From Lewinellaceae bacterium SD302 (lineage in GTDB: Bacteria > Bacteroidota > Bacteroidia > Chitinophagales > Saprospiraceae), in NCBI GenBank assembly GCA_002591745.1, contig PDLQ01000003.1, positions 62,001 to 126,000 on the forward strand: a DNA stretch of 64,000 nucleotides, in the 5' to 3' direction. The translations under genes were made by a program, and so were the position numbers. Numbering within the stretch: the stretch's first letter is position 1; each line of letters opens with the position of its first letter. The notes beneath the pieces are model-generated. The model was not told the DNA's origin, searched no databases, and saw only the letters and a program-made list of their open reading frames with translations. This document shows, piece after piece, positions 1 through 64,000 of this stretch.

Positions 1-80
1 TCCACCAATAGTAAGGCGACGAAAAAAGGAATGGCATAGTGAATGGCAATCGGGTTATCCGTAAAGATGAAGTCCGGCAT
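1..80 (-). CDS. N-terminus of a membrane protein, possibly sterol desaturase family (partial)
   Basis: The reverse strand opens with ATG at 80 and stays open to the window edge for 26 codons, beginning MPDFIFTDNPIAIHYAIPFF and running into a hydrophobic stretch that looks like a first transmembrane segment. A consensus -7 box lies only 4 nt upstream of the ATG, which supports a real start. The opening resembles the N-termini of Bacteroidetes sterol desaturase/fatty-acid hydroxylase proteins, but the catalytic His clusters would lie outside the window, so the family is a guess. It is transcribed in the same direction as the HTTM gene but lies downstream of it, separated by 67 bp. Confidence 0.4.
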   Translation of the reverse strand, partial: MPDFIFTDNPIAIHYAIPFFVALLLV

Positions 81-84
81 GCTG

Positions 85-92
85 CAAAGATA
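85..92 (-). promoter_or_regulatory. Bacteroidetes -7 box TATCTTTG
   Basis: The reverse strand reads TATCTTTG, a perfect match to TAnnTTTG, ending 4 nt before the ATG at 80. Transcription would begin at or next to the start codon. No clear -33 TTG is seen at the usual distance. Confidence 0.5.
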
Positions 93-147
93 AGCATTAG
101 GACGGTCGATACTGCTTAGATCATCTCGTTTGAGAGCACAACCCGTT

Positions 148-1884
148 TCAGTCGTTTCCTTCTTCCAGTACCCATTTCTTTCTTCCCAGCCAGATCCATT
201 CTACTTCTGCCAAATTAACCTCCGGGTCGATGTATGGATAGTATTTGCCGTCATTCAGCCGGGCCTTGATCTTAGCGTAAACCTGACAGGAATTACCAGT
301 GGTATCGGCGCATTCGCTCGCCAAATGATGGGCAAACTGCAGAATCATATCCGGATGAGTATAGAGCTTGCGGGCCTGGCGAGGGTAGAGACGATCGCGG
401 GGATACACCTTGGTTTCTTTGCCGGTGGAATCAATGATGCGGAAGTAGCCGCTGCCCCTCTTAGAGCGAAGCATCATTCGCCAGCTGTAGCGATGGCCTT
501 CTTCGGTCCAGCCGACGTCGCCGGGGATGAAATGGTGGCGCAGAGGCAAGAATACGTGAACGGCAATTATAGCAGCCAGCAGTAGAGTCACCCAGGGCGT
601 AAAGATTGGACGGTCGTAATTATCAAACCAGTCTTCCCTTTCACTTTCGAGTTGACCAACGAAAGGATTATGACCCGTATATTTCGGAAGCGGTGATGGT
701 TCGGCGTCAGCATTTCCAACATTGCTACCCCGTCCGGCTTCGTCTTCGGCCGGGCAGGTTTGAAGTCCAACAAAATGACTTTCCCAGCGCAGTTGTAATT
801 TCCTTACCCAATTCCATTTGCTCCCCAGCCAGTTGACGAACCGCCCCGGCCAGTCCGGTTCAAACCAAAGTGAGCTCATCACCAGCGAGAGGTAGGGGAA
901 GATGCCGATATTGAAGATCAGGTGATTCATTGCGTGGAAGAAAACCACCGCCGCCAGGGCCCACCAGCGCAGCCGTTTGTGGAGCAGCAAAAAAGCTACG
1001 CTGAGGTCCAGCAGAAAACCACCCCAGGCAAACAGATAAGCGGTTTCCTTAAGTTCCAGTAATGGCCCGATCAGCAAGATATCCCCGCGTGCGCTCAACC
1101 AGCTGTGTAGCGGACTGGCCTGCAATAACCAATCGGCATTGATCTTTGCAACCCCGCCGAAGAAATAGACGATGCCCATCATGAGCGGAAACAACGCTAT
1201 GCTCCAGCGAGGGCAGACCCTGGATCGTGCCATTGGTTTTCGCCAGGCATCGAAGGACAACTCCCGCCAGGCGGGGGTAAATACAATCAACCAGGCCAGC
1301 CAAGAAAAAAGGTAGGCGTGATTGAGGTAATGGGCCTTTTCCAGCAAAAAAAGATAACTGAAACTAATGGCCAACACCGGCGCTGCTATCCGGAAGCGAT
1401 AGCCCACGGCCACGGCAATTCCCGCAAGGAACCCGGTGATGAAAAACAAAGAAAAGAAGGGTTCCGGTAATGGGTGCACCCATTCGAACCCATAATAACG
1501 GAAAGTGAAGCCGGCGAAGGCATCCTTATACCAGTGATAGTAGATGCCATTGCCCAAAATATCTCCTCCGCCGAGTAAGCCGATGGCGATACGCAGCCAG
1601 ACGAGGGTATGGATGGGAACGGGATCTTTTAGACGGGCGAAGCCCTGGTGGACGGGCTGCGCCCTTTTAGACGCCTGCGGCTTTTGGACGGCCGTTGGCC
1701 TGGTGGACGCTTCGCTTTTGGACGTCGCTGCGCGACTTTTTGGGGCTTCTTCCTCGTCTTTTAATGGTTCCAAAGTCAAATTCTTGTTTTTTAGAAGAAG
1801 CCTCCCCAAAAGGGCTTTAGCCCGTCCAAAAGATCGCTTCAGCGATCGTCCAAAGGGCGCCGCCCGTCCAAAAGCCGCAGGCAT
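148..1884 (-). CDS. HTTM / vitamin K-dependent gamma-carboxylase-like membrane protein
   Basis: A 578-residue integral membrane protein. From about residue 90 it matches the HTTM (VKG-carboxylase-like) family: a hydrophobic N-terminal domain with several transmembrane segments, a GGVAKINADWL stretch, HAMNHLIFNIG in a later helix, and a C-terminal soluble part with WTEEGHRYSWRMMLR, as in bacterial VKGC relatives. The reaction is unknown in bacteria. The first ~88 residues are low-complexity, basic and rich in FGR and SKS motifs, and are encoded by an array of short hairpins (see 1635-1882). The only in-frame ATG is at 1884, inside the last hairpin, and I find no convincing alternative start before the domain. 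The gene begins 3 nt after the stop of the Gfo/Idh/MocA gene, suggesting one transcript. The family is fairly secure; the N-terminus is doubtful. Confidence 0.75.
   Translation of the reverse strand: MPAAFGRAAPFGRSLKRSFGRAKALLGRLLLKNKNLTLEPLKDEEEAPKSRAATSKSEASTRPTAVQKPQASKRAQPVHQGFARLKDPVPIHTLVWLRIAIGLLGGGDILGNGIYYHWYKDAFAGFTFRYYGFEWVHPLPEPFFSLFFITGFLAGIAVAVGYRFRIAAPVLAISFSYLFLLEKAHYLNHAYLFSWLAWLIVFTPAWRELSFDAWRKPMARSRVCPRWSIALFPLMMGIVYFFGGVAKINADWLLQASPLHSWLSARGDILLIGPLLELKETAYLFAWGGFLLDLSVAFLLLHKRLRWWALAAVVFFHAMNHLIFNIGIFPYLSLVMSSLWFEPDWPGRFVNWLGSKWNWVRKLQLRWESHFVGLQTCPAEDEAGRGSNVGNADAEPSPLPKYTGHNPFVGQLESEREDWFDNYDRPIFTPWVTLLLAAIIAVHVFLPLRHHFIPGDVGWTEEGHRYSWRMMLRSKRGSGYFRIIDSTGKETKVYPRDRLYPRQARKLYTHPDMILQFAHHLASECADTTGNSCQVYAKIKARLNDGKYYPYIDPEVNLAEVEWIWLGRKKWVLEEGND
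1635..1882. repeat. Two-armed array of short hairpins with conserved 8-bp spacers
   Basis: The left arm (1635-1736) holds six tiny hairpins with 3-nt loops: GGGC-GAA-GCCC, GGGC-TGC-GCCC, GCC-TGC-GGC, GGCC-GTT-GGCC, GC-TTC-GC and GTCGC-TGC-GCGAC. Each is preceded by an 8-bp spacer of the type TTTTGGAC, TTTTAGAC or TGGTGGAC. The right arm (1812-1882) holds four (GGGC-TTTA-GCCC, GATCGC-TTCA-GCGATC, GGGCG-C-CGCCC, GCC-GCA-GGC) separated by GTCCAAAA, the reverse complement of the left spacer. The arms meet around matching TTTTGGGGCTTCTTC and GAAGAAGCCTCCCCAAAA stretches, so the whole is a large imperfect palindrome. It fills the junction between two genes and is translated as the N-terminus of the downstream one. 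Confidence 0.8.
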
Positions 1885-1887
1885 CTA

Positions 1888-3036
1888 CTAGCACGGCGTC
1901 CAGACCGCTCCCGCCTTACTGCTCTCCACTGCGGCGATGATAAATTTCATCCCGCGTAAGCCATCTTCCGGGGTTGGAAAGTCTTTGGCCAGTGGATTCG
2001 GTTCCTCACCAGCCAGCCGGGCCTGCACGCAGGTGGCAAAGTTCTTGTAGATATTGGCGAATGCTTCCAGGTAGCCCTCGGGATGGCCGGCGGGGATACG
2101 ACTGGCGTACTGAGCCGCTTCGCTAAGTTCGCCAATGCCGGTGCGGTAAATTACGGCCGGCTGATCCTGCCGTTTGAAGATGAGTGAATTAGGCTGCATC
2201 TGATGCCACTCCACTCCCGCTTTAGTACCGTAAATCCGGATATTCAGGGCATTTTCCTCCCCTACGGAAATCTGGCTGCAGTGCATGATCCCCTTGGCCC
2301 CACCTTGGAAGCGCAAAAGGATGTTTCCATCGTCATCCAGTAACCGACCGTCGACGAAAGCGCTGAGGTCTGCGCAGAGTTCATCGATTTTGAGCCCACT
2401 CATGTACTCCGCCAAATTTTCAGCGTGGGAGCCAATGTCGCCCATCGCGCCGGCGATACCACTGCGTTTAGGGTCGGTACGCCAGGCAGCCTGTTTCGAG
2501 TCACTGTCTTCCACCTTAGTGGCCAACCAGCCCTGGGGATATTCAACAACGACTTTACGGAGTTCGCCCAATTCCCCCGCTGCGATCATATCGCGGGCCT
2601 GCTTCACCATCGGGTAGCCCGTATAATTGTGGGTGAGGGCAAAAATCAAACCGGTCTTTTTGGTGAGCTCCACCAGTTCTTCGGCTTCTTCCAGGCTGAA
2701 GGTGATCGGCTTATCGCAAACAACGTGAAAACCGTTTTCCAGCGCCATCTTAGCCGGGCCGAAGTGAACGTGGTTGGGCGTTACAATACTCACGAAGTCC
2801 ATCCGGACCTCAGCCGGCAGATTTTTTTCCTTTTCGATCATCTCGGCGTAGGAACCGTAGACCCGGCTGGGGTCCAGGTAAAAATCTTCCCCGCTAGCTT
2901 TCGATTTTTCAGGGCTGCTACTGAAGGCTCCGCAGACTAGTTCGATTTGTTGGTCCAGGGCCGCAGCCATCCGGTGTACGCCGCCGATGAAGGCACCCCG
3001 GCCACCGCCGACCATGCCCATTCTGATCTTTCTCAT
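1888..3036 (-). CDS. Gfo/Idh/MocA-family oxidoreductase
   Basis: A 382-residue NAD(P)-dependent sugar or inositol dehydrogenase-type enzyme. The Rossmann fold starts at residue ~5 with GMVGGGRGAFIG. The EKP-like motif appears as CDKPITFSLEEA near residue 110, and the C-terminal Gfo/Idh domain carries GDIGSHAENLAEYMSG, with the usual active-site His. Length fits the family. The substrate cannot be told from sequence, but the GGRGAFIGGVHR opening is typical of Bacteroidetes members linked to sugar or glycoside oxidation. No secretion signal is seen, so it is cytoplasmic. It precedes the HTTM gene on the same strand with 3 nt between stop and start. Confidence 0.85.
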   Translation of the reverse strand: MRKIRMGMVGGGRGAFIGGVHRMAAALDQQIELVCGAFSSSPEKSKASGEDFYLDPSRVYGSYAEMIEKEKNLPAEVRMDFVSIVTPNHVHFGPAKMALENGFHVVCDKPITFSLEEAEELVELTKKTGLIFALTHNYTGYPMVKQARDMIAAGELGELRKVVVEYPQGWLATKVEDSDSKQAAWRTDPKRSGIAGAMGDIGSHAENLAEYMSGLKIDELCADLSAFVDGRLLDDDGNILLRFQGGAKGIMHCSQISVGEENALNIRIYGTKAGVEWHQMQPNSLIFKRQDQPAVIYRTGIGELSEAAQYASRIPAGHPEGYLEAFANIYKNFATCVQARLAGEEPNPLAKDFPTPEDGLRGMKFIIAAVESSKAGAVWTPC

Positions 3037-3090
3037 TCTTAGATATTATTGGTTCCCGGCTAAAGTAAGGAAAGCCTCTGAGAAAAATTA

Positions 3091-4773
3091 CTACTGCTTG
3101 CCAAGTAGAATACGGGTACCGAACTGAACGGAGTTGTTGTGAATGCGGTCGTTAAACGGCTCCACCCCCGAACTCTTTTGGTAATAAATAGCCCGGCTGA
3201 AGCGAGGCGCTACGTAAATACTCAACCGTTCGTCGAGATAGCGCTCTATGGAAAAACCGATACTGGCCGTCATGCTGACGTTTTCCAGTAAAGAGCCACC
3301 CTGGAAGACTCCCTGCTCGGGATAAACCAGATCACGAGCGCCGATACGGTTGAGGTCCTCCGTCTCCTCGTTACGTCCACCGCCGATGATTTGCGGGGTT
3401 TGTCGCGACCAGTTAAGCACGTCCGAATCGAAATTAGGGCTTTTCTGGAATCTCTTCCAGACGTTGACGTTGGCCGCTAAACCAACGTCGGCCGTCATCC
3501 GCCACTGCTCGTTGTCAAATACATGCCACTGGAATACAACCGGTAAGGTAACCTCTTGCAGACTGATCCGACTGTAGTTGGTATCGCGCCGTTCAATCGG
3601 GCCCTGCCCCGGCAAAAAGGCCTCGACCTCTTTCAGAACGGTAGGGATATAGGAGCGACGGCCATAGATCAGACCATACTGCATACTGTGTTTACGGTAG
3701 CTTACATCCAGCAACACACCCGCGCTGGCTCCGTAACTAATCCGAATGTCCTGTTTCAGAATTATATCATTGACGACCTGTTTAGGCGTCACGATCTGAT
3801 TGAAATCCCAGGGCGAAATAAATGGCCGCAGATAAAATGTTCCGGGCTTGGAAGACTGCGTATTCCGCTCATTGGATAATGATACAATAGGTCGGGGTAT
3901 GGTCCGTTCAATTAATAGGGCGGGGGCCAGTTCAACCGCCAGCGGATTCGTGGCTCCAAACGTTGGCGTAAATACCACTGTGGGAGCTACTTCAACAGCT
4001 TGAATATTTATAGAGGGAATGTTTTCTGCTGATTCCGTTGCGGCTGTTTCACCAGCCTCCGTCTCAACTTCGGCCGCTCCGGTCGTTTGACGCGTTTCTG
4101 CTTGCGTACTCACCATTTGAGATGGAGGAAGATCACCTTGTTCATCATCAATACTCGCCAATGGAAGACTGGCTTCCATCGCCGGCTCAGCTGATGGGCC
4201 AACCGGCTCGACCTCGTTGCCTTCCGGATAGAAGCGCCAGATGAGTAGCAGCAACGTTAATACCAGGCACAATTCAGAAAACTTGTAGCCGTAGATGGCA
4301 GTCCGGCGAGCGGCGATCAGTTCCAGTTTGGCAGCCAGAGCAGCCCAACCACTCAGTGGCGGTACCGGCGCGCTGGTGTCCAGCCGGTGATGTAGAATCT
4401 CATCGCTCTCCGTATTATTCATCCGAGCGTTTAGCGCAGCCCAACTCGCCGCATCGTAGGCGGGTACGAGTGCGTTCAGCTGCTGGCTCACGGATTCGTC
4501 GGTCAGTACGTGGGCATCAATGGAGTCCTGTGTGTCAAGACGGTTTTTCAGCTTGTCCCAGCTAGCAGCTTCGTAGGCAGGTACAATACTTGTCAGGCTT
4601 GCGCGAAGCAATTCGTCGGCTTTTTCATCCTCCCGTTCTTTGGCAGATGCCACCGGCTGATCGTCCAGCCGCAGCGCTAGTCGTTCCCAGCCACCGGCAG
4701 GGTAGTCAGGTTGTAGTCCATCAAGACCTTCGCGCATCAGGCGATCGGCTTCCGTGTATTTGTCCTTACGCAT
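3091..4773 (-). CDS. Membrane protein with four N-terminal W-repeats and barrel-like C-terminus; candidate anti-sigma partner
   Basis: A 560-residue protein of unknown family. Residues 1-150 contain four imperfect ~40-residue repeats built around P-x-Y-x-A-x-S-W-x-x-L-x-x-R-L, with tryptophans at about 29, 72, 111 and 143. One transmembrane helix follows (about 161-182, ending LLLLIWRFYP), then an acidic, low-complexity linker, then about 240 residues resembling the small outer-membrane beta-barrel (PorT-like) proteins of Bacteroidetes. The gene starts 1 nt after the stop of the ECF sigma gene, so the two are translationally coupled. The layout of a cytoplasmic repeat region plus a single helix suggests an anti-sigma or sigma-sequestering role. 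That is inference; no ZAS or FecR domain is visible. Confidence 0.6.
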   Translation of the reverse strand: MRKDKYTEADRLMREGLDGLQPDYPAGGWERLALRLDDQPVASAKEREDEKADELLRASLTSIVPAYEAASWDKLKNRLDTQDSIDAHVLTDESVSQQLNALVPAYDAASWAALNARMNNTESDEILHHRLDTSAPVPPLSGWAALAAKLELIAARRTAIYGYKFSELCLVLTLLLLIWRFYPEGNEVEPVGPSAEPAMEASLPLASIDDEQGDLPPSQMVSTQAETRQTTGAAEVETEAGETAATESAENIPSINIQAVEVAPTVVFTPTFGATNPLAVELAPALLIERTIPRPIVSLSNERNTQSSKPGTFYLRPFISPWDFNQIVTPKQVVNDIILKQDIRISYGASAGVLLDVSYRKHSMQYGLIYGRRSYIPTVLKEVEAFLPGQGPIERRDTNYSRISLQEVTLPVVFQWHVFDNEQWRMTADVGLAANVNVWKRFQKSPNFDSDVLNWSRQTPQIIGGGRNEETEDLNRIGARDLVYPEQGVFQGGSLLENVSMTASIGFSIERYLDERLSIYVAPRFSRAIYYQKSSGVEPFNDRIHNNSVQFGTRILLGKQ

Positions 4774-4774
4774 A

Positions 4775-5329
4775 TTAGCGGCCTTTGGCCGTTAGTACTT
4801 TTTGTAATTTGGAGCGCGCTTTTACAAGATTGGAACGTGAAGTGCTTTCGGTGATTTCGAAACGCTCCGCGATTTCCCGGTGGCTATAACCTTCCACCAC
4901 GTATAAATTAAAAATAGCCCGGTAAGTGGGTGGCAAGCCCTGTACTGCGACCAGGATTTCCTTCGCGCTGTACTGACTGATAATGTCGGGATCGTTGCTG
5001 CTGAGGTGATAAGCCTGATCGAGGTCTTCCGTCCTGCGCCGTACCGATTTCCGGTAATGGTCGATGGCCGTATTTACCGCGATCCGCCGCATCCAGGCAA
5101 TCAGGGAAGTCCCTTCCTGGTAACGGCCGATCTTGGCGAAGATCTTGATAAAACTCTCGTGCAGCAAGTCCATCGCTTCGTGCTCATTGCTCACGTAACG
5201 CTGGCACACCGACATCAACTGTCCGTAATAAGTCTCATACAATAGTTGTTGGGCGACGCGGTCGTTCCGGCGCAAGGCCGCGAGCAACTGCCGCTCATCC
5301 GATTGTTGTATGCTGAGACTGCCGTCCAT
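4775..5329 (-). CDS. ECF RNA polymerase sigma factor (sigma-70 family)
   Basis: A 184-residue protein with sigma region 2 (about 28-95, including DLLHESFIKIFAKI and AWMRRIAVNTAIDHYRK) and region 4 (about 125-178, including LPPTYRAIFNLYVVEG and HREIAERFEITESTSRSNL, a helix-turn-helix). No region 1 or 3 is present, as expected of ECF factors. It would direct RNA polymerase to a small regulon, often including its own operon. The ATG at 5329 follows 120 bp of AT-rich DNA. The stop TAA at 4777-4775 is 1 nt from the ATG of the W-repeat membrane protein, its likely partner. Confidence 0.92.
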   Translation of the reverse strand: MDGSLSIQQSDERQLLAALRRNDRVAQQLLYETYYGQLMSVCQRYVSNEHEAMDLLHESFIKIFAKIGRYQEGTSLIAWMRRIAVNTAIDHYRKSVRRRTEDLDQAYHLSSNDPDIISQYSAKEILVAVQGLPPTYRAIFNLYVVEGYSHREIAERFEITESTSRSNLVKARSKLQKVLTAKGR

Positions 5330-5450
5330 GTGTGATATTGGTAGTAGAGGCTTAAAGATAACGGTTTCCAGTGGTAAAACGCTGCTAGTATAGGTTAATG
5401 ATAAAATGCGACAGTGATGAGATGACCCAATTGAAAAACCTTAATCCATG

Positions 5451-5520
5451 TCATTAAATCATTCTATCATTGCCTCATTACCTCATTGAATCATTGTCTC
5501 ACTCCCTCATTAAATCATTC
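5451..5520. repeat. CATTnAATCATT-type tandem repeat
   Basis: An AT-rich stretch made of repeated TCATT units such as TCATTAAATCATT and TCATTGAATCATTG. It directly precedes the nucleotidyltransferase start at 5524. A related array with both orientations lies at 41203-41305. Confidence 0.6.
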
Positions 5521-5523
5521 CCC

Positions 5524-6270
5524 ATGCAAGCCATGCTCTTTGCCGCCGGCCTCGGCACCCGACTTCGTCCGCTGACCAATGATCGCCCCAAGGCCTTGGT
5601 GGAGGTCAACGGCCGCTCTTTGCTCTATCGTAACCTGGACAAGTTATTGGCCGAAGGCTTCGATAAAATTGTTGTAAATGTCCACTATTTCGCTGAAGAG
5701 GTGATGGCTGCCATAGAAGCAATGCCGAAGTATAAAGACAAAGTTTTCATCTCCGACGAGCGACATAAAATCCTGGAAACCGGTGGCGGTCTGCAGCTGG
5801 CCAGAACTCACTTTACTGAAACAGCCTTTCTGACCCATAACGTAGATATTCTCTCCGACCTCCAACTCCGTAAGGGACTCATGGATACCCATCGGCAAAG
5901 ACGGGAAGCCTTGGCTACTCTGGCTACCCGTGAGCGAAAAACTTCCCGCTACCTACTCTTCGGCCCGGAAGACCAAATTCTCCGCGGCTGGACTAACCTG
6001 AAAACCGGCGAAGTGAGAATGGCCCGCCACGATATTCCAATCGCGAAACTTAGTCGGAGAGCCTTTAGTGGCATTGCCGCCTACTCCACTCGACTCTTCG
6101 ATCACCTACCGTCCGGTCCTCCCCACCCCTTCTCCGTAGTAGACGCCTGGTTGTCCACCGCAGCAACCGAAAACATCTACAGCTATCCCCACGATCAGGG
6201 CAGATGGATAGACGTGGGTAAAATGGAGTCGCTGAGGCAAGCAGAGCTACTTTTCAAACCTAATTCTTAA
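5524..6270 (+). CDS. Sugar-phosphate nucleotidyltransferase (MurU / mannose-1-P guanylyltransferase-like)
   Basis: A 248-residue enzyme transferring a nucleotide to a sugar 1-phosphate. The NTP-binding signature GLGTRLRPLTNDRPKAL sits at residues ~8-24, followed by VNVHYFAEEV, LETGGGLQLAR (the ETGGG motif typical of the MurU branch) and HNVDILSD in the metal-binding position. Near the end VVDAWLS and RWIDVGKMESL complete the fold. The length fits MurU-like proteins without a C-terminal hexapeptide domain. The ORF opens further upstream, but that part is translated repeat DNA, so the ATG at 5524 is preferred. It stands alone; the nearest downstream gene on this strand is more than 4 kb away. 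Confidence 0.85.
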   Translation: MQAMLFAAGLGTRLRPLTNDRPKALVEVNGRSLLYRNLDKLLAEGFDKIVVNVHYFAEEVMAAIEAMPKYKDKVFISDERHKILETGGGLQLARTHFTETAFLTHNVDILSDLQLRKGLMDTHRQRREALATLATRERKTSRYLLFGPEDQILRGWTNLKTGEVRMARHDIPIAKLSRRAFSGIAAYSTRLFDHLPSGPPHPFSVVDAWLSTAATENIYSYPHDQGRWIDVGKMESLRQAELLFKPNS

Positions 6271-6553
6271 AAAATCAACATCAATTCAATACATCTAACT
6301 ACTTAATAGTTAGCTGCTTATACTTAAAAAAGCGCCATAACAGTCAGTTTACAAAAGAATTTTAGCGCGTTTCGCTGTCCTGTTACGGCCCGATTCTCCC
6401 TTTATCTTTGATTCGTCAACGAGTTAAAAATTATTGTTGATTGTTTTTTTGAGATTATTTAACAGGTCGTTTTATTTATTTTTCAACAGGTCGTTTTACT
6501 TTTTTTTTTGGATAAACTAGAAAATACGAATAGATACAAATTATAAAATATCC

Positions 6554-6592
6554 GGTGGTTTGGCACCTAGATAAAATGCCTAGAAAACCACC
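6554..6592 (+). ncRNA. Candidate structured RNA stem-loop upstream of a terminator
   Basis: GGTGGTTTGGCA (6554-6565) can pair with TGCC (6577-6580) and AAACCACC (6585-6592), leaving a small bulge and an 11-nt loop. A strong terminator follows 8 nt later, and a consensus -7 box lies at 6403. Together these fit a small RNA of 60-230 nt, or the 3' end of a longer transcript. I do not recognise a family. Confidence 0.35.
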
Positions 6593-6599
6593 AACCCAA

Positions 6600-6635
6600 A
6601 AAGCACGAAGCGGGCAACCGCTTTGTGCTTTTTTT
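6600..6635 (+). terminator. Rho-independent terminator with GNRA loop
   Basis: The 14-bp stem has arms AAAGCACGAAGCGG and CCGCTTTGTGCTTT (one G-U pair), a GCAA tetraloop at 6614-6617, and a run of T to 6635. It is stable and well formed, about 330 bp after the nucleotidyltransferase stop. Confidence 0.75.
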
Positions 6636-7098
6636 ATTCTTGCAGTTCGCAGATAATTATTGCGGATAAATACTAATAAACAATTCTCCAGAATAGTCCC
6701 AATACCCGTTATTAATATAATTTCTCCTTAGACAAATTCGCTGCTTTTTTCGTCGCCGGCAGAAATGATTACTCACTACTTATATAAGCATTTGCAGTTC
6801 ACAAAATCCACAGTCTTTAACCAGCCATTATTTAAGAAATCTCAAAATGGCTCAACTGAGGTCCACATTTGTAATCTTTAAATTTTTAATTTCCATATTT
6901 GAATTATCCAAATTCAACCAATACGCTTTAATTCAGCTAATTACATATTACAAATTGAACATTTTCCGGTTCTAAAGCCCGAACCCAACAGCCGTTTTTG
7001 TCTCGTCGACGGGCTATTTTGGCGTGCATATTTGTGTCGTAATCGGGAGGAAATGACCACTTCCTCCTCCTTAAAAAGAAGACACAAAACCAATCGTC

Positions 7099-7194
7099 AT
7101 GAATAATTTTAACGCCACTTCCAGCAGCCTGCTTTCTACCCAGAATAACACCGTTAAAGCTGGTGGAGTAGATGAGGACTTAATCTGGATTTAA
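7099..7194 (+). CDS. Possible 31-residue peptide, unknown
   Basis: ATG at 7099 opens a 31-codon frame starting MNNFNATSSSLLSTQ and ending GGVDEDLIWI before TAA. The peptide is Asn/Ser-rich at the start, with an acidic-hydrophobic tail and a central AGG. A 7-bp hairpin (GGAGGAA at 7046-7052 with TTCCTCC at 7061-7067) lies in the presumed leader. There is no strong ribosome-binding site, which is usual in Bacteroidetes. It could be a secreted or signalling peptide, a degraded gene start, or chance. Confidence 0.25.
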   Translation: MNNFNATSSSLLSTQNNTVKAGGVDEDLIWI

Positions 7195-7872
7195 TTTACT
7201 CAGAAACCGGGTTAAAATGTTCCGCTGTATTTCTCTAAAGAGCAGTTAATCAAGTTCAATAATCTTTAGAACTTGTTTGGGAAGATTCTAGCGCCGCCAG
7301 TAACAGCTACCGATATTTATCCTTTTTTCGCTTTTGCGCGCCTCCCGCGATTTTCTTTTGCATTGCGGGAGGGAGGGCTGAGCCTTAACTAAATGCTCAA
7401 AGCGACACGCAGTGCTTACCTGCCTCCGGCGGCTTCTTTATTGCATTACCAAAAAAAGAAGCAAAAAACGCTAGAATGCAGTAAACTCGCTACGCTCAAA
7501 CAGTACTGCGTTCGTCCTTGCTCCGGTCATGACTTTTAATCGAACGTGAATGCCGCTCAAAGCGACATGCTTGACCTCCAAACTTAAGGATCGCCAAAAA
7601 TGATTACTATCGATCAAGCTCACAAAGGACCGGACATTAGCGCTGGTAGTAAAAAAGAAGTGAAAATGCGTTAAGAAGCGGCAACTGTTTGAGCGAACTA
7701 AGAATATCATCGAAGTCAAATACATTCAGCAGCCAGGAAATATTGTTAGGGAGCAGGATTTTAGGGCGAGTTTTGCCGGTTTAGTATTTTCGCTTCTTTT
7801 TTACGTTAAGCCAGCGGTACAGTCCTAGATTTTTTTTCTTCGTTTTTTTCTTCGATGGAAAAAAATGAAGTC

Positions 7873-7910
7873 GCCGAAGGCACGCCGCAGGCACACACAA
7901 GCGCAGCGCT
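7873..7910. repeat. Second cluster of short 3-nt-loop hairpins
   Basis: GCC-GAA-GGC (7873-7881), GCC-GCA-GGC (7884-7892) and AGCG-CAG-CGCT (7900-7910) lie in a row just beyond the stop of the helical-repeat gene. They resemble the units of the 1635-1882 array, but the spacers differ. Confidence 0.45.
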
Positions 7911-7914
7911 CCAC

Positions 7915-9456
7915 CTACTTATTCAAAGCCCGCACCCCCTTAGAGTTAATTCTTTTAAACCCCAGACTCTCAACAACCAGCTCCCACAATACTTCGTAAG
8001 GAATGATCTCCATCTCATGCGACTGGGAGACAATATCGAAAGGCACCTCTTCCATCTTTTTCTGCCACTTCACCACTTTACGCTCCACCGCCGCACGATG
8101 AAAACCGTTAATCGGCAATTCCAGTAACATTTTCAGGAAACAGTTACTCCGGAAAGCGTCATTACGCCGCAGGTGACGGCCACAGTACTTCTGGATGGCC
8201 TCCACCCGGTCGATTGCCCGGTTGTACTGCTCCTGTACTGTATAGGAAAGCATTTGAATGATGAGCAGGTGTACGTTCATCGTACGCTTGTCTTTACTGT
8301 AATTCACAGTTTCGTTCATGAACTTACCCACCCGGAAATTGCGGAAATTTTTATCCTCAGGGTCAATATCGACCCGGTCCAGCATCCCCAGAAAGTACAG
8401 GTAACCCCGGTACAGCTGGAAGAATTCAGCGTAGCTCTCAGAAAGTGTTTTTTGCATTTCCTCCTGGTCTACCCTGGCAAACCAATCATAAGCCGCCTGA
8501 TAATGACCGGTACGCATACTTAGCAGCATACCGTGCTCAATCATTTTATAGTAGTTCATGCTCTTGCGAGAAACCATTTTCATAGTCTCGTTCAGCAAGG
8601 CCGACCCTTTCTCATACTCCCCGAGTTGTACGTAAGAAGTAATCAAGGTAGAGCGAAAAACCTGGGCCTGTTGTGATTGGCCCAGGCCTTTACCATCAAA
8701 GAAGGCGATAGCGGTCAAACTGGCTTCGGCGGCACTTTCGTAATCATAGCCAGCAAAAAATCCGGTCACTTTCATATAATAGTATGAAGCGTAGATCCGA
8801 ACGTCCTCAAATTTACCCAATAAGTAAGCGTAGCGATCACTTTGTTCCTGGGCGTAATCGTGAATTTGCTGGTTGTCTTCGTTGAGTTGCACCATATTAC
8901 GCACGGTGGTCAGCTCCTTTTCCACCAGGAAAATGGCGTGGCGTAGCTCCTGGTAGTGCTCTGCCTGCTCCTTGTAATAAGTGAATTTTTTGCGGTCGTG
9001 CAGGTTCTGAGAATACAGGCGCATCAATTCCGAAGAGGATTCGCTGGCCTGCACCACGATATTGAAACGGTCGGCAATAGAAAAAGCCTGCTCCAACAGT
9101 TCCACGGCAATCTTTGTAGCCCCCTTATACATCAGAATGGAGCCCATGGATAACAGCCGATTACAAAATAAGGCCGTACCGATCCGATCCGTATCACTCA
9201 CCTTCTCACCGGGAGTGATGGCCGTGGCGGCGTTGATCAATTCATATTTCAGATAGTGTTTGATCTGCTTGTAGGGCGGATAGCTCTTTAGGCGCCCTTT
9301 ACCATACAGGTGGGCGGCTGCTTCGTCATCATCCGGGTCATCCGTATTTTTTAGATACTGGAAAAGGCGGTCAATTTTCTTGCCGCGGGATGTGTTAAGG
9401 TCGACACAGATCTTACCGGTCCCGATGACCCGGTAGAGTTCTTTTAAATTTTTCAT
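7915..9456 (-). CDS. Helical-repeat (TPR-like) protein of unknown function
   Basis: A 513-residue, all-helical, cytoplasmic protein with no signal peptide or membrane segment. It begins MKNLKELYRVIGTGKICVDL. The stretch from about residue 90 to 430 has the spacing of degenerate tetratricopeptide-like helix pairs (for example AVELLEQAFSIADRFNI and YEKGSALLNETMKMVS). No enzyme motif is visible. Such solitary proteins of ~500 residues occur as repeated families in Saprospiria, and their role is not known to me. It lies between two gene-poor stretches. The stop is at 7915, immediately before a hairpin cluster on its 3' side. Confidence 0.7.
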   Translation of the reverse strand: MKNLKELYRVIGTGKICVDLNTSRGKKIDRLFQYLKNTDDPDDDEAAAHLYGKGRLKSYPPYKQIKHYLKYELINAATAITPGEKVSDTDRIGTALFCNRLLSMGSILMYKGATKIAVELLEQAFSIADRFNIVVQASESSSELMRLYSQNLHDRKKFTYYKEQAEHYQELRHAIFLVEKELTTVRNMVQLNEDNQQIHDYAQEQSDRYAYLLGKFEDVRIYASYYYMKVTGFFAGYDYESAAEASLTAIAFFDGKGLGQSQQAQVFRSTLITSYVQLGEYEKGSALLNETMKMVSRKSMNYYKMIEHGMLLSMRTGHYQAAYDWFARVDQEEMQKTLSESYAEFFQLYRGYLYFLGMLDRVDIDPEDKNFRNFRVGKFMNETVNYSKDKRTMNVHLLIIQMLSYTVQEQYNRAIDRVEAIQKYCGRHLRRNDAFRSNCFLKMLLELPINGFHRAAVERKVVKWQKKMEEVPFDIVSQSHEMEIIPYEVLWELVVESLGFKRINSKGVRALNK

Positions 9457-10304
9457 GCTTCTTGTTGATAACTCAGGTCGTCAAAAAAAATCTTGGCGGT
9501 CCATACAGTACAAAGGAACCAAAGCCAATACCCATCCGGGCACTGGAGCTGACTAGGCTACCGGCCAAAAGGTTAAACATCACTATCCGTTTTCACCATG
9601 AAGGGAATGGAACAAACGGATCAATGAAGGCTTACCGTCAAAAAAAACATGTTTTCGGGATACGATCAACACAATTCATGATCACGACATAAAAAGGGGG
9701 TGTCGTAATCTTCAGGTAAAAGTAATAGGTATGTGTAGCTTATCGTAAGAGGGAAAACGCGGAGTAGATGTAGAACCACGTTATCTAACAACTTTAAAGA
9801 TACAATTTAGAGGGTACAAAAACGGGTAATTTCCGTAAGCGGTAGCCCTGAAAGCGTCAACGGTACGGTTCGTTTTGGCAGAGGTAGATTCCGACTGACA
9901 AGTTCGAGGATCAAAATCAATATTATTCGTTTTATGGCTAACAAGGTAGCAAAGCCGGATCAAGACAAAAGCGGAGCCAACTGCGCCCATCTCCGAAAGT
10001 AACTCCGAAGACAAAAGACACCAGCTTCTGCTAAAGTAGCAAGCTCGGCTTTTAACTCATAATCGATGAATATCGCGGCAATCTGCTTTCCACAAACAGC
10101 TCTGAAATTTGATTTATTTAAAATAATTGCAACCAGAAAATACCCATATCTATTTGATTTTCAATCAAAAACATATAACCATTGCCACTTTGAAGTCATA
10201 AAAGCGAATAACTAAGATTCAATGACTGGCTTGGGACCAGCCGCCAAACGCCCCCATATTTGTGTCAACGAAAGCAAATAAAGAACTCGCTTACCCGATT
10301 ACCG
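9457..10304. other. Gene-poor region
   Basis: No convincing gene in about 850 bp. Two degenerate copies of the dispersed palindrome occur: GGCTAACAAGGTAGCA at 9936-9951 and TGCTAAAGTAGCA at 10029-10041. A possible weak promoter for the 10305 gene is TTG at 10231-10233, 21 nt, then CATATTTG at 10255-10262. Confidence 0.5.
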
Positions 10305-10751
10305 ATGTTACACCAACCTTTGATTACCAGCCACCTACATAAAGCCCAACGGGGCATCCTGAGTGAGGTCGTCTTCGGAAACCCCCAAAACGGTTGCCGC
10401 AGCATGGGGGTCTGTAAAGTGCACATCGGCCCGAGTCCCTTAACGGGAGACAACTCATTGAAAGCCAGCACTTGCAGTTGCAAAAAAGCCATTGCCTTTC
10501 TGCGTTCGGAACGGCCAGGAAAGCTGCTGATTCACTTTCTGAATTACAGCCTCAGCGCCAGCAAAAAATCAAAATTTTTCCCAGGGGATCGCTTTGTGGT
10601 AGAAGTCGCATTTCCATTACCCAGGGCGTTACAAGACGCCCTGGGTCTCGGGGAAGATCAGTATTTTATTCAGCCAGGTCATTATCCCACCCAAAACGAC
10701 GGTCTTTACCACACGATCGAAGTATCCACAAACAATCACAGAAAAAAATAG
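10305..10751 (+). CDS. Small cysteine-containing conserved-looking protein
   Basis: A 148-residue soluble protein. The notable part is GNPQNGCRSMGVCKV near residue 25, followed by STCSCKKAIAFL, giving four cysteines in two pairs. The remainder has alternating hydrophobic patches (LLIHFLNYSL, FVVEVAFPLP) like a small alpha/beta domain. I recall similar NPQNGCxGxGVC openings in other Bacteroidetes hypothetical proteins, but the family has no function known to me. The frame extends 15 codons upstream; the ATG at 10305 is chosen because it sits ~40 nt after a plausible promoter. A metal- or redox-sensing role is possible but unsupported. Confidence 0.5.
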   Translation: MLHQPLITSHLHKAQRGILSEVVFGNPQNGCRSMGVCKVHIGPSPLTGDNSLKASTCSCKKAIAFLRSERPGKLLIHFLNYSLSASKKSKFFPGDRFVVEVAFPLPRALQDALGLGEDQYFIQPGHYPTQNDGLYHTIEVSTNNHRKK

Positions 10752-10898
10752 TTAATAACTTATTTATTTACAATTAGATATACATAAGAATAGATTACGA
10801 TTTTATAGGTTTTTTATCTTCACTTTAGCGCTACTGTTCACCCTCCGCGCAGGTCGTTTGGTCACGACTATCCCAGCCCGGAGGAAATGAAGAGAATG

Positions 10899-10928
10899 GC
10901 GGTCGGCCGGGCTTTACCCGGCGACCGC
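10899..10928. terminator. GC-rich hairpin between convergent genes
   Basis: GCGGTCGGCCGGG and CCCGGCGACCGC pair around the 5-nt loop CTTTA, with one bulge. It lies between the convergent 10305-10751 and CocE-like genes and could end transcription from either side. The T-rich tail (TTAGTGCATTTT) is weak. Confidence 0.5.
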
Positions 10929-10968
10929 TTAGTGCATTTTGGTACTACCGTAAGCTTAAAAGCTACGT

Positions 10969-12771
10969 TTATCGCCGGGGCTCTAAAACTACCGGCAACT
11001 CCAGAACCGTCCCGTCCAGATCAACCGTAAGCACCGTACCCGGCTGGGGCCACAGCGTGAAATCGCGGTCGCTCGAAAAGATCATCAGGCCGATCTGCTG
11101 GCCGGCGGGAATGATCTGGTCGTCGGGCTGGAGGTCGAAAGTGACATCGTAGAATTGCCCTGGTTTCAATGGCTCACCCTTACGCAGGTCCTGATGGTTT
11201 TGGGGGTCGGCCCAGCCACGGGTAATGAGATTATCGTTGATGGTGGTACGCCGGCCTTCCTCCCAGGGCAAAGCCACCAACCAAACGGAGAGATTGGCCG
11301 CCGGTTTGCTGGCACTCATTCGGACGGTTACCCGGGCGGTTCCGGAGATATGTACATCCTCGGTCAGCGTGGGCGTCAGATAGATCAGGCGGTGATCGGT
11401 AAATTCGGCACCGGCCAGGCTGCTGCCGGAGAAAGAATAATTATCGGTCAGGCTTTCCCTGGTTCCGGTTTTATCGGGTTTCTGATTGGTCAGTCCTCCC
11501 CGGCCGGGTGCTCCTGCGGTCAGGTAGAATTTGATCACTTCTGCGTCCGGATGGGGGTAATCGGGATAAGCGGTTGGTGCATCATTACCGTCTTTACCCC
11601 TCACGATGTAAGCTTTTGGCTCGTCCTCAACACCGTTCTCCACACCGTGCAGGAAGCGGGTAAACCAGCGATTCCTCATTTCCAGGGGTGGCGGACCGCC
11701 GTGACCTTGCTGGTGGTAGTAGATCTGACTGGGCAGCCCCATTTCGCGGGCTTTGTTGTAGATACGGTAGCTGTGCTCCGGCATCACGTTCCAGTCGTTG
11801 AAGCCGTGAGACATCAATAGTGCCGCTTTCATTTTGTCCATCTGCAGCAGGTAGTCGCGGCCGGCCCAGAAGTCGTTGTAGTCACCGGTTTCCCGGTCCA
11901 TTCCTTTGGCCATTTCGGTATCGCGAACCCGTTTGTTGTTGCCAGGCCGCATGGCTTCGTTGCCGCTGTGGATGAAGTCGTAAAGCACGTCGATATCCTC
12001 TCCGAGATAGCCGCCGGGGTGACGGACCAACCCGTTGGAACGGTAGTAATGATAGTAAGAAGTATTGGGGGCGATCGGAATAATGGCTTCCAGTCCTTTC
12101 ACGCCGGTGGTCGCCGCAGCAAGGGGCAAGGTACCATTGTAGGAAGTACCCGTCATACCCACTTTTCCGGTGGACCAACTGGCCATCACTTTTTCGTCTC
12201 CATCGGGGGAGGTATAGCCATTATCCTTGCCCGTCAGCCATTCAATGACGGCTTTGGGCGCCAGGGATTCGTTCGGCCCGCCAACCGTGGGCGCCCCCTG
12301 GGAAAGTCCGGTACCGGGGGAGGAAGAGTGTACTACGATATAGCCCCGTGGCACCCACGTCTTCGTATGCGAGTTGGAAATAATTGGTCGTTCGCCTCTT
12401 CGCTCCACTTCCGGATGAACGTGGGGTGGCGGCGTCTCCCCCAGTTCGTGTTTCACATCCCAAAATAACTCCTGGCCGCCTCTGGCTACTCCGGCGAAGT
12501 AGGGACTGCTCACATAAATCACCGGCAACTTCACGCCTTCGGTTTCCGTAGGAGCGGGGCGGGTAACGGCCACGTGCATCCGGTCCGGTTTGCCGTCCAT
12601 ATCCGTATCGAATTCAGTTTCCACCCAGAGATCGTGGCGTATCCAGCTTTCCGGGTCTTCGAAGGCGGGTACGATCTGGGCCTGACCATCTTTAAAAACG
12701 GGCTGGTTCTGGGCAAACAGGAAACTGGTGCTCACCAAAAAGAGCAGGGCAAATAAGGTAGAATGCTTCAT
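10969..12771 (-). CDS. CocE/NonD-family hydrolase (X-Pro dipeptidyl-peptidase-like, S15)
   Basis: A 600-residue secreted alpha/beta hydrolase. The signal peptide covers residues 1-20 (ending SFLFAQ). The X-Pro dipeptidyl-peptidase fold carries the nucleophile in GMTGTSYNG (Ser ~210), the acid in SHGFNDWNV and the catalytic His in QQGHGG. A C-terminal jelly-roll-like domain follows from about residue 400 (HISGTARVTVRMSASK). Related enzymes cleave X-Pro dipeptides or acyl esters; the substrate is not determined here. It would act in the periplasm on imported peptides. The gene is divergent from the RidA-like gene, and the 121-bp gap holds two copies of the dispersed palindrome in opposite orientation. 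Confidence 0.88.
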   Translation of the reverse strand: MKHSTLFALLFLVSTSFLFAQNQPVFKDGQAQIVPAFEDPESWIRHDLWVETEFDTDMDGKPDRMHVAVTRPAPTETEGVKLPVIYVSSPYFAGVARGGQELFWDVKHELGETPPPHVHPEVERRGERPIISNSHTKTWVPRGYIVVHSSSPGTGLSQGAPTVGGPNESLAPKAVIEWLTGKDNGYTSPDGDEKVMASWSTGKVGMTGTSYNGTLPLAAATTGVKGLEAIIPIAPNTSYYHYYRSNGLVRHPGGYLGEDIDVLYDFIHSGNEAMRPGNNKRVRDTEMAKGMDRETGDYNDFWAGRDYLLQMDKMKAALLMSHGFNDWNVMPEHSYRIYNKAREMGLPSQIYYHQQGHGGPPPLEMRNRWFTRFLHGVENGVEDEPKAYIVRGKDGNDAPTAYPDYPHPDAEVIKFYLTAGAPGRGGLTNQKPDKTGTRESLTDNYSFSGSSLAGAEFTDHRLIYLTPTLTEDVHISGTARVTVRMSASKPAANLSVWLVALPWEEGRRTTINDNLITRGWADPQNHQDLRKGEPLKPGQFYDVTFDLQPDDQIIPAGQQIGLMIFSSDRDFTLWPQPGTVLTVDLDGTVLELPVVLEPRR

Positions 12772-12832
12772 GCGTTGAAAATAGGATTTATTTTTTTTGC
12801 TGGCAAGGTAGCCATGTTTTACAGGGGACCGC

Positions 12833-12848
12833 TGCTACTTTGATAGCC
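12833..12848 (-). repeat. Dispersed palindrome copy (core CAAAGTAGCA)
   Basis: The reverse strand reads GGCTATCAAAGTAGCA. It is 44 nt upstream of the RidA-like start. A degenerate partner, GCTGGCAAGGTAGCCA, lies at 12799-12814 on the other strand. Confidence 0.7.
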
Positions 12849-12892
12849 CAAAAAATTATCCGGCGGATATTCCTACATTTCAGAAAAAGACC

Positions 12893-13411
12893 ATGAGGTA
12901 TCTATTCATCTGTCTACTCGCCGGCTGTTTACTCGCCTGCAACCCGGAGAAGGAGAACGACGGTCAAATCCCACCGGCGATCGAAGAACTACAAAAGGAT
13001 GTGGCTGACATAGAAGCAATGCTGAATTCCAAGCCGATCTTCCACGCTTCCCCCGATCCTACCCGCGCCGATACTCCGTTCTCCGAGGCGGTCCAGGCGG
13101 GGAATTTGTATTTCCTTTCCGGTCAGATCGGCCGTGATCCGAAAACCAAAAAACTGGCCGAAGGAGGTATTCGGGCCGAAACCCGGCAATGCCTGGAAAA
13201 CATCAAAGCCGTACTGGCCAACCACGGGCTGGAAATGAAAGATGTCGTAAAAGCCCTCGTCATATTGGATGATATCGGGGATTTTGCCGCTTTTAACGAG
13301 ATTTACCGAGAATACCTGCCCCAAAAACCGGCGCGGACGACTTTTGCAGCCGAAGCCCTGGCGGTGGGAGCGAAGATCGAAATTGAGGTAACGGCGGTTA
13401 AGCCAGAGTAG
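12893..13411 (+). CDS. RidA/YjgF-family protein, exported lipoprotein form
   Basis: A 172-residue protein. Residues 1-16 are a lipoprotein signal with lipobox LLAC, and the mature N-terminus is acidic (NPEKEND). The RidA domain spans about 45-170: NLYFLSGQIGRDPKT, a central LENIKAVLANHGL helix, and the conserved arginine in PARTTFAAEAL, which binds the substrate carboxylate in active RidA deaminases. Ordinary RidA proteins are cytoplasmic enamine/imine deaminases; the lipoprotein version would sit in the cell envelope, where its substrate is unknown. It stands alone on the plus strand, and the next gene is convergent with a 1-bp gap. Confidence 0.85.
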   Translation: MRYLFICLLAGCLLACNPEKENDGQIPPAIEELQKDVADIEAMLNSKPIFHASPDPTRADTPFSEAVQAGNLYFLSGQIGRDPKTKKLAEGGIRAETRQCLENIKAVLANHGLEMKDVVKALVILDDIGDFAAFNEIYREYLPQKPARTTFAAEALAVGAKIEIEVTAVKPE

Positions 13412-13412
13412 G

Positions 13413-13844
13413 TTATTCGGATAAATTATCCATTAAGTCCCTCACCGGACCGTTGAGGTAGCCCCGTGGTCCGTTATTCTTCCGCCACATCCGGGCGGAT
13501 TTTTTGAGATAGTTGAAGGCAATAACGTAGAGTTCTTCCACTGTTTCTACCGGCCGCCCACCGGGGGCGAAGCTTCCGTCGAGTAAATTGTCAAAGAGGC
13601 CATCGTCCTCTGCGCCTTCCAGGGAATCGAAAATGGCTCCGATCAGGATTTCTTTGACTTTCCCGGTAGAGGATGGCTCGGGGAGGTTCCGGCCCTGCAC
13701 CTCACCCTTGAAAAAAGTATGGAAGGCTTCGTAGACGAATTCTACGTCCTTGTCATTCAGTCCACGGTGTTCCTGATCAACCACACCGGTGGCGATCTCG
13801 ATGGTGGAGAGCAGGGGAATGAGGTCTTCGGAAGGGGTGGTCAT
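13413..13844 (-). CDS. Hypothetical acidic protein
   Basis: A 143-residue soluble, acidic protein I do not recognise. It has no signal peptide or membrane segment. Features are DKDVEFVYEAFHTFFKGEV, a Gly-rich GSFAPGGRPVETVEEL turn, and a basic C-terminal patch (LKKSARMWRKNNGPRGYLNG). It begins 19 nt after the sugar porter stop on the same strand, so it is probably co-transcribed with it. Predicted mostly helical. Confidence 0.6.
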   Translation of the reverse strand: MTTPSEDLIPLLSTIEIATGVVDQEHRGLNDKDVEFVYEAFHTFFKGEVQGRNLPEPSSTGKVKEILIGAIFDSLEGAEDDGLFDNLLDGSFAPGGRPVETVEELYVIAFNYLKKSARMWRKNNGPRGYLNGPVRDLMDNLSE

Positions 13845-13863
13845 GGAGATGAAGGTAATTTAT

Positions 13864-15186
13864 TTAGCGTTTGCGGATCAACTGGGCTTCGAGTTCCTCC
13901 AGCGGTACACCTTTGGTCTCCGGCATCATACGCCAGACGAAAAGAAGTTGCAGTACCATCATGAAGGCGAAGAAAGCAAAGACCGGGGCGGTACCTACGG
14001 TGGTAAACAGGACAGGCACCATCGAAGGTATGACCGCCGCCAGTACCCAGTGGACCGAGCAGCCGAAGGCCTGTCCACTGGCCCGCAGGTGGTTCGGAAA
14101 GACCTCGGAAATGAACACCCAGATGATGGCCCCTTGCCCGATGGCGTGGGCCGCAATGAACAGGAAGAGGAACAGCGGAACGGCCATACCCTGCCAGCCG
14201 AACTGGAAAGCCATCGCTACCAACGAAAGGCTGACGATATAGCCAACCGAGCCAAGGTACATCAGCGTCCGCCGCCCGAACCGGTCGATCATCGAAAGGC
14301 CGACCAGCGTAAAGATCAGATTTGTTACACCCACGCCAATGCTGCTCAGCAGGGCGGAGCTTTCTTCCAGACCGGCGCTCTCGAAAATGCGGGGAGCGTA
14401 GTATAAAAAGGCGTTGATGCCGGAAAACTGGTTGAAAAAGGCGATCAGGAAAGCCAGCATCAGTGGGAAACGGTACTTCGGGTCGAAGATGGTTTCCCCC
14501 GCAGTCGTCTGTTTCAGTTCGGCCCGGGCCCGGGAAATCATCACCTCTACGTCCGCGCCTATATTGATTCGCTGCAGGGTCTGACGCGCTTCTTCGACCC
14601 GTTCTTTAAGCAGCAACCAACGTGGGGAGCGCGGCACGCCCAGTACTAAAACAGTGTAAATGATGGCTGGAATGGCCTCGACGCCGATCATCCAGCGCCA
14701 GGCATTTTCACCCAGTCCGGAGAGTAGGTAATTGGACAAAAAGGCCATCAAAATTCCGAAAACGATGTTGAATTGGTAAAGCCCGACCAGCTTCCCCCGG
14801 TCGTTCGCCGGCGCGATTTCTGAGACGTAGGCCGGAGCCGCCACCGTACTCGCTCCTACCCCCAGCCCGCCGATGAACCGCAGTGCCGCAAAGATCCACG
14901 GCCCCGTTGCCAGCGCCGACCCAAGAGCCGAAACGGTGTACAGCACCCCGATCCAGAAGAGGGTTTTCTTGCGGCCCAGCCGGTCCGTCGGAATACCCCC
15001 GAAAACCGCCCCCAGTACCGTTCCCCACAGGGCCGATGAAATGATGACGAAGCCGTGAAATACCTCGCCGCGGGGCCAGAGAGTTTGCAGCGAGAGGTCC
15101 GCACCGGAGATGACGACCGTATCAAAACCAAAGAGAAAACCGGCCAGGGCTACGGTCAGGGACCAGAGGAAGATCTTTTTTTGCAT
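13864..15186 (-). CDS. MFS sugar porter (XylE/GLUT-like)
   Basis: A 440-residue, 12-helix transporter of the sugar porter branch of the major facilitator superfamily. Family signatures are DRLGRKKTLF in loop 2-3, RFIGGLGVGAS and PAYVSEIAPANDRGKLVG in helices 4-5, DRFGRRTLM in loop 8-9, FISEVFPNHLRASG in helix 10 and PETKGVPLEELE at the C-terminus. It would import a hexose or pentose across the inner membrane by proton symport. It heads a two-gene unit with the acidic hypothetical protein downstream. The 250 bp upstream (15187-15438) shows no gene or clear promoter. Confidence 0.92.
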   Translation of the reverse strand: MQKKIFLWSLTVALAGFLFGFDTVVISGADLSLQTLWPRGEVFHGFVIISSALWGTVLGAVFGGIPTDRLGRKKTLFWIGVLYTVSALGSALATGPWIFAALRFIGGLGVGASTVAAPAYVSEIAPANDRGKLVGLYQFNIVFGILMAFLSNYLLSGLGENAWRWMIGVEAIPAIIYTVLVLGVPRSPRWLLLKERVEEARQTLQRINIGADVEVMISRARAELKQTTAGETIFDPKYRFPLMLAFLIAFFNQFSGINAFLYYAPRIFESAGLEESSALLSSIGVGVTNLIFTLVGLSMIDRFGRRTLMYLGSVGYIVSLSLVAMAFQFGWQGMAVPLFLFLFIAAHAIGQGAIIWVFISEVFPNHLRASGQAFGCSVHWVLAAVIPSMVPVLFTTVGTAPVFAFFAFMMVLQLLFVWRMMPETKGVPLEELEAQLIRKR

Positions 15187-15438
15187 GGTGGAAGTTAGGG
15201 AGTAACCAGCTAAAATTAATGTGCTACTTCAAAATGAGCCCCGGGCACAGCCAAAAAGGCAAGCAACACCGTAGTCTTTGCGAGTAGTCTAAGACAAGAG
15301 AAAGAGGCACCAAATGTAGCTATGCAATTAGTGTGAGAATGGGATGGGAGTCTTATAAAGGGTATAAGGGAATAGTTTAAGAAACCTGATTTTTATTAAA
15401 CCGAAGCTATTTCGTTCCCCCACTGACATTTCAAATAA

Positions 15439-16230
15439 CTATTTAAAAGTGTAACTCATATAAATTCCCTCACCACCAGGCGAGAGTGTAAAGCGTCGCT
15501 TGTTAGTCGGTCTTTTATGAAGGGCCGGAACCAGATAACCAACAGCCGCCCCTAAAGCATAACCGGCAACCACATCGCTAGGGTAGTGTTGACCGGCTCG
15601 AACTCTAAAATAACCAGTCAGTACCGGTAGCGCAATAGCCGTCCCCCATACGTAAGGCTTTAACCTGCTATCGGGGTAATAATCAGAAAAGGTTTTTGCA
15701 AAGAAGAAACTTGCGGCGGCAGTGCCGGATGTATGGCCGGATAAGAAAGCGGCGCGGTCGTTGCCGCTTAATACTGTTGTAGACGGTAAATCTTCGGCAA
15801 ATACGTAAGGTCGTGGCCGTAAGGCGGACGCTTTAACGATCTCCGTCAGTCCTTGGTTAATTAACAATACTTCACCGAATAGTATGGCGATCTTACCAGC
15901 ATCCTTTCTGCTATTTCTTCCAATCAGAAGCGTTAGCGGTAATGCAGTAGCGAAGTCTTTTGTAATATCACTGGCTTTTCTTGCGCTGCCTGAACTGTAA
16001 TTAGTCGCTATCCGGTCGAATCTTGGAATATTAGGTAACTCTAAGTCAGAAAGTACAATGTCAGGTGTGCGGTCACGTAGATTATTGCCAAACAGATACA
16101 GACCAACACCTCCACCGGCGTAAAGAATTTCTCTTTTGAGGGAGAGGTGGTAAGGCCCGCTATTTTGAGCAACGATTGAAGATGTGTTACTAATCAGTAG
16201 CATGAAGAAAGTAAAGAAGTGGCTTTTCAA
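15439..16230 (-). CDS. PAP2-family phosphatase, copy 1
   Basis: A 263-residue lipid phosphatase/chloroperoxidase-type protein. A signal peptide (1-21, ending SIVAQ) precedes the domain. The three catalytic motifs are visible: K-x6-RPRP (KASALRPRP), SGHTSG, and R-x5-HYPSDVVAG. It would remove phosphate from undecaprenyl pyrophosphate, phosphatidic acid or lipid A in the periplasm. It is a tandem paralogue of the next gene upstream, sharing the layout from the leader peptide (YHLSLKRE) to the C-terminus. It is last in a minus-strand run with a two-component system. Confidence 0.88.
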   Translation of the reverse strand: MKSHFFTFFMLLISNTSSIVAQNSGPYHLSLKREILYAGGGVGLYLFGNNLRDRTPDIVLSDLELPNIPRFDRIATNYSSGSARKASDITKDFATALPLTLLIGRNSRKDAGKIAILFGEVLLINQGLTEIVKASALRPRPYVFAEDLPSTTVLSGNDRAAFLSGHTSGTAAASFFFAKTFSDYYPDSRLKPYVWGTAIALPVLTGYFRVRAGQHYPSDVVAGYALGAAVGYLVPALHKRPTNKRRFTLSPGGEGIYMSYTFK

Positions 16231-16306
16231 GCTGTCCGTATGTTTGGGTCTAAATTGACGGCAAAGATTCGGACAGACTTTGGAGAAACTTTGGAGGCGA
16301 CCTTAT

Positions 16307-17101
16307 CTACAAACCCAATGTCAAGCTAAATCCGGTTGGACCAGCTACAAAACGAAGTCTACTGTTGAGCGTTACCCGTTTATGAAGTTTTGGTATAAAG
16401 TATCCAACTGCCGCTCCAAGTACATAACCGGCAATTACATCCGATGGATAATGTCTAGCGGAGCGCACCCGCAAGTAACCAGTCAAAGCGGGTAGAGTAA
16501 TGGCCGCGCCCCATACAACAGGTTTCAACTTACTATCCGGGAAGTAGTCAGAAAATACGCTGGCAAAGAAAAAGCTGCCCGTTGCAGCCCCGGAAGTATG
16601 CCCCGATAGCAATGATGCTCTGTCGCTACTTTTTAAGGTTCGATTGGGATTCCACGTCGGGTCAAATACGTAGGGGCGTGGCCTTTTAAATGCGGCCTTG
16701 CTGATGTTTGTCAGACCGGCATTTATCATCATCGCTTCTCCGAAAAGAATACTGATCTTACCAAAATCACTTCTTGTATTGTGGTGAAGCAAAAACAAGG
16801 AAGTAAGCCCGGCGGAAGCATACATAGTGTAGTCACTAAGTTTTTCCGTACCATGACGATTGTAGGCAAAAGGGAGTTCATCAAGTTCAATAATATCATC
16901 AAATTCTACATTGCCTATTGATACTGGTTGTATCCGCCGCCGTAGATACTCACCGCCTAACATAGAGGCTATACCGCTTCCGCCGTAAAGCATTTCCCTT
17001 TTCAAAGAAAGATGATAAGGCCCGTTGTTTTGTGCTTTGATGGAAGATGTAACGCAGGTCAGTAGTACGAATAATAGGAAAGTGAAAAGGTGGTTTTTCA
17101 A
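16307..17101 (-). CDS. PAP2-family phosphatase, copy 2
   Basis: A 264-residue paralogue of the preceding protein, with a signal peptide (1-23, ending SIKAQ) and motifs KAAFKRPRP, LLSGHTSGA and RSARHYPSDVIAG. The duplication extends into the upstream DNA: both genes are preceded by AATCTTTGC(C/T)GTCAATT about 40 nt before the ATG, which looks like a promoter one mismatch from TAnnTTTG. Each copy may therefore be transcribed on its own as well as from the operon. Sequence divergence is substantial, so the duplication is old, and substrate specificity may have split. Confidence 0.88.
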   Translation of the reverse strand: MKNHLFTFLLFVLLTCVTSSIKAQNNGPYHLSLKREMLYGGSGIASMLGGEYLRRRIQPVSIGNVEFDDIIELDELPFAYNRHGTEKLSDYTMYASAGLTSLFLLHHNTRSDFGKISILFGEAMMINAGLTNISKAAFKRPRPYVFDPTWNPNRTLKSSDRASLLSGHTSGAATGSFFFASVFSDYFPDSKLKPVVWGAAITLPALTGYLRVRSARHYPSDVIAGYVLGAAVGYFIPKLHKRVTLNSRLRFVAGPTGFSLTLGL

Positions 17102-17172
17102 GCTGTCAGATTGTTTAGGTTAGAATTGACAGCAAAGATTTGGAGTAATTTTAGAGAGACTTTGGAGCAGCG

Positions 17173-18444
17173 CTACTTTGCAGTATTAAACAAGACTTTT
17201 ACCTCATGCCAGCCGTCAGCTGAGTTGTAGATCAGGGTATAACCATAACGGTCGCAAACTTCCCTCACAATGGCTAATCCCAATCCTAGCGAATCGGATA
17301 AGGTGCTTTCTTTTTGGAAGCGGTTGAACAGCGTTTCTGACGATCGTTTGAGTTCCGGGCCGGTATTGCGAATGAATAGCTGATATTGATCTACAATGAC
17401 TTCCAGCCGCCCACCCGCAACGTTATGGCGGATGGCATTGCCTATAAGGTTGTTTAAAAGCACATCCACAAGAACGGTGTTCATGTAAAGTTGCACCGGC
17501 TGAATTTCCGTGGTCTGCCGTATATCCTTTTCGTTTATGAATACGGCCAATTGGTCAAGTTTTTTATTAATGATCGGGGCAATGTCTATCCATTCATTTT
17601 CGACGTATTGGGCGCGTTCGATCTTAGTCAATAGTAACAAAGACTGATTTAGTTTACTAAGGCGGGCAATGGTCTCGCTAAGTACCTGAATGCGTTGATA
17701 ATCTTCTTCGGATCGTTCCGGCCCCGTTAATAGCAAATCCACTTGGTTGCGCATAATGGCTAAGGGTGTTTGCATTTCGTGGCTGGCGTTTTCAGTGAAT
17801 TGACGCAGAGACTTATAGTCGTTTGTCAGCTTAACCGTCATGGCCTCTAGGCTTCGGTTCAGGTCATTGAATTCATTGACGGAAGACGTGCCGAAATTCG
17901 CAGCGATTGGATTTTGAATAGAAAAGCTACGCACCTTATCCAAAGTCGCGTGAAAAGGTCGCCACAACTTACGTGACAGATAATTCCCCAACAGGTTTAA
18001 GGCTAACAAGACCAGGGCAAAAGCAACCAGAACGAACAAGAAAATAGTTAGAATCAAATCGTCGCTTTCTACTTTGCTATGGTGTAAAGAAACGCGGTAA
18101 GCTTGCCCCTTTAGTTCCGTTTCATAAGTATATTTACGATAAGGCTCGAACTCCATTTCATCGGGGCTATCATCAAAAAGTAGTGTATCGCTGTAACGGG
18201 TATAATCGGAAGCTTCGCCAATTGCTTGTAGCACCACTATCTCATCCATTATCTCCACTTCGGGAGGTAGTGAATCCAAACGAGACAATTGCCGCTCAAG
18301 TACGGTACTGGTTTTAGTTAGCCCTTCGTCAACGGCGTGATCCAGGATGAACCGCAACAAGAAAAAAAGCACCATGCCAAGGGTAGAAAACACCGCCAAC
18401 GATAGCAGTAAATAGTATCTGGCAGTACGTTGTAAAAGTTTCAT
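17173..18444 (-). CDS. Sensor histidine kinase
   Basis: A 423-residue inner-membrane kinase with two transmembrane helices (about 11-33 and 130-152) around a ~95-residue periplasmic sensor rich in acidic residues, then a linker, HisKA with the H-box FTENASHEMQTPLA (His ~222), and an HATPase domain with LLNNLIGNAIRHN (N-box) and SLGLGLAIVREVCDRYG (G-box). All catalytic motifs are intact. The start codon abuts the stop of the response regulator gene, so the pair is coupled. The family resembles QseC/PmrB-type sensors. Two PAP2 phosphatases follow on the same strand, which suggests control of envelope lipid phosphates; that is inference. Confidence 0.93.
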   Translation of the reverse strand: MKLLQRTARYYLLLSLAVFSTLGMVLFFLLRFILDHAVDEGLTKTSTVLERQLSRLDSLPPEVEIMDEIVVLQAIGEASDYTRYSDTLLFDDSPDEMEFEPYRKYTYETELKGQAYRVSLHHSKVESDDLILTIFLFVLVAFALVLLALNLLGNYLSRKLWRPFHATLDKVRSFSIQNPIAANFGTSSVNEFNDLNRSLEAMTVKLTNDYKSLRQFTENASHEMQTPLAIMRNQVDLLLTGPERSEEDYQRIQVLSETIARLSKLNQSLLLLTKIERAQYVENEWIDIAPIINKKLDQLAVFINEKDIRQTTEIQPVQLYMNTVLVDVLLNNLIGNAIRHNVAGGRLEVIVDQYQLFIRNTGPELKRSSETLFNRFQKESTLSDSLGLGLAIVREVCDRYGYTLIYNSADGWHEVKVLFNTAK

Positions 18445-19119
18445 CTATGCCGACCATTTGTAACCGATCCCATACACAGACTTAATGTAGTCATCCGCGC
18501 CCGCCTGGACCAACTTCTTGCGCAAGTTTTTAACGTGACTGTAAATGAAGTCTATTCTATCTAGAAGGTCTGCATCGTCTCCACTAAGGTGTTCAGCTAC
18601 GCTTTCTTTGGTAAGCACCCGATTTTGATTAGCCAGCATATAAAGCAACAGGGTGTATTCAGAACGGGTGAGTACAATCGCCGTATCGCTGACCGTTACT
18701 TTTTGTTCACCGGGGGTCACTTTGATTTCCCGGAACCGTATGTGTTTTTCACCGGCAAAATGATTGCGGCGGAAAAGGGCTTTCACGCGGGCGTTAAGTT
18801 CGGCCAAATGAAAGGGCTTAGGCAAATAGTCATCCGCACCTAAATCAAGCCCCTCTATTTTGTCATTGATCGAATTTTTGGCGGAAATGATAATGATGCC
18901 AGTACGTTGATGATTCGCTTTCAACTGTTTGATAATGTCCAGACCGGAACCATCCGGTAAACCGATGTCTACCAGGATGCAGTCGTATTGATAATCAGCG
19001 GTTTTGTCACGAGCGTCCGCCAAGGTCATTACACTACTACAAACATTTCCCTCGCTTTCCAGGAAGGTTGTAATTGAGTTGGCTAAATGGGGTTCGTCTT
19101 CTACTAAAAGTATCTTCAT
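18445..19119 (-). CDS. OmpR-family response regulator
   Basis: A 224-residue transcription regulator. The receiver domain (1-118) has the acidic pocket VEDEP, phosphoacceptor Asp51 in LVDIGLPDGSG, the Ser/Thr switch in IIISAK and Lys in LPKPF. The winged-helix DNA-binding domain (~130-224) ends DYIKSVYGIGYKWSA. It is the partner of the histidine kinase that follows immediately. It starts 6 nt after the HD protein stop, so HD, regulator and kinase form one transcript. Confidence 0.94.
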   Translation of the reverse strand: MKILLVEDEPHLANSITTFLESEGNVCSSVMTLADARDKTADYQYDCILVDIGLPDGSGLDIIKQLKANHQRTGIIIISAKNSINDKIEGLDLGADDYLPKPFHLAELNARVKALFRRNHFAGEKHIRFREIKVTPGEQKVTVSDTAIVLTRSEYTLLLYMLANQNRVLTKESVAEHLSGDDADLLDRIDFIYSHVKNLRKKLVQAGADDYIKSVYGIGYKWSA

Positions 19120-19125
19120 ATCGCT

Positions 19126-19722
19126 TCATTTCTTGGCTTCAAATTCTGCTGGCCCAATCCATTTTTTAGGTTCCAGAATAGTTTTACCGTAATGAGTAAA
19201 ATAACTATGGTTCTGTAAAAATGAATCGTTAAGCTGATTCCATTCTTCATTTGAATAGTCCTTTCCCAATACCACTTTCCATTCTTCACGAAGTAGTTGT
19301 TGATAGTTCTCGTAAGTAGGAAACGACAAATGGTAAAGGTCAGCGTCACAGATTACTTTTTCCATAAGAGTGCGGGGGTTTTGAGGCATCTTTGTGGCTT
19401 GGATGCAAGCTTCAATGATGTCTATCTTTTGTTTTGGGCAATTTCTTTCCATCAGAAATTCACGGGCAATACTTGCGCTGAATTTCTCGTGGTCATTGTA
19501 AGTATCAATGTGACCCGTATCGTGAAACCACGCAGCAATCATTAAAAGTTGTATGTCTTTCTTTGCCAGACCTTCCGCTTTACCAATCACCCTAACTCCT
19601 TTAACGACGTTAAATGTGTGCTGAACGCCGTGAAAGGTACAGTGCTTAGGTAGCTCATCAAGTAACAAACGGGTTACGTACCTACCCGCTTTATAGACCA
19701 AGCTATTTCGGTGAGATTTCAT
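19126..19722 (-). CDS. HD-domain phosphohydrolase
   Basis: A 198-residue soluble metal-dependent phosphohydrolase. The metal ligands are seen in order: FHGVQHTFNVV (first His), WFHDTGHIDTY (HD pair), a central ACIQATKMP and a final Asp in VICDADLYHLSFP. Related proteins hydrolyse nucleotides or cyclic nucleotides, but the substrate is unknown here. The longer reading frame starts at a TTG inside the promoter box, so the ATG at 19722 is preferred. It leads the operon with the two-component system, so it may tune the signal or be its target. Confidence 0.85.
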   Translation of the reverse strand: MKSHRNSLVYKAGRYVTRLLLDELPKHCTFHGVQHTFNVVKGVRVIGKAEGLAKKDIQLLMIAAWFHDTGHIDTYNDHEKFSASIAREFLMERNCPKQKIDIIEACIQATKMPQNPRTLMEKVICDADLYHLSFPTYENYQQLLREEWKVVLGKDYSNEEWNQLNDSFLQNHSYFTHYGKTILEPKKWIGPAEFEAKK

Positions 19723-19743
19723 CTTTCCAGTTTTGAAACTGGA

Positions 19744-19751
19744 CAAAGCTA
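19744..19751 (-). promoter_or_regulatory. -7 box TAGCTTTG for the HD/two-component operon
   Basis: The reverse strand reads TTG, 18 nt, then TAGCTTTG, close to the Bacteroidetes promoter pattern. The predicted start of transcription is ~20 nt before the ATG at 19722. Confidence 0.65.
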
Positions 19752-19891
19752 TGTACGTGATATTGGAGACAATTTGGAGGGCTTCGCTTAAGCTTCCAAA
19801 AGCGATTTAATTATGCCCATAGTATATTCAAATTCTAGCCCTATTCACTCAAAAGGTAAACGCAGGGTGAAGGGAGTTAAGAGAAAAGAAA

Positions 19892-20012
19892 ATTGTCAGA
19901 TACTTGTCGCTAAGAACTTGACGAAACTTGACGAAATGAGCCGCCGGATATGATCAGGATAGTTGACGATTAAAGAGAGTTTTGAGCAAAGCTGGTTGAA
20001 TAATTAGAATAG
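19892..20012 (+). repeat. Direct repeat flanking the metal cluster, downstream copy
   Basis: About 121 bp matching 30644-30764 in the same orientation. The best blocks are 19892-19916 (22 of 25 bases) and 19937-19965 (27 of 29, containing GAGCCGCCGGATA). Gaps separate the blocks. The surrounding 19747-20061 holds no gene. Confidence 0.7.
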
Positions 20013-20061
20013 GCGAATTCACCATTTTCATGGCACAGGACTTCAAACATTTGAGGCGTAA

Positions 20062-20436
20062 TCAATGCGTTGATTTGAAAGGTGTCAGAATTTGCTGAAG
20101 GTCCTTGGGTATTTCCATAGGCTGCAAGGGTGGGACGTTAGCGCCTCCAGTATTGCCCGTGGGTACTTTACCGACGAAGGATTTTACGCCACCGAAGATC
20201 AGGCGTAATATCTGGCCGCGAATCTCCTTCCCGTTTTTAATGGCAAAGCCGAAGCGAAGCATATACCAGTGAACTTCGGAATGTTCGACTGCCCAGGGCT
20301 GACCGAGGATATGTGCCCGTTCGAGGTGTCGCCATGCCACACTTAGGTCGCCTTTAGCAAAGGCGAATCGGTAGTCTTCAAGTTCTTTTTGGTAGTAGGG
20401 GTGAAGGCCTTCCGGCATTTTCCAGTAAAAAGTCAT
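20062..20436 (-). CDS. DUF3703-family protein
   Basis: A 124-residue soluble protein matching the DUF3703 pattern: HPYYQKELEDYRFAFAKGD near the start, then LSVAWRHLERAHILGQPWA, HSEVHWYMLRFG, EIRGQILRLIFGG and VPTGNTGGANV before PMEIPKDLQQIL. The function is unknown. Genes of this family commonly sit beside heavy-metal exporters, and this one is the last gene of such a cluster here, following the small CDF transporter with a 66-bp gap. The conserved histidines could bind metal, but this is unproven. Confidence 0.75.
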   Translation of the reverse strand: MTFYWKMPEGLHPYYQKELEDYRFAFAKGDLSVAWRHLERAHILGQPWAVEHSEVHWYMLRFGFAIKNGKEIRGQILRLIFGGVKSFVGKVPTGNTGGANVPPLQPMEIPKDLQQILTPFKSTH

Positions 20437-20502
20437 TTATGAGTATTTGCAGTACTAAAAAAGATAACGTTTGCGACTATTGATTGCCTGTCTTAAAAAA
20501 GC

Positions 20503-21123
20503 CTACTTACTCCGCCCTTTTTGGAAAGCCTCCCACCCTTCTTTCAAAGCGTATGGAACGATCAGGAGAGCCGCAGCTGGGTCCGCCCACCACCAACCAA
20601 GATAACGGGCGGCAAGCAGACCCGCCAGTACCGCCACCGTTTGGTACAGACAGATGAAGGTATCCTTAGAATCCGCAATTAACTCATCGTTATCCAGCTT
20701 GTGGCCGTAATGACGCTTGTAATAAATTAGGATAGGATTGACAAGCAGGGAGACGCAAAGAATACCAATACCCAGCGTACTCCAATTAGCGGTTTCCTGG
20801 CTGATTAACTTAGTCACCGAGTCATAGGTAATGAAGCAACTGACGATCAGAAAGGACACCGCAATCACATACAGCGTAATCTTTTCCCGCTTGGTCACCT
20901 CTTCCTCCGGAATACCCTCCACCTCCCCGTGTAGTCGCCACCAAAGTGTCGTGGCGGAAATAACTTCGATGGTACTGTCCAGGCCCCAACCTATGAGGGC
21001 CGCGCTGCCGGAAAGGAAACCGGCGGTAAGGGATACACCTACTTCGACGACATCATAAAGTGCATTAAAAATCTGTAGCCGCTCGGCTTTCTTGAGCGTT
21101 TGCTGTCTTTCTTGAGTTGCCAT
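20503..21123 (-). CDS. Cation diffusion facilitator-type transporter
   Basis: A 206-residue membrane protein with about six predicted helices and no C-terminal cytoplasmic domain. The transport-site motifs are ALIGWGLDSTIEVIS (helix 2) and ELIADSKDTFICLYQ (helix 5), with Asp residues in the expected metal-binding places. The length is short for a CDF, whose classical members are ~300 residues, because the cytoplasmic dimerisation domain is missing. It would export divalent metals such as Zn, Co or Cd in exchange for protons. It follows the P-type ATPase gene with a 32-bp gap, in the same direction. Confidence 0.82.
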   Translation of the reverse strand: MATQERQQTLKKAERLQIFNALYDVVEVGVSLTAGFLSGSAALIGWGLDSTIEVISATTLWWRLHGEVEGIPEEEVTKREKITLYVIAVSFLIVSCFITYDSVTKLISQETANWSTLGIGILCVSLLVNPILIYYKRHYGHKLDNDELIADSKDTFICLYQTVAVLAGLLAARYLGWWWADPAAALLIVPYALKEGWEAFQKGRSK

Positions 21124-21155
21124 GAGATGAAGGTTTTATTGATTTTAAAATTGAT

Positions 21156-23642
21156 TTACCGCTTATAAGCCAACAACCGCAGTGCATTACCCACCACCAC
21201 CAGGGTAGACCCTTCGTGTGCAACAACCGTCGGCCCAATCTCCGCAATCCCCAGCAACGTGAGCGGAATAAGGATTACCACCATACCCAAACTCATGATC
21301 AAGTTTTGGCGAATGATGCTTTTGGCTTTCCGGCTTAGTCCAATGGCGAATGGAAGGTTGTCGAGCCGGTCGGCCATGAGGGCGACATCGGCGGTTTCGA
21401 GGGCGACGTCGGAGCCGGCAGCTCCCATGGCGATGCCTACGGTGGATTTGGCCATGGCGGGAGCGTCGTTTACCCCGTCTCCGATCATAGCGACCATGCC
21501 TTCTTCAGCGCGTAACCGTTCGATGGCGGCAACTTTGTCTTCCGGCAGAAGGCTGCCGAGCGGATCGGTGATGCCGATGTCTGCGGCGACGGCGTCGGCT
21601 ACCTTTTGATGGTCGCCGGTGAGCATGACCATCTTCTTGATACCGAGTTCTTTAAGGGCAGCGAGTGTTGCCTTTGCTTCGGGCCGGGCCACGTCCATAA
21701 CGGCGATGATGCCGAGGTAACGATCGTCCTGGTGCACAATCATGGCGGTGTTGCCGGTATCTTCCAGTTTGGCCATTTGCTGATCGATGTCGGCGGGGAT
21801 TTCCTGACCGGTGAGCTCGCGGAACAGCCGACGGTTGCCGATGTGGACCGTTTTCCCTTCCACCGTAGCCTTCACGCCACGTGCAGTAAGGGCTTCCAGG
21901 TTCTCAGCGGCGGGGATGGAGGCACCGGAACCCAAACGTTCCTTACCACCGGTGACGATGGCGGCGGCCAGGGGGTGGTCGCTGAGTTCCTCAACGGCAA
22001 TGGCTACGGTCAGCAGTTCGGACTCGGTGGCTTCTCCGGAGGCGATTACTTCGGTCAGGCGGGGTTTGCCTTCAGTGAGGGTTCCAGTTTTGTCAAAAGC
22101 CAGGGCGTTGATGCCGCCAAGATCTTCAAGCGGACGACCGCCCTTGATCAGTACGCCCTGCCGAGCGGCGCGGGCGACGCCGGCCAGTACGGCAGAGGGG
22201 GTAGAGATTGCCAGCGCACAGGGGGAAGCTGCAACCAGGACAGCCATGGAGCGGTAGAAGCTGGCGGAGAAGGGTTCGTCGATCACCAGGAAAGCGAACA
22301 GTAAAAGTACCGCCAGGGCGATAACGGCGGGGACGAAGTAGCGCTCGAACTTATCGGTCAGCTGCTGAGTGGGGGACTGCTGGGTTTCCGCTTCTTTCAC
22401 CAGGGTGACGAGGCGAGATAGGGTACTGTCGCCGGCCAGCTTAAGCACACGAATCTCCAGCGGGGAGCTACCGTTAATGGTGCCGGCGAAGGCGCGGTGT
22501 TCCGCCGGTAAGGTGTCGAGGTCGATTTCGGCTTCCGTATCCGCTAAGGGCATTTTGTCCACGGGTACGCTCTCCCCCGTGATGGGGGCCTGATCGACGG
22601 CCGAGGTGCCGCTGACGATTACGCCGTCGGCGGCGATCTTAGAATTGGGGCGGACGACGATGACGTCACCGACCATCAGCTCTTCCACCCCTACTTCGGT
22701 GGTAGCACCGTTACGTTTAACCAGGGCGGTTGGCGGGGCCAGATCGGACAGCGCTTCGATTGATTTACGGGCACGGCTCATGGCGTAGTTTTCCAGGGCG
22801 TGGCCGATGCTGAAGAGAAAGAGTAACAGCGCTGCTTCCTGGAACTCCCCGAGCGCACAGGCACCGGCGGCGGCGACTAACATCAAAAAATCAATTTCGA
22901 ACTTACCCTGTCGGATGGTTTGAATCGCCTCGATGAGGATAAAATACCCACCCAGCAAAATAGCTATGCCGTATAGGACCGTAGAGACGAGTTCGGGCAC
23001 ACCACCGATAAAACTGAGGATAAGCCCGACGAGCCAAAATACACCACTACCGATAGCGAAGTAGAGTTCGGTATTCTCGCCAAAGATGCCGCCGTGATCG
23101 TGGTTATGGCCATCGCCGGCACTGTGTTTTGTTTTTCCGTGTTCGCCGGGGCCGTGATCATGACCGGAGTGGTCATCGTGGTCAACATGTGGGGTTGCGG
23201 CAGCATCTCCCACAATTTGAATGTCCGTCTTGCGGACGGCGGCCAGTACGGCGCGCTCGTCGGTCAGGTTGGTATCGTATTCGACGCGGGCTACGCCGGC
23301 TCCGGAGACGACGGCTTCGGTAATTCCAATGGCTTTCCCAATCTGTGCACCTACCTGGCGGGCGTGCCGCTGGTGGCGAATACCGGTGACATCAAGTAGA
23401 AGATGCCGATACCGTTCGGTGATCTCTGCTCCGGCGCGGCGAGCAATGGCTTTCACTTTTTCCAATGCGACCTGGTCGGGATCGTAGTGGATACACACCT
23501 GCGGCGGAGTACCGTCCTTCAGATGGGCTTTTTCGATGCCGCCTTCGGCATTAAGGGCGGAGATCAGGCGGGTTACGCACAGATCACGCTCACCGGGGAC
23601 TTCGGGGAGGAGGATAGGGAGGTCTAATTGTAGCTTACTCAT
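21156..23642 (-). CDS. Heavy-metal P1B-type ATPase, P1B-4-like (Co/Zn/Cd)
   Basis: An 828-residue metal-exporting ATPase. Visible are two degenerate HMA-like N-terminal regions without CxxC, a His-rich linker (about 152-183), TGES (355-358), phosphorylation site DKTGT (Asp ~517), MLTGD and GDGVNDAPAMA. The membrane metal site is SPCALAISTP (SPC at 473-475) rather than CPC, and the last helices carry HEGSTLVVVGNALRLL. The SPC-x6-P plus HEG(S/T) combination is the mark of P1B-4 (CoaT/CtpD-like) pumps. The longer frame overlaps the upstream gene; ATG 23642, 20 nt after its stop, gives a normal N-terminus. It moves cytoplasmic metal to the periplasm, where the RND pump can take over. Confidence 0.93.
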   Translation of the reverse strand: MSKLQLDLPILLPEVPGERDLCVTRLISALNAEGGIEKAHLKDGTPPQVCIHYDPDQVALEKVKAIARRAGAEITERYRHLLLDVTGIRHQRHARQVGAQIGKAIGITEAVVSGAGVARVEYDTNLTDERAVLAAVRKTDIQIVGDAAATPHVDHDDHSGHDHGPGEHGKTKHSAGDGHNHDHGGIFGENTELYFAIGSGVFWLVGLILSFIGGVPELVSTVLYGIAILLGGYFILIEAIQTIRQGKFEIDFLMLVAAAGACALGEFQEAALLLFLFSIGHALENYAMSRARKSIEALSDLAPPTALVKRNGATTEVGVEELMVGDVIVVRPNSKIAADGVIVSGTSAVDQAPITGESVPVDKMPLADTEAEIDLDTLPAEHRAFAGTINGSSPLEIRVLKLAGDSTLSRLVTLVKEAETQQSPTQQLTDKFERYFVPAVIALAVLLLFAFLVIDEPFSASFYRSMAVLVAASPCALAISTPSAVLAGVARAARQGVLIKGGRPLEDLGGINALAFDKTGTLTEGKPRLTEVIASGEATESELLTVAIAVEELSDHPLAAAIVTGGKERLGSGASIPAAENLEALTARGVKATVEGKTVHIGNRRLFRELTGQEIPADIDQQMAKLEDTGNTAMIVHQDDRYLGIIAVMDVARPEAKATLAALKELGIKKMVMLTGDHQKVADAVAADIGITDPLGSLLPEDKVAAIERLRAEEGMVAMIGDGVNDAPAMAKSTVGIAMGAAGSDVALETADVALMADRLDNLPFAIGLSRKAKSIIRQNLIMSLGMVVILIPLTLLGIAEIGPTVVAHEGSTLVVVGNALRLLAYKR

Positions 23643-23661
23643 TATTATGTGGTGATATGGA

Positions 23662-24459
23662 TTATTTAGATAGTTTAAGGATGCGCAAAGCACCCCGCAG
23701 CACGATGGCGAAGACGATAGAACCGACGATAAGGTCGGGCCAACGGGTAGCAGTGAGGTAGACGAGCACCCCGGAGATGATTACTCCGAAATTGATGATG
23801 ATGTCGTTGGAGGTGAAGATGTAACTGGCTTCCATATGTGCTTCGCCGCGTTTGGTTTGCTGGATGAGCCAGAGGCAGACGGCGTTGCCGATCAGTGCCA
23901 ACGCCGCCACTACAATCATGACCTTGAAGTCAGGCACCTCACCGTAGCCCAAAAAGCGGCGGATGACTTCGGCAAAGCCCATGACGGCCAGCCCCAGCTG
24001 AAGGTAGCCGCTGTAGCCGGCGATCTGCTTTTTACGGGTAACGGCGGCACCTACGACCAGGAGACTGAGCGCGTACACGAGCGCATCGGCGAGCATATCG
24101 AGGGAGTCGGCGATGAGGCCCATGGATCCGGAGATCAGTCCGAAAGCCATCTCCACGACGAAGAAGGCGGCGTTGATGCCGAGCACCCACCAGAGGGTGC
24201 GTTTTTGCTGCGCGTCATCTTCGTCATTGTGAAGGGGCAGGGCGGCGCCTTCCGTACTAAGGAAACTTTCCCCCAGCCCCAGTTCGCCGAGTGACTTTGC
24301 GATTGGGGCGGCTTCGTCGTGGTGATACACCACGAGCTTGCGCGCGGGCAGGTCGAAATCGAGCCGCTCTACCTGGGAGAGCGGCTCTAGTTTCATACGT
24401 ACCATTTGCTCCTCGGCGGAGCAATCCATGGCAGTAACATTGAAAGTGGATTTATTCAT
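23662..24459 (-). CDS. CDF transporter with N-terminal HMA domain
   Basis: A 265-residue protein. Residues 1-65 form a heavy-metal-associated-like ferredoxin fold with a single-Cys motif (VTAMDCSAEEQMV in place of CxxC). The remainder is a six-helix CDF transporter with GSMGLIADSLDMLADALVY (helix 2, Asp pair) and ASYIFTSNDIIINFGVI (helix 5). It would export divalent metal from the cytoplasm. The fused HMA domain may load or sense the metal. It lies between the RND adaptor (7 bp upstream) and the P-type ATPase (20 bp downstream), so it is part of one operon. Confidence 0.85.
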   Translation of the reverse strand: MNKSTFNVTAMDCSAEEQMVRMKLEPLSQVERLDFDLPARKLVVYHHDEAAPIAKSLGELGLGESFLSTEGAALPLHNDEDDAQQKRTLWWVLGINAAFFVVEMAFGLISGSMGLIADSLDMLADALVYALSLLVVGAAVTRKKQIAGYSGYLQLGLAVMGFAEVIRRFLGYGEVPDFKVMIVVAALALIGNAVCLWLIQQTKRGEAHMEASYIFTSNDIIINFGVIISGVLVYLTATRWPDLIVGSIVFAIVLRGALRILKLSK

Positions 24460-24465
24460 AGCGGT

Positions 24466-25752
24466 CTAGTGTTCGTGCTCAAGTGCACCGGCCTGGCCTT
24501 GGGCGTAGACGTAATAGGCACCTTCAGTGACAATTTGCATTCCTTCAGGTAAAGGACTGAGAAGTTGGACGGCGGTGTACCCATCGTCGGTAGCTCCGGG
24601 TTTAACCATCAGCTTTTCAAATTCCACTTCACCACCTGAGCGCTGGGCGGGGGCGATGAATACGTAAAAGCCTTCTCCTTCGCGTAATACGGCAGCTTCG
24701 GGGAGTGCCTGAACGGTTTGGTCGGTCAGCCAGATACGGGCCTCGGCGAAGAGGTCGCGGATGAATTTTGGCTGATTGCCCTTCAGGTGAGCGTGTACGC
24801 GAACGGTTTTGTTCTCCGCGTTGAATTCCTTGCCGATGACGTGAACCTCGGCTTCATACCGCTGGCTACCCAGGGCTGGAATCTGGTAAGTGACGCGTTG
24901 GCCTTTTTCTAGTTTAGCAATGTCACGCTCAAAAACGTCCAGCTCAAGGTGAAGGTGCTGTTCGTCGATGACCTCCATGAGCTGGGTGCTGGGCTCCACG
25001 TACATACCGTCGTGGAGGCTGATCGAGGTGATGTAGCCGGAGCGGGGGGCAAAGAGCGTGATGCGCTGGGTAATGTTGTCGGGCGTGAGTTCGTCCGTCT
25101 TGATGCCGAGATACTGCAGGCGCTGCTGAATACCCTTGACGTTAGCGGTTTTGGCGGCAACCTGGCTACGCAGGCGCTGCACTTCGCGGAGGATGCCGGC
25201 GTCAGCACTGGCGAGCGTTTCCTGGCGGTCAAGTTCTTGTTGTAGGAATATGAGTTCGGCGGTAGCTTCGAGGTACTGCCGCTGGTGCTCGATGAACTCC
25301 GGGTTTTCGAGAATAGCGATAACGGCTCCGCGTTTGACATAGTCACCTTCGACGTAGTTACGGGTGTTACGGATAAAGCCGGCGGCGCGGGCACTGACGG
25401 CGGCGTAGGCATTGGGTGGAAGGCCGAGAGTGCCGGTGGCGCTGAGGTAGCCGTTGACTTTCATTTGGGAGAAGTCGCCGAACTTGATGTCCATGGTTTC
25501 GATCTGTTCGGTGGTGAGGTGGATGCCTTCGTCGCCAGCTTCGCCGTGGGCGTGGCCATCCTCTTCATCGTCATGATCGTGACCGTCGCCTTCCGCGTGG
25601 TCATGGTCGTCGGTATGCTCTTCCGCCGCCATTTCTTTTTTTGGTGCGTCGTGATCGTGGCCGTCGCCTTCCTGGTGTTCTTGGGCGCGGCCGCAGGTAC
25701 TGAGGAAGGTTAAGAGGAGCAGGGCGAGGGTAGTGAAAAGAAAATTTTTCAT
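24466..25752 (-). CDS. RND periplasmic adaptor (CzcB/CusB-like) with His-rich N-terminus
   Basis: A 428-residue membrane fusion protein. The N-terminus has a lipoprotein-like signal (LLTFLSTC, Cys ~20) followed by an exceptionally His/Asp-rich stretch (about 24-75, repeats of GDGHDHD). The adaptor body starts at about 90 with VNGYLSATGTLGLPPNAYAAV, has a helical hairpin (~160-220) and returns to a lipoyl/beta-barrel part (LFAPRSGYITSISLHDGMYV). It links the inner-membrane pump to the outer-membrane channel and the His-rich tail can capture metal in the periplasm. It starts 52 nt after the RND pump stop. Confidence 0.9.
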   Translation of the reverse strand: MKNFLFTTLALLLLTFLSTCGRAQEHQEGDGHDHDAPKKEMAAEEHTDDHDHAEGDGHDHDDEEDGHAHGEAGDEGIHLTTEQIETMDIKFGDFSQMKVNGYLSATGTLGLPPNAYAAVSARAAGFIRNTRNYVEGDYVKRGAVIAILENPEFIEHQRQYLEATAELIFLQQELDRQETLASADAGILREVQRLRSQVAAKTANVKGIQQRLQYLGIKTDELTPDNITQRITLFAPRSGYITSISLHDGMYVEPSTQLMEVIDEQHLHLELDVFERDIAKLEKGQRVTYQIPALGSQRYEAEVHVIGKEFNAENKTVRVHAHLKGNQPKFIRDLFAEARIWLTDQTVQALPEAAVLREGEGFYVFIAPAQRSGGEVEFEKLMVKPGATDDGYTAVQLLSPLPEGMQIVTEGAYYVYAQGQAGALEHEH

Positions 25753-25804
25753 CTTGATTTATATTTTACGCGGACCTCCCATGAGGAGAGGGTAGCGGGA
25801 TAGT

Positions 25805-28800
25805 TTATTGGTTGAGGAGGTACTGGAGACGAGCTACAGCGAGGTTGTGGTCACGGACGGCGTTGAGGTATTCGCGGCCGTTAGTGCCCAGGAGCCGGAG
25901 GGCGGTGAGCAATTCGAGGTAGGAGATCTCGCCGGCGCGGTAATTGAGTCGGGAGATGCGGATGATCTCCGGATTGACAACGGCTAACTGCTGCTGGTAA
26001 TAGTCTGCCGCCGCCGCGTTACGGGCAATCTCGGACCGGGTAGCGAGTTGCTCCCGTTCAAAGCGTAGTCGTTCGGCTTCCAACTGGGTTTCGGCGACGG
26101 TGACTCCCAGCCGCTGGGTTTCGACGCGGCGTTTGGTGGCCTTGTTGAACAGCGGAATCGTTACACCCGCTTCGAGACCGGTCAGGTAACCCCCTTCAAA
26201 AAACTGCTGAGCGGAATACCCAAGACGGAAGCCTGGTTTTAGTTGTGCTTGCAAACTCGCAATGCCTGTCCTTGCATTAGCTACGTCGGATTCCGCAAGC
26301 TGGACGAATAAGCCAGCAGGGGTAGAATCGAGTAGCAGGGGAGATGGGGCCAGCGAAAGGGTATCGGCGGCGGTAACCGGTTGGTCAGTAGCCAGGAGGC
26401 TGCCGAGTTGCCGTTGCAGGGAAGCTATCTCCATACGCGTGCGTTCCGCCAGCGATTCATACTCGCTCAGGGAGGCTTGCAGGTTAAGCACTTCAAGACG
26501 GTTGGCAGCCCCAGCCTCCACGCGGACGTTAGCAATGCGCAGGTACTCGGAATAAGTGTTGGTGAGCTGCTGGTAGAGCCGTAGCAGGGCTTCGCGCTGC
26601 TGTAGGTCGACGTAGGTTTGTCGTACCTGATAAGTCAGCTCAGCGCGGGTCAGCTGACTTCGGACCAGGTTGCCAGCGACGACGACATCCTGTACCGCGT
26701 TTGCTGCCCGGATGGTGGCAGGGTTGGGAAACTCCTGAACGATGGTGAGCATATTGACCCGCTGACCGTTCTCCCGGAAGAGGCCTTCGCCCTGGTAGCT
26801 GATGTCGGTGAGTCCGGGTTGATATTTCAAATTCTGGAGGGAACGACTTTGGTCGGTCCGCTGATCCGCCGCCAGGACGGCGGGGTTATTGCTTACGGCG
26901 ACTTGTACTGCTTCTTCCAAACCTAAACTTTGCACCTGCGCCCGCGCCTCAAATGAGTAAAGGAAGAAGGGGAGAAGGAGTAAAGGCGCGGCGATGCTAG
27001 GTGGCGTTTTGCGGTCCTGCCATTTCTCTAACCAGCTGTAAAGGATGGGCAACACGATGAGCGTGAGGAAGGTGGCCGTGACCAAACCACCGATGACAAC
27101 GGTAGCCAGTGGCCGCTGCACTTCCGCGCCGCCGGAACTGGAAAGCGCCATGGGCAGGAAACCAAGGGAAGCCACGGCGGCCGTCATGATGACGGGGCGC
27201 AAGCGCACTTTGGTGCCTTCCAGGATGCGGGCACGGACGTCGTCCCAACCTTCTGCTTTGAGTTGGTTCAGGTAACCGATGAGTACGATTCCGTTAAGCA
27301 CCGCCACACCGAAGAGGGCGATGAACCCGATACCGGCAGAGATGCTGAAGGGCATGCCGCGCAGCTCCAAAGCCAGGATGCCGCCAATTGCCGAAAGGGG
27401 AATGGCGATGAAGATAAGTGCCGCCTGGGAGAAGCTGCCGAAGGTGAAAATGAGGAGCAGGAAGATCAGCGCAAGAGCGGCGGGTACGGCGATCATCAAG
27501 CGGGCGGAAGCTGCCTGGAGGTTCTCGAACTGACCACCGTAAGTGAAGTAATAGCCCGGAGGGAGTTTCACGTTAGCATCCAGGGCTTCCTGAATGTCGC
27601 TGACCAGCGTTTCCACGTCGGTATCCCCAACATTGACGCCGATGACAATGCGGCGGTTGGTGTTTTCCCGGCTGATCTGCATGGGGGCATCCACCAAATC
27701 TACCGTAGCGACTTCGCGCAGGGGAACCTGAGTGCCGTTCATGAGGGGGATGTAGAGGTCCGCTACATTGTCGATACCCGCGCGGTACTTTTCCTGCAGG
27801 CGTACGGTGAGATCGTAACGGCGCTCCCCTTCATAAATGGTTCCTGCGCTGGCTCCGGCGAAGGCAGCCGCTACGACGCGGTTGATGTCTTTCACCTGAA
27901 GGCCATACTGGGCCATTTTGGGATAGTTGAAATCGATCAGAATCTGGGGCATACCGACGGTTTGCTCTACGTTGACCGTTCCCGCGCCGGGGATGCCGGC
28001 AATGATCCGTTCTGCTTCCTTGGCTTTTTCGAAAGCTACATCGAGGTCAGCACCATAGAGTTTGATGGCGATGTCGGCCTTGGCGCCAGTCATGAGTTCG
28101 TTAAAGCGTAGTTGGATGGGCTGAGAGAACTCGAGACCAACCCCGGGGAATACCCCCATGGATTCTTCAATTTCCTCGAAGAAATCCTGGCGATTATCTG
28201 CGGTGGTCCATTCGTCTTTAGGCTTCATCACGATGGTATAATCACCGATCTCTACCGGCATGGGGTCGGTGGGAATTTCGGCGGCACCGATGTTGGTGAC
28301 GACCTCTTCGATTTCGGGAAAGTCGGCGAGTAACTTCTTGTGTACCCGCTTTGTCATTTCAACACTCTGGGTGAGGGACGTTCCCGGCGGAAGGATCTGC
28401 TGCATTGCTAAATCTCCCTCTTCGAGGGTGGGGATGAACTCGCCCCCCATGGTGGAGAATACCCAAAGGCTAGCCGAAAAGAGGACGATGGTAGCCAGCA
28501 CGAAAGCGGCTTTAAACCGTAAGGCCAGGTGCAGGATGGGGCTGTACAAACGCTGGAAAAAGCCTATGATTCTATCTGCAATAGTCTTCTTGATGCTGAC
28601 TTTTTTACTCAGGAACAATGCCGTCATCATCGGTACGTAGGTGAGCGAGAGAATCAGGGCACCGGCAATGGCGAGCATGACGGTTTGTGCCATGGGCCGG
28701 AACATCTTTCCCTCAATACCTACGAGGGCGAGAATGGGGATGTAGACCATTAGGATAATAATCTCCCCGAAGGCGGCGGAGCTACGGATTTTGATGGAGG

Positions 28801-30115
28801 AGGTGGTCACTTCCGCGTCCATTTGCTGCTGGGTAAGCTGCTGCCCTCCGTAACCCTTGGTGAGCCGGTGAACGATGGATTCTACTATAATGACGGCTCC
28901 GTCTACGATGAGGCCGAAGTCGATAGCGCCCAGGCTCATGAGGTTGGCGGAAATGCCCAGCAGGTTCATCATCGAGATGGCGAAGAGCATCGCCAGGGGA
29001 ATGACGGAGGCGACGATGAGGCTGGCCCGCCAGTTGCCCAGCAGGAGCACCAGGATAAAAATAACGATGAGTCCGCCTTCGATGAGGTTGGTCTGGACCG
29101 TCCCGATGGCGGTGGACACCAATTTATCACGGACCAGGTACGGCTCGATCATTACGCCCTCGGGTAACGACTTCTGAATTTGCTCCACCCGCTCTTTTAC
29201 CCGTTCGGTAACGGCGGCTGAGTTAGCCCCTTTAAGCATCATTACCCGCCCACCGACGGCTTCTTTGCCGTTGCGGACGAGCGCGCCGTAACGAGGCGCT
29301 TTACCAAACTGAACGGTGGCAACATCCTGAACAAGGATGGGCCTGCCACCCCGGACGTCGACGACGATTTTTCGCAGGTCTTCCAAGCTACCAGCGAGGC
29401 CGTTGGTGCGGATATAGTAGGTACTAGGGTTCTTCTCGATGTAAGCACCACCGGTATTCTCGTTGCTGTTTTCGAGCGCGGTGAATACATCGTTGATGCT
29501 GACGTTCATCGCCTTCAGCAGTTCCGGGTTTACGGCTACCTCGTACTGCTTGAGGAAGCCGCCCATGGTGTTGATTTCCACCACGCCTTCTATCCCCGAC
29601 AGCTGCCGGCTGACGATCCAATCTTGTATCGTCCGCAGATCGGTAATAGAATACTGGTCTTCGTAGCCCTCTACGGGTCTGACGACGTACTGGTAAATTT
29701 CGCCGAGGCCGGTGGAAATCGGGGACATACTGGGCTTACCGAGACCTTCGGCAATGTTTTCTTCAGCTTCTTTGAGGTGTTCGCTGACCAGCTGCCGGGC
29801 GAGATAGAGGTCCATACTCTCCTCAAAAACAACCGTGACGACCGAGAGGCCAAAGCGGGAGATGGAGCGAATTTCGACCAGGTTTTGCAGATTCTGCAGG
29901 GCCAGTTCGACGGGCGTGGTAATGAATTGTTCTACCTCCTGGGTGGCCAGGGTGGGTGAGGAGGTGATGACTTGTACCTGATTGTTAGTAATGTCAGGTA
30001 CGGCATCGATGGGAATCTGTCGGAGGGAGAAGATTCCCCAGATGATGAGTGCCAGGACAAATAGTCCAACCACAAACTTATTCGCTACGGAATAAGCAAT
30101 AATCTTATCAAACAT
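25805..30115 (-). CDS. CzcA-type heavy-metal RND pump fused to a TolC-like outer-membrane factor
   Basis: A 1436-residue fusion. Residues 1 to ~1035 are a complete HME-RND permease: a first helix at ~10-30, the proton-relay motif DFGLIVDGAVIIVE in helix 4 (the form found in CzcA-type Zn/Co/Cd pumps, unlike CusA), large periplasmic loops and twelve helices. Residues ~1042-1061 (IAAPLLLLPFFLYSFEARAQ) look like an internal signal peptide. The rest (~1062-1436) is an outer-membrane efflux protein with the long helical repeats of TolC. For both halves to work, the chain must probably be cleaved or span both membranes. This fusion type is known in Bacteroidetes metal pumps. It is the first large gene of the cluster. 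Confidence 0.92.
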   Translation of the reverse strand: MFDKIIAYSVANKFVVGLFVLALIIWGIFSLRQIPIDAVPDITNNQVQVITSSPTLATQEVEQFITTPVELALQNLQNLVEIRSISRFGLSVVTVVFEESMDLYLARQLVSEHLKEAEENIAEGLGKPSMSPISTGLGEIYQYVVRPVEGYEDQYSITDLRTIQDWIVSRQLSGIEGVVEINTMGGFLKQYEVAVNPELLKAMNVSINDVFTALENSNENTGGAYIEKNPSTYYIRTNGLAGSLEDLRKIVVDVRGGRPILVQDVATVQFGKAPRYGALVRNGKEAVGGRVMMLKGANSAAVTERVKERVEQIQKSLPEGVMIEPYLVRDKLVSTAIGTVQTNLIEGGLIVIFILVLLLGNWRASLIVASVIPLAMLFAISMMNLLGISANLMSLGAIDFGLIVDGAVIIVESIVHRLTKGYGGQQLTQQQMDAEVTTSSIKIRSSAAFGEIIILMVYIPILALVGIEGKMFRPMAQTVMLAIAGALILSLTYVPMMTALFLSKKVSIKKTIADRIIGFFQRLYSPILHLALRFKAAFVLATIVLFSASLWVFSTMGGEFIPTLEEGDLAMQQILPPGTSLTQSVEMTKRVHKKLLADFPEIEEVVTNIGAAEIPTDPMPVEIGDYTIVMKPKDEWTTADNRQDFFEEIEESMGVFPGVGLEFSQPIQLRFNELMTGAKADIAIKLYGADLDVAFEKAKEAERIIAGIPGAGTVNVEQTVGMPQILIDFNYPKMAQYGLQVKDINRVVAAAFAGASAGTIYEGERRYDLTVRLQEKYRAGIDNVADLYIPLMNGTQVPLREVATVDLVDAPMQISRENTNRRIVIGVNVGDTDVETLVSDIQEALDANVKLPPGYYFTYGGQFENLQAASARLMIAVPAALALIFLLLIFTFGSFSQAALIFIAIPLSAIGGILALELRGMPFSISAGIGFIALFGVAVLNGIVLIGYLNQLKAEGWDDVRARILEGTKVRLRPVIMTAAVASLGFLPMALSSSGGAEVQRPLATVVIGGLVTATFLTLIVLPILYSWLEKWQDRKTPPSIAAPLLLLPFFLYSFEARAQVQSLGLEEAVQVAVSNNPAVLAADQRTDQSRSLQNLKYQPGLTDISYQGEGLFRENGQRVNMLTIVQEFPNPATIRAANAVQDVVVAGNLVRSQLTRAELTYQVRQTYVDLQQREALLRLYQQLTNTYSEYLRIANVRVEAGAANRLEVLNLQASLSEYESLAERTRMEIASLQRQLGSLLATDQPVTAADTLSLAPSPLLLDSTPAGLFVQLAESDVANARTGIASLQAQLKPGFRLGYSAQQFFEGGYLTGLEAGVTIPLFNKATKRRVETQRLGVTVAETQLEAERLRFEREQLATRSEIARNAAAADYYQQQLAVVNPEIIRISRLNYRAGEISYLELLTALRLLGTNGREYLNAVRDHNLAVARLQYLLNQ

Positions 30116-30218
30116 AAATAGGAAAAGCTACGTACCTGCTGCGGGATGATCCGAGACATCAGGCACCGTTAAACCAAAAGTGAGGGTAGGACATACGTGT
30201 CCCGTTAAAATGGTTTAA

Positions 30219-30566
30219 CTAAGCTCGGGGAGGTTGCCAGCTGCTGTCGGCGAAAATGCCGGAGTTCCAGTTCAGAACGGTTTTGGGCTGAGTGCTACCC
30301 TTTGGTGGCAAGGGTTGTAATTCTTCAAGCGTTAAGATTGTCGGAGGAGCATCTAGGACGGCTCCACAACAAGCGCAGATGCAAAAGGGAGTGCAGTGAT
30401 CTTCGTGCTCGGATTCTGGGTGTTCATGTTCCGGATTTTCAGCATGCACAGAGGCAGGTGCCTTATCAGATACCAAAAAGAAGTTATCCTGGCAAGGAAC
30501 GAAGGCCAGGAGGAGAATATATAGCGAAAAAAATAGGTTCAAAAGTCGCACTAAAAAATTCAACAT
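30219..30566 (-). CDS. Small secreted His/Cys protein (DUF6660-like)
   Basis: A 115-residue protein with an N-terminal hydrophobic leader (~1-25, SLYILLLAFVPC), a His/Glu-rich stretch (ENPEHEHPESEHEDH) and a compact cysteine cluster HCTPFCICACCG. The pattern matches small Bacteroidetes proteins found in front of RND metal pumps and annotated DUF6660. A periplasmic metal-binding or sensing role fits the residues, but none is established. It is the first gene of the metal cluster, 103 bp before the RND pump, and a 20-bp inverted repeat lies just upstream. Confidence 0.6.
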   Translation of the reverse strand: MLNFLVRLLNLFFSLYILLLAFVPCQDNFFLVSDKAPASVHAENPEHEHPESEHEDHCTPFCICACCGAVLDAPPTILTLEELQPLPPKGSTQPKTVLNWNSGIFADSSWQPPRA

Positions 30567-30593
30567 AGTGAACGAGGAAAAGTTTTATTAGGG

Positions 30594-30613
30594 ACGTTTA
30601 ATATCATAAACGT
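30594..30613. promoter_or_regulatory. Inverted repeat upstream of the metal cluster (candidate operator)
   Basis: ACGTTTA (30594-30600), 6 nt, TAAACGT (30607-30613): a perfect 7-bp palindrome 28 bp upstream of the first gene start. Position and symmetry suit a repressor site. No regulator gene is found in the cluster. Confidence 0.45.
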
Positions 30614-30643
30614 TCTTGATCGAGGGGGACAATTTAATAGAAT

Positions 30644-30764
30644 ATTGTCAGTTACTTGTCGATAACAATGTGACGAAGTGAGCCGCCGGATACGATCAGG
30701 AAAGTTGTCAAAAGTTGACGAGATAGAGCGTTCTAAATAAAGTTGGTGGGACAGTCGGAATAAT
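30644..30764 (+). repeat. Direct repeat flanking the metal cluster, upstream copy
   Basis: Partner of 19892-20012, in the same orientation. The core at 30679-30707 matches 27 of 29 bases. It lies 78 bp beyond the first gene of the metal cluster and 110 bp from tRNA-Val. Confidence 0.7.
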
Positions 30765-30830
30765 CAAACAACTTTTTCCAACCTCAAAAAATCTAATTCA
30801 TCCCTGTTTCCGTCCCTTTCTGAAACAAGA

Positions 30831-30861
30831 AAGCCCCTAACTAATTGATAGTTAGGGGCTT
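30831..30861 (-). terminator. Terminator downstream of tRNA-Val
   Basis: A perfect 13-bp stem (AAGCCCCTAACTA with TAGTTAGGGGCTT) and 5-nt loop, 12 bp past the CCA end of the tRNA on the minus strand. T-richness after the stem is modest. Confidence 0.7.
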
Positions 30862-30873
30862 CACTTTTAATGG

Positions 30874-30951
30874 TGGTGGTCGATGAGAGACTCGAACTCC
30901 CGACCCCCTCGGTGTAAACGAGGTGCTCTAAACCAACTGAGCTAATCGACC
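30874..30951 (-). tRNA. tRNA-Val (anticodon TAC)
   Basis: The reverse strand folds as a full cloverleaf: acceptor GGTCGAT/ATCGACC, D-arm GCTC-AGTTGGTTTA-GAGC, anticodon stem CCTCG/CGAGG with loop TTTACAC (anticodon TAC), T-arm GGGAG-TTCGAGT-CTCTC, discriminator A and an encoded CCA. It reads GUA and, by wobble, other Val codons. A hairpin terminator follows. Confidence 0.96.
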
Positions 30952-31062
30952 GATATGTATAAACCGTCAACGCCTTTGCGTTAAGCGACTGCAAATATAC
31001 GGGTATTTTTTAAAGTCGCAAGCAACAGCCCTAAATTTTTGGCGGCAACCAAAAAAATATCG

Positions 31063-32553
31063 CTACAAACGATTCAATCCCGCCTTCGCCTGGATGTGCA
31101 AACCGGTCTTGTACTCCTCCGGGTGCAGTTCCAGGCATTGCTCGAAATAGTGCCTTGCCCGCTCTTTATTACCTCGAATTTCCTCCACCAAGCCGGCCTG
31201 GAGGGCGGCGTTGCAGGCAAAGAAACTCTCGTCGTGGCGGCCAGCCGTCAGCGTGCGTTCGTAAAAGGACAGGGCGCCGCTGTAGTCTTTTAGCCCGTGC
31301 AGGATACGGCCGGTACGGTAGGTCAGTTCCAGTTGTTCGTGGTCGTTCAGCGTATTGGGGTCGACGGCGTCGATCTCCCGGCGGGCGCGCTCGTAGTACG
31401 CCCCGTCGAAGAGCAGGCGGGCGCGCAGCAAGCCCAGATGAGGCAGTCGGCCACTAATGGCTTCGTTCTCGGCGTTCCGGTCGCCACCGCCCGTGGCGTT
31501 TCCCCGGCGCCCTACTTCGGCCAGCGCGTTGCGGTAAGCGGATTCCCGGCCCAGCAATAGTTCGCACCAGGCAATTTTCTGCCCCGCCTCCTTAACGAAG
31601 TGGCGACCGTCGAAGCGCAGTAGAAAGGACTGAAAATGCACCCGCGCGCCCGTATCCAGATTACGGATCTTGGCCAGGCCCAGCATAAAATCCAGGTAAG
31701 GGAAATCCTGGGTACCCCGGTCGCGCGGTTGGGCTTCCAGCAGCGAAAGCGCCCGGTCATTGCGGCCACTGCGCATCGCTACGTTGGCCAGAATGAAACA
31801 GTGCAGCTTATTTGTTTTCGGACTCATGTCCAGTGCGCTGACGAGTCCCCAGGCCCGGTCCGGCTCCCCGTTCAGGTGCAGTTCCAGCAATGCGTGCAGT
31901 ACGGCGGTTTCCCGGTAGAAAGGCCCGCTCTTGTCGGCCAGGGCCAACTCCAGTTCGGCGCGCCCTTCCTCTATGCTACCGTTGAGGGAAGAGAACAGCT
32001 CCACCCCCCATTTGAACTGGGGTGGAATAGCGCCGACGGCCGCGTGTAGCAAACCCAAATCCTTATAGGTGGGCAAAAAATCAGGAAACTCCCTGGCATT
32101 GTCCCGCAGCAATTTATGGGCCTTGTTCACGTCGCGAAAAGCGGGGTAGTAAGCCTCGAATCGCAGGCGGATCAGCGCCCAGTGCAACCGAATTTCCGCC
32201 AGCGCATAATTCCGCCAGGGACTGTCCTCCGGCAGTTCTTCCAGGGCCGCTAAGCGGTCGGCACGCAGCGGCAGTCGCTCTTCCAGCAGCTGATCGTCCT
32301 CGGAAAGATAGAGTTCAAAAAAATCCCGGTAGTTTTCCAGGTGGTGGTAAACCAGATTTTCCGGTTCTTTAGTTTTGATGGCTGACAAAGTAGCAGTGGC
32401 CGCGTCCATGTCCAGTCGCAAAATCTGCTCATAGGCCGTACTGGCCCGCTCCGTAAAAGCGTAGTAAGGAGTGGCCGCGGCAAATCGGGGCAGCAGCAAG
32501 AGCAATGCCACGATCAACGGGCAGGGCCGTAAGTTCTTAGTCAGGGATAACAC
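31063..32553 (-). CDS. Secreted tetratricopeptide-repeat protein
   Basis: A 496-residue protein with a signal peptide (about 1-27, ending RFAAA) and then helix-turn-helix repeats over most of its length. The clearest TPR units are at the end (about 400-490: HEQLELTYRTGRILHGLKDYSGALSFYER and ERARHYFEQCLELHPEEYKTG). No enzyme domain is visible. It probably acts as a periplasmic scaffold. A copy of the dispersed palindrome lies in the coding sequence just after the signal peptide. It follows the small membrane protein gene (32579-33136) with a 25-bp gap on the same strand. Confidence 0.75.
   Translation of the reverse strand: MLSLTKNLRPCPLIVALLLLLPRFAAATPYYAFTERASTAYEQILRLDMDAATATLSAIKTKEPENLVYHHLENYRDFFELYLSEDDQLLEERLPLRADRLAALEELPEDSPWRNYALAEIRLHWALIRLRFEAYYPAFRDVNKAHKLLRDNAREFPDFLPTYKDLGLLHAAVGAIPPQFKWGVELFSSLNGSIEEGRAELELALADKSGPFYRETAVLHALLELHLNGEPDRAWGLVSALDMSPKTNKLHCFILANVAMRSGRNDRALSLLEAQPRDRGTQDFPYLDFMLGLAKIRNLDTGARVHFQSFLLRFDGRHFVKEAGQKIAWCELLLGRESAYRNALAEVGRRGNATGGGDRNAENEAISGRLPHLGLLRARLLFDGAYYERARREIDAVDPNTLNDHEQLELTYRTGRILHGLKDYSGALSFYERTLTAGRHDESFFACNAALQAGLVEEIRGNKERARHYFEQCLELHPEEYKTGLHIQAKAGLNRL
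32380..32395 (+). repeat. Dispersed palindrome copy inside a CDS
   Basis: GGCTGACAAAGTAGCA. On the coding strand it is read as ATLSA near residue 56 of the TPR protein. Confidence 0.7.
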
Positions 32554-32578
32554 GGAGGCAAAGATAAGGGCATCCTGG

Positions 32579-33136
32579 TCAACTCAGCCGGGAAAATCGG
32601 TCCGTCAGCAGCTTCCACTGCCCGGCGGAAAATGTACTTCGGTACAAGACCAGTTGCTCGTTGTTGGATATCCGCACTGCTTCTATGCTAGCCTCCCCTA
32701 TCCTCACATTCCCGAGATCGAACCAGGTCAGGTTAGTCGGAGGGGCGGGGCTCAGTTTGATCTCCAGCCCTACGGCATCCATCCGGATCCTGAATAAATT
32801 ATCGGTAAACTGAAAGAGAAACAAGGCCGCCAGCCACCATACCGGAAATCCAAAACCCTGGCCGCTGAAAAGATCGTCAAAAGCCCAGTAACCGATCACT
32901 GCTGCACTGAGTAAGCCGACGTAGAAGGTGGCGTTGCGCAACACGATGAGCTGGTCTTTTGCGAGATCCCGGATCATCAGTCCTAGGTTCAGGCCAAAAG
33001 CCAGCAATAGAAGAATGGCCAGTCCGCTGCCGAGGTGACGTAAGAAATTCGGTACTGCCTCAGGGACCACATAAACTGCCAGCAGGAAAAGCAGCAGGGC
33101 GATGGAAGCATAGCGGGCATAACGTTGATACGGCAC
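32579..33136 (-). CDS. Hypothetical membrane protein
   Basis: A 185-residue protein with four predicted helices in the first 120 residues (SIALLLFLLAVYVVPEAVP, GLAILLLLAFGLNLGLMI, FYVGLLSAAVIGYWAF, WWLAALFLFQFTDNLF) and a soluble C-terminal part of ~60 residues with beta-like segments (DAVGLEIKLSP, VEAVRISNN-like). The tail may be a PH-like domain, but the match is weak. I do not recognise the family. It is probably co-transcribed with the TPR protein downstream. A Crp-like regulator gene lies 49 bp upstream on the same strand. Confidence 0.6.
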   Translation of the reverse strand: MPYQRYARYASIALLLFLLAVYVVPEAVPNFLRHLGSGLAILLLLAFGLNLGLMIRDLAKDQLIVLRNATFYVGLLSAAVIGYWAFDDLFSGQGFGFPVWWLAALFLFQFTDNLFRIRMDAVGLEIKLSPAPPTNLTWFDLGNVRIGEASIEAVRISNNEQLVLYRSTFSAGQWKLLTDRFSRLS

Positions 33137-33185
33137 GAGCGGAGGTTATTTACCCACAAGGTAGTTCCATCCTACTCCTAAGAGC

Positions 33186-33782
33186 TTATTGGTCAATAAA
33201 TTCTTTGTGAATATCGCGCCTAACCCGGCTGAGGGACGACTGTCGCATACCCAGGTAGGAACTGATGTGGCCCAGGGAAACCCGATGTACCAGTTCGGGA
33301 TATTCCTTGAGGAAGTAGAGATAGCGTTGGGTTGCCGTGAGATTGAGCAACCGATTTTTCTCCCTCAGAAGATTTGCCAGTTGACCCGACAGCGCCTTGA
33401 AAGTTCCGGTATGAACCGAAGGATGCTCTATTCCGATCTTCTTAAATTTCTCCCAGCTCAGCACGTATAGCTCACAGTCTTCGATGGCTTCAACGTTGGT
33501 CTCGGCAGCAATACCGTCCATAAAGCTTTCGTGAATGGTGAAAAAATCATTTTCCTTGTAGAAAGCGTATACGCTGTCTGCTTTAGCATCATCTTTGTAC
33601 GCCCGTAGGATACCCTTCACCACGAGATAGATATCTCGGCAGATGTCACCTTTTTGAACGATTTTTTCACCGCGCTTCAAATAGACAGGTCTAATGTTAG
33701 CCTGAAGGAGTTTAGAAGTAGCCGCTGGTAAATCCAATTGGTTTAAAAACCAAAACTTTTGTTCATCAATAAGTTTAGTCAT
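33186..33782 (-). CDS. Crp/Fnr-family transcriptional regulator
   Basis: A 198-residue regulator. The cyclic-nucleotide-binding fold (~20-140) has GEKIVQKGDICRDIYLVVKGILRAY and a degenerate phosphate cassette (AETNVEAIEDCEL), so binding of cAMP is uncertain. The C-terminal helix-turn-helix is HISSYLGMRQSSLSRVRRD. Such short Crp-like proteins are abundant in Bacteroidetes. It lacks the cysteines of Fnr. Its targets are unknown. It is divergent from the OmpA-like gene at 33901. Confidence 0.85.
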   Translation of the reverse strand: MTKLIDEQKFWFLNQLDLPAATSKLLQANIRPVYLKRGEKIVQKGDICRDIYLVVKGILRAYKDDAKADSVYAFYKENDFFTIHESFMDGIAAETNVEAIEDCELYVLSWEKFKKIGIEHPSVHTGTFKALSGQLANLLREKNRLLNLTATQRYLYFLKEYPELVHRVSLGHISSYLGMRQSSLSRVRRDIHKEFIDQ

Positions 33783-33900
33783 CGCAAATACAACTTTCCA
33801 ATAGGTTTAATGTGATAGTTGTGGAAAGTAGGAGAACATATACAGTGTTAAAGTGTCTGTTTTAAAAAAACTAAAGCGCAAATAGGTATATTCTGAAACA

Positions 33901-34794
33901 ATGATACGATTTTTTAAAACCATATTATTTATGGTAACCGCCGGAGTCCTTGCTTATGGATGTATTAGCCCTAGACAAATGGATAAACGCCTGCAGCAGA
34001 AAGAGAGTTCGCTCACTGCCGTTCGTGACAGTTTTCACCGGCAGCTGATGGTTACCGATTCTTTGGAAAAGCGACTCCTCATGAGTAAGGGCGGGAACGA
34101 AATGCTGCTCATCGCCCAACAACAACTGCAGGATCGACTCCTGCAACTGGACGACGAAGTGGAAAGGCTGAACGGCAATCTGAGCAGTTCCCAGAACCAC
34201 CTCGGTCAGCAACGCAAACAGCTGGAGGGCCGTAACCGCGATCTCGGTCAACAGTTGACGAATCTTAGAGCAACTTACCGGGAAATCATTGAAAATTACG
34301 AGAATAAGCTTTCCAGTCTGGCCGATACGGTGGCCCTGGATTCCTTACTTTCCAGTCGGGTCAGTATTCGCAGCCGGGCGGGTAGCCTTTCTTTAAATGC
34401 AGACGCCGGTCTTCTTTTCCGGGGAGCCACCACTAGTCGCTTTAGCCCGGAAGCAGAAGAGGTTCTTGAAAGTATCAGTCGTCTGCTCGAATCCGACCCT
34501 TTACTCGAACTGACGATCATCGGGCATACGGACAACCAGAATCGTTACAGCCAGCAAGGCGGGGCGCGCGCATTTTCTGCCCAACGTGCCGTCAGTATAG
34601 CGGATGAACTGACCAACCGCTACGACCTCGGTGCCAACCGCATTACCGCTGCGGGTGCCGGGGCGGCAAAACCGCTGGAAAGCAATGCTACGGAGGCCGG
34701 ACAGAAGGCTAACCGGAGAATTGAATTCCTGATCACAAACAGCGTGGTCAACCTATTGCGGTCGCTAAAAAAAGCTGGAGAGGATCGTGAGTAG
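33901..34794 (+). CDS. OmpA-family lipoprotein with coiled coil
   Basis: A 297-residue envelope protein. A lipoprotein signal (lipobox LAYGC, Cys ~21) is followed by a long coiled coil (about 30-150, Gln/Leu-rich heptads such as LLQLDDEVERLNGNLSSS). The C-terminal OmpA domain (~165-285) carries FSPEAEEVLESISRLL, IIGHTDNQN and the peptidoglycan-binding motif NRRIEFLI. It would tether the outer membrane to peptidoglycan. It precedes the DUF5682 gene by 87 bp on the same strand. Confidence 0.88.
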   Translation: MIRFFKTILFMVTAGVLAYGCISPRQMDKRLQQKESSLTAVRDSFHRQLMVTDSLEKRLLMSKGGNEMLLIAQQQLQDRLLQLDDEVERLNGNLSSSQNHLGQQRKQLEGRNRDLGQQLTNLRATYREIIENYENKLSSLADTVALDSLLSSRVSIRSRAGSLSLNADAGLLFRGATTSRFSPEAEEVLESISRLLESDPLLELTIIGHTDNQNRYSQQGGARAFSAQRAVSIADELTNRYDLGANRITAAGAGAAKPLESNATEAGQKANRRIEFLITNSVVNLLRSLKKAGEDRE

Positions 34795-34881
34795 GTCGAA
34801 ATCCTCATTTGGCTACGCCCATACTTCGGTTTTGCTGCCTTACCTGCAAGCAAGCTGACGGCGACTCAACCAACAAAACTT

Positions 34882-37191
34882 ATGAACCAGCCTACCAGCC
34901 CTTTTCGCGTCTTTGGCATTCGCCACCACGGGCCCGGCTCCAGCCGAAGGCTTAAATCAGTATTGAAAGACTGGCACCCCGACTGCGTGCTTATAGAAGG
35001 CCCCGCCGACGGGCAGCCAGCCACCGCAGAGTTGGTAAAAATGGGGATGGAACCTCCGGTCGCGCTGGTGCTCTACAACGAAAAGAACATCGAACAGGCG
35101 GCTTACCTGCCCTTCGCCGCCTTCAGTCCCGAATACCTGGCCATTCGCTGGGCCATCCAGCATGAGATCAGCTACGAACTCATCGATCTGCCAGCCACCA
35201 ATTTCCTGGTGCCGGCCGAAGAAAAAGAACAACTCAGTCTATTCGCCAGTGAGCAAGCACCTACCCTCGAAGAACTGACCATCCGGCGGCTCCGCAAAGA
35301 TCCGCTCTCCTTACTTGCCGAAACCGCCGGCTACACCGATAGTGAACGCTGGTGGGATGCCGCAGTAGAACGCAGCGGGGGAGCGGACGACGCAGCTGTT
35401 TTCTCCGCCATCCTGGAAGCGGTAAAGGGTTTGCGTGATGCCTACCCAACGGCGGCCGACACGGAAACCCTGCGCCGCGAAGCCTTCATGCGTGTGAGGT
35501 TGCGAGCGGCGATCAAAGCCGGTCACGAGCGAATTGCCGTGATCGTCGGCGCCTGGCACGCCCCGGCACTAGCGGACCTCCTGGACTATAAAGTCACCGC
35601 TGACAAAGCCCTGCTGAAGGGTTTGCCCAAAACCAAGGTGAAGGCGGCGTGGGTACCCTGGTCCTATCCCCGGCTGGCTCGCAACAGTGGTTACGGGGCA
35701 GGAGTAGTGGCCCCGGCCTGGTACGAATGGTTGTACCGCAACCCCGAATCCGCAACTGAACACTGGATGGTAGCCGCCGCCCAGTTACTTCGTAAAGAAG
35801 GCTTCGCCGCTTCCCCCGCGCTTGCTGCCGACGCCGTAAATCTGGCAAGGAGCCTCGCCGGCATGCGTAACCAGGCTTTTGCCGGCACCGACGAACTGGA
35901 CGACGCCCTGCTGTCCACCCTGGCCGCCGGCCACCGTGAGCGACTGAATCTGATCCGAGAACGGCTGACGATCGGACTGAAAGTGGGTAAAGTGCCACCA
36001 GGTAATTTTACCGTCCCTTTACTGGCTGACCTTCAGAAAGAACTCAAATCCACCCGACTTACCAAACACTGGGAAGCCGCCGGCGAACATTATCTGAAAG
36101 CTACCAAAACCAAACCCCGGGGCGGCATTGACCTGCGGCAAGACAATGACTTGCGCAAAAGTCACCTGTTGCACCGTCTGGACTTACTCGGCATTCCCTG
36201 GGGGAAGATGCAGCCGATTAATGCCAATGCCATCAGTTCGTTCCAGGAAATTTGGTTACTGGAGTGGCAGCCGGAATTCAGTTTACTCATTACGGAGCGC
36301 AGCAGTTACGGCAACACCCTACCCCTGGCCGCTGGTAAATACAGTTTGCAAAAAGCCAGCGACAGTCACCGGGTCGACGTGGTCGCCGAACTCATCCTGG
36401 CCAGTTTGCGGGCCGACCTGCCGGAGATCGTCCCGGCTCTCGTCCGGAAGTTGCGGGATCTGGCGACCAAATCCGCCGACACTGCTACTTTGTTAGCCAC
36501 CCTGCCCACCCTGGTGAGTACAACCCGCTACGGTGACAGCAGGAAGACCGATACTACGGCGCTATTGCTGCTGGTGGAGGAACTGATTCCCCGCATCGCC
36601 GCCGGAATCCCCGCGGCGGCTACGAATATCGATTACGAGCAAGCGCGGATCTTGCTGGAGCAAATAGCCCGGGCCGATTACGCCATCGGTCAGTTAGCCG
36701 GCAGTGAACTTACCAGCATCTGGCAAGGAGGCTTAGGCCGGCTGGTTGAGCAAAACGGTACCGCGCCCTCCGTAGCCGGACTGGCCCTGCGTTTGTTGTA
36801 CGACCAGCAAATATTGGACGAGCAAGCGACGAGTCAGCATTTCCATTATGCCCTGTCCCCCACCAACGGCCCGTTAAACGTAGCCGAATGGATCGGTGGC
36901 TTTTTACACGGCAGTGCCCAATTGTTGCTTCACTTCCCGCCGTTATGGAAACTCGTCAGCCAATGGGTAGCCGGTTTGGCCTGGGAGGAATTCGAACTCG
37001 CACTTCCGTTGCTGCGCCGGACCCTGACCGATTTTAAACCAGAAGAAAAACGGTCGCTCTTCAAGTTGGTCGGACAAGCGGGTCCGGAGAAAAAAAGCGA
37101 TGAGCCATTGCCCACGACCGCCCTTACAGAGGAGAAAGCGGCACCTGCGGCCGAAGAACTGTTGGCTGCTTTGCGCGGGTGGATGGGCTGA
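34882..37191 (+). CDS. DUF5682-family protein
   Basis: A 769-residue cytoplasmic protein. The N-terminus FGIRHHGPGSSRRL, then VLIEGPADG, and later RIAVIVGAWHAPALADLL form the His/Glu/His pattern of DUF5682, which is distantly similar to the TraB/EreA-like fold. The C-terminal half is helical with many Leu-rich repeats. Family members usually sit in operons with a MoxR-type AAA ATPase, VWA and SWIM proteins; here none of these partners is beside it, and the flanking genes encode an OmpA lipoprotein and a thioredoxin. The activity is unknown. It carries one dispersed palindrome copy at 36483. Confidence 0.78.
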   Translation: MNQPTSPFRVFGIRHHGPGSSRRLKSVLKDWHPDCVLIEGPADGQPATAELVKMGMEPPVALVLYNEKNIEQAAYLPFAAFSPEYLAIRWAIQHEISYELIDLPATNFLVPAEEKEQLSLFASEQAPTLEELTIRRLRKDPLSLLAETAGYTDSERWWDAAVERSGGADDAAVFSAILEAVKGLRDAYPTAADTETLRREAFMRVRLRAAIKAGHERIAVIVGAWHAPALADLLDYKVTADKALLKGLPKTKVKAAWVPWSYPRLARNSGYGAGVVAPAWYEWLYRNPESATEHWMVAAAQLLRKEGFAASPALAADAVNLARSLAGMRNQAFAGTDELDDALLSTLAAGHRERLNLIRERLTIGLKVGKVPPGNFTVPLLADLQKELKSTRLTKHWEAAGEHYLKATKTKPRGGIDLRQDNDLRKSHLLHRLDLLGIPWGKMQPINANAISSFQEIWLLEWQPEFSLLITERSSYGNTLPLAAGKYSLQKASDSHRVDVVAELILASLRADLPEIVPALVRKLRDLATKSADTATLLATLPTLVSTTRYGDSRKTDTTALLLLVEELIPRIAAGIPAAATNIDYEQARILLEQIARADYAIGQLAGSELTSIWQGGLGRLVEQNGTAPSVAGLALRLLYDQQILDEQATSQHFHYALSPTNGPLNVAEWIGGFLHGSAQLLLHFPPLWKLVSQWVAGLAWEEFELALPLLRRTLTDFKPEEKRSLFKLVGQAGPEKKSDEPLPTTALTEEKAAPAAEELLAALRGWMG
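36483..36498 (-). repeat. Dispersed palindrome copy inside the DUF5682 gene
   Basis: The plus strand reads TGCTACTTTGTTAGCC, translated as ATLLA near residue 536. Confidence 0.7.
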
Positions 37192-37268
37192 CACTCAAAT
37201 AAAAGCCTTTTCTTCACGTTAGATTAAAGGTTCCAAAGGGGGCCATTTCACCATCAAACTACCTCAAG

Positions 37269-38432
37269 ATGCGATTACTTACGCTCTGTTTACTTTTAAC
37301 TGCCACTTCCGGGCTATTCGCTCAGGAGAGTGCCGGTGTTGTATTTCAGGAAAAGACATTCGATGAATTACTGACCCAGGCCAAGGCTGAAGACAAGCTC
37401 ATTTTTATCGATGCCTATACCACCTGGTGTGGCCCTTGTAAGATGATGACCGCCAAGGTCTTTCCTCAGGATAAGGTCGGCCAGGTCTACAATGAAAAAT
37501 TCATTAACGCCAAATTCGACATGGAGCAGGGCGAAGGGCCGGGATTGGCCCAGCGCTACAACGTACGCGCCTACCCTACCTACCTGTTTGTAAATGGTGA
37601 CGGTGAGATCATCCACAAGGGCTTGGGTTACATCCCCGCCGACGAGCTGCTGGCCCTGGCCGACGTAGCCACGGGTGACGAAAACATGTTTGCCTACGGC
37701 GAGCGGTACAGTGCCGGTGAGCGCGATGCTGAGTTCGTAGCCAGCTACATCGATCTGCTGACCGACGTCTACGAGCAGGAGCGAGCGAACGAAGTGGTCG
37801 AAGCCTATCTGCAGGGAGTAGACAAGTCCGAATGGAACAGCCCGGCCATCCTGCAGATGATCCTGGCCAACCCTGGCAAAATGGACGGAGATCGCTTCGC
37901 TTATATGTTGGAAAACGCCGATGCTTTCAAAAAAGCGGGCAGTACCGCTCAGTTCATCAGTGGCCTTCAGAATATTATGTTCCAGGCTTACAACGAAAAA
38001 TCTCCCTCCCGTCAAATGCCCGACAAGGCGGTGATGAACACATTTTATGCGGAGCATGCCGGCGACCTGGCCCCTCAGCTGGAAGCCAACTACGCCATGA
38101 TCTTTGCCCAACGCACCGGTGGAGAAGACTATGCCGACCTGGCGGTTAACTACTACAATCGCTATCCCAGCAACGATGCCATGGAACTGAATGGCGTTGC
38201 CTGGAACTTCTACGAGAACGTAGAGGACCCCAACAAACTTAAAAGTGCGCTGGGCTGGGCTATGGAAAGTGTACGCCTGAACAAGCTGTACATGAACATG
38301 GACACCCTGGCCTGGCTCTACCAGAAAATGGGCATGACCGATAAGGCTAAAGAAACGGCCACTGAAGCCATCGAAATGGCCAAAGCCAGCGGCGAAGACT
38401 ACGAATCTACCCTCCCGATTCTGGAGAAATAA
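37269..38432 (+). CDS. Secreted thioredoxin-fold protein
   Basis: A 387-residue protein with a signal peptide (1-19, ending GLFAQ). The thioredoxin domain (20-130) has the redox site TTWCGPCKMM (Cys54 and Cys57) and the cis-Pro in RAYPTYLF. The remaining ~250 residues are helical and TPR-like near the end (TLAWLYQKMGMTDKAKETATEAIEM). It would reduce or isomerise disulfides in the periplasm. The stop is 28 bp before a perfect 30-bp palindrome. Confidence 0.86.
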   Translation: MRLLTLCLLLTATSGLFAQESAGVVFQEKTFDELLTQAKAEDKLIFIDAYTTWCGPCKMMTAKVFPQDKVGQVYNEKFINAKFDMEQGEGPGLAQRYNVRAYPTYLFVNGDGEIIHKGLGYIPADELLALADVATGDENMFAYGERYSAGERDAEFVASYIDLLTDVYEQERANEVVEAYLQGVDKSEWNSPAILQMILANPGKMDGDRFAYMLENADAFKKAGSTAQFISGLQNIMFQAYNEKSPSRQMPDKAVMNTFYAEHAGDLAPQLEANYAMIFAQRTGGEDYADLAVNYYNRYPSNDAMELNGVAWNFYENVEDPNKLKSALGWAMESVRLNKLYMNMDTLAWLYQKMGMTDKAKETATEAIEMAKASGEDYESTLPILEK

Positions 38433-38460
38433 TTTATCCGCTGGTTAATAGTGCTTAATA

Positions 38461-38490
38461 GTTACGGGAAACGCATGCGTTTCCCGTAAC
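38461..38490. promoter_or_regulatory. Perfect 30-bp palindrome overlapping a -7 box
   Basis: The left arm GTTACGGGAAACGCA and the right arm TGCGTTTCCCGTAAC are exact complements with no loop. The last four bases begin a perfect -7 element, TAACTTTG (38487-38494). It could be an operator for the gene at 38519, a terminator for the thioredoxin gene (T-rich run after it), or both. Confidence 0.7.
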
Positions 38491-38518
38491 TTTGGATTTT
38501 TACACAGTCCAACCAAAC

Positions 38519-39013
38519 ATGCCTTTTACCATCACCGAACTGGTGAGCGACAAGTTGATGTCGTTGCCGGAAATGTACTTTCGTCGTAATAGCTGGCGAC
38601 CGTACGATCAATCCACCGTGTTCACCAATGGGGTTTTCGACCTCATCCACCCCGGCCACCTGACTTACCTGGCCCAGGCCAGAGAACTGGGCGGCCGCCT
38701 GATTGTGGGCGTCAATAGCGACGCCAGCGTAAAAAGGCTCAAGGGCCACGACCGGCCCATTATGGGCCAGGACGCCAGAGCACAATTACTTGCTTCTCTT
38801 TTCTTTGTGGACGGTGTGGTGATCTTCGACGAAGATACCCCCCTTAACCTGATCACCACCCTCAGACCGGATATTCTCGTCAAGGGCGGTGATTATACCG
38901 AGGCAGATATCGTAGGGGCGCCGGAAGTGCGTGCTTACGGTGGTGAGGTACAGGTTCTTCCATTTGTTGAAGGATTTTCCTCGACCAGGGTGATTGAGAG
39001 CATCGCCGGATAG
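38519..39013 (+). CDS. rfaE2: D-glycero-beta-D-manno-heptose 1-phosphate adenylyltransferase
   Basis: A 164-residue cytidylyltransferase-fold enzyme corresponding to domain II of HldE (RfaE). It shows FTNGVFDLIHPGHLTYL (HxGH motif at 44-47), VGVNSDASVKRLKG, RPIMGQDARAQLL and the end motif GFSSTRVIE. It attaches AMP to heptose 1-phosphate to make ADP-heptose for lipopolysaccharide core. The longer frame begins with a TTG inside the promoter box, so the ATG at 38519 is the start. A short leader of ~20 nt is predicted. The stop lies in a large inverted repeat. Confidence 0.93.
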   Translation: MPFTITELVSDKLMSLPEMYFRRNSWRPYDQSTVFTNGVFDLIHPGHLTYLAQARELGGRLIVGVNSDASVKRLKGHDRPIMGQDARAQLLASLFFVDGVVIFDEDTPLNLITTLRPDILVKGGDYTEADIVGAPEVRAYGGEVQVLPFVEGFSSTRVIESIAG

Positions 39014-39057
39014 TGACCTCCAGGTCGCTTTTCACCACGAGCGACCTGGAGGTCGCT
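39012..39057. repeat. Inverted repeat with GACCTCCAGGTC arms (terminator-like)
   Basis: Arms 39012-39028 and 39041-39057 pair over 17 bp with a single mismatch around a 12-nt loop. Each arm (GCGACCTCCAGGTCGC type) is itself nearly palindromic. It overlaps the rfaE2 stop and may end its transcript, but it lacks a strong T-run. Confidence 0.65.
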
Positions 39058-39095
39058 AAGCCGGAAATACCGATATTTGAGGCAAACTTTCCCTC

Positions 39096-40259
39096 ATGCT
39101 CCGATATTTCTTACTCTTCTACTGCGGACTCATTGCTGCCGCTTCACTTTTTGCCCAGCAACAGTTTAACGAAACCATTGTCCACGATGGCCTGAATCGT
39201 TCCTACATCGTCTACGTGCCCGCCAGCTACAACGCGGATGTGCCGGCCCCGCTTATGTTCAACTACCACGGCTTTACCGACAACTCGGCCAATCACTTGG
39301 CTTACACCGATATGCGCCCCATTGCCGATACGGCGGGCTTCATCCTGGTTTACCCACAAGGTTCTTTATTGTTCGGTTTTTTGTCGCACTGGAACGTCGG
39401 TTCCTTCACCAATGGCAGCACCGCCGACGATATTGGTTTCACCGAAGCAATGATCGACTCGCTTTCCAATAGTTACGCCATCGATTCCAGCCGGGTCTAC
39501 GCCTGTGGCTTCTCCAATGGCGGTTATTTCAGTTTCCGTTTGGCCTGCGAGCTCAGCGACCGAATCGCCGCCGTTGCTTCGGTTTCCGGGGTTATGAGTA
39601 CCCAGAATTTCAACAGCTGCTCACCACAGCGTCCCGTACCGGTAATGTCCATCCACGGAACCAACGATGGCGTGGTAGATTACAACGGTGGCAACCCCGC
39701 AGGTTCGCTATCCGTGGATGAGGTGCTGGATTACTGGGTTGGCCACAACGAACTGGATCCGGAACCCACGATCACCGAATTACCTGACCTGAACTCCAAT
39801 GATAACAGCACCGTCGAATACCAAAGCTGGCGTTCTCAGGATGGCTGCTTCGCCGTCGATCATTATCGCGTAGACAACGGCACCCACACCTGGCCCCTCG
39901 TTGGTGGCAATCCCTCTGAGCGTAATGTAGATATTTCCGCCAGCCAGTTGATCTGGGATTTCGTTTCTCAGTACAATCTGGACGGGCCAATTGAATGTTC
40001 GCCGGTGGGGACTAGCAAAGTAGCAGTGCCTGATGAGCAACTCGAGGCTTATCCGAACCCAACGGATCGCTACTTAAATCTGGCTACGGAGCAAAACAGC
40101 TTCCCGCAAACCTATGAGCTCTTCAATACTTTCGGGCAGCGGGTAATGCGTGGAAGTGCCATCCTTACCGGCGAGCGGATTGACCTTGCGGGCTTGCCGG
40201 CGGGTACTTACGTATTGGTTATGGGGCAACGGCGGGTGAGAATTGTGAAATCTAAGTAA
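39096..40259 (+). CDS. Secreted PHB depolymerase/feruloyl esterase-like hydrolase with T9SS sorting domain
   Basis: A 387-residue enzyme with a signal peptide (1-20, ending ASLFAQ). The alpha/beta-hydrolase domain (LpqC/PHB depolymerase type, ~30-295) has NYHGFTDN (oxyanion region), nucleophile in CGFSNGGYF, acid in IHGTNDGVVDY and His in DNGTHTWP. The last ~75 residues (EAYPNPTDRYLNL to GLPAGTYVLVMG) are a type IX secretion type-A sorting domain, so the enzyme is released or attached at the cell surface. It probably cleaves polyesters or esterified polysaccharides. A dispersed palindrome copy encodes part of the linker before the sorting domain. Confidence 0.9.
   Translation: MLRYFLLFYCGLIAAASLFAQQQFNETIVHDGLNRSYIVYVPASYNADVPAPLMFNYHGFTDNSANHLAYTDMRPIADTAGFILVYPQGSLLFGFLSHWNVGSFTNGSTADDIGFTEAMIDSLSNSYAIDSSRVYACGFSNGGYFSFRLACELSDRIAAVASVSGVMSTQNFNSCSPQRPVPVMSIHGTNDGVVDYNGGNPAGSLSVDEVLDYWVGHNELDPEPTITELPDLNSNDNSTVEYQSWRSQDGCFAVDHYRVDNGTHTWPLVGGNPSERNVDISASQLIWDFVSQYNLDGPIECSPVGTSKVAVPDEQLEAYPNPTDRYLNLATEQNSFPQTYELFNTFGQRVMRGSAILTGERIDLAGLPAGTYVLVMGQRRVRIVKSK
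40010..40025 (+). repeat. Dispersed palindrome copy inside the esterase gene
   Basis: GACTAGCAAAGTAGCA, translated SKVA in the linker just before the sorting domain. Confidence 0.7.
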
Positions 40260-40302
40260 GTTTCTCGACGCCGGGCTTCGCAAATTTGCTTTTAACAAAC
40301 AT

Positions 40303-40318
40303 TGCTACTTTGTTAGCC
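40303..40318 (-). repeat. Dispersed palindrome copy between genes
   Basis: The plus strand reads TGCTACTTTGTTAGCC, 44 bp after the esterase stop and 92 bp before the Nif3 start. Confidence 0.7.
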
Positions 40319-40409
40319 ACCAAAGAAAATCGGGTTCTTCGCGAAATCAGGATGCACCCAAGCGTCTTCTATTTTCCACGCTCCAATTTCTAGGTTCTAA
40401 AAATAACCC

Positions 40410-41198
40410 ATGCCCCAAATAAAAGACATCACCAGCTACCTCGAGTCCATCGCTCCCCTCAATCTCCAGGAATCCTACGATAATGCGGGGCTGATTGTCG
40501 GTGAACCGGATACGAAGATCACCGGTGTACTTACCAGCCTGGACTGTACGGAAGAAATTGTCCTGGAAGCCAAGCGACGAGGCTGCAATCTGGTAGTTGC
40601 CCATCATCCCATCGTTTTTCGCGGTTTGAAGCGCTTCAACGGCAGTAATTACGTAGAAAGGACGGTGATCAGGGCCATCAAGGAAGACGTGGCGATTTAT
40701 GCCATTCATACCAATCTGGACAACGTCCGGTTGCGGGGTGTAAACGAGAAGATCAGTCAACGGCTGGGACTGGAAAACCTACACCTGCTGGCCCCGAAAA
40801 CGGAAGACGGCAGTGTTGGCTCCGGCATGATCGGAGAGTTGCCGACGGCCCTGAGCGAAGCGGATTTTCTGACCTTGTTGCGCGACCGGATGTTGACGGG
40901 AGTGATCAAACACACGCAAAAACTGGGTAAAAAGGTGAAGAAAGTAGCTCTCTGCGGCGGAGCGGGGGGCTTTCTGCTCCAGGCGGCAAAAGCCGCCGGG
41001 GCCCAGGCTTTTGTAACTTCTGACTACAAATACCATGAATTCTTCGACGCCGACGGAGATTTACTGCTCTGCGATATCGGCCACTATGAAAGCGAGCAAT
41101 TTACAACCGAACTGCTGGCCGAGTTGTTAAGTAAAAAATTCAGTACCTTTGCGGTCCTTTGTACGGAGCTGAATACTAACCCCGTACGGTATTTTTAA
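40410..41198 (+). CDS. Nif3-like dinuclear metal-centre protein (DUF34)
   Basis: A 262-residue member of the Nif3/YbgI family, often annotated as GTP cyclohydrolase I type 2 homologue. Metal ligands are seen in LVVAHHPIVF, AIHTNLDN and DIGHYESEQF. Length matches the short form (E. coli YbgI ~250) and not the ~365-residue form with an inserted PII-like domain that is common in Bacteroidetes. It forms hexamers in studied cases; the biochemical role is unsettled. It precedes the zinc-ribbon protein gene, as in many Bacteroidetes. Confidence 0.92.
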   Translation: MPQIKDITSYLESIAPLNLQESYDNAGLIVGEPDTKITGVLTSLDCTEEIVLEAKRRGCNLVVAHHPIVFRGLKRFNGSNYVERTVIRAIKEDVAIYAIHTNLDNVRLRGVNEKISQRLGLENLHLLAPKTEDGSVGSGMIGELPTALSEADFLTLLRDRMLTGVIKHTQKLGKKVKKVALCGGAGGFLLQAAKAAGAQAFVTSDYKYHEFFDADGDLLLCDIGHYESEQFTTELLAELLSKKFSTFAVLCTELNTNPVRYF

Positions 41199-41202
41199 TG
41201 AT

Positions 41203-41305
41203 AGAATGATTTAAAGCGCTAATGATACAATGATTGTTAGCTCATTAAATCATTGCCTCATTTTATCTTTGAGCAATCAGCTCACTGAATCATCAAATCA
41301 TTGCG
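41203..41305. repeat. CATTnAATCATT-type repeat, second locus, both orientations
   Basis: AATGATAGAATGATTTAA near 41202 faces TTAAATCATTGCCTCATT near 41244-41261, so part of the region can form a cruciform. A perfect -7 box TATCTTTG lies inside it at 41264-41271, 38 bp before the next gene. Confidence 0.6.
41264..41271 (+). promoter_or_regulatory. -7 box TATCTTTG for the zinc-ribbon gene
   Basis: An exact TAnnTTTG match, giving a leader of about 30 nt. The -33 element is unclear within the repeat. Confidence 0.55.
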
Positions 41306-41309
41306 CAAT

Positions 41310-42068
41310 ATGGCCCAAGTGGAAAAGCCAATCGTGGAAAAGCTGCGAGACCTCTATAACCTGCAGCAGGTTGATAGCAAAATCGACCAGATCGAAATTT
41401 TGAAAGGTGAACTTCCGATGGAGGTGAGCGATCTCGAAGATGAGATCGAAGGCCTCGTTACCCGGATCAACCGCCTGGATGCAACCGTTAAGGAGCTGTC
41501 TAACGAAGTAGCTTCCTACGAAGCCAAGAAGAAAGAATCCGAAATGCTCATCGAACGTTACGAGGGGCAGATGGACAACGTAAAGAACAACCGTGAGTAC
41601 GAGGCCCTGATGAAGGAGACCGAAATGCAACGGTTGAGCATCCAGCTGGCCGACAAAAAAGTGGGCATCGCCAAGCGCGAACTGGAAGGCAAGGTAGAAA
41701 CCCTGAACGCCACCAAAGAACGCAAAGAAGGCAAGGCCGCCGAACTGGTGACCAAGCAGGAAGAGCTGAAAGGCATCATCACCAAGACTGAGAAAGAGGA
41801 GAAAAAACTTCGCAAGGCTTCTACCTCCGCCCGCAAGGACATCGAGGAAAGACTGCTGAAAGCATACGACCGTACCCGCTCCAGCTACCGCAACGGACTG
41901 AGCGTAGTGACCGTTGAGCGGAACAGTTGTGGTGGTTGCTTCAATGCCGTACCACCTCAGTTACAATTGGAAGTGAGCCAAAGCAAGAAAATCCTGGCTT
42001 GCGAGCACTGTGGCCGCATCCTGGTAGATACCTCCATCGCCGAGCCGGAAACGGCCAAGGCTAAATAG
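41310..42068 (+). CDS. Coiled-coil protein with C4 zinc ribbon (zf-RING_7 type)
   Basis: A 252-residue cytoplasmic protein. Residues ~5-185 are one long coiled coil (KLRDLYNLQQVDSKIDQIE, ELVTKQEELKGIITKTEKE), followed by a zinc ribbon with CGGC (in NSCGGCFNAVP) and CEHC (in ILACEHCGRIL). The family is widespread and almost always next to Nif3, as here, and may bind nucleic acid. The ATG at 41310 is preferred over an upstream TTG because it gives the standard N-terminus MAQVEKP. A terminator follows. Confidence 0.9.
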   Translation: MAQVEKPIVEKLRDLYNLQQVDSKIDQIEILKGELPMEVSDLEDEIEGLVTRINRLDATVKELSNEVASYEAKKKESEMLIERYEGQMDNVKNNREYEALMKETEMQRLSIQLADKKVGIAKRELEGKVETLNATKERKEGKAAELVTKQEELKGIITKTEKEEKKLRKASTSARKDIEERLLKAYDRTRSSYRNGLSVVTVERNSCGGCFNAVPPQLQLEVSQSKKILACEHCGRILVDTSIAEPETAKAK

Positions 42069-42112
42069 TAGTTCTCTGCCGATCCGGCCGAGCTGAAGTT
42101 CGACCGTTTACG

Positions 42113-42151
42113 AAAGTCCGATTTGACCACTGGTTGAATCGGACTTTTTAT
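42113..42151 (+). terminator. Rho-independent terminator
   Basis: AAAGTCCGATT (42113-42123) pairs perfectly with AATCGGACTTT (42137-42147), followed by TTATTTT. It ends the Nif3/zinc-ribbon transcript. Confidence 0.85.
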
Positions 42152-42183
42152 TTTAAATTGGATCAATAAGCCAAAACCGATCT

Positions 42184-42981
42184 ATGCCAACCATCAACTG
42201 GAACCAGGGGACCATTAATTTCAGCGATGAAGGACGCGGGACCGCCGTATTACTCCTCCACGGGTTTTGTGAATCCATGATGGTCTGGGACGACTGGAAA
42301 GAAGACCTCCTGGAAGAGAATTATCGGGTCATCGCTTTAGACCTGCCCGGTTTCGGTGGCAGCGACGCCAAAGCTACCAGTATTGCTCAAATGGGTCAGG
42401 CGGTGATGGCGGTTTGTGAACACCTCGGCCTTAAAAAAGGCATCTGTGTTGGTCACAGCATGGGTGGATACGTGGCCCTGGAAGTGGCCGCCGCCCAACC
42501 AGCGTGGCTGATCGGTTTAGGGCTATTTCACTCCCACCCATTCGCCGACGACGAAGACCAGGCCAAAGCGCGCCAAAAGAGTATCGACTTCATTGAAAGA
42601 AACGGCCACGTACACTACGTCAAACAGCTTATACCCCGCTTATTCGCCCAGCGTACGGGTACATCAGCCTCTTTTCGCCGCGACATGCTCATTCTGCGCG
42701 CCAGTCGTTCCGGCTCTGCGGCCATCGTTACTGCCATCAAGGCCATGGCCCGACGTATGGACCACAGCAAAACCTTAAAGCGTTTCGGAAGGCCAGTCCT
42801 TTTCATCAATGGTGCCCGTGACCCCATATACACCACTCGTCAACGGCAGGATCAATTAGCGTTGGCCGCAGTAAGTGATGTGCATATCTTAGAACGCACC
42901 GGCCACATGGGCATGATCGAAGAAAAGCAAACCACCCAAAGAGCGGTACGGCAGTTTGTGCGTTTTTGTGAAGAGTGGTAA
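42184..42981 (+). CDS. Alpha/beta hydrolase
   Basis: A 265-residue soluble hydrolase. The fold's landmarks are VLLLHGFCESMMVWDDW (oxyanion loop), the nucleophile in CVGHSMGGYVALE, the acid in FINGARDPIY and the catalytic His in RTGHMGMIEE. It resembles esterase/peroxidase-type members (BioH/MhpC-like), but the substrate cannot be told. There is no signal peptide. It stands between a strong terminator and the endonuclease III gene (79-bp gap, same strand). Confidence 0.88.
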   Translation: MPTINWNQGTINFSDEGRGTAVLLLHGFCESMMVWDDWKEDLLEENYRVIALDLPGFGGSDAKATSIAQMGQAVMAVCEHLGLKKGICVGHSMGGYVALEVAAAQPAWLIGLGLFHSHPFADDEDQAKARQKSIDFIERNGHVHYVKQLIPRLFAQRTGTSASFRRDMLILRASRSGSAAIVTAIKAMARRMDHSKTLKRFGRPVLFINGARDPIYTTRQRQDQLALAAVSDVHILERTGHMGMIEEKQTTQRAVRQFVRFCEEW

Positions 42982-43060
42982 GCTCGCTATAGTTACTTGG
43001 TTGCCGGAAAATTCGAACTACAGGGGCCATTGACGAGGTAATAACAGCTAAATCATATTC

Positions 43061-43741
43061 ATGAACAGCCCGGATACCTCCGTAGAGAAGACAGCTCATC
43101 TCACCGCCTTACTGGAAAAAGAATATGGCCGCCAAACCCGCTACTCTTCTAAATCCGCGATGGACCAGTTGATCGCCACTATCCTCAGCCAGCGCACCAA
43201 CTACGCGGACGAACGTACGGCCTATGATAAATTGCTTTCCACCTTCGGTGACTGGGAAGGCGTAGCCAGGGCCGACGTAAAGGATATTGAGCAGTGTATT
43301 CAGACCAGCCGCTGGCCGGAGGTGAAAGCCCCGCGCATCAAGGAAATCATCAACCACATTATTGATACTTACGGAGCAGCAGACCTGGATTTTTTAGCTG
43401 ACCTCCCGCTGGACGAAGCGCAAAATTTGCTAATGGCACTTCCCGGTGTAGGCCACAAAACGACTACTTTCGTCCTCCTGTTCAGCTTGCGAAAACCCGT
43501 TCTGCCCGTTGATACTCATGTACATCGCGTCAGTACCCGTTACGGCATCTTACCGATGAAAACCAGCCAGGCCAAAGCCCATGGAGAGTTGCTCAAAATG
43601 CTACCCAATACGGCGGATGACCTGTTGAATTTCCACAAGCTTCTTTTCAAGCACGGTCAACGAGTATGTACCTATAGCCACCCTAAGTGTGAAAGTTGTG
43701 TAGCCAATAAAGAGTGTGATTACTTTACTGTAAGCCCTTAG
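43061..43741 (+). CDS. Endonuclease III-family DNA glycosylase/AP lyase
   Basis: A 226-residue base-excision repair enzyme. The helix-hairpin-helix LMALPGVGHKTTTFVL holds the catalytic Lys, the Asp is in LPVDTHVHRVSTRYG, and the C-terminus has a [4Fe-4S] cluster with C-x6-C-x2-C-x5-C spacing (VCTYSHPKCESCVANKECDYF region). The N-terminal half has TILSQRTNYADERTAYDKL, matching Nth-like proteins. It removes oxidised pyrimidines. The next gene encodes another DNA repair protein (Ogt) but is convergent. Confidence 0.9.
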   Translation: MNSPDTSVEKTAHLTALLEKEYGRQTRYSSKSAMDQLIATILSQRTNYADERTAYDKLLSTFGDWEGVARADVKDIEQCIQTSRWPEVKAPRIKEIINHIIDTYGAADLDFLADLPLDEAQNLLMALPGVGHKTTTFVLLFSLRKPVLPVDTHVHRVSTRYGILPMKTSQAKAHGELLKMLPNTADDLLNFHKLLFKHGQRVCTYSHPKCESCVANKECDYFTVSP

Positions 43742-43830
43742 TGTTCCTGCTACCAAAGTGCTCGCCCCTCGGCGAGTTTACAGAGTCATAAAAATACTTC
43801 TGCCCTTCTGCGGACCTCTGCATGAAACCC

Positions 43831-43992
43831 AGTGGTTGAGTTCGTAAGTCTTCAAACATTTAAGGCCGCGAGCGTGGTAGTGAATAACTGGCGGAAAGCC
43901 GATAATAGCCATAGTTATTTGAGGTTTTTCGCCAGGAAGTTCAGCGCCGCGATGGCAAGTTAAATGGACGGATATTTATGAACTCAATCACT
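43831..43992. mobile_element. 162-bp inverted-repeat element of unknown type
   Basis: The ends AGTGGTTGAGTTCGTAAGT and (reverse) AGTGATTGAGTTCATAAAT match at 15 of 19 positions. Inside are further complementary patches (TAACT with AGTTA, CTGGCGGAAA with a CTGGCGAAAA complement). There is no ORF. It fills the gap between convergent nth-like and ogt-like genes. The inner CTTCAAACATTTAAGGC is near-identical to 20041-20057. It may be a MITE or a structured intergenic element; no target duplication is clear. Confidence 0.45.
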
Positions 43993-44005
43993 AGGTCGAA
44001 CTAAG

Positions 44006-44506
44006 CTAAAAAAGCGCCCCCTGCTCCCCAAAACTTTTCGGATTCTCCAGAGCTAACAGCTTCCTTTTAAAATCCAGACCGTAGAAGTAACCCTGTAGGT
44101 CACCATTTTTAGCGATGACCCGGTGGCAGGGTACCACGATCGCGATCGGGTTGCGGCGATTGGCCTGGCCTACTGCCCGAATGGCGTTCTTGTCGCCCAG
44201 TTTTTCGGCGATGAACTGATAGCTGGTAGTGCGGCCGTAAGGGATATTGATCAGTTCCTGCCAGACCTTGCGGTAATAATCCGTCGCCTCACTGAAGTCC
44301 AGGGGGAGGTCGAAATCCTGGCGTTTACCGGCGAAATATTCCTCCAGTTGCCTAACGGCTTTAAGAATGATCTTATTCGTAGTCTTCTTTTGGAGAGCTC
44401 CCTTGGGGACGGCAGAGTCATCCACGTAATTCAGCATACTTAAGCCGGTGGGCGAAGCCCCGAATTTAAAAATCCCGAAACTGGTTTCCTGGTAGTGGTG
44501 ATCCAT
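44006..44506 (-). CDS. ogt: Methylated-DNA-[protein]-cysteine S-methyltransferase (Ogt)
   Basis: A 166-residue suicide repair enzyme. The acceptor Cys is in VVPCHRVIAKNGDLQGY, preceded by the HTH-type region IPYGRTTSYQFIAEKLGDKNAIRAVGQANRRNPI. It removes alkyl groups from O6-guanine and O4-thymine. It is the last gene of a minus-strand run: CysQ, GT2, FAD oxidoreductase, Ogt, with a 32-bp gap to the oxidoreductase. The symbol is used for the family; confusion with ada-type proteins is unlikely since no N-terminal Ada domain is present. Confidence 0.92.
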   Translation of the reverse strand: MDHHYQETSFGIFKFGASPTGLSMLNYVDDSAVPKGALQKKTTNKIILKAVRQLEEYFAGKRQDFDLPLDFSEATDYYRKVWQELINIPYGRTTSYQFIAEKLGDKNAIRAVGQANRRNPIAIVVPCHRVIAKNGDLQGYFYGLDFKRKLLALENPKSFGEQGALF

Positions 44507-44538
44507 GACCTCTTGACTGTTTTTCCAAATAGGGCTCC

Positions 44539-45792
44539 TTAGCTGGCTGCCTCCAATAAGCCCAACGCCGCCAGCCGTCCGCTACGCATAGCTGCATCCA
44601 GAGAGCCGTTCAGCTGCTGGTCGCCGGCCAGAAAGATGCTTTCCGTCAGGCGGCTATGGGAGGGGTCTTGCTTGAAGGCGACCTGGCTGATCTTCGGCAA
44701 GGCCCTCTCTATATTATAACGCCGCAAAAAAGTAAGTGCGTCCGACGGAAGCCGGCTGTGGCGGAGAAAATCCTGTTCGACCTGAGCGATACCTTCGTCG
44801 CTCCCCAATGACTTTTTCAGCGTAATCGAAATCAGAGAGCCACCCTGTTTTTCTCCCCGGTAATTCGGGCTTACTTCGTCCAGAACAGTGAAAGTGTTGA
44901 TCGTACTAGTGGGGTCGAATACCAGGTTGATCAACCGATTTTCGCGGAGACGGCGGCTGCTGTAGTAGTAGAGATTGGTGGTGGATTTCCAGCCTTCGGT
45001 CTGACCCGAGAGACCTTCTACTAAACGGTCCGGCGCACAGGCCAGAATGATGCCGTCGGCACTCAACTGGCTACCGTCATCGAGGGTAACCTGATTGCCG
45101 TTTACGTTCCGTACCCGCTGGTTGAAGCGGAATTCACTTTGTTGTAACTGTGCTGCCAACTGCCTGGGAATAGCCTCAATGCCACCGGCCGGCAAGGCCG
45201 CTGAACCGCTACCAAACATCTTGAAAATATAGCGGAACATCGCCGCCGGTGTGGCCAACTCCTGTTCCAGGAAGATGCCCCCGAAAAATGGACGGAAAAA
45301 GCGCTCGATTATTTGCTCGGTAAAACCGATCTCGCGGAGGTAGTCAATCGTCGGTTTGCTTTCGTACCCCTCGAAACAAGCTTCGTTACTGGCGGCCCGC
45401 AAGCGCAAGCCCAACTGGCCGAGCTTGACTTTATCGGCCAACACCCCCAGGGGAGACAGAGCGGAGCGAATGACCTGGGCCGGCTCCCGCAGAGGATCCA
45501 CAAAACGAAAATGCTGGGTCCGGGTGTGAACGTGAGCGCCCGGCCGATAGGTATTGATGGCCAGTGCCTCCAGGTCCAGATAGCGTTTTACTTCCGGGTA
45601 TTCGGTCAGCAGCACCTGGAAGCCACGATCCAGTAAAAATCCTTGCTCCCGGTCGGTTTTCAGCCGGCCACCAACGCGATCTTCAGCATCGATAATGATC
45701 GGAGAAATTCCGGCCTCTTCCAGATGGCGGGCAGCCACCAGTCCGGCTACGCCGGCACCGATAATGATTACTTTTAAGGGGGTTGCAGACAA
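44539..45792 (-). CDS. FAD-dependent amine oxidase-like oxidoreductase
   Basis: A 417-residue flavoprotein. The N-terminal dinucleotide fold is VIIIGAGVAGLVAARHLEEAG, followed by DRVGGRLKTDR (the GG motif), and the C-terminus SIFLAGDQQLNGSLDAAMRSG completes the FAD site. It resembles the phytoene desaturase/protoporphyrinogen oxidase-like branch; the substrate is unknown. The open frame extends 60 codons into the glycosyltransferase gene. The likely start is a TTG at 45792, 20 nt after the GT2 stop, giving LSATPLKVIIIGAG. Confidence 0.82.
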   Translation of the reverse strand: MSATPLKVIIIGAGVAGLVAARHLEEAGISPIIIDAEDRVGGRLKTDREQGFLLDRGFQVLLTEYPEVKRYLDLEALAINTYRPGAHVHTRTQHFRFVDPLREPAQVIRSALSPLGVLADKVKLGQLGLRLRAASNEACFEGYESKPTIDYLREIGFTEQIIERFFRPFFGGIFLEQELATPAAMFRYIFKMFGSGSAALPAGGIEAIPRQLAAQLQQSEFRFNQRVRNVNGNQVTLDDGSQLSADGIILACAPDRLVEGLSGQTEGWKSTTNLYYYSSRRLRENRLINLVFDPTSTINTFTVLDEVSPNYRGEKQGGSLISITLKKSLGSDEGIAQVEQDFLRHSRLPSDALTFLRRYNIERALPKISQVAFKQDPSHSRLTESIFLAGDQQLNGSLDAAMRSGRLAALGLLEAAS

Positions 45793-45812
45793 AACGGATG
45801 ATTTTTGGAAAG

Positions 45813-46568
45813 TTACGAAGCCTTGCCCAGACGAAGCAATTTCATCTCCCTTAACCACACGTACTGGGCGGACGTCTTGGCGATGTAGTAGCCATAATAG
45901 CCATCCCGCCAGCCACTTTTCAACCAGAATTCGCTGACGAAGCGGCCGGTCGGCTTTACCAATACCCGCCACCAGTTGCCGCGTTTACCTTCGTCAAAAA
46001 ACGCTTGGGCGGCAATGCTGCTGAACTTGTTGATGGTTACGATTCGACTGTCCAGATCATCATTGGTATAGTGCAGCAGATCCCCCGCCAGACGGGTAGT
46101 TCTCGAAGCGGGGGTTGGGTCGAAACGGTCGTGGGGATTCGTACCACCCATACGGTATTTACGGCGGTCGAAGAGGCGCATTTTTCGGTCAGGGTACCAG
46201 CCTCCGTGGCGAATCCAGATACCATTCAGGCGGTTGAGGCGATTGACGTAATAACCGTCGTGGGTCCAGTTTTGCTTGGCTGCCCCGATACTTTCTTTCA
46301 GCTCGTCGGACAGTGCTTCGTCGGCATCGAGGGACAAAACACAATTGTTCGCCGCATTTTCAATGGCGAAGGCTTTTTGCTCCCGGTGGCCCAGGAAAGC
46401 TTGCTCGATCACCCGGGCGCCGGCCGCGGCGGCGATTTTCACCGTATCATCGGTACTGAGGCTGTCGACCACCAGAATCTCGTCGGCCAACCCTTCTACG
46501 GATGCCAGGCAGCGGGGCAGGTTCTCCGCCTCGTTGAGGGTGATGATGACGACACTCAGTTTAATCAT
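45813..46568 (-). CDS. Glycosyltransferase family 2
   Basis: A 251-residue GT-A fold enzyme. It starts with the nucleotide-sugar site LSVVIITLNEAENLPRCL, has VVDSLSTDDT and the DxD-type metal site SLDADEAL, then WIRHGGWYPDRKMRLF, typical of the WaaE/KdtX-like branch that adds sugars to lipopolysaccharide core. No membrane segment is evident apart from a weak C-terminal stretch. The ATG overlaps the end of the CysQ gene by 8 bp (ATGATTAA), so the two are translationally coupled. Confidence 0.9.
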   Translation of the reverse strand: MIKLSVVIITLNEAENLPRCLASVEGLADEILVVDSLSTDDTVKIAAAAGARVIEQAFLGHREQKAFAIENAANNCVLSLDADEALSDELKESIGAAKQNWTHDGYYVNRLNRLNGIWIRHGGWYPDRKMRLFDRRKYRMGGTNPHDRFDPTPASRTTRLAGDLLHYTNDDLDSRIVTINKFSSIAAQAFFDEGKRGNWWRVLVKPTGRFVSEFWLKSGWRDGYYGYYIAKTSAQYVWLREMKLLRLGKAS

Positions 46569-47337
46569 TTACCCGTCCGTAAGCGATGAAATGATTGTTG
46601 CGCAATACTTGCTTGTTGTAGGCCAGGCGAACGCCGGTTTCCTGGTCGATTACCTTACCACCGGCCTCTTCCAAAATGATCTGGGCCGCACCGATGTCCC
46701 ATTCCATCGTGGGAGCCAACCTTGGATAAAGATGAGCCGTCCCCTTAGCCAATTCGATCAGCTTGAGGGAGCTGCCGCGGGAAACGATTTCCGGATCGTT
46801 CAGCTGTTGCATAAAAGCCTCGGTCTCCGGACTGAGGTGGCTACGGCTGGCGACCACTTTCAACCCATTGTCCTGCATACTGTATTGAGCAGCCTCTATG
46901 GGCTCGGCGGCTCCTTCCTCCCATGCCCCTGCGCCGGTAGCGGCGTAATAAAGTTGATCGGTAACCGGAATATAAACAACCCCCAGAACCGGCCCGCCGT
47001 TTTCAATCAAAGCGATATTAACCGTAAAATCTCCGTTACGCTTGATGAATTCTTTGGTGCCATCCAGTGGGTCTACCAACCAGAAGCGGGTGTACTGCTT
47101 ACGCTCAGCGTAGGAAACTTCCTTCAGTTCCTCACTCACGATGGGTGCCTGAAAATCGAGGGCTTCTAAGCCGGCTACGATCACGTCATTGGCGGCCTTG
47201 TCAGCTTTGGTCAGGGGGCTGTCATCGGCTTTGTGTTCTACGCCGAAATCTTCATTTTCGTAGATACGGAGAATGGCCGCACCAGCATCGCGGGCAATAA
47301 TTCCAACTTGTTTGGCCAGTTCGAGGCGATCGGTCAT
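46561..47337 (-). CDS. cysQ: 3'(2'),5'-bisphosphate nucleotidase CysQ
   Basis: A 258-residue inositol monophosphatase-fold enzyme. The metal site is built from VSEELKEV, WLVDPLDGTKEFI and MEWDIGAAQIILEEAGG. It hydrolyses phosphoadenosine phosphate to AMP in sulfate assimilation. The upstream extension of the frame (to 47589) runs through repeats and has no family match; the ATG at 47337 gives the typical N-terminus MTDRLELAKQVG. It is the first gene of the CysQ-GT2-FAD-Ogt run. Confidence 0.93.
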   Translation of the reverse strand: MTDRLELAKQVGIIARDAGAAILRIYENEDFGVEHKADDSPLTKADKAANDVIVAGLEALDFQAPIVSEELKEVSYAERKQYTRFWLVDPLDGTKEFIKRNGDFTVNIALIENGGPVLGVVYIPVTDQLYYAATGAGAWEEGAAEPIEAAQYSMQDNGLKVVASRSHLSPETEAFMQQLNDPEIVSRGSSLKLIELAKGTAHLYPRLAPTMEWDIGAAQIILEEAGGKVIDQETGVRLAYNKQVLRNNHFIAYGRVND

Positions 47338-47417
47338 AATTTTTATTTTCTGGGGCAAAGGTAAGGGTTGATCATGGCTTCGACTCCGGGGAGCAACTGA
47401 ATCTTTAGTCGTTTTTT

Positions 47418-47433
47418 TCCTAGCAAAGTAGCA
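47418..47433 (+). repeat. Dispersed palindrome copy
   Basis: TCCTAGCAAAGTAGCA, 80 bp upstream of cysQ. Confidence 0.7.
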
Positions 47434-47474
47434 AGGTTGATTACGAACTAACTCCGAGTAGCCTGCGACGATCA

Positions 47475-47490
47475 TCGAAGCAAAGTAGCA
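47475..47490 (+). repeat. Dispersed palindrome copy (half site)
   Basis: TCGAAGCAAAGTAGCA; the GCTA half is degraded, the core is intact. Confidence 0.6.
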
Positions 47491-47862
47491 GAATTTCAGA
47501 GGAACCATTCTTTCTGATTTGCCAGTCTCCCCTGGTGGAGGACCTCCGGGGGCTTGCAAAAGCCATATTGAATTCCCTTCCCCGGTCACATTGTCCCGCC
47601 TCAGTCGAGGACTCGTAAATTATAGCTGAGCAACATTCGTCGAATTTATAGTTTCCTTAACTGGGGGTATTCTATTTTCAGCCCATCTTTAGTCCGAAGT
47701 AGTTAATGAACTCTTCCACAGAAACAGCCTGAAGGACATGGTTCGTCAGTGGAGTACAATCATAAACTTCGCTACTTTACTTTCGGTGATGAGCTGCGCT
47801 GATCGCCCCTTCGATCCTCGAAGTTGTTACGGGGCATTGTTGCTTACGCAGCCAAACAGCAC

Positions 47863-47878
47863 TGCTACTTTGCTAGTC
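47863..47878 (-). repeat. Dispersed palindrome copy
   Basis: The plus strand reads TGCTACTTTGCTAGTC, 83 bp upstream of the DUF5686 gene. Confidence 0.7.
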
Positions 47879-47961
47879 ACCCGGAACGGCAACAGACTAA
47901 ATCACTCCTCTGAGTTGAAGCCAAAATAATTGCTCTTTCAATATTCTAATACCTTACTAAT

Positions 47962-50571
47962 ATGAACCCACGCTACCCCTTTATACTGTTTGCTCTATTA
48001 TTCAGCCTTGGCTGGTTGAACGCCCAGGCCATAAGCGGCACCATCACCTCTGCGGCCACCGGAGAACCGTTGCCCTATGCGTCCATCTACGTGCCCGAAA
48101 CCGGCTCCGGAACGGTGAGTAATGAGAACGGCCGCTATCAGATCAAACTCGGCCCCGGCAATTACACCCTGGTATTTCAGTATCTTGGTTACGCCACCGA
48201 ACGGCGACAGGTAAGGTCTGGCGGTCAGCGACTGGACGTAGAATTGCAAGCGGAGTCTTTCGACCTCGAGACCATCGAGGTGGTAGACGGCGGCGAGGAT
48301 GTTTCCTATTCCGTTATTCGTCGCGCCATCGCCAAGGCGGATTATCACCTCAATCAGGTAGACCGCTATACCGCTCAGGTATACATCAAGGGGACCGGCC
48401 GGGTCAAGAAAGTATCTAAGCTGGTGATGGCTATGGTTCCGAAAGAAGACCGGGATGAGATCGACACCAACCGGGTTTTTACCAGCGAGAGCCTGAGCAA
48501 CATTACTTATACCCGCCCCAATACCTTTGAACAGGAAGTGCTGTCTACCTACCAGGTCGGCGACGCTCCCGTAGATGCCACCCCTTACCTGTTCGCTTCT
48601 TTTTACGAGCCGCTGGTAGCCGATGCCGTGAGCCCGCTGAACCCTAAGGCCTTTGGTTACTACCGCTTTGAACACCAGGGGCTTTTCAACGACAACGGTC
48701 GTTTCGTGAACCGGATCAAAGTAACGCCACGCTCCCGGGGCGAGGACGTTTTCTCCGGCTACCTGAACATCGTGGAAGACGAGTGGGCCATCCACAGCCT
48801 GGAACTGGAAGCCTATAAATTCGGCTTTCGCTTTGGCATAAACCAGACCTATGCTCCGGTAGAAGATAAAGTTTGGATGCCCGTAACGACTACGGTAGAC
48901 GTGAGCGGTGGCATCCTGGGCATAAAACTGGAAGGAAACTACATCAGCACAGTTTCTGACTACGACGTTACGTTGAACCCCGACCTGCCCGGTTACGTAG
49001 AGGTGATCGATGAAAAAACCAATCCCGACCAGGCCGCCGTGGTTCGTAAAGAAAACCGGACGAAAGGCTACGAAAACCGATTGGCGGACGGCGGAGAACT
49101 GACCCGTAAAGAGTTGCGCCGCCTGATGCGCGATTACGAGAAACAGGAAAGGGAAAGCGCCGAGGAACCAAAGGTAGAGAGCAACTACAGCTTTAAACAA
49201 GACTCCGCCAAGGGGGTACGCGACACGGCTTTCTGGGCCGAACTGCGGCCAGTTCCGCTCACGCCGCTGGAAAAGCGCAGCTACGCCATTGAGGACAGTA
49301 TTGCAATTGCGGATTCCCTCGTACGTACCGAAGAGCAGGATGAAGACGGACGTACCGTCACCATCAGTATTGGCGAAGATGGTACCGATGTATCCACCAG
49401 TGGCACAAAGGGCAATTCTCGTATTCGCATCTTTCCCCATCTTGATTTTTTCAACCCCGTGGAAGGCTATGCACTGGGGCTTCGCCTGCGCAAATCACTA
49501 GGAAAACTGGGCAAGGGGAAAAACCTGAACCTTGAACTAAACCCCCGTTATGGCTTTTCCTGGAAAAGAGGCACCCTGGATGGTAAACTGAGTTACCACA
49601 CCCGCAAAAAGACCAATCGCTTCGGTATTGAACTGGAAGGTGGTCGTAGTCTGCGGCAGTATGACCCCGATGAGGCCATGGATCCGCTCGTAAATACTTT
49701 TACAACCCTGCTAAGTCACGAAAATTACCTGAGCTGGTATGAGCGCGCCTTCGGCAGTTTTCGACTGAACGTAACCAAAGGACCAGAACTCAACTACTAC
49801 GGTAAAATCGGTTACGAAGATCGCCGCCGGGTAAGCAATACCACCGATGCCGGCTGGCTCAATACCGGGGAAGGCGATTATGATGCTAACGAGCCGATCG
49901 TACTGGAAAGGTTTATGCCCCTGACCCCACTCCCGGATTTGGCTCCGGCAGCCACCATCGAACTGGGGGCCAGTTGGCAGCCAGGTCTACGTTACCGCAT
50001 CGACAATGGGAAAAAGGAGCCCATCGAAAATTCGGCACCTACCTTAATGCTGCAGTATTTTGGTGGCGTTCCGAATGTGGGTGACAGTGAGGCCGACTTC
50101 CACCGGATTCAGGCTTCTTACCAACACAAATTTGAGATAGGCGTGCGCGGAGATGTGAGCCTTATGGTACGCGGCGGAGCATTTCTGAACAACGAGGCCG
50201 TACAGTTACCGGACTACCGCCACTTCGCTACTTCGGAAATCTTTTATACCAATGCCGACCCCATCGGCAGCTACCGTTTACTCCCTTACTACACCTACAG
50301 TACACGGGAGCACTACGCGGAATTTTACGGCCATTATCAGTTCCGCAAGTTCCTGCTTTCGCGCATCTGGAAATTACACAAAGCCGGCATTCGGGAGGAT
50401 ATATTCGTCAATTACCTCTATACCCCCGAAAGCGATCATTATACTGAAGTCGGCTATACCATCGACAATATTTTTCGGATCGTCCGTGTCGAATTCGTAA
50501 CCAGCTTCCAGGATTTCAAATACCGGGACTTTGGAGTACGGCTGAGCGTGGCCAGCATTTTCGGGCGGTAG
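47962..50571 (+). CDS. DUF5686 outer-membrane protein with carboxypeptidase-regulatory-like domain
   Basis: An 869-residue secreted protein. The signal peptide (1-22, ending GWLNAQ) is followed by a CarboxypepD-reg-like domain (~24-105: GTITSAATGEPLPYASIYV, GTVSNENGRYQIKL, LVFQYLGYAT). From ~110 it matches DUF5686, with YSVIRRAIAKADYHLNQVDRY, ending in a long beta-rich section (~500-869) with the alternating pattern of an outer-membrane barrel and a C-terminal Arg after VASIFG. The role is unknown; it resembles TonB-dependent receptor accessory proteins. It is transcribed alone, and a hairpin and a palindrome copy follow the stop. Confidence 0.85.
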   Translation: MNPRYPFILFALLFSLGWLNAQAISGTITSAATGEPLPYASIYVPETGSGTVSNENGRYQIKLGPGNYTLVFQYLGYATERRQVRSGGQRLDVELQAESFDLETIEVVDGGEDVSYSVIRRAIAKADYHLNQVDRYTAQVYIKGTGRVKKVSKLVMAMVPKEDRDEIDTNRVFTSESLSNITYTRPNTFEQEVLSTYQVGDAPVDATPYLFASFYEPLVADAVSPLNPKAFGYYRFEHQGLFNDNGRFVNRIKVTPRSRGEDVFSGYLNIVEDEWAIHSLELEAYKFGFRFGINQTYAPVEDKVWMPVTTTVDVSGGILGIKLEGNYISTVSDYDVTLNPDLPGYVEVIDEKTNPDQAAVVRKENRTKGYENRLADGGELTRKELRRLMRDYEKQERESAEEPKVESNYSFKQDSAKGVRDTAFWAELRPVPLTPLEKRSYAIEDSIAIADSLVRTEEQDEDGRTVTISIGEDGTDVSTSGTKGNSRIRIFPHLDFFNPVEGYALGLRLRKSLGKLGKGKNLNLELNPRYGFSWKRGTLDGKLSYHTRKKTNRFGIELEGGRSLRQYDPDEAMDPLVNTFTTLLSHENYLSWYERAFGSFRLNVTKGPELNYYGKIGYEDRRRVSNTTDAGWLNTGEGDYDANEPIVLERFMPLTPLPDLAPAATIELGASWQPGLRYRIDNGKKEPIENSAPTLMLQYFGGVPNVGDSEADFHRIQASYQHKFEIGVRGDVSLMVRGGAFLNNEAVQLPDYRHFATSEIFYTNADPIGSYRLLPYYTYSTREHYAEFYGHYQFRKFLLSRIWKLHKAGIREDIFVNYLYTPESDHYTEVGYTIDNIFRIVRVEFVTSFQDFKYRDFGVRLSVASIFGR

Positions 50572-50576
50572 GTATT

Positions 50577-50592
50577 GGCTACCAAAGTAGCA
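50577..50592 (+). repeat. Dispersed palindrome copy just after a stop codon
   Basis: GGCTACCAAAGTAGCA, 6 bp past the DUF5686 stop. Confidence 0.7.
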
Positions 50593-50642
50593 GTGTAGAA
50601 TTTACCATTAAGTACATTAAGCCAGCTTAGGAACGTTTTCTG

Positions 50643-50684
50643 AGCGCAGTGCGCCGTGGTGTACGTAACGGAACGCACTGCGCT
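50643..50684. terminator. GC-rich hairpin, probable terminator
   Basis: AGCGCAGTGCG and CGCACTGCGCT pair perfectly over 11 bp with a 20-nt loop, followed by TTTAC. It lies 72 bp after the DUF5686 stop. Confidence 0.55.
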
Positions 50685-50729
50685 TTACATCCACGCTTTG
50701 CATGCTTAAGGAATAACTTAATGCGTTTA

Positions 50730-50884
50730 GAGCTTGTTTGGGAATTGCTATGACCTGAAAAATAATGATTTATGGTTCTGACTATACTATAAAATTGTGA
50801 GCTTGGCGGGTCAAGCGATCTGTTTTTGGTGACGCCAGGTTCATAAATGCTTGTTTTTCAGGAAATAGAAATCCAAACAAGCTC
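50730..50884. mobile_element. 155-bp MITE-like element with TTA target duplication
   Basis: The ends GAGCTTGTTTGG and CCAAACAAGCTC are perfect 12-bp inverted repeats. The match continues inward with gaps: CCTGAAAAA and ATTTATG on the left recur inverted on the right as TTTTTCAGG and CATAAAT. TTA flanks both sides (50727-50729 and 50885-50887), as expected for a target-site duplication. No ORF is inside. A lone similar end lies at 7269-7283. Confidence 0.65.
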
Positions 50885-50914
50885 TTAATGGTTAGCATTG
50901 CGTCGCTTGTGACC

Positions 50915-50946
50915 TTGTGTTATCCCCGTCCGAATTCCTATCTTTA
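50915..50946 (+). promoter_or_regulatory. Promoter TTG-N21-TATCTTTA
   Basis: TTG at 50915-50917, 21 nt, then TATCTTTA at 50939-50946, one base from the consensus. The box ends 6 nt before the ATG at 50953, which would make the mRNA nearly leaderless. Confidence 0.5.
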
Positions 50947-50952
50947 CCCGCT

Positions 50953-52200
50953 ATGACCAACGGATTCGCCAGGGTACAGAAATTGGAACGCGAGTTGCAT
51001 TTGCGGCAGTTGCAGGTACAGCGCTTACTGCAAATCACCCAGAGCATTAACAATAATGTCTCGGCGGTGGATCTGTTTACTATGTACAAAGGCTTCTTAT
51101 CCAATGAACTGGAGTTGCGCAAGATGGCTTTGTTTGTCCGTTCGGCCGAAGACGACGAGCGCTGGGAGTGCGTTACCCAACTCGGGTTAAAACCAAAGGA
51201 GTGCGCCGTCAACGTATCCGAAGAACTTCACCACTACAAACGTGTCGGAGAACCGCTGCGTGACGGAGATCATCCGTTTTTCCAGCACTTCAATATTATT
51301 ATTCCGGTACTGCATAAGGAGCGGCCAATTGCCTATGTCCTGGTGGGTGATTTCAATGAACAGGACGATATGTACGAACGGGTACAGATCATCACCACCA
51401 TCACTAACGTCATTGCCGTAGCCATTGAAAATAAGCGACTGTTCAAGCGACAGATCGAACAGGAGCGACTGGAAGCAGATCTGGAACTAGGCGCCCAGGT
51501 ACAAACCCTGCTCATTCCCAAGAAGCTACCGACCCAGGAGAAATACGAACTCAGTTCTATCTACCGCCCGGTGATGGGCGTCGGGGGCGATTACTTCGAC
51601 TACTTAGAAACCGATGACGGAAAAATGGTATTCTGCATTGGCGACTTTTCCGGAAAGGGGGTTTCGGCGGCCTTGCTTATGGCGAATTTCCAGGCAAACT
51701 TTCATACACTGATCCGAAAGCATACCGGCCTTAAGGATTTTATCACCCAGATCAATGATGCCGTTTTTCGGATCACCAATGGCGAGCGTTTTGTCACCTT
51801 CTTTATGGCCGAATATGAGTTGGCTACCGGAAAGCTTCGTTACGTAAACGCCGGTCACCCCCCGGCCGTATTGGTTACGGACGATGGTATCGAGTTATTA
51901 TCCAAGGGCACGATGGTTCTGGGTTCTTTCCCGGACTTGCCCTTCCTGGAAGTCGGGGAGGTCATGGTACCCGAGCAGGCCCTGCTGGTGACTTATACTG
52001 ACGGACTGACCGACTTACAAAGCCCCGCCGGAGAATTCTTCGAGGAAGGCATTCTTTACGACTTCGCCCGCCGACAGTACGGTCGTTCAGCCAATGACTT
52101 CAATCAGGTGTTGTTAGACAAACTGGAAGAATTCAGAGGCACGACCAGCTACCCGGATGACCTGACCATCCTGAGTTGCCGCATCTTTAATGAAAATTAA
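50953..52200 (+). CDS. SpoIIE/PP2C-type serine phosphatase with GAF-like sensor
   Basis: A 415-residue signalling phosphatase. After a short coiled N-terminus, a GAF-like domain (~25-165) precedes the linker helix (RQIEQERLEADLELGAQVQTLLIP). The phosphatase domain has the acidic metal-binding motifs GVGGDYFDY, IGDFSGKGVSAALLMA, VTYTDGLTDLQ and DDLTIL, all intact. It is the RsbU class that dephosphorylates anti-anti-sigma factors. No anti-sigma or STAS gene is beside it. An upstream GTG at 50917 is in frame but lies within the promoter, so the ATG at 50953 is preferred. Confidence 0.88.
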   Translation: MTNGFARVQKLERELHLRQLQVQRLLQITQSINNNVSAVDLFTMYKGFLSNELELRKMALFVRSAEDDERWECVTQLGLKPKECAVNVSEELHHYKRVGEPLRDGDHPFFQHFNIIIPVLHKERPIAYVLVGDFNEQDDMYERVQIITTITNVIAVAIENKRLFKRQIEQERLEADLELGAQVQTLLIPKKLPTQEKYELSSIYRPVMGVGGDYFDYLETDDGKMVFCIGDFSGKGVSAALLMANFQANFHTLIRKHTGLKDFITQINDAVFRITNGERFVTFFMAEYELATGKLRYVNAGHPPAVLVTDDGIELLSKGTMVLGSFPDLPFLEVGEVMVPEQALLVTYTDGLTDLQSPAGEFFEEGILYDFARRQYGRSANDFNQVLLDKLEEFRGTTSYPDDLTILSCRIFNEN

Positions 52201-52341
52201 GAGCTTACCGGAGGACGCTTTTCGTATCCAGGCTTTGCTTCGTCGAAAAGGTATTTCATTTCTTTCGGGATTTCCCTACCTTGTTTTTCCCGTGTAAGAC
52301 CAAAACGTTTTTCGGTTTTCGCACGTTGTATTAAGACATTT

Positions 52342-53235
52342 ATGAAGGATAAGAATCTCGCGGCCGTATTGGCTTTTTTTGGTGGCTTTGTCGGTTTACA
52401 CCGCTTTTACCTCGGGCAAACCGGCTTGGGGGTATTGTACGTAATTATGCCCGGTCTCAACGTCATGTTGGGTGTTTTAGACGCGATTATTTTCCTGAGT
52501 ATGGACCAGGACACCTTTGACGAAAAGTATAATCGGGAGGAGGTTAGTGCTTTCCGCTCCGACAAAGCCCGGCGTAGTGGCGACCGCTACGAACGCTACC
52601 GCCAGCGAGAGTTGAATCGGCGTCGACGCGGATCTTCCGTGAGCCGCAGCAAGACTACCGCCGCCGGTCGTAAACAGGCGCGCAAGAATAATCGGCGGGG
52701 CGTCAAACAAAACCGCCCCGACAAACGCCGCAGTTCGGCTAGCCGCACACCCGCGAATCCAGACCGGGAACTAGGCCTGGAGCTCTTTAAGGACTTCGAC
52801 TACGATGGAGCCATCGAGGCCTTCGAAAAGTCGCTGACTATTGAGCCCCGTGACATTGCTACCCACTGGAATCTGGCCTGTGCTTATAGTTTGACGGAAG
52901 ACGCCGACAAGTCGCTTTATCACCTGGACCGGGCCGTGGCCTTCGGCTTCAATGATTTCGAGCGGCTGAATAGCCACGATGCTCTGGCTTACCTACGCGT
53001 TCAGCCCCAGTTCGAGACTTTCGTAAAGAACGAGTATCGCCTGGCTCCCGATGCGCCGGTGCCAGAAGCCCATCAGCAAGACGACTTGCTTAGTCAGGCT
53101 CCACCAGCTGCCAATGCAGCACCACGTACTAACGTGGACTTGCTCGACCAATTACAGGAGCTGGGCCGGTTACGCGAACGCGGCCTGCTTTCCGAAGCGG
53201 AATTCGCTGCCCAGAAGCGTAAATTACTCAGCTAA
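52342..53235 (+). CDS. TM2 domain protein with basic linker, TPR and SHOCT-like end
   Basis: A 297-residue protein combining known small modules. Residues 1-60 are a TM2 domain (LAAVLAFFGGFVGLHRFYLGQ, two helices). An Arg/Lys-rich linker (~75-135) contains RRGSSVSRSKTTAAGRKQAR. A TPR-like pair follows (~140-200: DYDGAIEAFEKSLTIEPRD). The final 35 residues LLDQLQELGRLRERGLLSEAEFAAQKRKLLS form a SHOCT-type helix pair. The basic linker might bind nucleic acid or lipid; the function is unknown. Confidence 0.8.
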   Translation: MKDKNLAAVLAFFGGFVGLHRFYLGQTGLGVLYVIMPGLNVMLGVLDAIIFLSMDQDTFDEKYNREEVSAFRSDKARRSGDRYERYRQRELNRRRRGSSVSRSKTTAAGRKQARKNNRRGVKQNRPDKRRSSASRTPANPDRELGLELFKDFDYDGAIEAFEKSLTIEPRDIATHWNLACAYSLTEDADKSLYHLDRAVAFGFNDFERLNSHDALAYLRVQPQFETFVKNEYRLAPDAPVPEAHQQDDLLSQAPPAANAAPRTNVDLLDQLQELGRLRERGLLSEAEFAAQKRKLLS

Positions 53236-53319
53236 GCATTTTCCTTCCAGCCTACATTATTTATTCGCACCATTTTACGACCATTACGGATAATTCCGGT
53301 GCCCATCTCAAAGACCTGA

Positions 53320-53982
53320 ATGACTATTGCTAATCTACTCTCCCAGGAAATTCCCGCACTTGACCAACGTAGTACCGTTGCCGAGGGAATTTTAATAATG
53401 GGTGACTATCACGTCCGCCACTTACCCGTACTCATCAACGAAGAATTTCGGGGGCTGATCGACGAAGACACTTTGCTGGACAGCGACCCTTCCGCCAGTA
53501 TTGGTAGCCTGATGCTACCTTCCGCTCCCCGTATTTTCGTCCAACCACAGGATCATATTTACGATGCCGTACGGGTTTTTGCCCAGCACCAGATCAGCCT
53601 GCTGCCCGTTATGGACGACGAGGAATTATTCGCCGGTGTGGTCACCCTCGAAAATCTGATCGCCGCCATGGCAGAATTGGGTTCCTTCAATGACCCCGGA
53701 AGCATTATTGTTCTGGAAATGGGCCGCCACGATTATAGCTTGGCCGAGATCGCCCGGATCGTGGAAAGCGAAGGTGCCATTATCCTGTCCAGCAGCCTGC
53801 GATCTTATCAGGACAGTAACCGTATTGAGGTAACCCTGAAACTGAACGGACGCCAAATTGCTGCCATTATGGCCACTTTCGAACGCTTCGATTATCAGGT
53901 GAAGGCCAGTTTCAACGAGGCAGAGTTGCAGAGTGCGCTGCGGGAGCGCTATGATAGTCTAATGAATTATTTAAACGTGTAA
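53320..53982 (+). CDS. CBS-domain pair protein
   Basis: A 220-residue protein with two CBS motifs in the first ~125 residues (VAEGILIMGDYHVRHLPVLINEEFRGLID and DAVRVFAQHQISLLPVMDDEELFAGVV). The remainder (~130-220) looks like an ACT-type regulatory fold (GSIIVLEMGRHDYSLAEIARIVESEGA, RIEVTLKLNG). It probably binds adenosyl nucleotides or amino acids and signals the state to a partner not identified here. It starts 84 bp after the TM2 gene on the same strand. Confidence 0.85.
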   Translation: MTIANLLSQEIPALDQRSTVAEGILIMGDYHVRHLPVLINEEFRGLIDEDTLLDSDPSASIGSLMLPSAPRIFVQPQDHIYDAVRVFAQHQISLLPVMDDEELFAGVVTLENLIAAMAELGSFNDPGSIIVLEMGRHDYSLAEIARIVESEGAIILSSSLRSYQDSNRIEVTLKLNGRQIAAIMATFERFDYQVKASFNEAELQSALRERYDSLMNYLNV

Positions 53983-54011
53983 ATTCTTCATTCCTATTCA
54001 CTAAGTGGGGA

Positions 54012-55205
54012 TCAAGGTTTCACCTTCAATACCTTCCCAAACTCTTCAGGTAGATTTTTTGCCTTCAACGCCTCCCGCCATTCATTCACCGCCGCCTGAG
54101 CCGCCGGTCGGCTGGGGTAGATCGCGTTCGTGTGCACGATGAAGCGCTTTTTATTCACCCAGCTACGTAGACAATCGGCGGGTAGATACTCGGCTTCCAA
54201 TCCGGCATTCCTTAAGGTTTTCACACGCTCGGCGGCCTGGTAATTGCTGGAAGCTACCTGATCCAGGACGATGAATGAACGGTTGGTAACCGGAAAAGCA
54301 CCGCAAGTTTGAATAGCGGGTAATGCTTGGCGTTGAAGACCGGGGGTCGGTGCTACCAGGGTATCCGTACTGTACACTTCCTGAAAACTCCAGTTTTCGT
54401 CTACTATGGGATCTGGTACAACCGGGCCATACTGATCTTCGTATACGAGTAAACCAACGCTCCCTACCACGGCCAGTCCCAACAGGAATACGAATGTCTG
54501 GCGGCGTGTCCGGGCTCTTTCGGCGGGGGTGGGGCCATAATCTCTTCCCTTTCCGATGACCTCCATGATCTTCTTTTTCTTCCCGTATTCGGAAAGGTAG
54601 TCGTTAAAAACGTGACGGGGCCGGGGTTTGATAGGTAAGGACAGTCGCCCTTTCTCGTTGACGATAATGAGGCCGTGGCCGTTCTTGCGGCACTGCTTCT
54701 TTAGACTGTTGAGGTCAGCTCGCTTAACAAAAGTATCCGCAGCCACGGCGATCCAACTCTCATTGGCCGGATAACCCGCCAGTTGCTCAATGGCGGAAAT
54801 CGATTTGGTAAACCACATGTCCAGCCAACCAGCAATTTTACTGATCATGCCCACTCCCACCAGAAAGGCGATCAGTAAAACCAACGTATTCAGGGCATTG
54901 AAATACCAGTTATAGCCGGTCACCAATAGCAGGCCAACGATCAAAGCCAATGCAATCACCTGACTATAACGCAACTGTCGTCCGGCATTCTTCTTCAGTT
55001 TCAAGTTGCCGATCGTAGTACGCGACTTGGCTTCGACAACTACCGTGTAGGGGCGATTTTTTGCCCGCATAAATGCCAGTAGCACATCCGCACGCCGTAA
55101 TTTGGTGTAGGTTTCCGTACCCGCATAAACGGGTTTACGACGGTAATATTTTTTGTTCAGGCGGTCGCGAACGGCGTTCTGAACGAAGGTTTCAGTGATG
55201 GGCAT
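54012..55205 (-). CDS. Membrane protein with nuclease-like N-terminus and SPOR-like C-terminus
   Basis: A 397-residue protein of unusual layout. The N-terminal ~85 residues contain RRADVLLAFMRAKNRPYTVVVEAKSRT, which looks like the D...ExK core of restriction-endonuclease-like domains. Two helices follow (about 97-113 and 120-140), then a ~70-residue region with ESWIAVAADTFVKRADLNSLKKQC, a further helix (~245-262: FVFLLGLAVVGSVGLLVYE) and a C-terminal stretch (~300-397) with RSFIVLDQVASSNYQAAERV, similar in spacing to SPOR peptidoglycan-binding repeats. Both end assignments are tentative. The function is unknown. A terminator lies between it and the M1 peptidase. Confidence 0.6.
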   Translation of the reverse strand: MPITETFVQNAVRDRLNKKYYRRKPVYAGTETYTKLRRADVLLAFMRAKNRPYTVVVEAKSRTTIGNLKLKKNAGRQLRYSQVIALALIVGLLLVTGYNWYFNALNTLVLLIAFLVGVGMISKIAGWLDMWFTKSISAIEQLAGYPANESWIAVAADTFVKRADLNSLKKQCRKNGHGLIIVNEKGRLSLPIKPRPRHVFNDYLSEYGKKKKIMEVIGKGRDYGPTPAERARTRRQTFVFLLGLAVVGSVGLLVYEDQYGPVVPDPIVDENWSFQEVYSTDTLVAPTPGLQRQALPAIQTCGAFPVTNRSFIVLDQVASSNYQAAERVKTLRNAGLEAEYLPADCLRSWVNKKRFIVHTNAIYPSRPAAQAAVNEWREALKAKNLPEEFGKVLKVKP

Positions 55206-55287
55206 ACCGGAGGGTCGTCAAGAGATTATCGGGCAAGCCACAAAACTAATTATTTGCCTTGTGCCCAACAAATAATTTAAAAAATAA

Positions 55288-55310
55288 AGGCCCGCTGATT
55301 TAGCGGGCCT
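55288..55310 (-). terminator. Rho-independent terminator
   Basis: AGGCCCGCT and AGCGGGCCT form a 9-bp perfect stem with a 5-nt loop. On the minus strand TTTATTTTTTAAATT follows. It ends the M1 aminopeptidase transcript. Confidence 0.85.
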
Positions 55311-55339
55311 CTCAAATCTGTATTCTTTTAAGATCAACC

Positions 55340-57973
55340 TTAGTCCGGAAACATCTGACCAAAAATATCTTTGATCTGTCCTGCCGGCTCGTTATCCCGG
55401 ATAGCTTTCAGGGTATTATTCATTTCCAACACCCGTTTGCTCAGCACTTCGTCCGTTTCATCGGCCTGGGCGGAGATTCCCTGGTAGGCCTGTACGTAAC
55501 TGCGGTAAGCTGCCAACCGACGCCAGGGGCTTTGTCCCCTGCTTTCGGCAATCGATTTAATGGCATCCAGACCATTTATCTGCCCGACTTCATCGGCTTG
55601 CATCAATAGCATCAGGTAAGTACCGTAGAAAGCGAAGCTCTCCTGGCCGTCAACCTTATCCATTTTCTCGTTGAAGTAGGCGATGTTTGCCGGATCTCCG
55701 GTTGTTCCGTAGATGCCGGCGATGGCTCTGATCAGTGCAGGACTATCGGAACTTTCCAGTGTCTTGACTTCACGGGCCGCAAGCTCGGGGTCGATGCTCG
55801 CTAAAGTTGTAAGGCCGGAGCCGACCACCAGGTAAGATTTCGCTTTCAGGGCCTGAGTAGCCAGTTCCGCAACCTGCTCGTCGCCAATTTCGGCGAGTTT
55901 ATCCAGGGCTGCAGCCCTCACTTCGCTGTCCGTATCATTACCGGCCAGGAGGCGCAACAGATTCAGTTCATCATTATCCGGGGTATCGCTCAGTCGGCCA
56001 ATGGCGGTCAGACGTACTGCGCCGTAAGGATCCTGCAGGCCATCTTTCGTAATCTGGCGGGCGGCGGGCAGGGAAGCATCCAGCTTTTCAAGTGGCATCA
56101 TCCGGTCAACCAGTCTCTTGCCTACCCTGAACTGATTGATCAGTGCTTCATCGCTCAATTCCTGGTCGATTTCCGCCAGTAACTGGTGCTCGGCGTCAAA
56201 GATGATGGCGTCGGGCTTAGTCGTCGAGGGAAAGGTCAATCGTTGACTGCGCTGGTTGATCATTACGTCATAGCGCTGGGGCAAAGCACTGCCTTTGGTA
56301 TAAACGTCAACAGCTACCGGAAGCTGGAAAACCGCCGGTACGTTATTCGTGGTCAGTTGGGTCTGCTTCACGTCTACGTAAGCCTCTCCTGCTTCGGCGT
56401 CAAAGCCGTATTCCAGGCTGAGTTGCGGGTGACCGGCCTGGTGAAACCATTGGTTGAAAAACCAATTCAAGTCCTGTCCGCTTTTCTCCTCAAAGGCGAT
56501 TCTCAACTCGTCGACCTCCACGGGGGAGTATTGGTTTTCGGTAAGGTAATATTCCAAAGAGGCGAAGAAGACGTCGTCACCCAGGTAATTACGCAGCATG
56601 TGCAGCACGGCTCCACCCTTATTGTAGCTATGGGCGTCGAACATATCTTCTTTATCCTCGTAGTCCGTCCAGATCAGTTCGTGGGGCGTACTGCCGTTAG
56701 CCAGTGAGCCGAGGTAGCCGGCCCATTCGGTCAATAGGTGCTCATCAGCAGCATCGCGACCGTGTTTTTTCTCCAACCAGAGGTATTCGCTGTAATTGGC
56801 GAATCCTTCGTTCAGGGTCAGGTTCGACCAACTTTCACAGGTAACGTAATCACCGAACCAGTGGTGAAACATCTCGTGAGCCACGATCTTTTCGTTGACC
56901 TCGGCGTCCATCAGTTCGCGCTCGTCGCCGTACATGAAGTCCCCGAAGATTACGCCGGTGGTATTCTCCATTGCGCCGCTCACGTATTCGCGCACAACCA
57001 CCTGACTATATTTTGGCCAGGGGTAATCCACGCCGGTAAGTTCGCTGAAGAAAGTCAGCATTTCCGGAGTGTAAGGAAAGATGTCTTCAGCGTAAGACTC
57101 GTATTCTTTTTCCACCCAGTAATCCACGGGAATGCCGTTCCAATTATCATCTTCTACCACGCTGAACTCGCCAATAGCCAGCATGAACAGGTAAGGGGCG
57201 TGGGGCAGGTCCATCTTCCAGTAATCGGTACGGGTACCGTCGCCGTTTGCGGTACTACTCATCAGCGTTCCGTTGCTCAGCACCTTATAGTTGTCTTTAA
57301 CCGTCACTACCATCTCCTGGGTACAGCGTTCGTTTGGCTTATCGATGGTGGGGAACCAACGGCTATTGCTTTCCGTTTCGCCCTGGGTCCAGATCTGCTT
57401 CGGCTGTCCGGGGGTTTCACCTCGGGGATTGATGAAATAAAGTCCCTTGTCGGAAGTGATCGCACTACTGCCCCCGCTGGCGGCCGGGGTTGCTACGTAA
57501 TCGATGTACAGGTTGATTTCCTCCCCGGGTCGATAATCGCGGCCGAGCTCGATAAATACTTCCTGCCCGTTGTCGTAGGAATAGTTTAGGGGCGAATTAC
57601 TATTCGCCAGGCGAATGGCCTTGAACTCAAAGCCTTTTGCATCCAGTCGAAGTTGACGCTGCATTTTACTCAGCGGCGTCAGTCTCAGTTCGGCCTGGCC
57701 GATAACCTGTTCCTTTTCCCAGTCGAAACGCAGGGTCAGCTTGGTGTGCAACAGGTCAAATTTGCGCTCGTAAGCAGCCCGGTAAACTGGCAGCCGATAG
57801 TCACTGGGTACCCTCCCGTCTACTTCGATGACGCTGTAATCTTCCGGGTCGGGTGTAATGACGAGGGTATCCAGGTCACGAAACTCCATCTCCGGAGCCA
57901 TCACGGTTTTAGGGGTGCCACAACTGGCAATCAGTAACGTTATGGCTAGGAGAGTATAAAGTAGTTTGTACAT
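55340..57973 (-). CDS. M1-family aminopeptidase lipoprotein with HEAT repeats
   Basis: An 877-residue metallopeptidase. A lipoprotein signal (lipobox LIASC, Cys ~18) is followed by the aminopeptidase N-type fold with GAMENTTG (exopeptidase motif) and the zinc site VAHEMFHHWFGDYV plus the downstream Glu in LNEGFANYSEY. The last ~250 residues are HEAT-like repeats (ALDKLAEIGDEQVAELATQAL). It trims peptides in the periplasm. The frame extends 35 codons upstream through a long palindrome; ATG 57973 is preferred because the lipoprotein signal begins there. Confidence 0.9.
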   Translation of the reverse strand: MYKLLYTLLAITLLIASCGTPKTVMAPEMEFRDLDTLVITPDPEDYSVIEVDGRVPSDYRLPVYRAAYERKFDLLHTKLTLRFDWEKEQVIGQAELRLTPLSKMQRQLRLDAKGFEFKAIRLANSNSPLNYSYDNGQEVFIELGRDYRPGEEINLYIDYVATPAASGGSSAITSDKGLYFINPRGETPGQPKQIWTQGETESNSRWFPTIDKPNERCTQEMVVTVKDNYKVLSNGTLMSSTANGDGTRTDYWKMDLPHAPYLFMLAIGEFSVVEDDNWNGIPVDYWVEKEYESYAEDIFPYTPEMLTFFSELTGVDYPWPKYSQVVVREYVSGAMENTTGVIFGDFMYGDERELMDAEVNEKIVAHEMFHHWFGDYVTCESWSNLTLNEGFANYSEYLWLEKKHGRDAADEHLLTEWAGYLGSLANGSTPHELIWTDYEDKEDMFDAHSYNKGGAVLHMLRNYLGDDVFFASLEYYLTENQYSPVEVDELRIAFEEKSGQDLNWFFNQWFHQAGHPQLSLEYGFDAEAGEAYVDVKQTQLTTNNVPAVFQLPVAVDVYTKGSALPQRYDVMINQRSQRLTFPSTTKPDAIIFDAEHQLLAEIDQELSDEALINQFRVGKRLVDRMMPLEKLDASLPAARQITKDGLQDPYGAVRLTAIGRLSDTPDNDELNLLRLLAGNDTDSEVRAAALDKLAEIGDEQVAELATQALKAKSYLVVGSGLTTLASIDPELAAREVKTLESSDSPALIRAIAGIYGTTGDPANIAYFNEKMDKVDGQESFAFYGTYLMLLMQADEVGQINGLDAIKSIAESRGQSPWRRLAAYRSYVQAYQGISAQADETDEVLSKRVLEMNNTLKAIRDNEPAGQIKDIFGQMFPD

Positions 57974-58031
57974 CTTCAGTTTGATTTTTTGGCTAACAAC
58001 TCCCTGGTAAAGACGAAGAGCTTCGGAAAAC

Positions 58032-58112
58032 CCCTGGGTCGAGGACCTCCGGTCCGAGGTACTCGTTAGAGTGGCCAACTAAACACTCGGACCGGAGGTC
58101 CTCGACCCAGGG
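58032..58112. repeat. 27-bp perfect inverted repeat
   Basis: Arms 58032-58058 and 58086-58112 are exact complements over 27 bp with a 27-nt loop. The arm carries GAGGACCTCCGGTCCGAG. It lies between the divergent M1 peptidase and pheS genes, so it is not a terminator for either; it could be a repeat insertion, an operator or a cruciform. Confidence 0.8.
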
Positions 58113-58220
58113 TTCTTTGCTAAGATTCATAAATCGCTAAGTCTAGTTGTTTTACCAACCTAAAGACGCAATTATGCAGGAAAATGTTGCTTCTACCTGT
58201 AAGGAGGCCTTCACCAACCT

Positions 58221-58236
58221 TGCTACTTTGTTAGTC
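58221..58236 (-). repeat. Dispersed palindrome copy upstream of pheS
   Basis: The plus strand reads TGCTACTTTGTTAGTC, 64 bp before the pheS start. Confidence 0.7.
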
Positions 58237-58300
58237 CAAAGGAACTTTCCATGGGGATAAAACTTTATCTTCGCGCTTCGATTATAATCTAACTGAACTT

Positions 58301-59356
58301 ATGTCTACCGCGCCAACTGACCGCCTGCACACCTTGATGGATGAAATCCGCGCTGAAAAGCCCGAAGGGGCCGACGCTATCGAGCAATTCCGGATCAAAT
58401 ACCTGGGGTCCAAGAACGTGATCAAGCCGTTGATGGCCGAGATTCGCAATGTGCCAAATGAAGGCAAGAAAGCATACGGTCAGTTGATCAACGAAGCCAA
58501 ACAGCTGGCGCAAAGCCGCTACGATGACTTCCAGGCCGGCGGTGCGGATACGGACGAAGAAGCCGGTGACCGCCCCGATCTGACCGCCCCCGGCGAACCT
58601 ATGCCCCTGGGCAGTCGCCACCCAATTGCGTTGACGATGCGTAAGATCATCTCCATCTTCGAACGTATCGGTTTCACCGTGGCCGAAGGGCCGGAAGTGG
58701 AAGACGATTGGCATAACTTCACCGCCATGAACACCCCGGAGGATCACCCCGCCCGGGACATGCAAGACACTTACTATATCGCCGATGGCCTTCCCGCCGG
58801 CCCCCGTAACTCGGCCATGCTGCTGCGTACCCACACCAGTAGTGTTCAGGCCCGTACGATGGAAACGACCAAGCCACCGATCCGGATCATCGCCCCCGGC
58901 CGTGTGTACCGCAATGAAACCATCAGCGCACGTAGCCACGCCCAGTTCCACCAGGTAGAGGGCCTTTACATTGCCGAAAAAGTGAGCTTCGCCGACATGA
59001 AAGCGACCCTGCTGCACTACGCCCGGGAGATGTACGGCGCCAAGACCAAGATCCGTCTGCGCCCCAGTTACTTCCCCTTCACCGAGCCCAGTGCCGAGAT
59101 GGACATCTGGTGGGGATTGGAAACCGAGCACGACCACCGCATTACCAAAGGCACCGGCTGGCTGGAGATCATGGGTTGCGGCATGGTAGACCCCGCCGTA
59201 TTGGAGAACTGTGGTATCGACTCCGAAAAATACACCGGCTATGCCTTCGGAATGGGTGCCGAACGCCAGGCCATGCTGCTTTACAACATCACCGATATCC
59301 GCCTGATGTTTGAGAACGACGCCCGGTTTTTGCGTCAGTTTGCCAGTGTGATGTAG
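58301..59356 (+). CDS. pheS: Phenylalanyl-tRNA synthetase alpha subunit
   Basis: A 351-residue class II synthetase subunit. The N-terminal coiled coil (~1-90) is followed by the catalytic core with RTHTSSVQARTM, the motif 2 region RVYRNETISARSHAQFHQVEG and motif 3 YAFGMGAERQAMLLYNITDIR. It charges tRNA-Phe as an alpha2-beta2 complex with PheT, which is not in this window. The length is typical. Confidence 0.97.
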   Translation: MSTAPTDRLHTLMDEIRAEKPEGADAIEQFRIKYLGSKNVIKPLMAEIRNVPNEGKKAYGQLINEAKQLAQSRYDDFQAGGADTDEEAGDRPDLTAPGEPMPLGSRHPIALTMRKIISIFERIGFTVAEGPEVEDDWHNFTAMNTPEDHPARDMQDTYYIADGLPAGPRNSAMLLRTHTSSVQARTMETTKPPIRIIAPGRVYRNETISARSHAQFHQVEGLYIAEKVSFADMKATLLHYAREMYGAKTKIRLRPSYFPFTEPSAEMDIWWGLETEHDHRITKGTGWLEIMGCGMVDPAVLENCGIDSEKYTGYAFGMGAERQAMLLYNITDIRLMFENDARFLRQFASVM

Positions 59357-59412
59357 GGGGCGTAATTTACGATACGTCACTTACGTTATTATTTTGACTG
59401 AAAGGATAAATC

Positions 59413-59790
59413 ATGACCGCCTACCCCAATCCGGATCATCGGAACAGCAGTGTTTATAAAATTCAGTTGATTGAAAAGATCACTCAATTGGAAGACTTAG
59501 CAATAATTCGTCAAATTGCCGAACAATTAGGCATTGACCTGGATGCTACGGACGTTGAGGGTATTAAGCGAACGCCTGGAGTGGTAGGAGGTAGGGCAAG
59601 AATCGGGAATCGCCGAATTCCGGTTTGGCTCATCATCGACTTTCTCATCAACCTTAAGGTCGAAAGATCGAAAGTGCTATCTAATTACCCCGAACTGAGC
59701 GACGAAGACTTGGACCGGGCGTTAAAGTATTACGGCCTTCACAAGTCCGAAATTGATGCTGACATCGCCGAAAACTCAGAAGAAGAATGA
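59413..59790 (+). CDS. DUF433-family antitoxin
   Basis: A 125-residue protein. Residues ~50-110 form the DUF433 domain (GVVGGRARIGNRRIPVWLIIDF, SKVLSNYPELSDEDLDRALKYY), a helix-turn-helix-like antitoxin fold. The N-terminal 45 residues are extra. The stop codon overlaps the ATG of the next frame (ATGA at 59787-59790), the usual coupling of antitoxin and toxin. The partner is frameshifted. Confidence 0.85.
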   Translation: MTAYPNPDHRNSSVYKIQLIEKITQLEDLAIIRQIAEQLGIDLDATDVEGIKRTPGVVGGRARIGNRRIPVWLIIDFLINLKVERSKVLSNYPELSDEDLDRALKYYGLHKSEIDADIAENSEEE

Positions 59791-60139
59791 TCCATTTTTT
59801 ACTGGAAGATGAGGACTTTCCTCGGCCAGCGGTAATTGCATTACAGGAATTGGGTCACGATATCTTGACATTAAGAAGCCTAGGTAAAGACGATATCGGT
59901 TATCCTGATGACGAGAAGTGCTAAAAACAGCCATAGATACAAAAAGGGCCGTACTAACTTATAACCGTAAAGACTATATACGGCTTCACCGTGAAACTTC
60001 TGGCCAGCATTCGGGAATCGTGATTTGTACCCGGTTCAGAGACAATACTCTGCTTGCCAATCGTATACACGAAAAAATTAAAAATATCGACTTCCTAAGT
60101 GGGAGACTAATTCGGATAACACGTCCAAATAATTTCTAA
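59787..60139 (+). pseudogene. DUF5615 PIN-like toxin, frameshifted
   Basis: The first frame (59787-59924, 45 codons) gives LLEDEDFPRPAVIALQELG, the N-terminal PIN-like motif, and stops at TAA after PDDEKC. The second half continues in another frame from 59918 (VLKTAIDTKRAVLTYNRKDY, GIVICTRFRDNTLLANRIHEKI). Joined across GAGAAGTGC the two halves make a normal ~115-residue DUF5615 toxin, so one net frame change separates them. It overlaps the next gene tail to tail by 3-4 bp. Sequencing error must be excluded. Confidence 0.8.
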
Positions 60140-61641
60140 ATTTTCTCCCCCAAAACCCCCAGCAAACATTCCACTCCCTTAAAGTACCGCTCCAGTAGTA
60201 GGTTCTCGTTTGGGCTGTGCTGGTTGTTATCGGGATTAACGAGGGGCAGGATGACCGCCGGCACCTCCAGGGTATTTACAAAAGGAGCAATTGGCACCGA
60301 CCCGCCCATTGTCCGAATCTGGACCGGCGGCGCACCGAAAGTTTTGCTCAGGGCCTTAGTCAGCCACTTTCCCGTTTCTCCGTCCATGGGCGTACGGAAA
60401 GCACCGTAGTAGGTTTTCCCGCTATAGGAGGCCAGTTTCGGGTATTGCGCCCGTTCCGCATCCGTGGGTTCCCGGCCGGCGGGAACCAGGTAATAGCCCT
60501 GCTGCGTCAGGTAATTTTCAAACAGTCTGATTAGTCGCTGACCGTCACTTTCCTTGACGAGTCGAAAATCCAGGTTAGCTACTGCGTTGGCCGGAACGAT
60601 GGTGCGGGCCGCCTTCCCCACCCAGCCGCTGTTCAGGCCGCGTACGTTCAGACTGGGGTACTGTAAAGCTTCCTGGAGATTTGCACCTACTGCGTCCGGG
60701 GCGGCAATTCCCAGTTTGGCGTGAAGAGTATTCGGATCGACGGGAACCGCCGCCAGAATGGCTTTGGTCGTCTCGTCCAGCTCAATGCCGTCATTCCAGC
60801 CGGGGATAGTTACGCGACCTCGGTCATCCTTCGTACCGGCCAACAGCTGGGCCAGACGCAAAGCCGGATTGGGAGCATAATTACCGTAGTGACCGCTGTG
60901 CAGGGGCAATTTAGGCCCATAGACGGTCAGCCGCGCCGTAGCAATCCCTCTTGCCCCGTAGACCAGGGTGGGCTGATTGTTGGTATGTACGGGCCCATCC
61001 AGAATGATCAGGTGGTCCGCAGCCAATTCGGAGCGATATTGCTCTACCGCTGCGGGAAGGTGAGGGCTGCTGATCTCTTCCTCGCTGTCAATGATGAACT
61101 TAACGTGGTAAGGCAGTTTCCCCCTGTTCTCCACGAAGTGATCCCAGGCAACCAGGAACATCATGATCGGGGCTTTGGCATCACTGGCCGCCCGGGCGAA
61201 GATGCGGGATTGAAGCAGAGCGGCTCCCTCAGGCAGGGATTCAGATTTCCGGTAATCGATCGTACCGTCGGCCCGGTTTTCCAACTCACCCAGCGTGGGT
61301 TTGTAAGGTGGGCCGAGTACCCATTTGGCGGGGTCTACACTCTGTCCGTCGGTATGACCGTAAAAAAGTACGGTAGGCGCATTTCTTTTAAGGGCGGGCA
61401 TTTCGGCCAGTAACAGGTCGGTTCCGTCGTTCTCCAGCCGGCGGATGGTAAATCCACGGCGTTGGAAAGCACCTTCCAACCAAACGAGATTTTCCTCCAA
61501 TTGCCCGTCTATCTTGGCATCATTGGGCAGGGAAAGGTATTCGTAGAATTCCGGCAAGGAGGCTAAGGTCCGGTCGTACAGGGATTGAGCCGAAAGGCAA
61601 TAGCCTAAGAATAGCAGCGAGATGATAGAGAAAAGTCGCAT
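60136..61641 (-). CDS. M20/M25/M40-family metallopeptidase (secreted dipeptidase-like)
   Basis: A 501-residue zinc peptidase. A signal peptide (1-18, ending CLSAQ) is followed by the catalytic domain with FYGHTDGQSVDP (first ligand and Asp), DAKAPIMMFL, IDSEEEISSPHL (catalytic Glu pair) and the last ligand in NPDNNQHSPNENL. The dimerisation domain is in the middle (~200-380). It would cleave dipeptides in the periplasm. It ends against the frameshifted toxin gene. Confidence 0.9.
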   Translation of the reverse strand: MRLFSIISLLFLGYCLSAQSLYDRTLASLPEFYEYLSLPNDAKIDGQLEENLVWLEGAFQRRGFTIRRLENDGTDLLLAEMPALKRNAPTVLFYGHTDGQSVDPAKWVLGPPYKPTLGELENRADGTIDYRKSESLPEGAALLQSRIFARAASDAKAPIMMFLVAWDHFVENRGKLPYHVKFIIDSEEEISSPHLPAAVEQYRSELAADHLIILDGPVHTNNQPTLVYGARGIATARLTVYGPKLPLHSGHYGNYAPNPALRLAQLLAGTKDDRGRVTIPGWNDGIELDETTKAILAAVPVDPNTLHAKLGIAAPDAVGANLQEALQYPSLNVRGLNSGWVGKAARTIVPANAVANLDFRLVKESDGQRLIRLFENYLTQQGYYLVPAGREPTDAERAQYPKLASYSGKTYYGAFRTPMDGETGKWLTKALSKTFGAPPVQIRTMGGSVPIAPFVNTLEVPAVILPLVNPDNNQHSPNENLLLERYFKGVECLLGVLGEKI

Positions 61642-62124
61642 AGTTTACTTTTGGGGTTGGGGTAATTTAGGGATAGTTAATCCGTTTTAGCCTGCGAGTC
61701 CGTTAATTTCTTCTCGGTGGCAACTGAATTTACGCTTTCGTCTACCTCCCCCAAGTCGGCAGGGGGATACGGACGGATAAGCAGTCAAGCTTAGTCTCAG
61801 GAAGCGACCAAACTTGGTTCAAACGCAAAAATATTATGGGTCTAGTCCCTTTTTCCACCTCGACTTCCCGCCTATTTACAACCCATAATATTCCGCCCGG
61901 GACGATGATTCGCCTTAACCTTGTGCCCGGAGGTTCACTCAATGATTTTCGAAACGCTGCTACCCCGTCCGAGTTTCCGTCGAGCCGGGCAGGTTTCCTA
62001 GTCAAAAAGAGACACCGACTAACGTAACCCCTTACCGGCTGCAAACGTTATGTCAACGTCATTTCCACCTGCTGCCGCTTGTTGCCGAATTCCCTATTTT
62101 TGCAGCCCTTCTAAACTTGCCGTT
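61642..62124. other. Intergenic region without a gene
   Basis: 483 bp between divergent genes. It contains a CCTCCCCC/AGGGGG hairpin at 61744-61767 (loop AAGTCGGC) and a -7 box at 62095. No coding frame is convincing. Confidence 0.5.
62095..62102 (+). promoter_or_regulatory. -7 box TATTTTTG for dsbD
   Basis: An exact TAnnTTTG match 22 bp before the ATG at 62125, giving a leader of ~15-18 nt. The nearest TTG (62082-62084) is too close to be a standard -33. Confidence 0.5.
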
Positions 62125-64000
62125 ATGAATTTTTTACGTTCTTACCTGCTGTTGCTTTGTCTCGCGTTATTCGCGGGCCTGGGCGCTCAGATCATTAATC
62201 CCGTGAGTTGGGAAACCCGCGTGCTGCCACTCACTAATGGCGAGTATGAGTTACAGGTAGTAGCGCGGATGGACGAAGGTTGGGCCATCTACAGTCAGTA
62301 CACCGAAGACGGTGGGCCGGTACCGACTACCTTGGCGTGGTCTGAAGACGGCCACTTCGAACTGCTGGGCAAGACCACCGAAGCCGGCCACAAAAAGGAA
62401 GGGCTGGACGATATGTTTGGCGTGGACGTAATCAAATTCCTGAGTGACGAAGACGTGGTCTTCGGCCAGAAAATAAAGGTCTTCAAGTACGGTGAACCCA
62501 TCAACGTAGTGCTGGAATACATGGCCTGCGATGACGAACAATGCCTGCCGCCTACCGAGGAATACTTCACATTTAAAGTGGATGCGCCCCTGGGAGAGAC
62601 AACCAAAGATGAGGAAGCCCTAGAGCAAGTACCTCCTAATGGTGCCGTTAATGATGTTCAGGAGGAAGAGGTTTTGGCTGACAAAGTAGCAGCGCCAACG
62701 CAAGACCTGACACCGGCAACTGAAGAAACAACCGAAAACACGGACAGAACACCGACCGAACTGGCCAATTTCTCCGTGACCGAACCGCCCGCCACCGAGG
62801 CCGATCCCGTGACCTGGACGCTGGAGGCCACCCAATTGACCGCTACCGAATGGCTGATCGAAGCCAGCGCCGAAATTGAGCCCGAGTGGACACTTTACGG
62901 TCAGGCGCTGGACCCCGATATCGGTCCGGTGCCCACTGCCTTCGTCATCGAGGAAGAGGGACTGAGTCACCTCGGGGAAGTAGCCCAGGATGCCGAGAAG
63001 CGCAAGATCGTCTTCGAAGACGTCTGGGAAGCCGAAGTGCCCAAGCTTTACGACGGCGTGATTTATAGCCAGCGTATCAAGGTGGAGCCGAATACCGAAA
63101 AGGTAAGCGGTTACATCACCTACATGGCGTGTAAAGAAGTTTGTTTACCACCGGAAGATCTTCCTTTTAGTCTGAATCTGACGGATAAAATCGCCAGCAT
63201 CGGCTACGAAGAAGAAGCCGGCAACATTGCCATTCCCCCCGTAGTAGCCCAGGGCGGCAGCGGAGAATGTAGTTTGGATTTTAACAATGAGCCGGTGGCC
63301 AACTGTAACGAGGGAGCCGCCGAAACCAAAGGAAAGAGTCTGTTTACCATTTTCGGCCTGGGCTTCCTGGGAGGGCTTTTCGCCCTGATCATGCCCTGTA
63401 TATTTCCAATGATCCCGTTAACGGTCAATTTCTTCAACAAAGGCGGTAAGGACCGCAAGGGTGGAGTAAAGTCCGCCGGTCTTTACGGATTGTTCATCTT
63501 CGGCATCTACGTGCTGCTAAGTGTCCCTTTTCACTTGGTAGAGGGCGTAAGCGCCAATATTCTCAATGACGTAGCCAGTAATGTACCCCTGAATATTTTC
63601 TTTTTCGCGGTCTTCATGTTTTTCGCCGGCAGCTTCTTTGGCTACTACGAACTGACCCTGCCCAGCAGCTGGACCAATAGCAGCGCCAGCAAGGAGAATA
63701 GCGGAGGCATCGTGGGCATCTTTTTCATGGCCCTGACCCTGGCCCTGGTTAGCTTCAGTTGTACCGGCCCGATCCTGGGTAGTTTGCTGGTGGGTACTGC
63801 CAGTGAAGGCGCAATGCCGTTGACTGCAGGAATGGCTGGATTTGGTCTGGCGCTGGCTTTGCCGTTCACTTTGTTTGCGGCTTTCCCACAGATGTTACAA
63901 GCGATGCCATCTTCGGGAGGTTGGCTCAATAGCGTAAAAGTGGTGCTTGGCTTCCTGGAAGTGGCCCTGGCCTTCAAATTCCTGAGTACCGCCGACCTGG
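62125..64000 (+). CDS. dsbD: Thiol:disulfide interchange protein DsbD (partial at 3' end)
   Basis: 625 codons to the window edge, still open. A signal peptide (~1-20, ending GLGAQ) is followed by two DsbD-N-like domains in tandem: ~25-148 (ending YMACDDEQCLPPTEEYF) and ~230-352 (ending YMACKEVCLPPEDLPF), each with a Cys pair. An acidic linker (~150-225) separates them. The transmembrane domain starts at ~410 with GLFALIMPCIFPMIPLTV and SFSCTGPILG (redox Cys pair). The C-terminal thioredoxin domain lies outside. It carries electrons from cytoplasmic thioredoxin to the periplasm. Duplication of the N-terminal domain is unusual compared with E. coli DsbD. Confidence 0.9.
   Translation, partial: MNFLRSYLLLLCLALFAGLGAQIINPVSWETRVLPLTNGEYELQVVARMDEGWAIYSQYTEDGGPVPTTLAWSEDGHFELLGKTTEAGHKKEGLDDMFGVDVIKFLSDEDVVFGQKIKVFKYGEPINVVLEYMACDDEQCLPPTEEYFTFKVDAPLGETTKDEEALEQVPPNGAVNDVQEEEVLADKVAAPTQDLTPATEETTENTDRTPTELANFSVTEPPATEADPVTWTLEATQLTATEWLIEASAEIEPEWTLYGQALDPDIGPVPTAFVIEEEGLSHLGEVAQDAEKRKIVFEDVWEAEVPKLYDGVIYSQRIKVEPNTEKVSGYITYMACKEVCLPPEDLPFSLNLTDKIASIGYEEEAGNIAIPPVVAQGGSGECSLDFNNEPVANCNEGAAETKGKSLFTIFGLGFLGGLFALIMPCIFPMIPLTVNFFNKGGKDRKGGVKSAGLYGLFIFGIYVLLSVPFHLVEGVSANILNDVASNVPLNIFFFAVFMFFAGSFFGYYELTLPSSWTNSSASKENSGGIVGIFFMALTLALVSFSCTGPILGSLLVGTASEGAMPLTAGMAGFGLALALPFTLFAAFPQMLQAMPSSGGWLNSVKVVLGFLEVALAFKFLSTADL
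62676..62691 (+). repeat. Dispersed palindrome copy inside dsbD
   Basis: GGCTGACAAAGTAGCA, translated LADKVA in the acidic linker between the two N-terminal domains. Confidence 0.7.

Follow-up and report, generated by a model that had tools for sequence, protein, structure and literature searches.

An array of small hairpins in the window (the whole 64-kb stretch of DNA analysed here) is best read, with a probability of about 0.55, as one copy of a dispersed, REP/BIME-like foldback element which is specific to Lewinella/Neolewinella and located at the 3' ends of genes. In this element, arms of tag-plus-hairpin units face a centre, in many cases a palindrome. This architecture is found repeatedly in the genome with a common, ordered set of stems, its arms are anchored at stop codons, it is subject to turnover between species, and the peptide which it contributes to the HTTM open frame is not conserved. 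The element represents a bacterial repeat with edges at translation stops, not merely in intergenic space, and with units taken from a finite, ordered set of hairpins. It thus offers a clean system for studying the spread and growth of small palindromes and a possible effect on translation of 3'-UTR hairpins that begin 3 nt past the stop codon.

The array in the window and the HTTM reading frame

The array spans positions 1627-1887 and comprises ten small hairpins, six in the left and four in the right of two opposed arms, which are separated by a 75-nt centre (direct reading and parser, Table 1). Compared with dinucleotide shuffles, the fold reaches a z of -9.25 (DNA) and -9.84 (RNA), with 0 of 200 shuffles as good in either case. 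The ten hairpins in two opposed arms reported by an earlier, first-pass annotation of this DNA are hence borne out by sequence reading, parser and fold. The constant 8-bp spacers of that annotation are nearly right. The left spacers, all of 8 nt, read TTTTAGAC, TGGTGGAC, TTTTAGAC, TTTTGGAC, TGGTGGAC and TTTTGGAC, so that substitutions are present, and the right spacers, which correspond to the reverse complement of the left-arm type, are GTCCAAAA, the 7-nt GTCCAAA and again GTCCAAAA. The right arm alone faces an incoming gene, the oxidoreductase gene, whose TAG stop adjoins the array, a point absent from the first-pass annotation; the left arm precedes the HTTM gene.

Searching the whole window with the Rfam 15 covariance models at gathering score returned only a tRNA at 30877-30951 and no match to the array, and no PF05635 (23S_rRNA_IVP) match was found within the array. 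The consensus spacer TTTTGGAC taken alone is not over-represented in the window (4 found, 3.5 expected). In a plasmid collection, 14 records were found, all of which match the coding part of the oxidoreductase in the query only.

The HTTM open frame begins at the end of the array, as had been described. The conserved HTTM domain starts near position 1620, and the residues upstream of it are supplied by the array together with its core. An N-terminal peptide truly encoded by the array and selected as protein would agree with the open frame of 578 residues and its ATG at 1884. We regard this reading as highly improbable, since the peptide is missing from all 20 genus relatives, in which unrelated sequence precedes the HTTM domain (by eye). 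Conservation of the peptide in relatives, together with a lack of hairpin covariation, was the observation that the first-pass annotation had named as speaking against a structured array. Several relatives show short starts before the domain, e.g. MPLPLFR, MPNELKSLFR or MRKALFK (by eye), and the codon model places the start in this genome at 1773, inside the element core. Apart from the TAG-type tags, arm sequences are free of stop codons by composition and the HTTM frame thus reads through the arm; two other arrays likewise lengthen the frame of a gene running away (d = -207 and -132, simple codon model). Judged from the sequence, the long HTTM N-terminus has therefore most likely arisen as a by-product, through the lack of stops in the arms. 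The first-pass annotation had considered two possibilities, a real peptide or a hidden true start; its doubt about the peptide is supported. Such arrays can add false N-termini to predicted proteins, and probably do so for HTTM here.

Table 1. Parts of the hairpin array and the open frames that adjoin it (positions in the window).
Feature	Position	Strand	Basis or remark
HTTM open frame, 578 aa	148..1884	-	ORF list; ATG at 1884
Left arm, six tag-plus-hairpin units	1627..1736	+	direct reading, parser
Left-arm unit design			tag T[A/G]GAC 5' of stem; TTTT or TGGT 3' of stem
Left unit 1, stem GGGCGAAGCCC	1635-1645	+	
Left unit 2, stem GGGCTGCGCCC	1654-1664	+	
Left unit 3, stem GCCTGCGGC	1673-1681	+	
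Left unit 4, stem GGCCGTTGGCC	1690-1700	+	
Left unit 5, stem GCTTCGC	1709-1715	+	
Left unit 6, stem GTCGCTGCGCGAC	1724-1736	+	
Consensus spacer TTTTGGAC	1682..1689, also 1716-1723	+	
Centre, 75 nt, TTTTTGGGGCTTCTTC...GAAGAAGCCTCCCCAAAA	1737..1811	.	imperfect palindrome, without ATCGAAGACT core motif
Right arm, four inverted units	1812..1887	-	direct reading, parser
Right unit GGGCTTTAGCCC	1812-1823	inverted	
Right unit GATCGCTTCAGCGATC	1832-1847	inverted	
Right unit GGGCGCCGCCC	1855-1865	inverted	
Right unit GCCGCAGGC	1874-1882	inverted	
Consensus spacer, minus strand	1824..1831, also 1866-1873	-	
Array edge	1883..1890	-	tag TAGAT (1887-1883) directly after TAG stop (1890-1888); d=0
Gfo/Idh/MocA-type oxidoreductase gene, runs into right arm	1888..3036	-	open frame; most DNA matches so annotated

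A genome-wide family built from recurring stems

The first-pass annotation had proposed a genome search for spacer-plus-hairpin repeats and did not contain the recurrence that this search reveals. In 64 segments of this genome (267,900 bases), 46 clusters with 228 units were parsed, which agree with REPs in general in being short, palindromic, extragenic and multicopy. The segments were mostly chosen for holding the tag (100 of 157 tag places listed), so that the 46 clusters are a sample and not a census; at least two elements are counted twice among them (C60:181910/182635, C69:31813/31974), and a few of the 228 units are possibly repeated where contig ends overlap. The pattern TTTTGGAC-N5-20-TTTTGGAC occurs 31 times in the 5.48-Mb genome, compared to once for the reversed control pattern, and the CTTTTRGACG pair 54 times, compared to 0 for its control. 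The signal is the pairing of spacers across the genome. When spacer-to-spacer intervals were collected from the parsed segments with no pairing required (n = 172), 105 were fully Watson-Crick paired, against 3.2 expected from shuffled letters, while 25 contained one non-pair and 42 more.

Units are 7-17 nt long, with stems of 2-6 bp, G-C first pairs and loops of mostly 3-4 nt. The stems fall into about ten classes, i.e. GCTTCGC, GCCTGCGGC, GGCC-NNN-GGCC, GCGC-NNN-GCGC, GGGC-NNN-GCCC, GGGCTAAAGCCC, GTCGCTGCGCGAC, GATCGCTGAAGCGATC, GCTCGTTCCTCGC and GCTCGGCTTCGCCTCGC, which have the spacer only in common and no consensus palindrome. The classes also occupy preferred positions, as determined for 69 arms by tests that were picked after the position table had been inspected. 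GATCGC..GCGATC takes the innermost place 14 times (5.3 on average after shuffling, with 14 reached in 0 of 5000 shuffles), GCGC the outermost place 13 times (5.1; 2 of 5000) and GCTCGGC.. likewise the outermost 10 times (4.0; 2 of 5000), and two inner stem classes are never outermost (0 compared to 9.4; 0 of 5000).

It had been suggested that the stems vary while pairing is kept, pointing to selection on structure. Tested against the module consensus, stem covariation amounts to 7 two-sided pair changes, compared to 37 one-sided ones (31 broken and 6 G-T), and 4 of the 7 come from a single stem, GGCGTAAACGCC, which is maybe a class of its own. Stems that drift with pairing kept were hence rejected: discrete modules are reused genome-wide with mostly one-sided departures, and the apparent variation results from mixed modules, not from covariation. 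The accompanying view of the array as a structured repeat of template-like kind is supported.

On the tag strand, 91 of 138 triloops are of the type TNC (C-TNC-G, corresponding to GNA on the other strand) and 7 are GNA; the closing pair is C-G in 135 of 138, as found with a unit caller that required paired outer bases. The C-GNA-G hairpin is unusually stable in single-stranded DNA. Mini-hairpins of this kind are discussed in print, in the part of that literature available.

To delimit the distribution, 398 genomes of the family were searched, 8 of which match. Six of these are among the 21 genus genomes, and two (G192, G417) show single matches without hairpin. In public genome contigs, opposed hairpin arrays are confined to Lewinella/Neolewinella among the 80 loci listed (at least 96 stretches, read by eye), the other listed records being mostly plain tandem repeats or chance matches. 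Sister arrays are present in N. agarilytica DSM 24740 and N. antarctica DSM 105096. Viral contigs gave 11 matches and no hairpin array (by eye). In one Chloroflexi locus (L193) and one Brevibacillus locus (L222), a palindromic interval is repeated in tandem.

The spacers fall into the subfamilies TTTTGGAC, TTTAGGAC and GTTAGTAC. One stem, GCTCGN2-7CCTCGC, occurs 70 times (reversed control 11), and in 26 of the 54 distinct contexts read it is directly preceded by T[A/G]GAC. The same stem lies in arrays with GTTAGTAC-like spacers at eight loci (L390, L393, L399, L409, L410, L414, L416, L422) and in arrays with TTTAGGAC-like spacers at five (L381, L394, L407, L415, L421), both read by eye. Such sharing of stems between arrays with different spacers implies either copying between loci or spacer divergence after copying.

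Stop-codon anchoring and turnover between species

Array arm ends are anchored at stop codons. Genes were called by a simple, purpose-made codon model. Of 52 arm ends next to which a gene runs into the array, 40 fall within -3 to +2 nt of that gene's stop codon; at 25 of the 52, the stop is the TAG of the tag itself (distance -3). The remaining 12 lie away from the stop, one of which, at -110, is a stray unit called within a gene whose stop does adjoin the array. Beside genes running away, 4 of 20 arm ends are within 0-4 nt. The stops at arm ends (n = 48) are TAG in 41 cases, TGA in 4 and TAA in 3; in 107 long open frames of the parsed segments, taken as background, TAG is found 56, TAA 38 and TGA 13 times. 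Among 18 array starts in relatives, 12 have an incoming open frame, and the distance is -3 in eight, 0 in two, 3 in one and 7 in one. For the 38 clusters with both neighbours seen, the context is convergent in 17, tandem in 19 and divergent in 2; the 45 background gene pairs of the window include 6 convergent, 32 tandem and 7 divergent ones.

The excess of convergent contexts would be expected if the arrays were plain intrinsic bidirectional terminators, repeated for strength, and in both arms the incoming gene's strand shows a GC hairpin with TTTT after it. We consider this explanation clearly unlikely, as the stems are weak and the T-runs short, and as it leaves the common stem set unexplained. 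Single units, with T-runs of four and some stems of 2 bp, are poor intrinsic terminators, which also argues against a role of the element at 3' ends, and near the window array 2 terminator-like sites are found compared to 1.0 expected. Based on these features, terminator action of the arrays may be possible, although it is weakly supported.

For the dispersed element at gene 3' ends, we infer the following course. Transcription of the gene or genes running into the element would include it as the 3' end and would thereby provide a hairpin-rich 3' UTR starting about 3 nt after the stop codon. Such hairpins could affect ribosome release, the stability of the 3' end and read-through from a convergent neighbour. 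According to the available part of the respective study, E. coli REPs located no more than 15 nt from a stop codon stall ribosomes (PMC12306157), which by analogy renders an effect of the array on translation plausible. The arms would lengthen via tandem duplication of units or blocks, and the whole element would be copied between loci.

How arrays change over time can be followed at the convergent peptide deformylase/RNase H-like gene pair. In the 14 of 20 genus genomes with a recognisable pair, stop-to-stop distances amount to 3, 15, 15, 21, 29, 45, 67, 75, 90, 111, 119, 196, 249 and 661 nt. This genome carries a full two-armed array of 249 nt, N. agarilytica a 29-nt miniature (TAGACG-CTACGC-TTTAAGACG-TCGCTTCGCGC), G017 and N. 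antarctica repeats with other tags (TAGTC, TAGTATG), and G009 hairpin arms that flank an IVP gene, while in ANT-68 the locus runs into an array at the contig end. Counting against the main reading, clearly better folds than in shuffled sequence (rough shuffler) are confined, among ten intergenic regions tested, to this genome (z -10.7), G009 (z -4.3) and G011 (z -3.2); z ranges from 1.0 to -2.1 in the remaining seven. The C-termini of deformylase end no more than about two residues apart in 20 of 20 genomes, and those of SmpB likewise (both by eye), from which it follows that arrays arrive or grow beside the stop without much change to the protein. Thus, at this orthologous locus the array turns over between species while the flanking protein ends stay nearly fixed. 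With regard to array position, one of 12 array-flanking proteins of relatives matched any of the 45 here (45% identity), and an array is located at the end of the deformylase gene here as well as in ANT-68. Scanning relatives for hairpin clusters in general gave 29 compared to 12.2 expected, too weak a signal for use.

Turnover of this kind might also be produced in place, by duplication and mirroring of stop-adjacent sequence through slippage and template switching across the palindrome, without any mobility. At the deformylase locus, the repeats of different species, as read by eye, often begin with TAG (TAGACG, TAGTC, TAGTATG), and arrays of ANT-68 contain tandem block duplications (L176, L239, L250), both of which fit such growth. 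It is nonetheless an unlikely sole cause, because arrays at unlinked places use the same idiosyncratic stems, among them the imperfect palindrome GCTCGTTCCTCGC in arrays with different spacers, and have the positional order and sometimes the core in common. Taken together, these shared features make copying between loci necessary.

Cores, IVP genes and comparison with known repeat systems

A ATCGAAGACT/AGTCTTCGAT motif with at most one mismatch is present in 9 of the 28 cores of this genome (0.11 expected), the window core excluded; the other 19, including the window core, lack this motif, which counts against the main reading. A different core, GGCTACCGCAC...GTGCGGTAGCC, is common to the arrays of ANT-68; variants of it occur in N. 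antarctica and, for one side, in G018. One mismatch in 19 positions separates the ANT-68 core GGGCTACCGCACATTGGAG from the inner edge of an IVP element of N. agarilytica (L372), and looser variants exist in N. agarilytica (L358) and R3_Bin_139 (L360). Allowing one mismatch, the 10-mer GGCTACCGCA is found at 11 of 30 IVP, 2 of 19 PDF, 8 of 19 SmpB, 3 of 20 HTTM and 12 of 29 Y1 loci and is thus not enriched at IVP loci compared to the other four, so that the link between core and IVP rests on the longer strings.

These strings raise the possibility that the array is a gene-less relative of elements which carry a 23S_rRNA_IVP gene (PF05635) between inverted arms, comparable to rRNA intervening sequences. 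A PF05635 search in eight genomes gave 31 matches. Of the 7 in this genome, two are enclosed by hairpin arms of the array type, each of which begins at the stop codon of the neighbouring gene; the gene at C60:182254 has TTTTGGAC arms, and that at C82:142511 TTAGTAT arms with some stems in common with TTTTGGAC-type arrays. At least 10 inverted 9-mers across the gene are found at 15 of 27 IVP loci and at none of 56 control loci for three genes (0/18, 0/19 and 0/19). Y1 loci show them as often (13 of 26), however, and strong inverted repeats are therefore a mark of mobile-type loci, not of IVP alone. Moreover, of the parsed elements a single one (two of the 46 clusters) contains the gene, the arms at most IVP loci consist of simple tandem repeats without hairpin modules (by eye), and GGCTACCGCA is not special to IVP loci. 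Kinship with IVP elements is hence possible but doubtful. To our knowledge, the function of the IVP family is still open, and the IVP link of some elements offers a handle on this widespread protein family.

Rather unlikely, in our view, is a class of foldback elements targeted to stop codons, in which a palindromic core, which may or may not enclose an IVP gene, would be flanked by arms of interchangeable hairpin modules copied across spacer types, and growth and insertion would be aimed at stops, mostly TAG, perhaps via an RNA- or ribosome-linked step involving IVP. If true, such a stop-targeted module-plus-spacer system would be a kind of mobile DNA without description in the literature searched.

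Returning to the dispersed REP/BIME-like element, the open-access literature searched contains no description of such arrays, and Lewinella and palindromic repeats are co-mentioned only in work on Herpetosiphon, as far as the available text goes. The 23S rRNA intervening sequences with an S23p/IVP gene are similar in that the IVP gene lies within a stem-forming insert at some loci here; unlike them, our arrays are located at stops of protein genes, not in rRNA, and nearly all parsed arrays are gene-less. For the Coxiella intervening sequence, the available part of the publication describes a selfish element that RNase III excises (PMC4990558). Small hairpins also proliferate as palindromic or hairpin repeats in mitochondria and plastids, as far as the accessible accounts describe them, but these repeats are organellar. 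We know of no opposed tag arrays and no stop anchoring among them.

REPINs resemble the array as inverted pairs around a centre that are foldable as one hairpin (PMC3116915, available part). Miniature elements of this type might be moved in trans by a RAYT/Y1 HUH transposase which recognises single-stranded hairpins with a GGAC/AGAC foot. In line with this, hairpins plus constant foot resemble REPs, the C-TNC-G triloops closed by C-G are those described above, Y1_Tnp genes are present in 20 of 21 genus genomes, and one Y1 gene of N. agarilytica (L287) is flanked by GCGCTTCGCGC-type stems (by eye). A linkage to Y1/RAYT was not found, however, and no dedicated transposase could be connected to the arrays: TTTTRGACG occurs in 0 of 29 Y1 loci of relatives, with one TTTAGGACG in L279, and the Y1 gene of this genome has its own, different palindromes. 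The array-rich genomes, i.e. this one and ANT-68, have one Y1 match each, G018 has 0, N. agarilytica 5 and N. antarctica 3. Transposition by RAYT is hence improbable. Unlike in REPINs, each arm contains many units. The CGTC-tagged REPs (Di Nocera 2013) are similar in that CGTCC flanks the stem read on one strand and that the CGTC superfamily includes Bacteroidetes; according to the available part of the source, published units form mainly HH dimers, with 4-5 nt loops on stems of 8-9 bp whose first pairs are A-T (PMC3733652), whereas stems here start with G-C, are shorter and lie in long arrays. By sequence, the array departs from both CGTC-REPs and REPIN/RAYT in the defining features tested.

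The first-pass annotation knew no named repeat class of this form, and none of those compared here fits; the known kind that the array resembles most is the REP/BIME repeat. In contrast to REP/BIME, the arrays here combine stems of 2-6 bp and 3-4 nt loops, arranged head-to-tail with one near-constant spacer, comprise about ten ordered stem classes, start at the stop codon itself and, unlike REPs in general, are without a common consensus palindrome. Like REP/BIME, as described in the parts of the sources available, they consist of short palindromes in many copies that are extragenic, mostly downstream of genes and often in opposite orientation (PMC3733652), and, like BIMEs, they show a mosaic arrangement (PMC2817692).

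Repeats around Y1 and IVP genes

The single Y1_Tnp match of the genome itself (an HUH-type transposase gene; L141, C59:8170-8415) is flanked by long palindromes of the CCGGTGGAGGACCTCCGG type, which bear no relation to the array tag, the TTTTRGACG-type foot of the opposed hairpin arrays. In several species, as judged by eye, 23S_rRNA_IVP (IVP; PF05635) genes and Y1 genes alike are adjoined by an AT-rich, CGTTTATAAACG / ATATACG-type palindrome (see table). Within the loci L349-L378, short tandem repeats that are specific to each locus form opposed arms around many IVP genes, as exemplified by L349 with its GAGATTGG-like and CCAATCTC-like words.

Locations of short tandem repeats and AT-rich palindromes
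Feature	Location	Remark
Short tandem repeat, 24-bp units	window 5451-5519	gene-adjacent
Short tandem repeat, 24-bp units	window 6446-6507	gene-adjacent
CGTTTATAAACG / ATATACG-type palindrome, IVP loci	L368, L363, L371, L373, L351, L355	by eye
CGTTTATAAACG / ATATACG-type palindrome, Y1 loci	L287, L300	by eye

Dispersed repeats and motifs

L009, L011, L023 and L029 hold a second dispersed repeat, whose ends are AAGAGCTTGTTAGGA-like and CTGACAAGCTCTTAA-like and which includes TTTTGGACGATGRGTGA or its reverse complement by coincidence. Additionally, a gene-adjacent motif of the CAAAGTAGCAA / TTGCTACTTTG kind recurs at L005, L017, L022, L029, L040, L054 and L141.

Tandem words and control-pattern pairs

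The Prevotellaceae MAG Pc512_bin106 carries numerous tandem words, e.g. TTTTGGAC, TTTTAGAC and GGTTGGAC, without intervening hairpins (among the matches listed: L181, L189, L194, L195, L201, L209, L217, L227, L228, L240 and L241). In the Saprospiraceae family genomes, pairs of GCAGRTTTTC, the reversed control pattern for the CTTTTRGACG pair counts, number 43 in G293 and 10 each in G231 and G406, where they perhaps represent another repeat array.
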